NCBI GenBank assembly: GCA_913065025.1 | Contig: CAJYAP010000013.1 | Coordinates: 1-32,251, forward strand | Length of the DNA: 32,251 bases | DNA from: an uncultured Gammaproteobacteria bacterium | Lineage (GTDB): Bacteria; Pseudomonadota; Gammaproteobacteria; Poriferisulfidales; GCA-002705445 | Direction of reading: 5' to 3' | Shown here: positions 1-32,251 of the stretch, piece after piece | Layout: each line of letters opens with the position of its first letter | Numbering within the stretch: the first letter of the stretch is position 1 | Translations under genes and position numbers: made by a program | The notes under the pieces: generated by a model | The model's database searches: none | The model's input: only the letters and a program-made list of their open reading frames with translations | What the model was told of the DNA's origin: nothing

Positions 1-452
1 TTAATTGAAACCTGAAGTAAAGTATAGTTTGCATTTCCATTCACAAGTTTTGACCAAATGAAAACCATTGCGGTACAAGGGGCAACACCTAACAAAATCA
101 TTCCTGCAATATAACTATTAGCATCTTCAATCGTTACATAGTCATTAAAAATATAATGAAAAAATAGTATACTTATACCCGCCATACTAAAAGGCTTTAT
201 AATCCAATTCATAAATATTGTTAAGTAAAGACCATTTGGATTTTCCCAGATTTTTCTTATACATTTAAAGTCAATGCTAAGCATCATCGGATAAATCATG
301 ATCCAAATTAGTACGGCAATAACTAAATTGATATTTGCATAATTTAGATCAGCAATATTTATAAAAGTTGTATTAAAGTTATTACCAAGAAATAAGCCTA
401 ATATTATTGATAAACCTACCCAAACACTAAGATATTTTTCAAAAATTTGCAT
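1..452 (-). CDS. acr3: ACR3-family arsenite efflux transporter (3' end beyond window)
   Basis: Membrane exporter expected to pump arsenite out of the cytoplasm. Translating the minus strand from the ATG at 452 gives 150 residues with no stop before the window edge. The start, MQIFEKYLSVWVGL, is the usual opening of ACR3 proteins, and the segment LGVAPCTAMVFIWS near residues 122-135 matches the conserved ACR3 region. Four or so hydrophobic segments are visible, about half of the usual ten-helix protein, so the truncation is only the window edge. An AGGA lies about 11 bases before the ATG and a TATAAT-like box at 476-481 (minus sense). It sits downstream of pstS on the same strand but behind a terminator, so it probably has its own promoter. 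It belongs to the ACR3 type rather than the ArsB/NhaD type. Confidence 0.88.
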   Translation of the reverse strand, partial: MQIFEKYLSVWVGLSIILGLFLGNNFNTTFINIADLNYANINLVIAVLIWIMIYPMMLSIDFKCIRKIWENPNGLYLTIFMNWIIKPFSMAGISILFFHYIFNDYVTIEDANSYIAGMILLGVAPCTAMVFIWSKLVNGNANYTLLQVSI

Positions 453-480
453 ATTGATAAGATTCCTATCCTTTTATTAT

Positions 481-512
481 ACATAAAAAATGGGGTGTAT
501 AATCACCCCATT
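481..512 (-). terminator. Intrinsic terminator after pstS
   Basis: A perfect inverted repeat, AATGGGGTG/CACCCCATT, has arms at 489-497 and 504-512 around a six-base loop. On the minus strand it is followed by six T residues (485-490). It lies about 30 bases past the pstS stop codon and separates pstS from the arsenite exporter gene. Confidence 0.85.
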
Positions 513-542
513 CCTTTAAGCTTATTAAAAATAAAGTTTAAG

Positions 543-1604
543 TTATTTCATTTTTGATGGAGATTTATCGCCAACAATTAAGGATAAGTCTAAAACTTTT
601 GGATTAAGCTTTGTACGCTCTGCAGAAGGCATAGGTATTAAGCCTTTTTCGCTTAAATAGCCACCATCACCTGACGCTGCATCACTTACGAACATTTCAA
701 CATATTCCATCATTCCAGGTACCGCTCCAACATGAGCATTTTTAATATAAAAGAATAATGGTCTTGAAACAGGATAATCACCTGATGATATACTTGCCAT
801 ATCTGGTGTAACTCCATTCATCACAGTTCCTTGTATTTTATCTCTGTTTTGCTCCAAGAAACTAAAACCAAATATGCCTAATGCATTTGGGTTAGAAACT
901 AATTTTTGAACAATTAGGTTATCGTTTTCACCAGCTTCGATAAATGCTCCATCTTCTCTAACAGTATGACATTTTGATTTATATTCTTTCTTATTCTTTT
1001 TCTTTAAAGCTTTAATCCATTTAAATTTTTTACAACCACCTTTTTCTAAAGCTAATTCAGAAAAAGCATCTCTAGTACCAGATGTTGGAGGCGGGCCTAA
1101 AACTTCAATTTTTGCAGCAGGAAGTTCTGGGTTAACATCCTTCCAAGTCTTATGAGGATTTGGAATAAATGATTCAGATCCGTCAGGATTAGGAATTTCT
1201 TTAGCTAAGCCTAAATATAAATCCATGCGAGTCATTTTGTAAGGTGCTGCTGATTTAGAATTTGCTATAACGATTCCGTCATATCCAACTTTAACTTCAG
1301 TAATATCACCAACGCCATTTTTACGACATCTTTTAATTTCTTTTGTTTTAATTGCTCTTGATGCATTTGTAAAATCAGGATGCTGTGTTCCAACACCAGC
1401 ACAGAAAAGTTTTAATCCACCACCAGAACCAGTAGATTCGATTTTAGGTGTTTTATAATCTGTTGATTTCCCAAATTTTTCAGCTACAACGATAGCAAAA
1501 GGATAAACTGTTGATGATCCAACAATATTAATTTGGTCCCTTGCATACGATGTTGGAGCTGTAACTGCAACTATAAGAGCTAGTCCAAGTATTTTTTTTA
1601 ACAT
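543..1604 (-). CDS. pstS: Phosphate ABC transporter substrate-binding protein, PstS family
   Basis: Periplasmic high-affinity phosphate-binding protein that feeds the PstCAB importer. The 353 residues start with a Sec signal peptide (MLKKILGLALIVAVTAPTSYA, cleavage near residue 22), followed by INIVGSSTVYPF, the N-terminal phosphate-loop region of the family. ESTGSGGG near residues 56-63 and TSGTRDAF near residues 174-181 are further ligand-loop motifs. A lysine-rich stretch at about 195-212 is flanked by two cysteines. The ATG at 1604 is preceded by GGAGA at good spacing. pstC, pstA, pstB and phoU are not adjacent on the visible side: the next gene on this strand is the arsenite exporter. 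The upstream region, shared with the porin, has Pho-box-like sequence, so control by PhoB under phosphate limitation is likely (inferred). Confidence 0.93.
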   Translation of the reverse strand: MLKKILGLALIVAVTAPTSYARDQINIVGSSTVYPFAIVVAEKFGKSTDYKTPKIESTGSGGGLKLFCAGVGTQHPDFTNASRAIKTKEIKRCRKNGVGDITEVKVGYDGIVIANSKSAAPYKMTRMDLYLGLAKEIPNPDGSESFIPNPHKTWKDVNPELPAAKIEVLGPPPTSGTRDAFSELALEKGGCKKFKWIKALKKKNKKEYKSKCHTVREDGAFIEAGENDNLIVQKLVSNPNALGIFGFSFLEQNRDKIQGTVMNGVTPDMASISSGDYPVSRPLFFYIKNAHVGAVPGMMEYVEMFVSDAASGDGGYLSEKGLIPMPSAERTKLNPKVLDLSLIVGDKSPSKMK

Positions 1605-1680
1605 TTGTTATCTCCGGTAAAGGTAAATTTATATATGTAATATATATTTTTTGTTTTAAAGCGAATAGGAATATCCCATA

Positions 1681-1766
1681 TTAATATGACAAATTTATTA
1701 AGAAAATTGCATGTCATAAAAATTTAACAAAATATTAAGATTGCCGTAACAATGAGAGCATAATAT
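1681..1766. promoter_or_regulatory. Candidate divergent Pho box region and porin promoter
   Basis: The 250-bp gap between pstS and the porin contains a perfect inverted repeat, TATGACA (1685-1691) and TGTCATA (1712-1718). The two TGTCA cores point outward, one toward each gene. On the plus strand the second core starts four 11-bp units (1712, 1723, 1734, 1745) that share T.A at the same phase; 11 bp is the half-site spacing of PhoB boxes. TTAAGA (1735-1740) and CATAAT (1759-1764), 18 bp apart, could be the porin -35/-10. Only the first core matches the TGTCA consensus well; the other units are degenerate. The porin leader also has a small hairpin, TATGGT-ACTA-ACCATA (1798-1813). Confidence 0.5.
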
Positions 1767-1855
1767 CTCACTCGTACGTTTAAAGTGCACTAGTTTGTAT
1801 GGTACTAACCATATAATTATACATATAAAAATTAATTTTTCTTAGGAGAAAGGGT

Positions 1856-3211
1856 ATGAAATCAAAATTATTACTACCTGTATTTGCAATGGTAGCTATT
1901 ATGATTCAACCTGCTTATTCTGTTACAGAAGCCGAATTTTATGAAATGCAAGAACAATTGCAAAATGCTTTAATGAAAATTCAAGCACTTGAGCAAGTTC
2001 AAAAGTCAAAAAGTTCTGGTAAAAAAAGCGGTGTTGTTAAAACAAAATCAAAGTCAGGTTTAACAATCAATACATCTGGCGGTGGTATCAAAGTTAAGTC
2101 TGGAAAACAAAAATTCGCCATTGGTGGACGTTTAATGATGGACTACGATTCTATGGATTCTGGACACCAAACTGAAAATAAATCATTTTCAGATATGGAA
2201 TGGAGAAGAACAAGAATCAACATCAAAGGTTCTGTAAATAAGCATTGGTCATATAAAGCAACATATGATTTTAACTCTGAAAAGGACTCAGCTAATCTGG
2301 ATGAAGGTTATATAAAATATGATTCCAAAAAAGGATTTTATATTACAGCTGGTAAAACTAAAGCTGACATGATGCTGGAACAAAGAACTTCATCAAAATG
2401 GATCTCAACAATTGAAAGAGGTCTTTTAAATGCGATGAATGAAAAAGTTAACTACTTAGTTGGTAAACCAGGAGACGGTGCTGGTGTAAAATTAGGTTTT
2501 TACGATAAAGCAAGTCGTTTCTCTGGAGCGGTATCTGTTTTTGATGCATATAAAAACGATTCAGACGATGATAATGATATGATTTGGCATACAACAGCAA
2601 GGCTTAACTACTCACCAAAAATGGGTAAAAACCAATTTGGTCACCTCGGTATATCTTACGGTATGGCTGATTACAAAGGTGAGACATCAAGTGCATCTCT
2701 ACAACTTGGCATTCACCAAGGTGATAAAACAACTTTGGCAGATGCAGCCGCTGGTGATATTACCAACTTAGGTGTTGAATTAGCATACGTTGCAGGACCA
2801 ATGTCTTTCCAAGCTGAATACTTTGACAATGAAACAGAACTAGAAGATGGTACTAAAGGTTTTGAGTGGGACGGCTTTTATGTTCAAGGTTCATATGTGT
2901 TAACCGGTGAAACAAGAGGCTATAAATGGAAAGGTGCTAAGTTTGATAAAATCAAACCGGCAGGGAAAAATGGTGCTGTTGAACTAGTTTTACGTTACGA
3001 AGACATTTCAATTGATGATGCTGATGAAGGAACAACTGCAGCAAACGAAGTTGATGTTGATAGAACTGTTATCGGTTTAAACTGGTATGTAACTAAAACA
3101 GTCAAATTCATGGCGAACTACTCAACAGTTAGTTTAGATAATGAAGTGAACCCAGGTGGGACAACTGAAGATCTAGATAGTTTCCAACTTAGAGCTCAAT
3201 ACGCGTTTTAA
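1856..3211 (+). CDS. Phosphate-selective porin, OprP/OprO-like
   Basis: Outer-membrane channel predicted to pass phosphate into the periplasm. The 451 residues have a signal peptide (about 1-22, ending QPAYS), a short helical, coiled-coil-like stretch (about 24-50) and a lysine- and glycine-rich linker (about 50-88). A beta-barrel of alternating hydrophobic and aromatic strands follows and ends in QYAF, the terminal Phe expected of outer-membrane barrels. The segment FSDMEWRRTRINIKGSV near residue 110 and the following strands resemble the OprO/OprP family (about 400-440 residues). AGGAG lies 7 bases before the ATG. Its divergent pairing with pstS supports phosphate as substrate; polyphosphate or another anion is possible. 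A terminator follows directly. Confidence 0.85.
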   Translation: MKSKLLLPVFAMVAIMIQPAYSVTEAEFYEMQEQLQNALMKIQALEQVQKSKSSGKKSGVVKTKSKSGLTINTSGGGIKVKSGKQKFAIGGRLMMDYDSMDSGHQTENKSFSDMEWRRTRINIKGSVNKHWSYKATYDFNSEKDSANLDEGYIKYDSKKGFYITAGKTKADMMLEQRTSSKWISTIERGLLNAMNEKVNYLVGKPGDGAGVKLGFYDKASRFSGAVSVFDAYKNDSDDDNDMIWHTTARLNYSPKMGKNQFGHLGISYGMADYKGETSSASLQLGIHQGDKTTLADAAAGDITNLGVELAYVAGPMSFQAEYFDNETELEDGTKGFEWDGFYVQGSYVLTGETRGYKWKGAKFDKIKPAGKNGAVELVLRYEDISIDDADEGTTAANEVDVDRTVIGLNWYVTKTVKFMANYSTVSLDNEVNPGGTTEDLDSFQLRAQYAF

Positions 3212-3236
3212 TCATTAATCTCCTAATGATTTAAAA
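3206..3236 (+). other. Stem-loop at porin stop codon with CTCC loop
   Basis: ATCATTA (3211-3217) and TAATGAT (3224-3230) are perfect complements. Allowing one bulged base, the stem extends to TTTTAATCATTA/TAATGATTTAAAA, which includes the porin stop codon. The six-base loop is ATCTCC, complementary to GGAG. The porin terminator follows 2 bases later, so together they form a two-hairpin 3' end. The structure is clear in the sequence; a role as a 3'UTR-derived RNA is inference. Confidence 0.5.
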
Positions 3237-3237
3237 G

Positions 3238-3270
3238 ACCACTATTCAGGGATGAATGGTGGTTTTTTTT
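3238..3270 (+). terminator. Intrinsic terminator of the porin gene
   Basis: ACCACTATTC (3238-3247) pairs with GAATGGTGGT (3254-3263) with one G.U pair, and the loop is closed by a further A-T pair. Eight T residues run from 3263 to 3270. It ends rightward transcription 27 bases after the porin stop. Confidence 0.9.
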
Positions 3271-3301
3271 ATTAAGCAAATAATTAAGATAACAGATATA
3301 A

Positions 3302-3334
3302 TAAAAAAAATACCACCGTGGCTAGCAGTGGTAT
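3302..3334 (-). terminator. Minus-strand intrinsic terminator with no upstream gene
   Basis: ATACCAC (3310-3316) and GTGGTAT (3328-3334) form a perfect 7-bp stem. Read leftward it is followed by eight T residues (complement of 3302-3309). Read rightward there is no T tract. It faces the porin terminator, and no protein gene on the minus strand lies immediately upstream of it. Confidence 0.65.
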
Positions 3335-3437
3335 TTATATAAGTAGTACAAATGATTATAAGACTTATTATTTTATTAAAGATTATTAGGAGGATTTATG
3401 AATCTTTAATGCGTGTAATTTAAACGATATTTATTAC
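3302..3437 (-). ncRNA. Candidate leftward small RNA with CCTCCT loop
   Basis: No gene occupies 3271-3462, but the minus strand has the parts of a small RNA. There is a TATAAT-like box (minus sense, 3449-3444). Then comes a perfect 10-bp stem, with arms at 3401-3410 and 3375-3384, whose 16-base loop contains CCTCCT, the complement of a full Shine-Dalgarno sequence. Last is a terminator hairpin with a T tract at 3302-3334. Length would be about 135 nt. No good -35 is visible, so the start is a guess. An alternative reading is a plus-strand hairpin in the gmk leader with AGGAGG in its loop, but that would not explain the minus-oriented terminator. Confidence 0.4.
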
Positions 3438-3462
3438 ATAAAAATTATAAAAATATTAAGAA

Positions 3463-4086
3463 ATGATGAACTTTAATGACGAAATCTTCAAAAATCTTTG
3501 CGTAGTTTCAGCTCCTTCTGGAGCAGGTAAAACTAGCTTAATCAAAAAAATATCTTCACATAAAAATATATCAGTCAGTATTTCTGAGACCACAAGAAAT
3601 CCAAGAACAGGGGAAGTGGATGGAGTTGATTACATATTTGTAAAAAAAAGTGATTTTGAATTAAAAATTAAGAATGAGCAATACATAGAATATGCCCAAG
3701 TACATAGTAATTATTATGGAACAGTTTTAGATTCTGTCGTGCAGTTATTACAAAAAAATATAATAGTTATACTTGAAATAGATTATCAAGGAGCTGAAAC
3801 TGTTAAGAAGCAATTGCCTCAATCAAGAAATATATTTGTGCTGCCACCATCATTGAAAGTGCTTGAAAAAAGATTAAGAGAAAGAGCTACAGATAAGGAG
3901 GAAGTTATCCAAGAAAGAATGAAAAATGCAAGAATCGAACTTAGTAAAGCGAAAAACTATGACTATATATTAGAAAACGATGATTTCGAGCTCGCTGAAA
4001 AAAAATTATTAGCTTATGTGCTCGACGTTAACATGGATGTAGATGAGAAAGTAAGGAAAGAACCTTTGATAGATAAGAATTTTTAA
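3463..4086 (+). CDS. gmk: Guanylate kinase
   Basis: Phosphorylates GMP to GDP with ATP in the cytoplasm. The 207 residues equal the usual length. The P-loop SGAGKTS is at about 19-25, SETTRNPRTGEVDGVDY at about 41-57 is the GMP-binding region, and VILEIDYQGA (about 104-113) is the strand that precedes the lid. The start is an ATG-ATG pair (3463, 3466) with only a weak AAGAA upstream; either Met could be used. It begins the classic gmk-rpoZ-spoT cluster, with rpoZ 44 bases downstream. Confidence 0.97.
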   Translation: MMNFNDEIFKNLCVVSAPSGAGKTSLIKKISSHKNISVSISETTRNPRTGEVDGVDYIFVKKSDFELKIKNEQYIEYAQVHSNYYGTVLDSVVQLLQKNIIVILEIDYQGAETVKKQLPQSRNIFVLPPSLKVLEKRLRERATDKEEVIQERMKNARIELSKAKNYDYILENDDFELAEKKLLAYVLDVNMDVDEKVRKEPLIDKNF

Positions 4087-4130
4087 AGTATCATTAAATA
4101 ATAATATTAATAGAACAATAGGTAATGCAG

Positions 4131-4514
4131 ATGGCTAGAATCACAGTAGAAGATTGTTTAGAAAAAGTTAATAATAGATTTCATTTGGTTAGAGTTGCTA
4201 GCAAAAGAGCAAGACAAATAATGAATGGTAAAGAACCAACATTAGAGTGGGATAATGACAAGGCTACTGTTTTAGCATTGAGAGAAATAGCAGCAGGTAA
4301 TATTACTGAAGAAATGTTAGATGAAAAGCCAGTTATTAACGAGGAAGAGGGATTATTTGAGCAAACAGAAATAGATGCCGAAATTGGCGAACTATTAAAT
4401 GCAGATACTTCTGAAACTCAAGATGAAATAGAAGCAAAATCTGAAAATGCACCTGAGGCCGATGAAAATAAAAGTGAGGCCAAAGCAGACACAGAAAATA
4501 CAGAAATACTTTGA
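4131..4514 (+). CDS. rpoZ: RNA polymerase omega subunit
   Basis: Small subunit that helps assemble the beta' subunit of RNA polymerase and, in Proteobacteria, forms part of a ppGpp site. The conserved part, [17 protein letters not shown] followed by [12 protein letters not shown], fills the first 35 residues. I place the start at the second ATG (4131) rather than 4125: AGG at 4120-4122 then has an 8-base spacer, and the protein begins MAR as in relatives. The product is 127 residues, longer than the about 91 of E. coli, because of a strongly acidic, low-complexity C-terminal tail (about residue 65 onward). spoT starts 18 bases downstream. Confidence 0.95.
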
Positions 4515-4532
4515 AAAGGATAGATATATGAT

Positions 4533-6716
4533 ATGGCTGAAAATTCAAATTTAAAAACAAATAATTTGAATCAGCAAAGTTCGTCTAATCCCGCGCTAAA
4601 TAACCTCTTAAAAAAATCTAAGTTATATCTAAAAACAAATCATATTATCTTGATTAGAGAAGCTTATGCATTTAGTAATGAAAGTCATCAGGGGCAGCTT
4701 CGTAAGAGTGGCGAAGCATACATAAATCACCCTTTGTCTGTGGCAGCGATTCTTGCAGAAATGAAAATGGATGCAGTAAGTATTGCGGCTGCAATTTTGC
4801 ATGATGTTGTTGAGGACACGGCAGCGGGAAAAGAAGATATTGAAAAAAGATTCGGCTTAGAAATAGCTAACATTGTAGATGGTGTTAGTAAGATTGATAA
4901 AAACATTAAATTTCTTTCGAGAGATGAGGCACAGGCAGAAAACTTTAGTAAAATGATGTTAGCCATGTCTGATGATTTAAGAGTTATTCTAGTTAAGCTA
5001 GCTGATAGATTACATAATATGCGAACTTTAGATTGTTTATCAAAAGAAAAAAAAATTAGAATTGCTAAAGAGACCTTAGAAATTTATGTTCCTATAGCTT
5101 TAAGACTAGGAATGAATAAACTAAGGCTAGAATTAGAAGAAATTTCTTTTAGAACTATAAATCCATTACGTTATAAAATTATTGTTAAAGCCGTTGAGAA
5201 CCATAAAGGTAATAAGATAAAATTTTTAGAAGATATAAAAGACAAAATCCAGGAAAGACTCGGCGATATAAATATAAAAGCAAAAATATACGCTAGGCAA
5301 AAAAATCCATATAGTATTTACAAAAAAATGAAAAAAAAGAAGCTGAGCTTTAATGCTGTTTATGATATTTATGGTTTACGAGTAGTTACCGAAAAAATTG
5401 ATGACTGTTATAGAGTTTTTGGAGCAAGTCATAATTTGTTTAAGCCTGTTCCAGGTAAGTTTAAAGATTATATAGCCATTCCAAAGTCAAATGGATATCA
5501 AGCTCTTCATACAGTTTTATTTGGACCAAATGCAATACCAATAGAAATTCAAATAAGAACCAAGGAAATGGATCAATTTGCGGAATCTGGAATTGCTTCG
5601 CATTGGCAATATAAAACGGGTGGGCATTCGTCAGCTCAAGCATATGCGAGAGATTGGCTGCAGAAAATCATTGAAATGAAGCAAAATACTTCTAACTCCA
5701 TTGATCTTCTTGAAAATATAAAAGTTGATTTATTTCCAGATGAAATATATGTATTTACTCCAAAAGGGGAAATAAAAGAGTTACCTTACCGAAGTAGCGT
5801 AATAGATTATGCCTATTCAGTTCACTCTGACGTAGGAAACAAATGTACGGCAGCAAAGATTAATGATCTAGATGTTCCACTCAGCACCAAACTGTCATCT
5901 GGCCAAACTATACAAATAATTACAACACCACTTGGGAAGCCTCATCCATCTTGGCTGGAGTTTGTTGTAACAGCAAAAGCTAGGTCAAATATAAAAAGTT
6001 ATTTAAAAAATATGCAGGCAGAACAGGCCTCAGATTTAGGGTTAAGGATACTTGATAAAGCTCTAAATGATTACGGCACGTCATTTACAGAAATCCCATA
6101 TGAATCTATAAGAAGATTATTAAATGAATATAATTTAAAAGATGAGAAAATTTTCTTTATTGAAATAGGCCTTGGAAATATTTCCCCTCATTTAGCTGCT
6201 CAAAGGATTGCTAATAAAAAAAGTTTTGTTAAAGAAAAGTATGATAGCTTTGTGTCAAAGTTGCTTGGTGCCAGAGCAAATGAACTTATAGCCATTAAAG
6301 GGACTGAAGGTTTAGTTTTAAACTATGCAAAATGTTGCAGACCGATCCCAGGAGACGATATTGTAGGACTCACTTCTTCAGGCAACGGGTTCGTAGTCCA
6401 TAGATCCGTTTGTCATAATATAAAAAAATCAAGGTCAAATAGAATTTTTATAGAATGGTCAGACGAAGTTAGTGGTGAGTTTCAAACACAAATACGTGTT
6501 TTTTCAGAAAAGCAGAGAGGTGTTTTAGCGAATGTAGCTGGTGTAATCTCTCGCCTTTCATGTAATATTGAAAATGTTAAATTTGACGAAGTTCAAAACC
6601 CCTACGCATCTTTTGTTTTTACAATAGATGTTAAGAATAGAAAGCATTTAGCAGATTTAATTAAAGAACTTAAAAAAGTTAAAAATATAAATAAAGTAAT
6701 GAGGACAATTGGGTAA
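4533..6716 (+). CDS. spoT: Bifunctional (p)ppGpp synthetase/hydrolase SpoT
   Basis: Makes and degrades the stringent-response alarmone (p)ppGpp. Domains in order are: HD hydrolase with H90-D91 in HDVVEDT and the later ADRLHNMRT; synthetase with YSIYKKM, D278 in YDIYGLR and E338 in EIQIRT; TGS (about 400-460); a region with the Cys pair C601-C602 in AKCCRPIPGDD; and a C-terminal ACT domain (about 650-727). Key residues of both catalytic sites are present, so both activities are likely intact, unlike RelA, which lacks a working HD site. The 727 residues fit the family. It lies between rpoZ and ridA; its stop overlaps the ridA start by one base (TAATG). Confidence 0.96.
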   Translation: MAENSNLKTNNLNQQSSSNPALNNLLKKSKLYLKTNHIILIREAYAFSNESHQGQLRKSGEAYINHPLSVAAILAEMKMDAVSIAAAILHDVVEDTAAGKEDIEKRFGLEIANIVDGVSKIDKNIKFLSRDEAQAENFSKMMLAMSDDLRVILVKLADRLHNMRTLDCLSKEKKIRIAKETLEIYVPIALRLGMNKLRLELEEISFRTINPLRYKIIVKAVENHKGNKIKFLEDIKDKIQERLGDINIKAKIYARQKNPYSIYKKMKKKKLSFNAVYDIYGLRVVTEKIDDCYRVFGASHNLFKPVPGKFKDYIAIPKSNGYQALHTVLFGPNAIPIEIQIRTKEMDQFAESGIASHWQYKTGGHSSAQAYARDWLQKIIEMKQNTSNSIDLLENIKVDLFPDEIYVFTPKGEIKELPYRSSVIDYAYSVHSDVGNKCTAAKINDLDVPLSTKLSSGQTIQIITTPLGKPHPSWLEFVVTAKARSNIKSYLKNMQAEQASDLGLRILDKALNDYGTSFTEIPYESIRRLLNEYNLKDEKIFFIEIGLGNISPHLAAQRIANKKSFVKEKYDSFVSKLLGARANELIAIKGTEGLVLNYAKCCRPIPGDDIVGLTSSGNGFVVHRSVCHNIKKSRSNRIFIEWSDEVSGEFQTQIRVFSEKQRGVLANVAGVISRLSCNIENVKFDEVQNPYASFVFTIDVKNRKHLADLIKELKKVKNINKVMRTIG

Positions 6717-7099
6717 TGACAAAAAAATATATACATACAGAAAAAGCACCTGCTGCTATAGGAGCTTATTCACAAGCAGTTAATGTTAACGGAATAGTTT
6801 ATCTTTCTGGTCAGATTCCATTAGACCCTGAAAAGATGACTTTAGTTTCAGAAAATATAGACCAACAAATCGAGCAAGTTTTTGCTAATCTTAATCAAGT
6901 TTTATTGGCATCATCATCGTCATTAGATGACATAATCAAATTAAATGTATACTTAACAAATTTAGAAAATTTTTCAAAAGTAAATGAATGCATGGAAAAA
7001 ATATTTAATAAACCTTATCCAGCAAGAGCTGCGATTGGTATTAAGGATCTTCCAAAAGGCTCTTTAATAGAAGTAGATGCAATTGCACTAGCAAAATAA
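6716..7099 (+). CDS. ridA: RidA family enamine/imine deaminase
   Basis: Hydrolyses reactive 2-aminoacrylate and related enamines released by PLP enzymes, protecting other PLP enzymes. The 127 residues start with the typical TEKAPAAIGAYSQAV, followed by YLSGQIPLDP. The catalytic-site Arg is in PARAAIGIKDLPKGSLIEVD near residue 103. It is co-transcribed with spoT (1-base overlap), and recG starts 5 bases later. ridA after spoT is the arrangement of Pseudomonas-like genomes, where enterics have trmH. Confidence 0.95.
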   Translation: MTKKYIHTEKAPAAIGAYSQAVNVNGIVYLSGQIPLDPEKMTLVSENIDQQIEQVFANLNQVLLASSSSLDDIIKLNVYLTNLENFSKVNECMEKIFNKPYPARAAIGIKDLPKGSLIEVDAIALAK

Positions 7100-7104
7100 A
7101 TTAT

Positions 7105-9168
7105 ATGAGTATTGACCTTTTAGATCTTAAAGGAGTAGGCGAAAAGGGACTTATAAAATTAAATAAAATAGGTGTTAGAACAGTTGAGGACTTATTATTT
7201 CATTTGCCAATAAGATACCAGGATAAAACCAAGCTATCTAAGATATCAGGTTTAGAAGAAGGTAATAAATATTTTGTTGAAGGAATTGTAGAAAAATCAA
7301 ATATTACTTTTTATAAAAAAAGAATGTTCTTAGTTAGAATATCTGACTCCACAGGATTTATACAATTGAGATTTTTTTATTTTAATAAAAGCCAAATGAA
7401 TAATTTTTCTGAAGGAAGAAAAGTTAGATGTTATGGGGAATTAAGATTAGCTAATAAAGTAAAAGAAATGATTCACCCTGAATGTGAATTTTTTGATCAA
7501 ACTGATATTCCTGAATTGGAGCAACATTTAACACCAATATATCCTATAACAGATGGCCTTCATCAATTTAGAATAAGAAACTTTATAAAACAATCTTTAT
7601 CCTTATTAAAGTCCAGAGAAATTTTTTTTCCAGAAATATTACCAAAAAAAATTTTAGAAAAATATAATCTCATAGATATAAATTCTGCGCTTTTGAATAT
7701 TCATAATCCCAATAAAAATATTAGTTATGAAGAAATTACGAGTTCTGATAACGAAAATAAAAAGAGATTAGTTTTTGAAGAGCTTTTGGCTCACCAGCTA
7801 ATATTTAAAAGAATAAGAGCTCTTAATAAAAGACTTTTATCTTTTGAGTTAAATGATAATGATAAGCCTATAAAAAAATTAATTAATAATCTTCCATTTA
7901 AGCCAACAAAATCACAATCAGAAGTAATGAAAGAAATTATTACTGATATGCAAGAAAAAACTCCAATGATGAGGCTAGTTCAAGGAGATGTTGGTTCTGG
8001 AAAAACCTTAGTTGCATTATTTGCGGCTTTACATGCTATTAGTAATGGTTATCAAGTTGCATTTATGGCACCAACAGAAATTCTTTCTGAACAACATTAT
8101 CAAAGTATAAAATTAATGCTTAAAGAATTTAATATTAATATTGCGCTTTTATATAGCGGTATAAGAGCTAAAGAAAAAGAAATGATTATAGAAGATATAA
8201 GATTGGGAAATATAGATTTGATTATAGGAACTCATGCGTTAATTCAGAATCAAATTAAATTCTTTAATTTAGCTTTGGTGATAATCGATGAACAACATAA
8301 ATTTGGGGTTCATCAAAGAATGACATTATCAACAAAAGGAAAAAAATCTTCTACTTATCCTCACCAACTGATTTTAACAGCCACACCTATTCCAAGAACA
8401 TTAGCAATGACTTTATATGGAAACTTAGATTATTCAGTTATAAATGAAATGCCTAGGGGTAGACAAGTCATCGATACTATAGCTTTACCAGAAGACAGAA
8501 GAAGTGAAATTATGAAAAGAATTATTATAAAATGTAAAGAAGGAGATCAAGTTTACTGGGTTTGCCCATTAATAAATGAATCAGAAGTACTTGAGTGTAA
8601 AGCAGCAATAAATACTTTTGAAGAATTAGACGCTGAGCTTAAAGATATTAACATTGGCTTGATTCATGGAAGAATGAAAATGTTAGAAAAAGAAAAAGTT
8701 ATGGGTGATTTTAGAAATAAGAAAATTGATCTTTTGGTTTCAACTACAATTATAGAAGTTGGCCTAGATGTTCCTAATGCCACAGTAATGATTATAGAGA
8801 ACTCAGAAAGAATGGGACTATCACAACTTCATCAATTAAGAGGAAGAGTAGGAAGAGGAAATAAAAAAAGTACCTGTATATTAATATATAAATCAGGGTT
8901 AAGTGAAATCGCAAGAAGTAGAATAGATATTTTAAGAAGATGCAATAATGGCTTTGATATTGCAAGGGAAGACTTGGATATAAGAGGTCCAGGAGAAATA
9001 TTAGGGAAAAAACAGAAAGGTGATATAAATTTTAAAATTGCAAATATAACTCGAGATTATAAATATATAAAAGATACTAAGGAGTGTGCAGAAAGTATTT
9101 CAAATAGAACCTCTGAAAAATTAGCAAAAAGATGGATAAATGAAGAAATAGAAATTGGAAAAGCATAA
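7105..9168 (+). CDS. recG: ATP-dependent DNA helicase RecG
   Basis: Branch-migration helicase that regresses stalled replication forks and processes Holliday junctions and R-loops. The 687 residues match the family. The N-terminal wedge/OB domain (about 1-200, beginning with the LKGVGEK helix-hairpin-helix) precedes helicase motifs: Walker A GDVGSGKT (294-301), motif II DEQH (395-398), TATPIPRT just after, and motif VI QLRGRVGRG in the second RecA-like domain. It ends with the usual TRG region. The gene ends 2 bases before the convergent hemD with no visible terminator between them. Confidence 0.97.
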   Translation: MSIDLLDLKGVGEKGLIKLNKIGVRTVEDLLFHLPIRYQDKTKLSKISGLEEGNKYFVEGIVEKSNITFYKKRMFLVRISDSTGFIQLRFFYFNKSQMNNFSEGRKVRCYGELRLANKVKEMIHPECEFFDQTDIPELEQHLTPIYPITDGLHQFRIRNFIKQSLSLLKSREIFFPEILPKKILEKYNLIDINSALLNIHNPNKNISYEEITSSDNENKKRLVFEELLAHQLIFKRIRALNKRLLSFELNDNDKPIKKLINNLPFKPTKSQSEVMKEIITDMQEKTPMMRLVQGDVGSGKTLVALFAALHAISNGYQVAFMAPTEILSEQHYQSIKLMLKEFNINIALLYSGIRAKEKEMIIEDIRLGNIDLIIGTHALIQNQIKFFNLALVIIDEQHKFGVHQRMTLSTKGKKSSTYPHQLILTATPIPRTLAMTLYGNLDYSVINEMPRGRQVIDTIALPEDRRSEIMKRIIIKCKEGDQVYWVCPLINESEVLECKAAINTFEELDAELKDINIGLIHGRMKMLEKEKVMGDFRNKKIDLLVSTTIIEVGLDVPNATVMIIENSERMGLSQLHQLRGRVGRGNKKSTCILIYKSGLSEIARSRIDILRRCNNGFDIAREDLDIRGPGEILGKKQKGDINFKIANITRDYKYIKDTKECAESISNRTSEKLAKRWINEEIEIGKA

Positions 9169-9170
9169 AT

Positions 9171-9893
9171 CTATAGTTCTAAGATAGTTTTTAACATTTC
9201 CTTGTTAGTAGGATTTATTGAGATAAGTACATTATTATGAGGAAATTCTTCTTTTATTTTCTTACTAATTCTTTCATTTCCTGAAATGAAAATAATATGT
9301 TTAGAAATTGTAAACTCTAAAATATTTTTTATTTTTATAAAGTTATTGAGTATTTCTATACTAGTTATGCAAACATGTGTGAAGTTTGGCATATTATCTA
9401 GAGTTAATTTATCAATATTTTCTGGTAAATATCTCCCATAGACATTTATGTCGTTAAGTACCGTATTATTTCTTGATAAATGTTTATGTAGATAGTTTCT
9501 TCCCTCTAAGCCTTTAATAATGACAATTTTTTTATTATTAATATTATTTTCTACAATTTCTTCTAAAAGAGATTCACTTGTAAAATTAAATTTTGGGACT
9601 ATGTCTACATTAATATTAAAAGTATTTAGTATTGTTTTTGTTGATTCTCCGATAGCAGCAATTTTTTTTCCATTAAAATTAATATCTTCCCAATTTTTCA
9701 TAAGTGATGTCACAGAGTTCTGACTTGTGAATATTACAAAATTTGATTTCTCAAAATTCTCTTCATCTTCTTTTTTGATTTGAATATTTTTTATTCGTAT
9801 TACAGGAAATATGGAGTTCTCAATATTTTTTTCCTTTAAAAGATATGAAAATTTCTTTGATTGTTCTATTTGTCTTGTTATTAATATATGCAT
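9171..9893 (-). CDS. hemD: Uroporphyrinogen-III synthase
   Basis: Cyclises hydroxymethylbilane with inversion of ring D to give uroporphyrinogen III, the branch point to heme, siroheme and cobalamin. The 240 residues fit the family, which is poorly conserved. Visible landmarks are ILITR at the start, FTSQNSV near residue 55, AIGESTK near residue 80 and ITSIE near residue 175. The call leans on these motifs plus its position directly after hemC (1 base between them), the normal hemCD pairing. The two genes form one leftward unit. Confidence 0.92.
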   Translation of the reverse strand: MHILITRQIEQSKKFSYLLKEKNIENSIFPVIRIKNIQIKKEDEENFEKSNFVIFTSQNSVTSLMKNWEDINFNGKKIAAIGESTKTILNTFNINVDIVPKFNFTSESLLEEIVENNINNKKIVIIKGLEGRNYLHKHLSRNNTVLNDINVYGRYLPENIDKLTLDNMPNFTHVCITSIEILNNFIKIKNILEFTISKHIIFISGNERISKKIKEEFPHNNVLISINPTNKEMLKTILEL

Positions 9894-9894
9894 A

Positions 9895-10818
9895 TTATAA
9901 TAATTCCCTAGCTCCTTTCTTCTCCAAACCTATTGCAACACTCAGACCGACTTTTTTTGATTCTTTTAATAAGCCTATTTCCTGATGGTAAATTTTTTTG
10001 CTACCATCAAATTTACCAACCATGGACGACACTATTATATTATCTCCATCTATTATTGCATTTGCTGCAATTGGTGAGCTACAGCTTGCGTTGAAAAATT
10101 TACTAACTTGACGTTCTGCGTCTACACATAAATCTGTATTTTTATGATTTAATTTAATCATTAAATTATTTACTATAGAATTATTTTTTCTTGATTCTAT
10201 ACCTATAGCGCCTTGACCTATTGCTGGAACCCACACATTTTTATTTAAATATTCAGTAATTTTATTTTGTAATCCAAGCCTTTTTAATCCTGCAGCAGCT
10301 AAGATTATTCCATTTACTTCGTTGTTAAAGACTTTATTAATTCTCGTATCTACATTTCCTCTCATATCTATAATATTAATATTTGGGTAATCGTGTTTTA
10401 AATTACATATTCTTCTAACACTAGATGTTCCTATTGAAGCACCATCTTTGAAATCTGATAAGGAATTATATTCTTTAGAAATTAATACATCTCTAGAATC
10501 CTCTCTCTCTAAAACTGCACTTATCATTAAGTCGTCGTGAAGCATTGCAGGCATATCTTTCATAGAATGCACCGCTATATCACAATTACTATCTAGCAAG
10601 GATTGCTCAAGCTCTTTTAAAAACAATGATTTTCCGCCAATGTCATATAGTGGCTTATCTAAAATTTTATCGCCTGAAGTGGTTATTTTAACTAATTCAA
10701 TATGTATCGAATTATCAATATTCTTGAGCAATTCGCTAACTTTTCTTGCTTGCCACAATGCTAAAGGGCTTTTTCTAGTTGCAATTCTTATAATTTTTGG
10801 CATTAAACTTTCGTTCAT
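9895..10818 (-). CDS. hemC: Porphobilinogen deaminase (hydroxymethylbilane synthase)
   Basis: Joins four porphobilinogen molecules into hydroxymethylbilane. Landmarks are IRIATRKSPLALWQA at the N-terminus, AVHSMKDMP (active-site Asp loop), RRICNL, and NASCSSPIA, whose Cys carries the dipyrromethane cofactor. From the ATG at 10818 the protein has 307 residues and the Cys is 246. A second ATG five codons later (10803) gives a protein aligned better with E. coli HemC (Cys 241 against 242), so the true start is uncertain; neither has a strong ribosome-binding site. It is transcribed divergently from argH with only 52 bases between them. Confidence 0.96.
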   Translation of the reverse strand: MNESLMPKIIRIATRKSPLALWQARKVSELLKNIDNSIHIELVKITTSGDKILDKPLYDIGGKSLFLKELEQSLLDSNCDIAVHSMKDMPAMLHDDLMISAVLEREDSRDVLISKEYNSLSDFKDGASIGTSSVRRICNLKHDYPNINIIDMRGNVDTRINKVFNNEVNGIILAAAGLKRLGLQNKITEYLNKNVWVPAIGQGAIGIESRKNNSIVNNLMIKLNHKNTDLCVDAERQVSKFFNASCSSPIAANAIIDGDNIIVSSMVGKFDGSKKIYHQEIGLLKESKKVGLSVAIGLEKKGARELL

Positions 10819-10870
10819 ATTGTAAACTTAATGTTATACTGATTGTAATTATAATAGATAGTATTTCACA
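10819..10870. promoter_or_regulatory. hemC/argH divergent promoter gap
   Basis: Only 52 bases separate the two starts, so both promoters must sit here or inside the neighbouring genes. On the plus strand TATAAT is at 10850-10855, which would leave an argH leader of under 10 bases. On the minus strand GTATAACAT (around 10833-10841) could be a -10 for hemC. Neither has a clear -35. Confidence 0.3.
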
Positions 10871-12271
10871 ATGACAAAGAATACAAAAAAACCTTGGCAG
10901 GGAAGATTTTCTGGGGAAACAGACAAGTTTGTTGAAAGCTTTACATCTTCAATTGCCTTTGATAATAGACTTTATGAGTACGATATTCAGGGGTCAGTTG
11001 CGCATTCTAAAATGTTAAATTCTATAGGTATATTAAGTGATATTGAGCTTAAAGAAATTCTTACTGCTTTAGAAAAGGTTAAAGAAAAAATTGAAAGTGG
11101 AAAAGTTTCTTGGAGAGATTCATTGGAAGATATTCATATGCACATTGAGCATGAACTTATAGAAATGATAGGAGATACTGCAAAAAAGATCCATACTGGC
11201 AGATCAAGAAATGACCAAGTGGCTACAGATATAAGATTATACGTAAGAAATGAAATTATAAATGTACATGAAAATATTGTTGTTTTACAGAAAACTCTTA
11301 TCAAATTAGCAGAGAAATACTCAAAAAGTATTATCCCAGGATTTACTCATTTGCAAGTAGCGCAACCAGTAACTTTTGGTTTTATTATGATGGCTTGGTT
11401 CTTTATGCTTGAAAGAGATAAGTCTAGATTTATAGATAGTTATAAAAGAGTAAATATTTCTCCACTTGGCGCAGGTGCATTATCTGGGTCATCACATAAG
11501 CTTGATAGAGAATATGTTGCAAAATTGCTTGATTTCGATGGCATCACTAGCAATTCTTTAGATAGCGTAAGTGATAGAGATTTTATTATAGAATTCATTA
11601 GTAATTCATCTTTATTAATGTCCCACCTATCTAGATTTTCAGAAGAAATTATAATCTGGGCTTCTACAATGTATAACTTTGTAGATCTCGACGACAAAGT
11701 GTGCACAGGATCTTCAATAATGCCACAGAAAAAAAATCCAGATGTTCTTGAATTAATAAGAGGAAAAACTGGAACTGTGTATGGACAGCTAATGAATATT
11801 TTAACAATTATGAAAGCTCAACCATTTGCATACAACAGAGATAATCAGGAAGATAAACCTGCGTTATTTAATTGTGTTGATACAGTAATGATTAGTGTTC
11901 AAGCAATGAACATCTGTCTTGAGAACTTAAAATTAAATGAGAAAGTTGCAAAATTTTCAGCTAAAAAGGGATACTCAACAGCAACAGATTTTGCAGACTA
12001 TTTAGTCAAAAAAGAAATTCCATTTAGAGATGCGCATGAAATTGTAGGCAAAGTTGTTGCTCACGCTGTAAGCAAAAAACAAGATTTAGATGAGCTATCT
12101 ATCGAGGATTTCAAGTCAGTATCATCAGTTATTGAAGAGGATATATTTGATTTTTTAAATATCGAGGGATCAGTTAGAAGTAAGAAAACATCTGGTGGAA
12201 CTTCGTATGAAGAAGTTAATAAGCAAATAGAAAAAGCAAAAAATATTATTAAGGAATATGAAAAAAATTAA
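10871..12271 (+). CDS. argH: Argininosuccinate lyase
   Basis: Last step of arginine synthesis: splits argininosuccinate to arginine and fumarate. The 466 residues fit the family. The N-terminus WQGRFSGETD, the segment HTGRSRNDQVATD (about 108-120), and the fumarase-superfamily signature GSSIMPQKKNPD starting at residue 280 (containing the catalytic Ser) are all present. It heads a long rightward run; its 3' end overlaps the start of the small lipoprotein gene lptM by 14 bases. Confidence 0.97.
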   Translation: MTKNTKKPWQGRFSGETDKFVESFTSSIAFDNRLYEYDIQGSVAHSKMLNSIGILSDIELKEILTALEKVKEKIESGKVSWRDSLEDIHMHIEHELIEMIGDTAKKIHTGRSRNDQVATDIRLYVRNEIINVHENIVVLQKTLIKLAEKYSKSIIPGFTHLQVAQPVTFGFIMMAWFFMLERDKSRFIDSYKRVNISPLGAGALSGSSHKLDREYVAKLLDFDGITSNSLDSVSDRDFIIEFISNSSLLMSHLSRFSEEIIIWASTMYNFVDLDDKVCTGSSIMPQKKNPDVLELIRGKTGTVYGQLMNILTIMKAQPFAYNRDNQEDKPALFNCVDTVMISVQAMNICLENLKLNEKVAKFSAKKGYSTATDFADYLVKKEIPFRDAHEIVGKVVAHAVSKKQDLDELSIEDFKSVSSVIEEDIFDFLNIEGSVRSKKTSGGTSYEEVNKQIEKAKNIIKEYEKN

Positions 12272-12398
12272 CCAATCATTACGTACTTTGCTTTATACGG
12301 TTTTTTTAATTTTAATACAGGGCTGTGGACAGACTGGGGATTTATATTTACCGGAAGAAACGAATAACATAGTTGAAGTAAATGAATATAAAGCATAG
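12258..12398 (+). CDS. lptM: Small outer-membrane lipoprotein LptM (YifL family)
   Basis: A 46-residue lipoprotein overlapping the end of argH by 14 bases and the start of lysA by 17 bases in other frames. It starts MKKINQSL, has one hydrophobic segment, and carries a lipobox ending QGC at Cys23. This is followed by GQTGDLYLP, which matches the GCGLKGPLYFP core of E. coli LptM/YifL. In E. coli this protein binds LptD and assists maturation of the lipopolysaccharide translocon. Its place between argH and lysA agrees with the common lptM-lysA-dapF order. The region after the core is short and acidic, so the protein is smaller than the 67-residue E. coli one. It is easily missed by length cut-offs. 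Confidence 0.88.
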   Translation: MKKINQSLRTLLYTVFLILIQGCGQTGDLYLPEETNNIVEVNEYKA

Positions 12399-13629
12399 AA
12401 ATGGAATATATACTATTGATAGTATATCTGTAAAAGAGATAGCTGAAAAATTTGGAACTCCTTGTTTTGTTTACTCTGACTTATCAATATCTAGGAATTT
12501 TGAAGAAATAAGAGATGTATTTAGTGATGATAAAAAAAGTATTTATTATTCTGTAAAAGCAAATTCAAGTTTAAGTATTCTAAAATTATTATCAAGCCTA
12601 GGCTCAGGTTTTGATATTGTCTCAATGGGAGAGTTAGATAGGGTTATAAAAATAGGAGCGGACCCTAAGAAAATTGTTTACTCAGGTGTTGGAAAATCGG
12701 AAAAAGATATAAAAAGATCAATTGAGCTAGGTATATATTGTATTAATGTTGAGTCATTTTCAGAGCTAGAAAGAATAAAAAAGATAGCATCAGAGCTAAA
12801 AATTAAAGCACCAGTTGCTATAAGAGTAAATCCTAATATTGATCCAGGTTCACATGAATATATTTCTACTGGCTTAGAGTCAACTAAATTTGGTATAAAT
12901 TTAAAAAATATGATGGATGCTTTTATATATGCTGACGAAGCAGAATATATAGATCTAATTGGCATTGATTATCACATTGGATCTCAGATTGAAACACTTG
13001 ATCCATTCATAGAAGCAGTTAGTTCAGTAGCAAAAATTATAAAAGAATTAAAAAAGAAAGATATCAATTTAGAATTAATTGATATGGGCGGAGGACTTGG
13101 AATTGATTACGAGGGTAATAAAGTTCCATCAATGAAAGAATATGGAAATGCTTTAATTAAAGCAATAAAAGATAATAATTTAGAAGAATATAAAATCATA
13201 TTAGAACTAGGAAGAAGTATTGTTGGTAATGCGGGGTATTTGTTAACAAAAGTTGAATATATTAAAAGAGATAGTGAAAAGAATTATGTAATAGTGGACG
13301 CTGGGATGGATAATTTGATAAGACCGGCATTATACGGGGCCTGGCATAATATAATATGTGCCAGCATAGATAGTAATGAAGAAATATTGTGTGATGTAGT
13401 AGGCCCAGTCTGTGAATGTGCAGATTTTCTGGGTAAAGATAGAAAATTATCAGTTAGTCAGGATGATATTCTAATAATAACTTCTTGTGGAGCTTATGCA
13501 TCATCAATGGCAAGTAATTATAATTCTAGGCCAAAACCTCCAGAAGTCATGATTAAAAATAGTGAAGTTAAACTTATAAGTAATAAAGAAAGTATAGAAG
13601 ATTTATTTTCAAGAGAAATAATTATTTAA
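12382..13629 (+). CDS. lysA: Diaminopimelate decarboxylase
   Basis: PLP enzyme that decarboxylates meso-diaminopimelate to lysine. The 415 residues match the family. The PLP lysine is K59 in SVKANSS; HIGSQ (about residue 199), the glycine loop GGGLGI (about 239) and ELGRS (about 276) form the phosphate and substrate site. The second-subunit motif GPVCECADF replaces the common GPVCESSD form, and GAYASSMASNYNSR closes the active site. The start at 12382 lies inside lptM. dapF follows 5 bases later, so two DAP-pathway enzymes are co-transcribed, though in opposite logical order (epimerase supplies the decarboxylase). Confidence 0.96.
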   Translation: MNIKHRNGIYTIDSISVKEIAEKFGTPCFVYSDLSISRNFEEIRDVFSDDKKSIYYSVKANSSLSILKLLSSLGSGFDIVSMGELDRVIKIGADPKKIVYSGVGKSEKDIKRSIELGIYCINVESFSELERIKKIASELKIKAPVAIRVNPNIDPGSHEYISTGLESTKFGINLKNMMDAFIYADEAEYIDLIGIDYHIGSQIETLDPFIEAVSSVAKIIKELKKKDINLELIDMGGGLGIDYEGNKVPSMKEYGNALIKAIKDNNLEEYKIILELGRSIVGNAGYLLTKVEYIKRDSEKNYVIVDAGMDNLIRPALYGAWHNIICASIDSNEEILCDVVGPVCECADFLGKDRKLSVSQDDILIITSCGAYASSMASNYNSRPKPPEVMIKNSEVKLISNKESIEDLFSREIII

Positions 13630-13634
13630 ATATT

Positions 13635-14456
13635 ATGAAAAATATAAATTTTACAAAAATGCAGAGCCTTGGTAATGATTTTGTAATTATTGACCAATTA
13701 AAATCCACTTATAAAATTAGTAAAAAAGAAATTAAAAGAATTTCTGATAGAAACTATGGAATTGGCTGCGATCAATTATTAATAATTGAAAGATCTAATA
13801 AGAAAGAAATTGCCTTTAAATATAAAATATATAATAAAGATGGAAGCGAGTCTGGTCAGTGTGGTAATGGGGCAAAATGTGTAGCAAGATATTATTTTGA
13901 TAAATATTGTAAAAATAAAATAGAGATAAATATTGAAACTAAAACCAGAAAAATGATTCTGCATCAGAAAAAAGATAAAAGTATTATTGTGGATATGGGT
14001 GTACCAAATTTTAAGCCAAAAGAATTTATTTCAAAAAAAACAGCTTTTATCTACTCAGCTAAAAAGTATTTTTTCAATTGTATATCTATAGGAAACCCTC
14101 ACGCTGTGTTTCATATAAATAATATTAGCAAAATTGATTTAGAAGATTTTGCCAATACATTTAATAAGAAAAAATATTTTAAAAACGGCGCTAATATTAG
14201 TATTGTAGAAAATATAAACAAGAATAACTGGAGGGCGCGTATTTACGAAAGAGGTTCAAGTGAAACAATGGCATGTGGTTCAGCAGCATGTGCGATATCC
14301 GCTTCCCTCAAAGCACTTAAAGGGACCATTCTAGCTATTAATTATGTACACATGCATGGTGGCAAAGCTCAAGTAAAATGGTCTGGCAATCAATGTGATA
14401 GTATTTATTTAATAGGGAAAGCTGAATATGTATTTACAGGAAACTACATATTGTAA
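13635..14456 (+). CDS. dapF: Diaminopimelate epimerase
   Basis: Interconverts LL- and meso-diaminopimelate for lysine and peptidoglycan. The 273 residues fit the family. The two catalytic cysteines are C76 in GQCGNGAKC and C214 in MACGSAAC; the N-terminal MQSLGNDFVIID and the IGNPHAVF segment are also typical. AKC stands where most homologues have ARC or FRC, a mild change. The gene is tightly packed between lysA (5 bases) and the DUF484 gene (6 bases). Confidence 0.96.
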   Translation: MKNINFTKMQSLGNDFVIIDQLKSTYKISKKEIKRISDRNYGIGCDQLLIIERSNKKEIAFKYKIYNKDGSESGQCGNGAKCVARYYFDKYCKNKIEINIETKTRKMILHQKKDKSIIVDMGVPNFKPKEFISKKTAFIYSAKKYFFNCISIGNPHAVFHINNISKIDLEDFANTFNKKKYFKNGANISIVENINKNNWRARIYERGSSETMACGSAACAISASLKALKGTILAINYVHMHGGKAQVKWSGNQCDSIYLIGKAEYVFTGNYIL

Positions 14457-14462
14457 AATTTT

Positions 14463-15158
14463 ATGACACTAAGAAATAAAAATAAGACAACTAAGAAGCA
14501 ACTAAAAAAAGAAGATGTATTACATTATTTGTCTGAAAACCCCAACTTTATTAGTGACAATATTGATTTGTTTAATAAAATATTTTCATTAAATAGAAAT
14601 AATGGAAATATTATATCTTTCGAAGATATTAGAATAAAATCTCTCATAAAAGAAAATAATGAAATTAAGAAAAAGATAAAAGAAATAGTAGAGTCTGCAA
14701 AAAACAACAAAAAAATACAAGAGAAGCTATCAAAGTTTTCAAATGAAGTAATATCTTTTAGAAAAATTAATCTTTTAGTTGATTATATAGAAGATTTTAT
14801 TGATAAAGAATTCTCTTCGGTAGAGATTAAATTTAATTTAATTAAATTTAATGGGTTTTCGGATTTAGATAACAGTTATTTTACCTCAGATAAGAATTTC
14901 CTAAGTTTAATAAATAATACTTTTATTGAAAAAAAACCATTTTTAATTTCAATAGATTCAATTGAAAAGTATTCATTAGGAAAATACATTAAGAAAAAAG
15001 ACTCTGTTGTTGTGTGCCCACTTGGAATTGAATATCCAATTGGAGTAATATTTGTAAAATATAAGAGTGAGATGATGGGTTTAGATCTTCAATTTGATTT
15101 GCTTAATTCATTAGCAGAGACAATATCTTATTCACTGGAACAATATATACAGAAATAA
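14463..15158 (+). CDS. DUF484 family protein
   Basis: A GAF-like domain protein of unknown function found between dapF and xerC across Gammaproteobacteria. The 231 residues show the family opening VLHYLSENPNFISDN (about 19-33), a lysine-rich helical, probably coiled-coil segment (about 60-110), and a GAF-like C-terminal half ending in the conserved LAETISYSLEQY. No catalytic residues can be assigned. The stop overlaps the xerC start by one base (TAATG), so translation is probably coupled. Its position is the main support for the call. Confidence 0.85.
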   Translation: MTLRNKNKTTKKQLKKEDVLHYLSENPNFISDNIDLFNKIFSLNRNNGNIISFEDIRIKSLIKENNEIKKKIKEIVESAKNNKKIQEKLSKFSNEVISFRKINLLVDYIEDFIDKEFSSVEIKFNLIKFNGFSDLDNSYFTSDKNFLSLINNTFIEKKPFLISIDSIEKYSLGKYIKKKDSVVVCPLGIEYPIGVIFVKYKSEMMGLDLQFDLLNSLAETISYSLEQYIQK

Positions 15159-16093
15159 TGCATGATAATAAATTAATATTTTTGCTAAAAGATTACATTT
15201 TTCATATAGAGAAAGTTATAAATTATTCACCGAATACAGTTTCCTCGTATAAAAGAGATATAAATTCTTTTATTAATTTTTGCAAAAAAATAGAAGTAGA
15301 TAATGTTTCTAATATTGATGAGAAAATTATAAGAGAATTTGTTTCTCATCTTCATAGAAACTCTATTAGTCCAAAATCCATAAAAAGATTTTTATCTAGT
15401 TTAAGAGGTTTTTTTAATTTTCTTTTGAAGAAAAAAATTATAAAAAAAAATTTTGCGGAAGGTGTCAGGTCACCAAAAGCCGATAAAAACTTACCAGAAA
15501 TTCTGCAACATTCTGACATTAATTTATTAGCTAATTCTGAAACTAAGAATGATAGCTACTATAAGAATAAAGATTTGTTAGCTAGAGACACTGCTATTTT
15601 TGAACTTTTTTACTCTTCTGGACTTAGATTAAGTGAACTTGCAGACATACAATTAAAAGATATCAACTTTAATGAATCATTGTTGCGAATAACAGGAAAA
15701 GGTAATAAGACAAGAGTAGTTCCAATCGGTACAAAAGCTATCTCAGCGGTAAATTTATGGATAAAAATCAGAAAGAAATATATTAATGAAGTATGTAATT
15801 TTTTGTTTACAAGTCTAAAAGGAAGTAAGATGTCTCCAAGAAATATACAGTTAAGAATGAATATTTTAGCTAAAGCATCAGGTGTAGAGCAAAGATTATA
15901 TCCTCATAAATTAAGACATACTGTAGCTACTCATCTACTTGAATCCTCAGGCAATATAAGAGCAGTACAGGAATTTTTAGGTCACGAAAATATTAGTACG
16001 ACACAAATATATACGCATTTGGATAACCAGTATCTAATGACGGTTTATGATAAAGTACACCCAAGGTCAAAGAAAATTATAAAAAAGGAATAG
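15158..16093 (+). CDS. xerC: Tyrosine recombinase XerC
   Basis: Works with XerD at dif to resolve chromosome dimers. The 311 residues have the N-terminal SAM-like core-binding domain (about 5-100, with YSPNTVSSYKRDI) and the full catalytic set: R157 in SGLRLSE, K181 in GKGNKTR, H250 and R253 in HKLRH, H276 in GHENIS and nucleophile Y285 in QIYTH. The dapF-DUF484-xerC order identifies it as XerC rather than XerD or a phage integrase. The DUF971 gene starts 3 bases later. Confidence 0.95.
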   Translation: MHDNKLIFLLKDYIFHIEKVINYSPNTVSSYKRDINSFINFCKKIEVDNVSNIDEKIIREFVSHLHRNSISPKSIKRFLSSLRGFFNFLLKKKIIKKNFAEGVRSPKADKNLPEILQHSDINLLANSETKNDSYYKNKDLLARDTAIFELFYSSGLRLSELADIQLKDINFNESLLRITGKGNKTRVVPIGTKAISAVNLWIKIRKKYINEVCNFLFTSLKGSKMSPRNIQLRMNILAKASGVEQRLYPHKLRHTVATHLLESSGNIRAVQEFLGHENISTTQIYTHLDNQYLMTVYDKVHPRSKKIIKKE

Positions 16094-16096
16094 TTT

Positions 16097-16456
16097 ATGG
16101 CTACAAAAATACCAATAGAAATTAACCTTCATCAACAGTCAGCTTATCTTACATTAAAATATGAAGAGCAATCTTTTGACTTAGCGGCTGAATATTTAAG
16201 AGTTCATTCCCCATCAGCAGAAGTTATGGGACATGGGCCTGGCCAAGAAAAATTGCAAGTTGGTAAAGAAAACGTATCTATACAAAATATTGTACCCGTG
16301 GGCAACTACGCAATACAAATTATATATGATGATGGGCATGATACAGGTATATATTCTTGGGAATACTTATACGAGCTAGGATGTGGATACGCAGATAAAT
16401 GGAATAGTTATCTGCAGAGATTAAAGGAAGCGGGATATGAGCGAGTCAAACAATAA
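16097..16456 (+). CDS. DUF971 domain protein
   Basis: Small protein of unclear function, often labelled gamma-butyrobetaine hydroxylase-like N-terminal domain. The 119 residues contain the family elements EYLRVHSPSAEV (about 32-43), VGNYAIQIIYDDGHDTGIYSW (about 75-95) and the ending YLYELG. It has no hydroxylase domain, so the enzyme-based name should not be read as function. In Pseudomonas-like genomes a homologue stands next to ubiE, as here. Its 3' end overlaps ubiE by 20 bases, suggesting translational coupling. Confidence 0.85.
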   Translation: MATKIPIEINLHQQSAYLTLKYEEQSFDLAAEYLRVHSPSAEVMGHGPGQEKLQVGKENVSIQNIVPVGNYAIQIIYDDGHDTGIYSWEYLYELGCGYADKWNSYLQRLKEAGYERVKQ

Positions 16457-17192
16457 AAATAATGCAAACTTTGGACGTAAAAAAGTTACAGAAAAAGAGA
16501 AAGTAACACTAGTAAATAATGTTTTTACATCTGTAACAAAAAGATATGACTTAATGAATGATTTAATGTCATTCGGAACGCACAGGGTATGGAAAAAATA
16601 TTTTTTACTATGTTCAAGTATAAAAAATGGGCAAAAAGTTCTTGATTTAGCAGCAGGAACAGGTGATATAACCAAGCTAATTAGTGAATCTGTTGGTGAA
16701 AAAGGTTCCGTCATTTCTTGTGATATAAATTATGAAATGTTGGCTCAAGGTAGAAATAATCTTATAGATAAAGGAATTTTAAATAATGTATATTATGTGC
16801 AATCAGACGCACAAGCATTATCATTTGCAGAAAATAGCTTCGACCATGTGACAATGGCGTTCGGACTTAGAAATACTGCGAATATAACAAAAGCGCTTGA
16901 CTCGATATATAGAATTATTAAACCAGGAGGATCTATACAAGTATTAGAATTTTCTAAAGCCGAGAAATTAATTGAGAAGCCATATGAAATATTCTTAAAT
17001 AACTTTGTTCCTTTTTTAGGAAAACACATTGCTAAAGATGAAGATAGTTACAAATATTTATCTGAATCAATTGCTATGCACCCATCACAAGAAGAATTAA
17101 TAAAGCTAATGAATGAAAGTAAATTTAAGAAGTGTAAATATAATAATTTGTCTTTTGGTATTGTGTCAATTCATAAAGGATATAAATTATAA
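16437..17192 (+). CDS. ubiE: Ubiquinone/menaquinone C-methyltransferase UbiE
   Basis: SAM-dependent C-methylation of the quinone ring, shared by ubiquinone and menaquinone synthesis. The 251 residues match E. coli. Landmarks are VTKRYDLMNDLMSFGTHRVWK (about 33-53), the SAM-binding loop LDLAAGTGDI (69-78), and the C-terminal YKYLSESIAMHPSQ. AGGAAG lies about 8 bases before the ATG, inside the DUF971 gene. ubiJ begins at the very next base after the stop. With ubiJ, ubiB here and ubiK at 31384-31632, only ubiquinone synthesis is represented; no menaquinone gene is visible. Confidence 0.97.
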   Translation: MSESNNKNNANFGRKKVTEKEKVTLVNNVFTSVTKRYDLMNDLMSFGTHRVWKKYFLLCSSIKNGQKVLDLAAGTGDITKLISESVGEKGSVISCDINYEMLAQGRNNLIDKGILNNVYYVQSDAQALSFAENSFDHVTMAFGLRNTANITKALDSIYRIIKPGGSIQVLEFSKAEKLIEKPYEIFLNNFVPFLGKHIAKDEDSYKYLSESIAMHPSQEELIKLMNESKFKKCKYNNLSFGIVSIHKGYKL

Positions 17193-17762
17193 ATGATTAT
17201 AGAAAAAATAAATAAATTTTTAGAAGTTGCAATCGAACACAGTAATTTAGATAAAAAAGAATTTTCTACTTTGAATGGAAAAATTATATCTATTATCCTA
17301 AGTAATACTTCAACAGTAATCTACATAAGTTTATACGAAAGTAATATAAAAATATTAGAAGATAAAGAGGAAGAGCCAGATTTAATTCTAGAAGGAAGTC
17401 CAATCGCTTTTTTAAATTATTTTAATAATTTAGGCGAAAGTCATTCAATCAAAATATCAGGAAATGCTTCCTTAGCTGAGAAATTCTCACAAATCGTATC
17501 AAAAATAAATATAGATTGGGAACAAATTATATCAGAATACACAAATGATGAGTTTGCCTTTTACTCATCAAAATTTATGAATTTTTTTAAAAGCAAAACA
17601 ATTGAAATTGAAGAAAGTTTACTGAGGAATTCTAAAGAATATTTTCGTGATGAAACAGACATCTTACCATCAAAAGAAGATATAAATGATTATATAGAAG
17701 ATGTCGATGATTTAAAAAATAAAATAGAAGTAATAGAAGTAAAATTTAACAAAATAAAATGA
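17193..17762 (+). CDS. ubiJ: Ubiquinone biosynthesis accessory factor UbiJ (SCP2 domain)
   Basis: Lipid-binding scaffold protein that, with UbiK, supports the soluble Ubi complex handling hydrophobic intermediates. The 189 residues have an N-terminal SCP2-like domain (about 5-110), with DLILEGSPIAFLNYF and the central SIKISGNASLAEKF, and a charged helical C-terminus (about 135-189). The sequence is weakly conserved; placement between ubiE and ubiB is the strongest evidence. Its stop overlaps the ubiB start (ATGA). Confidence 0.9.
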   Translation: MIIEKINKFLEVAIEHSNLDKKEFSTLNGKIISIILSNTSTVIYISLYESNIKILEDKEEEPDLILEGSPIAFLNYFNNLGESHSIKISGNASLAEKFSQIVSKINIDWEQIISEYTNDEFAFYSSKFMNFFKSKTIEIEESLLRNSKEYFRDETDILPSKEDINDYIEDVDDLKNKIEVIEVKFNKIK

Positions 17763-19291
17763 AGCAAATATTGAGATTAATAAAAATTTATATAATCATA
17801 ATGAGAAATTCATTAGATAAAGATTTGTTTAATTTTAAATATTTGTGGCTAATGAAATTTTCCAGAGTTTTTTTTCCAAATTTGTGGTTTAGAAATTCTT
17901 CCTTAAGTAGAGGGGAAAGGATTAAAAATACGTTTGAAGAATTAGGCCCAATATTTGTTAAGTTAGGACAAACTATATCTACTAGAAAAGATTTACTTCC
18001 TGATGATATAGCTGAAGAATTGGTGAAGTTGCAAGATAAAGTAACACCTTTTCCAGGTGAGCAGGCTAAACAAGCAATCGAATTAGCATTAAATGACAAG
18101 GTAGAAAATATATTCGATGATTTTGATATTAAATCTTTAGCGTCAGCCTCAGTTGCACAAGTTCATGCTGCAAAATTAAATAATAATGAAGTGGTGATAA
18201 AAGTATTGAGACCGGGTATTGAAAAGCTAATAGTGAAAGATATAAACTTGATGTTTTTCATTGCAAAAACTATAGACAAAGTTTGGGAAGAATCAAAAAG
18301 ATTAAAACCAGTAGAAATTGTTAGTGAGTATGAAAAAATAATATTTGGAGAGTTAGATCTTGTAAAAGAAGCTTCAAATGCAAATTTGTTAAAAAGAAAT
18401 TTTACAGATTCTACTTATTTATACGTACCTGAAGTATACCTTGAATATACTAGAACAAATATTCTGGTTATGGAGAGAATTTTTGGAATTCAAATTAGTG
18501 ATAAAAAAGAGTTAAAAAATAAAAAAATAAATATAAAGAGGTTGGCTGAGAAAGGAACAGAAATTTTCTTCACACAAGTTTTCCAACATAACTTCTTCCA
18601 TGCTGATATGCATCCTGGCAATATATTTGTATCCTATGAAAATCCAGACGATCCAAAATACTGTGCTGTAGATTTTGGAATAATGGGATCTCTATCAGAC
18701 AGCGATCAGAAATACTTGGCTTTAAATTTCCAGGCATTTTTTCAAAGAGATTACAAGAAAGTTGCTGAGCTGCATGTTGATTCAGGATGGGTAGGAGAGA
18801 ACACTAGAATTAGTGAACTAGAAAATTCAATAAGAAGTGTTTGCGAACCCATATTTGAAAAACCTTTAAAAGACATATCCTTTGGTAATGTTTTGTTACA
18901 GTTATTTTCTGTCGCAAGGCAATATGATATGGAGGTGCAGCCGCAATTAGTCTTACTTCAGAAAACTTTATTGAATATAGAGGGGCTTGGAAGAGACTTA
19001 TATCCTGACCTTGATTTATGGGTTACCGCAAAACCTTTTTTTGAAAAATGGGCAAAGGACAATATGGGAATCAAATCCATAATAAGAAAGATATCAAAAA
19101 ATAGTCCTATGTTAATAAACGAAATATCTGATTTCCCAGAGACTATGTCATTAATTCGTAAAAAATTAAATGAGAACGATCTTCAGAAGGAAATAAAAAA
19201 AATGAAGTCTGATATAAAAAATTCACGCTTCAAAAATACAGTGTTATTTTTAGCGCTTCTATTAATGATTTTACTTGAAATTACTCAATGA
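17759..19291 (+). CDS. ubiB: UbiB family atypical kinase/ATPase for ubiquinone synthesis
   Basis: Membrane-anchored atypical protein-kinase-like ATPase needed for ubiquinone production, thought to help extract quinone intermediates from the membrane. The 510 residues have the diagnostic KLGQ motif (about 68-71) in FVKLGQTISTRKDLLP, the alanine-rich nucleotide loop ASVAQVHAA, VIKVLRPG with the ATP-site Lys, HADMHPGN (catalytic loop) and VDFGIMG. The C-terminus has a hydrophobic membrane segment, VLFLALLLMILLE, short for the family, which often has two. The 4-base overlaps with ubiJ and uvrD show an operon. Confidence 0.95.
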   Translation: MKQILRLIKIYIIIMRNSLDKDLFNFKYLWLMKFSRVFFPNLWFRNSSLSRGERIKNTFEELGPIFVKLGQTISTRKDLLPDDIAEELVKLQDKVTPFPGEQAKQAIELALNDKVENIFDDFDIKSLASASVAQVHAAKLNNNEVVIKVLRPGIEKLIVKDINLMFFIAKTIDKVWEESKRLKPVEIVSEYEKIIFGELDLVKEASNANLLKRNFTDSTYLYVPEVYLEYTRTNILVMERIFGIQISDKKELKNKKINIKRLAEKGTEIFFTQVFQHNFFHADMHPGNIFVSYENPDDPKYCAVDFGIMGSLSDSDQKYLALNFQAFFQRDYKKVAELHVDSGWVGENTRISELENSIRSVCEPIFEKPLKDISFGNVLLQLFSVARQYDMEVQPQLVLLQKTLLNIEGLGRDLYPDLDLWVTAKPFFEKWAKDNMGIKSIIRKISKNSPMLINEISDFPETMSLIRKKLNENDLQKEIKKMKSDIKNSRFKNTVLFLALLLMILLEITQ

Positions 19292-21444
19292 CAATGAGCT
19301 CAAATTATAACCTTAATAATCTTAATGAAGCTCAACGTGATGCTGTGTGTAATTTATCTCAAAATAGCCTAGTTATAGCCGGTGCTGGAAGTGGGAAAAC
19401 TAGAGTACTTATACAAAGAATATTATGGCTAATAGAAGACAACGAATTCTCACCATTTTCTATATTGGCAGTAACATTCACTAATAAAGCTGCCAAGGAA
19501 ATTAAAGGAAGATTATCAGAAAGTTTAAATACAAGTATTGAGAGTATGTGGGTTGGAACTTTTCATGGTATTTGTTACAGGATTTTAAGAGCAAATTATC
19601 AGAAAGTACTTTTGCCAAAGAATTTTCAAATTATAGATACTGACGATCAAGTGAGAATTATAAAAAGAATCATGAAAGATAATGAAATAGATAATTCCCA
19701 AATTATGCCAAAACAAGTTGCTTGGTATATTAATAAAAAGAAAGACCAAAGTGTAAGAAGCAATAGAACTAAAGATGATGATTTTATAAGTATACAATAT
19801 AATAAAATTTATAAAATTTATGAAGAGTATTGTAACAGTAGTGGTCTTGTAGACTTTGGTGAGATTATCTTAAGAACTTTAGAACTATTAAAAACAAATA
19901 AAGATGTTAAATCTTATTACCATAATTTATTTAAATCAATTTTAATAGATGAGTTTCAAGACACAAATACAATACAGTATGAGTTAATAAAAATTATGAC
20001 CAGTAAAGATACATCAATATTTGCAGTTGGAGATGATGATCAATCAATATATGGTTGGCGAGGAGCAAAAATTGAAAATATTGATAAGCTGCAAAAAGAC
20101 TACAAAGGTACAAAAGTATTTAGATTAGAGCAAAATTATAGGTCTACAGGAAATATATTGAATGCAGCAAATAGCGTAATTTTAAATAATGACGCTAGAA
20201 TGGGAAAAAATTTATGGACCGAGGATAAAAGCGGTGACCCAATAAAAATATTTTCAGCAAGTGATGAAATTGATGAAGCTAATTTCGTAATCGAGTCAAT
20301 ACAGAATCATATAGCAGAAGATTTTAAGAGAAATGAAATTGCAATATTATATAGATCAAATGCGCAATCGCGAGTTTTTGAAGAAAAACTCATAACGAAA
20401 GGTATACCATATAAGATATATGGAGGATTTAGATTTTTCGAGAGAGCAGAAATTAAAGATGTTGTTGCGTATATGAGAATAGCAGTAAGTAATAATGATG
20501 ATAATTCTTTTGAAAGAATTGTAAATACGCCACCAAGAGGAATTGGAGAAAAAACAAAAAATTTATTAAGAGAGTTTTCTAAGAGTAAAAAATTATCACT
20601 TTATGAATCTATTCCATTTGCTATTGAGGAGTCAATTTTTACAAAAAAAGCTGGTGATTCTCTTTTACAATTTTATAATCTAATACAGATTATAAAAAGT
20701 GTTTTAGAAAAAGATGATTTGCCTTATCAGATAAATGAAATAATTAAAATTAGTCAAATAAAATCCATGTATGAGAAAAATAAGACTGAGCAAGCAAGAT
20801 CAAAATTAGAAAACTTAGATGAATTAGTTTCAGCAGCCCAGGAATTTGTAAATATTGATATTGATGAAAATGAAACAATTATTGATGCTTTTTTAACACA
20901 TACATCTCTGGAGTCTGGAGAAGGGCAGGGAAGTGATTGGGATGAATGTGTACAAATGATGACCCTACATTCATCAAAAGGCCTAGAGTTTCCTATCGTA
21001 TTTTTAGTTGGTTTAGAAGAAAACCTTTTCCCAAGTAGAATGTCTATTGAAGAGGAAAACTTAGAAGAAGAAAGAAGGCTCTGCTACGTTGGAATAACAA
21101 GAGCTAGAAAAAAACTCTATATATCTCATGCTCAAATGCGAAGACAGTATGGATCTGAAAATTATTGTATGCCGTCAAGATTTTTAAGTGAAATGCCGAA
21201 AGAAGTTGTTGAAGAAATTGGTTATAACCCTAAAAAGTTTTTCAAGAGAGGCAATACTTCCAACATCAAAAACATATATAAAGAAAATACCATTATGGGG
21301 AAAAGAGTCGCACATAAAAAATTTGGAGAAGGCGTGGTAATATCAACAGAAGGATCTGATTCAAATACAAGAGTTCAGGTTTCTTTTGACGAGGTTGGAA
21401 GCAAATGGTTAATATTAGCAGTTGCAAATCTTGAGATAATTTAA
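19288..21444 (+). CDS. uvrD: DNA helicase II UvrD
   Basis: Superfamily 1 3'-5' helicase for nucleotide-excision and mismatch repair. The 718 residues fit. Walker A is AGAGSGKT (31-38), followed by VTFTNKAAKEIKGR and TFHGICYRILR, which favours UvrD over Rep. DEFQDTN, GDDDQSIYGWRGA, LEQNYRS, TLHSSKGLEFP and YVGITRAR are the other helicase motifs. The C-terminal GKRVAHKKFGEGVV segment is the UvrD tail that contacts RNA polymerase. The start overlaps ubiB by 4 bases; a second in-frame ATG lies two codons on. It is the last gene in the long rightward run with very tight spacing. Confidence 0.95.
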   Translation: MTMSSNYNLNNLNEAQRDAVCNLSQNSLVIAGAGSGKTRVLIQRILWLIEDNEFSPFSILAVTFTNKAAKEIKGRLSESLNTSIESMWVGTFHGICYRILRANYQKVLLPKNFQIIDTDDQVRIIKRIMKDNEIDNSQIMPKQVAWYINKKKDQSVRSNRTKDDDFISIQYNKIYKIYEEYCNSSGLVDFGEIILRTLELLKTNKDVKSYYHNLFKSILIDEFQDTNTIQYELIKIMTSKDTSIFAVGDDDQSIYGWRGAKIENIDKLQKDYKGTKVFRLEQNYRSTGNILNAANSVILNNDARMGKNLWTEDKSGDPIKIFSASDEIDEANFVIESIQNHIAEDFKRNEIAILYRSNAQSRVFEEKLITKGIPYKIYGGFRFFERAEIKDVVAYMRIAVSNNDDNSFERIVNTPPRGIGEKTKNLLREFSKSKKLSLYESIPFAIEESIFTKKAGDSLLQFYNLIQIIKSVLEKDDLPYQINEIIKISQIKSMYEKNKTEQARSKLENLDELVSAAQEFVNIDIDENETIIDAFLTHTSLESGEGQGSDWDECVQMMTLHSSKGLEFPIVFLVGLEENLFPSRMSIEEENLEEERRLCYVGITRARKKLYISHAQMRRQYGSENYCMPSRFLSEMPKEVVEEIGYNPKKFFKRGNTSNIKNIYKENTIMGKRVAHKKFGEGVVISTEGSDSNTRVQVSFDEVGSKWLILAVANLEII

Positions 21445-21459
21445 TAAAAAGGTATATCT

Positions 21460-22536
21460 ATGAAAAGAAGAGATTTTTTTAAAAGTTTTAGTAGTATTGC
21501 TTTGCTTGGAGCACTTCCATCGGCTTTGAAAGCCAAGAATCAAAAAGCTGAGTATAACTGGAAGATGGTGACAACTTGGCCTAAGAATTTTCCAGGTTTA
21601 GGTACGGGAGCTCAATACCTAGCTGACTCAATAAATAAATTATCTGGTGGAAGAATAAAAGTTACAGTATATGGCGCTGGTGAGCTAGTACCTGCTTTTG
21701 AAATTTTCGACGCAGTCTCAAACGGGGTTGCAGAATTAGGTCATGGGTCTGCATATTACTGGAAGGGGAAAAATGATACATTCCAATTTTTTTCTACTGT
21801 TCCATTTGGTATGACAGCAAATGAAATGAACTCATGGCTATATAAGGGAGGAGGTATGGAACTTTGGGAGCAAGCTTACTCAGATTTTAATTTACTTCCT
21901 ATGGCTGCTGGCAACACTGGTGTTCAAATGGGAGGATGGTTTAACAAAGAGATTAATTCTTTGAGTGATTTAAAAGGATTAAAGATGAGAATACCAGGAT
22001 TAGGTGGAGAAGTTTTAAAAAGAGCTGGTGGAACTCCAGTAAATTTGCCTGGTGGAGAGTTATTCACAGCTTTAAAAACTGGAACAATAGACGCAACGGA
22101 ATGGGTTAGTCCTTATAATGATCTTGCATTTGGTTTGCACAAAGCAGCAAAATTTTATTATTATCCAGGTTGGCATGAGCCTGGAACAACGCTTGAATGC
22201 TTTGTTAATAAAGATAAATATTTAGAGTTGCCTGAAGATCTGAGAAGTATATTACTTGGTGCTTCAAAGATGGCAAATTTAGATATGCTTTGTGAAATGA
22301 TTTCAAGAAATAATGAAGCACTTCAAATATTACAAGATAAACATAAGGTTGATATAAGGCCCTATCCTGATGAAGTGTTAAATGAATTGTATGAAATATC
22401 AAAAAATGTTGTAAAAGAACTATCCTCATCAAGCGACTTTGCCAAAGAGGTTTATAATTCATATTCTTCTTTTCAGGAAAAAACTAGAAATTGGAATAAT
22501 ATATCTCTAAAATCATACTTAAATATTAAGAAATAG
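21460..22536 (+). CDS. TRAP transporter substrate-binding protein (DctP family)
   Basis: Periplasmic binding protein of a TRAP transporter, in the group of TakP and FcbT1. The 358 residues start with a likely Tat signal (MKRRDFFKSF, then a hydrophobic stretch, cleavage near 27). WKMVTTWPKNFPGLGTG opens the mature protein, and GLKMRIPGLGGEVLKRAGG and GTIDATEWVSPYND belong to the ligand site. The Arg in KMRIPG is the usual carboxylate contact, so an organic acid is the likely ligand. TakP binds 2-oxo acids, so the subgroup suggests that, but substrate cannot be fixed from sequence. The ribosome-binding site is AAAAAGG. Its likely membrane partners are on the other strand at 23261-25114. Confidence 0.9.
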   Translation: MKRRDFFKSFSSIALLGALPSALKAKNQKAEYNWKMVTTWPKNFPGLGTGAQYLADSINKLSGGRIKVTVYGAGELVPAFEIFDAVSNGVAELGHGSAYYWKGKNDTFQFFSTVPFGMTANEMNSWLYKGGGMELWEQAYSDFNLLPMAAGNTGVQMGGWFNKEINSLSDLKGLKMRIPGLGGEVLKRAGGTPVNLPGGELFTALKTGTIDATEWVSPYNDLAFGLHKAAKFYYYPGWHEPGTTLECFVNKDKYLELPEDLRSILLGASKMANLDMLCEMISRNNEALQILQDKHKVDIRPYPDEVLNELYEISKNVVKELSSSSDFAKEVYNSYSSFQEKTRNWNNISLKSYLNIKK

Positions 22537-22587
22537 AATGTCTGTACCAGAGACTATTAATAATTTATACTATATTTAAACTATAAG

Positions 22588-22601
22588 TAGATATTTATCT
22601 A
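22588..22601. promoter_or_regulatory. Small inverted repeat before the 22631 gene
   Basis: TAGATA-TT-TATCTA is a perfect 6-bp inverted repeat about 30 bases before the membrane-protein start, next to AT-rich TATAC/TATATT sequence that could be a promoter. It may be an operator or just AT-rich chance. Confidence 0.25.
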
Positions 22602-22630
22602 TAAAACAAATGTAAGGATGTGGGGAAAAA

Positions 22631-23248
22631 ATGCAAGAATTACTATCAAATCAATGGTTTAACTATTCAATTTTATTACTAAACGCAATAGTGGCAGGTC
22701 AAATATTGTGGTTTGCAATTAATATCAAAAAATCTAAGTTGCTACAATATGCAATATTTACGTTAGGCATGGGTTACGCAATAGCAATTGGTGGAATATT
22801 TAAAGCCCCAGGATTCATTTTAAATCCTGAAGTAGAGGTATTTTGGTTATTTATAAACGCGTTATTTGGATTCCTTGTTATCTACTATTTTATCAAAAGC
22901 TTATCTGTGCCACCGTTAGCATCATACGCTTCAATGGTTTTTGCTTTAATCGGTGCAGTGACAGTTTTTAGTGGTATTTTAGAGTTTGGTATGAGATATA
23001 TGCCGACAATTTTATTTTACACAATATGTATATATTCTGGTGTTGGATTGATTATTTATCAAATTAAAGTCGCAAAAGCCCAAAGATTACAAAAAAGACT
23101 TTCATATATTGCTGCGGGAGTAGTTTTTTCGGTAGTGTGTCTTAATGCGTTTGATACATATACTTTAGTCCGAGACACAGCATATACAGGAGTTTCAGAA
23201 GGTTGGGAAGGTGGGGTAACTGAACAGCAAGACGAACTTAGTAATTAG
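22631..23248 (+). CDS. Unrecognised six-helix membrane protein
   Basis: I do not recognise this 205-residue protein. Six hydrophobic segments are visible, near residues 14-33, 38-58, 70-92, 98-118, 124-144 and 156-176. A short polar, acidic tail (EGWEGGVTEQQDELSN) follows. The loop after segment two contains GIFKAPGFILNPEVE. There are no Walker, heme or metal motifs and no extra domain. GGGGA (22622-22626) precedes the ATG. It lies 94 bases after the TRAP binding protein on the same strand and ends 12 bases from the convergent DctM gene. An accessory or sensor role in the transporter is possible from position only. Confidence 0.8.
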   Translation: MQELLSNQWFNYSILLLNAIVAGQILWFAINIKKSKLLQYAIFTLGMGYAIAIGGIFKAPGFILNPEVEVFWLFINALFGFLVIYYFIKSLSVPPLASYASMVFALIGAVTVFSGILEFGMRYMPTILFYTICIYSGVGLIIYQIKVAKAQRLQKRLSYIAAGVVFSVVCLNAFDTYTLVRDTAYTGVSEGWEGGVTEQQDELSN

Positions 23249-23260
23249 AAGTTATTAATC

Positions 23261-24619
23261 TTAACCAAAAATTTTATTTGGAAGCCACGTTGTTATTTCT
23301 GGGATAATTATAATTATAGTTATGGTTATAATTTGAATGACAATAAAAGGTATCACACCTTTATAAATCTCAACTGTATCTATATTTTTAGGTATCACAC
23401 TTTTTAAATAAAATATTGCGAATCCAAAAGGTGGTGTTAAAAAAGATGTTTGAAGATTTATAGCAATTAATATACCTAACCATATTGGGTCTATACCCAT
23501 AGACAAAAGTATTGGTGCAACAACTGGAATAACGACATAAGTAATTTCAATAAAATCTAATATAAATCCCAAGAGAAATATTGCAAACATAACAAGAGCT
23601 AATTTAGTATAAACATCTCCAGGCAAGCCTGACAATGCATTATTTATAAAAATATCTCCTTCCAGACCTCTGAACACAAGAGAAAATATAGTAGCTCCTA
23701 TTAATAATACAAAAATCATACTGGTTATTTTTGATGCTTGAATTAGAACATCTTTTAAGATACAAAAATTTAATTTTTTATTAATCATTGCTAGAATAGT
23801 TGCCCCTATAGCTCCAAATGATGATGCTTCAGTAGGAGTTGCAACTCCAAAAATTATGGATCCTAGGACTACAAGGATTAAAAATATTGGAGAAAATAAA
23901 GATAAAATGATTTCTTTGAAGTTAAAACTTTTTCTCTCCTTATTTTCTGGAATTAAATCTAATCGAAAGTTAGAAAGATAAATTATATACATTATATAAA
24001 ACCCCACTAAAATTAATCCAGGAAAAATTGCGCCAGCAAATAAGTCACCTACTGATACACTTTCTTGTGAGAATATTCCTAACATATTTTGTGCTTCTTG
24101 ATATGAAGATGAAATTACATCCCCTAGCAAAATTAAGATAATTGAGGGGGGTATAATTTGACCGAGCGTTCCAGATGCCAGAATTGTTCCCGTAGCAACT
24201 TTAACATCATATTTTTTTTTCAACATAGTAGGTAAAGACAAAAGCCCCATAGTGACAACCGTGGCGCCAACAATTCCTGTGCTTGCAGCAAGAAGGGCAC
24301 CCACAATAATTACAGAAATACCCAAACCTCCCTTAATATTTCCAAATAATGCAGACATAGATTCTAAAAGCTTTTCTGCAATCTTTGATTTTTCAAGCAT
24401 AATACCCATGAATATAAACATTGGGATTGCAATTAATGTCTCATTAGTAATGATTCCAAATATTCTATTTGGCAAAGCATAGAGGATAGACAAATCAAAG
24501 TTACCAGTTAGGCTGCAAATCAAGGCAAAAATTATAGATACGCCAGATAGTGTAAATGCAACTGGATAACCAAACATTAAAATAAAGATTACAAGTAAGA
24601 ATAATATTAAAGCAAGCAT
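23261..24619 (-). CDS. dctM: TRAP transporter large permease subunit (DctM family)
   Basis: The transporting subunit of a TRAP system, driven by an ion gradient. The 452 residues are almost entirely hydrophobic helices (about 12). Family segments include FMFGYPVAFTLSG at the N-terminus, PMFIFMGIMLEKSKIAEKL (about 65-83), ASTGIVGATVVTMGLLSLP, TLGQIIPPSIILILLGD and, near the C-terminus, QTSFLTPPFGFAIFYL. It starts 3 bases after the dctQ stop, so the two are one unit. The subunit is of the same mannitol/chloroaromatic-type group as the binding protein at 21460. Confidence 0.93.
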   Translation of the reverse strand: MLALILFLLVIFILMFGYPVAFTLSGVSIIFALICSLTGNFDLSILYALPNRIFGIITNETLIAIPMFIFMGIMLEKSKIAEKLLESMSALFGNIKGGLGISVIIVGALLAASTGIVGATVVTMGLLSLPTMLKKKYDVKVATGTILASGTLGQIIPPSIILILLGDVISSSYQEAQNMLGIFSQESVSVGDLFAGAIFPGLILVGFYIMYIIYLSNFRLDLIPENKERKSFNFKEIILSLFSPIFLILVVLGSIIFGVATPTEASSFGAIGATILAMINKKLNFCILKDVLIQASKITSMIFVLLIGATIFSLVFRGLEGDIFINNALSGLPGDVYTKLALVMFAIFLLGFILDFIEITYVVIPVVAPILLSMGIDPIWLGILIAINLQTSFLTPPFGFAIFYLKSVIPKNIDTVEIYKGVIPFIVIQIITITIIIIIPEITTWLPNKIFG

Positions 24620-24622
24620 TCT

Positions 24623-25114
24623 TTACTTACCCCACCTAGAATTTTTTATTAGTTCAGATAAGCCTTGTAAAAATAGAGCGAGCGACATTAGCAATATATA
24701 TGTTTTTAATATATATAATATTGGTAGGCCACCAGCTTCCTTAGAGGACTCAAGAAGTAATATAGATGAGAGTACATAATTAAAGCTGGTATAAAATATT
24801 AATATGCAAGTTGGCATTAGAAAAAATATTGCACCATAAAAATTTACTAGATTTTTTTTTCTATTAGAAAATTTATTATAGAAAATATCAATTCTTACAT
24901 GCATATTGTCTTTTAAAGTATATGATGCGCCAATAGTAAATATCAAAGCATGTAAATATATTGTTATTTCTTGAATAGCTATGCTACCAAAATCTAATAT
25001 GTAACGCATAAAAGCAACGGCAAATGTTATTAAAATCAATGGCAGTGCAAGGTATGATGTAAGAATGCCGATTTTGTCATTAAAAATATCAATCTTTTCT
25101 GATAATTTTTTCAT
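24623..25114 (-). CDS. dctQ: TRAP transporter small permease subunit (DctQ family)
   Basis: Small membrane subunit that partners DctM. The 163 residues contain four hydrophobic helices (about 15-35, 45-65, 90-115 and 133-157). AIQEITIYLHALIFTIGASYTLKDNMHVRIDIFY is split by the helix-2/3 loop, and its DNMHVRIDIFY part is diagnostic for DctQ. It lies 5 bases after thrB and 3 bases before dctM, so all three may be one leftward transcript. Confidence 0.9.
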   Translation of the reverse strand: MKKLSEKIDIFNDKIGILTSYLALPLILITFAVAFMRYILDFGSIAIQEITIYLHALIFTIGASYTLKDNMHVRIDIFYNKFSNRKKNLVNFYGAIFFLMPTCILIFYTSFNYVLSSILLLESSKEAGGLPILYILKTYILLMSLALFLQGLSELIKNSRWGK

Positions 25115-25119
25115 AAAAA

Positions 25120-26064
25120 TTATATTTTTAATTTATAAGTTGTTTTAATTCTATCCATTAGAATTAATTTAAATTTATTTGGATCGTGTTGATGAGTTAT
25201 TTCGCCATCAGTAGGAAAAAATTTATCATGAAGTCTTGATAGCCAAAATCTTAATGCTGCATGCCTTAGAACTTTTGACCACATTTCTTTTTCGATAGCT
25301 TCTATCTTTCTATCTTTATTATAAGATTTAACAAGTTCATCTTGTTTTTCTATGTTTATTGTCATGTCTTTATTTAAACACCAATCATTTACAATAATTG
25401 CCAGGTCATACAAATAATATCCATTACATGCGTAGTAAAAATCTATGACACCAGTTAGATCTTCGTCAATAAACAAAGCATTATCTCTAAATAAGTCTGA
25501 ATGAATTATACCTTTAGGTAATTTTTGATTTGTGCAATAAATTTGATTTTCTATTTCTTTGCTAATTAAAATCTGTTCCTCATCACTTAAAACTGTTCTA
25601 ATTTTTTTTGCAGTTTCATGAAACCAATCTCCATTTCTTAAACCAGGATCATGTTTAGAAAATTTTTCAGAGTGAGTATGTATTTTTGCTATTGTAGAAC
25701 CTACTTGTCTGCACATTTCTAAAGTAGGCATCTCATTTGTTATGGTTTTTCCAGGGAGTAGAGTAAAAATAGATAAAGGCTTATCTTTTATATTATGCAC
25801 ACAAGATTCATTTTTTGCTTTAATTGGAATAGGACACTTTATTCCATTTTTTGACAGTATATCCATCAACTCAATAGCATAATTTAGATTTAAATTTGGT
25901 TCTTCAAAAATCGTTAATATATATTTATTATGAGAAGTTGTGAGATAGTAATTTGAGTTTGTAATTCCTTCATTAATACCCTCTATTCCAACAAAATTAC
26001 CTATATCGTAATGATTTAGTAATTGTTCTAGTTCTTCTTTTGTAAGTCGTGTATAAACAGACAT
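25120..26064 (-). CDS. thrB: Homoserine kinase, APH-fold type
   Basis: Phosphorylates homoserine on the way to threonine. The 314 residues belong to the aminoglycoside-phosphotransferase-fold type used in Pseudomonas-like genomes, not the GHMP type of E. coli. It starts MSVYTRLTKEELEQLL, has EGITNSNYYL as nucleotide loop, the catalytic HSDLFRDN (about 190-197) and metal-site GVIDFYYACNG. The position divergent from polA is the usual one for this gene. No strong ribosome-binding site is seen. It is followed by dctQ-dctM at 5 bases, an unusual partner. Confidence 0.93.
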   Translation of the reverse strand: MSVYTRLTKEELEQLLNHYDIGNFVGIEGINEGITNSNYYLTTSHNKYILTIFEEPNLNLNYAIELMDILSKNGIKCPIPIKAKNESCVHNIKDKPLSIFTLLPGKTITNEMPTLEMCRQVGSTIAKIHTHSEKFSKHDPGLRNGDWFHETAKKIRTVLSDEEQILISKEIENQIYCTNQKLPKGIIHSDLFRDNALFIDEDLTGVIDFYYACNGYYLYDLAIIVNDWCLNKDMTINIEKQDELVKSYNKDRKIEAIEKEMWSKVLRHAALRFWLSRLHDKFFPTDGEITHQHDPNKFKLILMDRIKTTYKLKI

Positions 26065-26109
26065 AGGATTTTTTTAATATTTTTCAAGTGATTATAGAAT
26101 ATAGAACGT
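26065..26109. promoter_or_regulatory. thrB/polA divergent promoter gap
   Basis: The 45-base gap has ATTATAGAATATAG at 26091-26104. Read leftward it gives TATAAT (26096-26091) about 20 bases before the thrB leader; read rightward it gives TATAGAAT close to the polA start. Clear -35 boxes are not seen. Confidence 0.3.
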
Positions 26110-28821
26110 ATGAATGGAAAACAAAAAGAAGATTATTTAGTTTTAATAGATGGAACAGCCTATTTATATAGAGCTTATCATGCTTTACCTCCCTTAAAAA
26201 ATACAAAAGGTGAAAATACTGGAGCTATTCATGGATTTCTAAAGGCCATTAATAAAATAATAGAAGACTTTGATCCAAAAAATATAGGCGTTGTGTTTGA
26301 TGCAAAAGGAAAAAATTTTAGACATAAAATTTATACCGAATATAAAGCTAATAGATCATCAATGCCTGAAGAGTTAGCCGAACAGATACCTAAGTTATAT
26401 GAAATACTAGAATTAATGGGCCTTCCACCGATTATTATAAGTGAGGTAGAAGCAGATGATGTTATAGGAACATTGTCAAAAAAGTTTAAAAAAATTGGCG
26501 GTGTTAAAATTTTCTCAGGCGACAAAGATTTTGCTCAGCTTGTTGATAAAAATGTAACTATAATTAATCCAGTCTCTTTAGACATTATGGATGAGAGAGC
26601 AGTAAAGAAAAAATTTGGTGTAGAACCATCAAATATCATAGATTATTTAGCATTAGTTGGAGATAAGTCAGATAATATACCTGGAGTCCCTGGAGTTGGA
26701 GGCAAAACTGCCTCAAGATTAATTAATAAATATGGTAGTGCTGAAGAAATAATTAATAAGCATGAATTAATTCCTGGAAAAGTTGGCGATTCGATAAAAA
26801 TATATAAAGATCAATTAAGACTTTCGAAAATTCTAGCTACTATAAAGCTAGATGTTGATATACCGTTAAATCTAAAAGATCTCATTAAGTATGAGTCAAA
26901 AAAAGAAGCTTTGATCAAAATTTATAAAAAGCTTGAGTTAAACTCTTTTTTAAAAAAAGAAATAAGCACAGAAAATCAAGAAGTAATAGAAAAAAAAGAA
27001 GATAAAAAATTATTAATTAATTATGACATCATAGTAGATAAAAAAATATTTCTAGAATTACTTAAAAGTATTGGCAAAAAAAAATTTATTTCGTTTGACC
27101 TTGAAACCACAAGCCTTGATTACATAAAAGCAGAAATTGTGGGTATTTCTATAGCAATAGACACCAAAGAAAGTTATTACATCCCACTTGCCCATGAGGA
27201 TCAATTCAAATATGAACAACTGCCAATAAAATTTGTTCTAGATAAGCTAAAGCCAATTCTGGAAAATACCTCAATAAAAAAAGTTGGTCATAACTTAAAA
27301 TATGATAGAAATGTTTTAATTAATTATAAAATAACCTTGAATGGTATAAGTCATGACTCAATGCTTTTGTCATATATTTTTGACTCAACTGCAATAAGAC
27401 ATGGGCTTGATAATGTATCAGAGAAATATTTGTCCTATAAAACTATCCACTATGAGGATATTGCTGGAAAAGGAGCAAAACAAATACCGTTTGCAAAAGT
27501 GGATATCGAGACTGCGGCAGAATATTCATGTGAAGATGCACTAGTAAGTTTGGAATTATATAATTATCTCTGGAGCAAAGTATCAAAGGATGAAAATATA
27601 ACTAAAGTCTATAAAGACATAGAAATGCCGTTGCTACCAATACTTTCTAATATTGAGAGAAATGGCGTGTTAATAGATTCAAAAAAATTATTTAAATTAA
27701 GTAAAGAGCTTGAAATAGAATTACAATCTATTCAGAAGAAATGTTTTAAAATTACAAACAAAGAATTTAATTTAAATTCTCCTAAACAATTACAAGAAAT
27801 ATTATATGAAGATTTAGAAATACCTGTTTCGAAAAAAACACCAACAGGAAAACCTTCTACTGATGAAGATACATTGCAATTTCTTTCTGAATCTTATGAG
27901 TTACCAAAGCTAATTTTAGATTTTAGATCGTTGAATAAACTAAAAACTGGATATACTGATAAATTACCATTACAAATATCTAATAAAACAGGAAGAGTTC
28001 ATACTTCATATCAGCAAGCAATTACTGCTACAGGAAGATTATCTTCAACAGAACCTAATTTGCAGAATATACCAATAAAAAGTTCGCAAGGAAAAAAAAT
28101 AAGAAATGCATTTGTAGCAGAACAAGGAAAAAAAATTTTTGCGGCTGACTATTCCCAAATCGAATTAAGGATAATGGCCCATCTTTCTGGTGATGAAAAT
28201 CTTTTAAAAGCATTTAAGAATAAAATTGATATACACTCATTCACAGCTTCTGAAATTTTTGATATTGGTATTGATAAAGTATCACCCGATGATAGGCGAT
28301 CTGCAAAGGCCATAAACTTTGGTTTAATTTATGGGATGTCTTCTTTTGGATTATCAAAGCAGCTAGGAATTTCAATTCCTGAAGCTAAAGAATATATGGA
28401 TATTTATTTTAATAGATATCCCAAGATTAAATTTTATATGAACGAAATGATAGAGTTTGCAAAGACAAAAGGTTACGTTGAAACTGTTTATGGAAGAAAA
28501 TTATACTTACCAGAAATTAATTCAAAACGCGCTCAAAGAAGAAATTATGCGGAGAGGACAGCTATTAATGCCCCTGTACAAGGTACAGCTGCAGACATTA
28601 TTAAAGTTGCGATGATACAGATAGATAAATGGCTGATGCAGCAAAAGTCAAAAACCAAAATGATTATGCAAGTGCATGATGAACTTGTCTTTGAAATTTA
28701 CGAAAATGATATTGATTCAGAAGTAACAAATATAGTTAATATAATGCAAGATTGTGTTAATTTAAATTTGCCTTTAGAAGTAAATTATGGGATTGATGAT
28801 AATTGGGGAAATGCTCATTAA
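26110..28821 (+). CDS. polA: DNA polymerase I
   Basis: Repair and Okazaki-fragment polymerase with all three domains. The 5' nuclease (about 1-290) has LIDGTAYLYRAYHALP and VGDKSDNIPGVPGVGGKTA. The 3'-5' exonuclease (about 310-500) is intact, with D330/E332 in FDLETTSL, GHNLKYD and YSCEDA. The polymerase has motif A DYSQIELR (D680), motif B RRSAKAINFGLIYG (Phe, not Tyr, at the dideoxy-discriminating site) and motif C QVHDELVF (D857-E858). 903 residues is normal length. Its stop codon interlocks with that of the convergent engB. Confidence 0.98.
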   Translation: MNGKQKEDYLVLIDGTAYLYRAYHALPPLKNTKGENTGAIHGFLKAINKIIEDFDPKNIGVVFDAKGKNFRHKIYTEYKANRSSMPEELAEQIPKLYEILELMGLPPIIISEVEADDVIGTLSKKFKKIGGVKIFSGDKDFAQLVDKNVTIINPVSLDIMDERAVKKKFGVEPSNIIDYLALVGDKSDNIPGVPGVGGKTASRLINKYGSAEEIINKHELIPGKVGDSIKIYKDQLRLSKILATIKLDVDIPLNLKDLIKYESKKEALIKIYKKLELNSFLKKEISTENQEVIEKKEDKKLLINYDIIVDKKIFLELLKSIGKKKFISFDLETTSLDYIKAEIVGISIAIDTKESYYIPLAHEDQFKYEQLPIKFVLDKLKPILENTSIKKVGHNLKYDRNVLINYKITLNGISHDSMLLSYIFDSTAIRHGLDNVSEKYLSYKTIHYEDIAGKGAKQIPFAKVDIETAAEYSCEDALVSLELYNYLWSKVSKDENITKVYKDIEMPLLPILSNIERNGVLIDSKKLFKLSKELEIELQSIQKKCFKITNKEFNLNSPKQLQEILYEDLEIPVSKKTPTGKPSTDEDTLQFLSESYELPKLILDFRSLNKLKTGYTDKLPLQISNKTGRVHTSYQQAITATGRLSSTEPNLQNIPIKSSQGKKIRNAFVAEQGKKIFAADYSQIELRIMAHLSGDENLLKAFKNKIDIHSFTASEIFDIGIDKVSPDDRRSAKAINFGLIYGMSSFGLSKQLGISIPEAKEYMDIYFNRYPKIKFYMNEMIEFAKTKGYVETVYGRKLYLPEINSKRAQRRNYAERTAINAPVQGTAADIIKVAMIQIDKWLMQQKSKTKMIMQVHDELVFEIYENDIDSEVTNIVNIMQDCVNLNLPLEVNYGIDDNWGNAH

Positions 28822-29417
28822 TTAAAGTTTTTCAAATTTCCAATAATCTCTAAAACTTCATTAACACCATCCCCATTTTTTGATGAGAAAGTTTGTATAT
28901 TAGTTATATTTTTATAGTCACTTAATAGTTTTTCTGTCGTGATCTTTATTTTAGATTTTTCGCTATTACTAACCTTATCTGATTTTGTCATCATAATATT
29001 TGCATTGATATTAAACCCCGCACATAGTTCTAGCATAGCTTCATCTAATCTTCCCACACCCCTTCTTATATCTACAGCGATAAACATAGAAGCAATGTTT
29101 TTTCTATATTCTAAATAATTAATGACCATAGTCTCCCACGAGCGTTTTACATTTTTAGGTGTATTAGCAAAACCATATCCAGGAATATCTACAAAACTAA
29201 TATTGTCATTAACCAAGAAAAAATTAATTAACTGAGTTCTTCCAGGGGTCTTGCTAGTAATTGCTAATTTCCTTCGATTGCATATTTTGTTTAACATACT
29301 TGATTTTCCAGCATTTGATTTTCCAGCAAAAAAAAATTCTAAATAAATATCATCTGGAAAATGAGATGGCTTTGTAGCACTTTTTACAAAATCTGATTTT
29401 TTTATATTTAAGGCCAT
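28818..29417 (-). CDS. engB: Ribosome biogenesis GTP-binding protein EngB (YihA/YsxC)
   Basis: GTPase needed for large ribosomal subunit assembly. I place the start at the ATG at 29417 (199 residues): it begins MALNIKKSDFVKSA and aligns with E. coli EngB. An upstream in-frame TTG at 29462 would add 15 residues but lies in a TATACT-like promoter sequence. G1 is GKSNAGKSS, G2/switch I is SKTPGRTQLINFF, G3 is DIPGYG, G4 is TKSD and G5 is SSKN. No clear ribosome-binding site is present for either start. It is convergent with polA, sharing the bases TTAA at the two stops. Confidence 0.95.
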   Translation of the reverse strand: MALNIKKSDFVKSATKPSHFPDDIYLEFFFAGKSNAGKSSMLNKICNRRKLAITSKTPGRTQLINFFLVNDNISFVDIPGYGFANTPKNVKRSWETMVINYLEYRKNIASMFIAVDIRRGVGRLDEAMLELCAGFNINANIMMTKSDKVSNSEKSKIKITTEKLLSDYKNITNIQTFSSKNGDGVNEVLEIIGNLKNFN

Positions 29418-29502
29418 TTTTATTGTTTTTAATATATTGGTTTTTTCCAAAATAGTATACAATGTTTACAAATAGAAATATGACATAAATTAAGGAGAAT
29501 TC

Positions 29503-30138
29503 ATGCAAAATAAGCCTTCCAGCATTGTAATATTTGCTTGTGCGGTATTATTTCTTATAACGAATAAGACATTTGCCGACGATGAAGCAATTAAATCTGG
29601 GCAGACAAAAGCTATGGCATGCACTGCTTGTCATGGTGTAGAAAACAGTAATAATCCTGAGTGGCCAAATCTTTCACAACAAAGCACAAGATATCTTATT
29701 GAACAATTACATGCTTTTAGAGATGGAATTAGAAAGAACGCTTTAATGAGCCCTCAAGCTATGGGTTTGACGGACCAAGATATAGTAGAAATTGCAAAAT
29801 ATTATAATAGCGTCCCCGCAAAAAAAGGAAAAATAACTGCTGCTGATAATGTTATAGAGTTGGGACAAAGCATATACCGTGGTGGAATTGCAGATAGGGG
29901 AGTACCTGCATGCATGTCTTGTCATGGACCAAATGGTTTGGGAGTTGATAGAAGTGGATACCCTAAAATATCCGGGCAACATGCGAAATATCTTTATCAT
30001 GTCCTAGAAGAGTATAAGGAAGATTATGATGAAAGAGAGGAGCGTGGTAAAAACTTTTCAATTATGAGTACAATTTCTTTTAAATTATCAAATAAAGAAA
30101 TGAAGGCTTTGTCTGAATATCTTCAAGGATTATATTGA
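29503..30138 (+). CDS. Diheme cytochrome c4
   Basis: Periplasmic electron carrier with two class I cytochrome domains. The 211 residues start with a signal peptide (about 1-25, ending TFA). Heme sites are C40-x-x-C43-H44 in ACTACHG and C137-x-x-C140-H141 in ACMSCHG. Met ligands are likely in MSPQAMG and in the later FSIMSTISF segment. AAGGAG precedes the ATG at good spacing. Gene order engB-cytochrome c4-dsbA is common in Gammaproteobacteria. It likely links the quinol oxidation chain to a terminal oxidase; partners are not in the window. Confidence 0.95.
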   Translation: MQNKPSSIVIFACAVLFLITNKTFADDEAIKSGQTKAMACTACHGVENSNNPEWPNLSQQSTRYLIEQLHAFRDGIRKNALMSPQAMGLTDQDIVEIAKYYNSVPAKKGKITAADNVIELGQSIYRGGIADRGVPACMSCHGPNGLGVDRSGYPKISGQHAKYLYHVLEEYKEDYDEREERGKNFSIMSTISFKLSNKEMKALSEYLQGLY

Positions 30139-30153
30139 TATAAATAATTACCT

Positions 30154-30789
30154 ATGATTAAAAAAATATTAATACTTTTCTTATTATCAACCACACTGAT
30201 TTTTGCAGATGAAAGTTTTGAGGAAGGTATTGATTTTGAATTAATTAATGACAGCCCAAGTGCTTATGAGTTAAAAGAAAATGATAAGATCTTAGTTGTT
30301 GAAGCATTTTGGTATGGCTGCCCGCATTGTTACATTTTTGCAGAGTATATAGCGAAATGGGATCTAAAAAATAACAAGGATATTCAATTTGTAGAAATGC
30401 CGGTGGTATTTAATAAGCCTTGGCTTTTGCATGCAAGAGCATTTTATACAATGAAGAAAATGGATAATTTTTTAGAATTACATAATAATTTCTTCTATGC
30501 ATATCATGAGCAACAAAGAACATTTAGTAATGTAGAATCAATAATGAATTTTTTTGACAGTCAAGGAATAGATGTTAAAAAAGCTAAAGAGATTTTATCT
30601 TCTGAAGAAGTCTCTAAGGCAGTACAAGAAGCGAATTATTTACTAGAGACGTATAAAATAGATAGTGTTCCAGCAATTATTATTAATAATAAATATAAAA
30701 TATCTGGCAGGATGGCAAAAACTTACGATAGAATGATTGAAATATCTGAATATGTAATAGATTTAGAGAGACGAAATAGGGCAAAATAG
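30154..30789 (+). CDS. dsbA: Thiol:disulfide interchange protein DsbA
   Basis: Periplasmic oxidase that forms disulfides in exported proteins. The 211 residues have a signal peptide (about 1-18, ending IFA), a thioredoxin fold with active site C56-P-H-C59 in WYGCPHC, and the cis-Pro loop V172-P173 in SVPAI. CPHC is the standard strongly oxidising DsbA sequence. It starts 15 bases after cytochrome c4, whose maturation depends on periplasmic thiol chemistry, and ends 8 bases before a tRNA gene, so the tRNA may be processed from the same transcript. Confidence 0.95.
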   Translation: MIKKILILFLLSTTLIFADESFEEGIDFELINDSPSAYELKENDKILVVEAFWYGCPHCYIFAEYIAKWDLKNNKDIQFVEMPVVFNKPWLLHARAFYTMKKMDNFLELHNNFFYAYHEQQRTFSNVESIMNFFDSQGIDVKKAKEILSSEEVSKAVQEANYLLETYKIDSVPAIIINNKYKISGRMAKTYDRMIEISEYVIDLERRNRAK

Positions 30790-30797
30790 AGATTATC

Positions 30798-30871
30798 GCG
30801 TCTATAGCTCAAATGGATAAGAGCGTCAGCCTCCGGAGCTGAAGATATAGGTTCAAATCCTATTAGGCGCT
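30798..30871 (+). tRNA. tRNA-Arg (anticodon CCG)
   Basis: Full cloverleaf by hand. Acceptor GCGTCTA (30798-30804) pairs with TAGGCGC (30864-30870) with one G.U. The D stem is GCTC/GAGC, the anticodon stem TCAGC/GCTGA around loop CTCCGGA (anticodon CCG at 30833-30835), and the T stem ATAGG/CCTAT around TTCAAAT. The variable loop is four bases. The discriminator base reads T and is followed by CTT, so the CCA end is not encoded. It sits between dsbA and the cytochrome c5 gene with no separate promoter obvious. Confidence 0.95.
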
Positions 30872-30909
30872 CTTAAAAATAAAGTAGTGGAAAAAAAGGA
30901 AAATATTTA

Positions 30910-31383
30910 ATGAATGACAAACAATTTACAACTATTTTTTTAGGCGTTATGGGGGTGCTAACAATTATTTTTTTTGTAATTTTTTTTATCGCCCAAATAA
31001 TTGTTCCTGAAACAAATGTAGCAGATGAATTCACAAATAATGCTGTAGTTAGCAGAATAGAGCCAGTTGGAAAATTGAATTACTCAGATGCGAATGAGCA
31101 AGAAGCGAAGACCACAGGTAATTTAGTAAAAGTTGATTTATATAAAAATGGTGAAGAAGTGTATAATGCCGTTTGTCAAAGCTGCCATACATCTGGCATA
31201 TTAAATTCTCCTAAATTTGGCGATAAGGTTGCTTGGAAAGAAAGATTGTCAAAAGGAAAAGAAAAACTATATGCTAATGCTATTAATGGTATAGGTGCAA
31301 TGCCTGCAAAAGGTGGCAGATCAGATTTACCAGATAATTTAATAGAAATGAGTGTAGATTATATTATTCAATCTGCAGAATAA
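30910..31383 (+). CDS. Cytochrome c5-family monoheme protein, membrane-anchored
   Basis: Class I c-type cytochrome of the c5 group. The 157 residues have an N-terminal hydrophobic helix (about 10-32) without an obvious cleavage site, so it is probably a membrane anchor. A linker (about 33-78) is followed by one heme domain with C89-x-x-C92-H93 in VCQSCHT and the Met ligand in GAMPAKGG. AAGGAAAA precedes the ATG. It likely acts beside cytochrome c4 in periplasmic electron transfer. It ends exactly where the convergent ubiK ends, with no base between the stop codons. Confidence 0.93.
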   Translation: MNDKQFTTIFLGVMGVLTIIFFVIFFIAQIIVPETNVADEFTNNAVVSRIEPVGKLNYSDANEQEAKTTGNLVKVDLYKNGEEVYNAVCQSCHTSGILNSPKFGDKVAWKERLSKGKEKLYANAINGIGAMPAKGGRSDLPDNLIEMSVDYIIQSAE

Positions 31384-31632
31384 TTACTTGTTTTGCTCTA
31401 ATTGAGAAATTTTATGTTCTAACTCGTCTATTTTTTCTTGGCATTTTCTTAAAAGGGACACTTGAATGTCATATTCTTCTCGAGACACTAAATCAAGTTT
31501 TTGAAGTACCCCTTCAGCTCCTGATTTTAATGTTTTTTGCATTTCTTCTTTTGAACTTTTAAGAGATTCAGGCATTATGCCTTTAATCCTATTTGCAATA
31601 TCATCTACATTTTTTGGGTCAAATTTAAACAT
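31384..31632 (-). CDS. ubiK: Ubiquinone biosynthesis accessory factor UbiK (YqiC/BMFP family)
   Basis: Small coiled-coil partner of UbiJ in the ubiquinone synthesis complex. The 82 residues show the family pattern: MFKFDPKNVDDIANRI at the start, LQKLDLVSREEYDIQ in the middle (E. coli has RLDLVSREEFDVQ) and a heptad C-terminus ending LEHKISQLEQNK. The N-terminal part is amphipathic and membrane-associating in relatives. It lies 14 kb from the ubiE-ubiJ-ubiB cluster. The very AT-rich stretch 31633-31780 upstream should contain its promoter, but no hexamers stand out. Confidence 0.93.
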   Translation of the reverse strand: MFKFDPKNVDDIANRIKGIMPESLKSSKEEMQKTLKSGAEGVLQKLDLVSREEYDIQVSLLRKCQEKIDELEHKISQLEQNK

Positions 31633-31735
31633 TTTTAATTCTCTCTAAATTTACTTATTTCAATAATATTAACTTATAAATATATTATTTGGTATAACCT
31701 AAATATATATATAATATATTATCATATAATAATAC

Positions 31736-31765
31736 TTGATAATTATTATAATTCAATATTATAAT
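31736..31765 (+). promoter_or_regulatory. Sigma-70-type promoter upstream of torF region
   Basis: TTGATA (31736-31741) and TATAAT (31760-31765) are separated by 18 bp, one mismatch from the full consensus. Expected start is near 31772, giving either a 260-base torF leader or a separate short RNA that begins with the hairpin at 31779. The surrounding 150 bases are extremely AT-rich, so chance matches are more likely than usual. Confidence 0.5.
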
Positions 31766-31778
31766 ATATTTGAAGTTT

Positions 31779-31844
31779 AAAGCAGGGATGCTTTTGCTTC
31801 ATCTTCATGAGCCTAAAACTCTTGTTAATCCAAAAGATGAGCAA
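31779..31844 (+). other. Structured non-coding element with CsrA-like hexaloop
   Basis: A hairpin, AAAGC-AGGGAT-GCTTT (31779-31794), shows the hexaloop AGGGAT, which matches the ARGGAU loop of CsrA/RsmA sites. It is followed by a second imperfect stem, TTGCTTCATCTT (31794-31805) with AAGATGAGCAA (31834-31844, one bulge). This block is much richer in G and C than its surroundings. It lies upstream of the sigma-54 start, so only a transcript from the upstream promoter would contain it. A 19-codon reading frame from 31788 has no proper ribosome-binding site. Confidence 0.4.
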
Positions 31845-31887
31845 TAGCGTTCTTATAAATTAATTTTGTAGTTAAGTAATTAATTAA

Positions 31888-31924
31888 AATTCTCACACTA
31901 TATTTATCCTTCGGCATGAGAATT
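31888..31924. promoter_or_regulatory. Inverted repeat, possible activator site for the sigma-54 promoter
   Basis: AATTCTCA (31888-31895) and TGAGAATT (31917-31924) are perfect 8-bp complements 21 bases apart. Their centre is about 90 bases before the predicted sigma-54 start, within the usual range for an enhancer-binding activator. The sequence does not match the known NtrC site, so the regulator is unknown. Confidence 0.4.
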
Positions 31925-31969
31925 GCTTATATCTTTATGAATTCGTGAAATTAGAGATTTGTTCAATAT

Positions 31970-31985
31970 TGGCACGAACGTTGCA
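31970..31985 (+). promoter_or_regulatory. Sigma-54 (RpoN) promoter of torF
   Basis: TGGCACG-AACG-TTGCA matches the -24/-12 consensus TGGCACG-N4-TTGCW at every defined position. Transcription would start near 31997, about 35 bases before the torF ATG; AGGAG follows at 32021-32024 region. A small hairpin GTTATT/AATAAC (31987-32005) spans the start site. Sigma-54 promoters need an ATP-dependent activator. Confidence 0.88.
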
Positions 31986-32031
31986 TGTTATTAACGTGAA
32001 ATAACATAACTTAGAAAAAAAGGAGATCAAA

Positions 32032-32251
32032 ATGTTTAAGATAATGAAACAAACAGTAGCTGGTATAGCATTATTAGCTATGACATCACTTTCACAAGCA
32101 GAAAGTGAAGTATCATATAGTGCGAACTTAGGTTTTATGTCTGACTATATGTACAGAGGAATTCACCAATCAAGTAGTTCAGCTATGGGTGGATTTGATA
32201 TTGAATATGGAAGTTTTTATGTTGGAACATGGTTTGCCGACTTACAAGAAG
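32032..32251 (+). CDS. TorF-family putative outer-membrane porin (3' end beyond window)
   Basis: First 73 codons of an exported protein. A signal peptide (about 1-23, ending SQA) is followed by EVSYSANLGFMSDYMYRG, then IHQSSSSAMGGFDIEYG and FYVGTWFADL. This is the start of the TIGR02001/TorF family of predicted beta-barrels, in which the SDY.YRG pattern is diagnostic. AGGAG precedes the ATG with 7-8 bases between. In many Proteobacteria this gene stands before glnK-amtB, which together with the sigma-54 promoter suggests nitrogen control; those genes would lie past the window edge, so this cannot be seen here. Confidence 0.88.
   Translation, partial: MFKIMKQTVAGIALLAMTSLSQAESEVSYSANLGFMSDYMYRGIHQSSSSAMGGFDIEYGSFYVGTWFADLQE

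Follow-up and report, generated by a model that had tools for sequence, protein, structure and literature searches.

A conserved element between oprP and gmk in an uncultured gammaproteobacterial family: a candidate anti-Shine-Dalgarno small RNA

We found that an uncultured, AT-rich gammaproteobacterium carries, in the spacer separating an oprP-like porin gene from gmk, a real and conserved element which goes beyond chance. Our best call, made from sequence comparison, is that it represents a plausible new, lineage-restricted candidate for an anti-Shine-Dalgarno (anti-SD) small RNA (sRNA). The window was the whole 32,251-nt stretch of contig CAJYAP010000013.1 that was analysed, and the genome carrying it (G000) was compared with its relatives G001–G011, giving 12 family genomes in all. 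Both genes are on the plus strand (porin gene, 1856–3211; gmk, 3463–4086) and are separated by 251 bp, which from left to right contain the porin terminator, TATAAT, an A8 tract, a hairpin, A/T-rich sequence and a 10-bp stem-loop, the last of these about 50 nt from the gmk ATG. The features were as follows.

1842–1848, plus strand: Shine-Dalgarno sequence TTAGGAG of oprP, an inferred candidate target site whose complement, CUCCUAA, lies in the loop
3235–3266, plus strand: terminator of the porin gene (oprP-like), which faces the minus-strand one tail to tail
3297–3302, plus strand: TATAAT immediately ahead of the A8 tract, probably the –10 box of gmk
3303–3310: A8 tract on the plus strand, T8/U8 on the minus strand; 3 of the 8 residues pair at the stem base
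3303–3336, minus strand: intrinsic-terminator-like hairpin (3308–3336) with U8, kept in G009, G005 and G002; G011 has it with another stem sequence
3375–3384 and 3401–3410, minus strand: 10-bp stem-loop; the minus loop (CATAAATCCTCCTAAT region) contains the anti-SD word CCUCCU
3388–3393: AGGAGG on the plus strand, CCTCCT on the minus strand; orphan SD or anti-SD word
3444–3449, minus strand: possible –10 box TATAAT of a minus RNA, with an implied start near 3437

A first-pass annotation had described a two-hairpin layout on the minus strand, a CCUCCU stem-loop followed by a terminator hairpin with eight T residues, and direct reading confirmed this description. The arms ATTAAAGATT (3375–3384) and AATCTTTAAT (3401–3410) are perfect reverse complements with a gap of 16 nt, and CCTCCT falls in the minus-strand loop because AGGAGG is present at 3388–3393. 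The terminator-like hairpin (11 pairs, including one G.U), together with the T8 following it on the minus strand, looks on a par with gene-end terminators in this lineage. It was also correctly described as an orphan, as no minus-strand ORF of at least 60 aa was called in it or right beside it. The fold of the minus strand at 3295–3440 had an energy of –28.8 kcal/mol (z = –5.0), which was matched by none of 200 shuffles. A 10-bp inverted repeat as such arose in 5.8% of the spacer's dinucleotide shuffles, and 0 of 3000 had one whose loop contained AGGAGG or CCTCCT. Besides, intergenic AGGAGG lacking a start codon was rare in our sample, and no ORF of at least 35 codons was found downstream of the one at 3388–3393.

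The distribution of the element was then examined by locus. gmk was found in 11 of the 12 family genomes (no match in G008). Beyond the window, the full element was observed in two close relatives, G009 (spacer 90% identical) and G005 (78%); it was recognisable in one genome of a second genus (G011), reduced to the hairpin in G002, and absent in six (G001, G003, G004, G006, G007 and G010). The stem ATTAAAGAT/ATCTTTAAT is identical in G009 and G005 and the rest of the loop has diverged, such that the conserved part of the minus loop is AUCCUCCUA, with surroundings differing between G000/G009 and G005. The anti-SD word ATCCTCCTA remained constant in G000, G009 and G005 while its loop neighbours changed, which supports the sRNA proposal, and was predicted to be unpaired or nearly so. 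Loss of the CCTCCT loop and the terminator in close relatives, which the first-pass annotation had named as evidence against its proposal, was seen in part: G002 lost the CCTCCT hairpin but kept the promoter-adjacent terminator hairpin, and six relatives have no element, whereas the genomes bearing it retain CCTCCT while the surrounding loop drifts. G002 (L053) was peculiar in another respect, in that its spacer and gmk start are near-identical to those of G000/G009, yet the whole Gmk protein is 67% identical; a recombination junction inside gmk is probable.

In G011, an A8 tract is followed by a terminator-type hairpin of different sequence, and right after this hairpin comes ATGGAGGAGTC, letter for letter the same as in G005. 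G011 also carries AATAGGAGTCACTATT as well as ATATTTATTACA, the latter in common with the window, and shares with G005 the sequence GACTCCTCCAT just before the terminator. The G005–G011 local alignment score was equalled in 2 of 1000 shuffles; the G000–G011 and G009–G011 alignments were not significant on their own. Additional anti-SD words precede the terminator in both genomes: a second one, CUCCUCC, in G005, and two in G011 (GUGACUCCU twice, one of them extended to CUCCUCC). The U-tract was kept in all five genomes with the terminator hairpin (U8, or U7 in G002). This hairpin shows a compensated A-U to G-C change in G005 and maintained pairing with a different stem sequence in G011, and the comparison indicates that its pairing is under selection. 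No covariation was seen for the CCTCCT stem in the genomes with the element. A DNA-binding palindrome was considered for the terminator hairpin and is unlikely, because the stem sequence of G011 is almost wholly changed with pairing kept.

A covariance model found a single good copy per genome, at the oprP–gmk locus. The best extra match (G005:C21, E 0.08) was a spacer with an ordinary gene-end terminator, and a dispersed repeat was rejected on the basis of this model, which gave no second good copy, and of an own-genome search which returned only short A/T-rich matches. No homologs were detected in 274 genomes of the class or in viral contigs, and in order-level relatives outside the family the sequence before gmk is GC-rich and unrelated; as far as searched, the element thus appears to be confined to this family. 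The resolution of the gmk tree was too poor for counting gains and losses. In G007 (L091/L054), oprP is a short remnant between pstS and gmk.

Several observations bear on the strand. A strict terminator scan of about 420 kb of G000, G011 and G005 gave 10 gene-end and 6 orphan sites, as judged by simple ORF calls rather than a trained gene finder. Three of the six orphans were the spacer element in three species; the others were the back face of the oprP terminator in G011, an NtrC-like palindrome and a weak site. The NtrC-type site, which mimics an orphan terminator, consists of the palindrome TGCACTTTTATAGTGCA after A7 at L073:908–932 (G000 contig 4), in a glnA/ntrB-like gap. A stem position of the spacer hairpin is G.U on the minus strand and a C.A mismatch on the plus strand in G000/G002 and, separately, in G011, whose hairpin forms a continuous 10-bp helix on the minus strand only (–14.1 vs –10.0 kcal/mol on the plus strand). 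There is a counter-case, one G005 pair being G.U on plus and C.A on minus. Hfq is present in 10 of the 12 genomes, and the missing matches in the incomplete G000 and G009 assemblies are uninformative. Overall, the evidence leans toward the minus strand, which is favoured by the U-tract, the rarity of orphan terminators, steadier minus pairing, repeated anti-SD words and Hfq. With regard to a promoter, no convincing one was found on the minus strand; T[A/T]TAAT occurs at the position of 3444–3449 in G000, G009 and G005 (TTTAAT in the latter two); a –10 box there was not reported by a consensus scan, and no –35 box was found nearby. Upstream of the stem-loop, TGTAAYAAA (minus, about 3430–3438) is kept in G000, G009, G005 and G011. 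Similar words lie upstream of oprP/pstS, but the second half of a PhoB box is absent and this assignment was rejected. Pho-box-like words (TGTMATAAAAMTTTAAYAAAA) are conserved at 1690–1780 of the window, between the divergent pstS and oprP.

Taken as one reading, with its start, terminator, Hfq and SD blocking, a minus-strand anti-SD sRNA gene is our tentative preference, and we place its chance somewhat short of even. An accessible anti-SD word kept in relatives and a predicted intrinsic terminator on the same strand are what such a gene would be expected to have. We infer that the minus strand is transcribed from a start between 3437 and 3411 to the U-tract at 3303, which would yield an RNA of about 110–135 nt. 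This RNA would display AUCCUCCUAAU in a hairpin loop and terminate intrinsically at a U-tract to which Hfq could bind, and by pairing with Shine-Dalgarno sequences of mRNAs it would keep the ribosome off. Strong SDs are not common in this genome (AGGAG precedes 4% of 221 first-ATG starts, uncurated), and this may limit the set of mRNA targets.

Such targets plausibly include the neighbouring phosphate-type porin gene oprP, a sequence-based lead that we consider the most testable one. In each of the three genomes where the loop is intact (G000, G009 and G005), the oprP SD, UUAGGAG, and the loop segment CUCCUAA are complementary. By energy of the duplex with the loop, oprP ranked 6 of 220, 10 of 147 and 13 of 201 start regions in these genomes (top 3–7%), the three ranks coming from related genes and not being independent. 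Its ranks by pairing to the 16S anti-SD were worse (39, 36 and 29); the standard anti-SD sequence was used here. A search for 16S genes found none in the genomes tried. In G011, the oprP rank was poor (41 of 122).

Relationships with described anti-SD RNAs were also considered. Rfam searches at gathering and at relaxed thresholds (to E = 5) gave no relevant match to the window. The first-pass annotation had likened the design to the cuckoo RNAs of Alphaproteobacteria, a kinship that found no support: besides the lack of an Rfam match, the window has one CCUCCU and not CCUCCUCCC in every hairpin. In the rhizobial cuckoo RNA ar14/NfeR1, which silences ntrBC at its start region (PMC10746234), anti-SD words lie in unpaired regions as in our element. 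However, ar14 has three hairpins each with an identical CCUCCUCCC, whereas the window has a single AUCCUCCUAAU loop and belongs to a different bacterial class; CCUCCUCCC is not among the anti-SD words of the window, G005 or G011 (CUCCU, CUCCUCC). Streptococcal csRNAs (RF02379) are stem-loops that finish with a terminator and have unpaired anti-SD and anti-AUG (CAU) words (PMC3091779). In the window, the loop likewise has CAU, 4 nt before CCUCCU, but CAU is lost in G009 and G005, csRNAs occur in several copies per genome while our element is single, and the csRNA1 match to the window in Rfam was at chance level (19.3 bits vs a cut-off of 57, E 3.1). The Neisseria RNAs NmsRA and NmsRB act on SDs through UC-rich anti-SD words that lie within a loop and also between stem-loops (PMC5362039); they are tandem siblings with three stem-loops, in contrast to the single copy here, and no sequence relation was seen. 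CyaR of enterobacteria, a gammaproteobacterial sRNA, pairs with the SD of the porin-type mRNA ompX (PMC11795201); the window has no Rfam match to it, and the location differs. By analogy with NfeR1, NmsRA/B, csRNAs and CyaR, SD blocking by pairing would be the obvious mechanism if the element is transcribed from the minus strand. If it is an sRNA, the element would work like these RNAs, with no described family shown to include it. So far, anti-SD sRNAs have been described in alphaproteobacteria, neisseriae and streptococci; if our reading is right, an independent family would also exist in uncultured gammaproteobacteria whose genomes measure about 1 Mb, and one could ask cleanly whether an anti-SD RNA becomes a selective regulator when SD usage is low. 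A separate Rfam match in G000, above cut-off (78.9 bits) at L073:8617–8839 (minus), was to Rp_sR47 (Rickettsia sRNA47); this is unexpected in a gammaproteobacterium and may be a conserved coding stretch.

The probable gmk promoter GATATAAT adjoins the element and is directed through it along the plus strand, and therefore a structured plus-strand gmk leader is a serious rival to the sRNA gene, even if we regard it as rather unlikely. The element would then be the 5′ leader of a gmk-rpoZ-spoT mRNA starting just after TATAAT (3297–3302), in which hairpin 1 would cap the 5′ end and the looped, SD-like AGGAGG would bind 30S subunits, a role ascribed to the STAB-SD of Bacillus cry mRNAs, or else a GGA-binding protein such as CsrA, and would thereby make the mRNA more stable or regulate it. 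Consistent with a leader, GATATAAT is conserved both where the element is present and in genomes lacking it (for example, G003 and G007, in which it is 6–9 nt ahead of the gmk ATG), gmk has no SD of its own, AGGAGG is also looped in the plus-strand fold, csrA is present in 8 of the 12 genomes and G002 has only the promoter and hairpin 1. The A-tract itself may belong to the gmk promoter, because in G007 A7 follows TATAAT in the absence of any hairpin. On the other hand, the minus U-tract, which is conserved, is nothing that a leader requires, two stem positions that pair as G.U on minus are C.A mismatches on plus, and most GGA words here are outside the ANGGA context that characterizes CsrA sites. 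Moreover, gmk appears to be leaderless in the six relatives that lack the element, because a promoter-like box directly precedes its ATG in each of them. TATAAT was located 6–9 nt before this ATG in L051, L052, L054, L055 and L056.

Other alternatives fared less well. It is improbable that the element has no trans function, the terminator hairpin insulating oprP from incoming antisense transcription and the hairpin with AGGAGG being neutral or decaying spacer. Its absence in six genomes, its partial loss in G002 and the frequency of the bare inverted repeat in shuffles (about 6%) fit this possibility, but the anti-SD word and stem are kept in G005 against a drifting background and CUCCUCC is found in G011. 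To a similar degree improbable is the most elaborate form of our preferred reading, namely an Hfq-dependent, lineage-specific anti-SD sRNA which is selective through weak SD usage and represses the tail-to-tail porin, with the other strand serving as gmk leader. Signals exist in each direction, and both strands might be transcribed with the minus RNA acting as a cis-antisense of the gmk leader and each affecting the other; half of the family lives without the element, however, and on these sequences we give this little chance. A leader peptide or mini-gene can be practically dismissed, since the perfect SD and spacing of AGGAGG-ATTT-ATG in the plus-strand loop of the window serve a 3-codon ORF (MNL*) whose ATG is gone in G009 and G005. 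A 22-codon plus-strand ORF (beginning MIIRLIILL, ATG at about 3350) was also rejected, its start being unmatched in G009. Elsewhere in G005, at L107:5877 (minus), another AGGAGG precedes an ORF of about 36 codons that starts with TTG, and a hairpin (GAAAGCCATCCTTGGCTTTC); this possibly represents a small gene.
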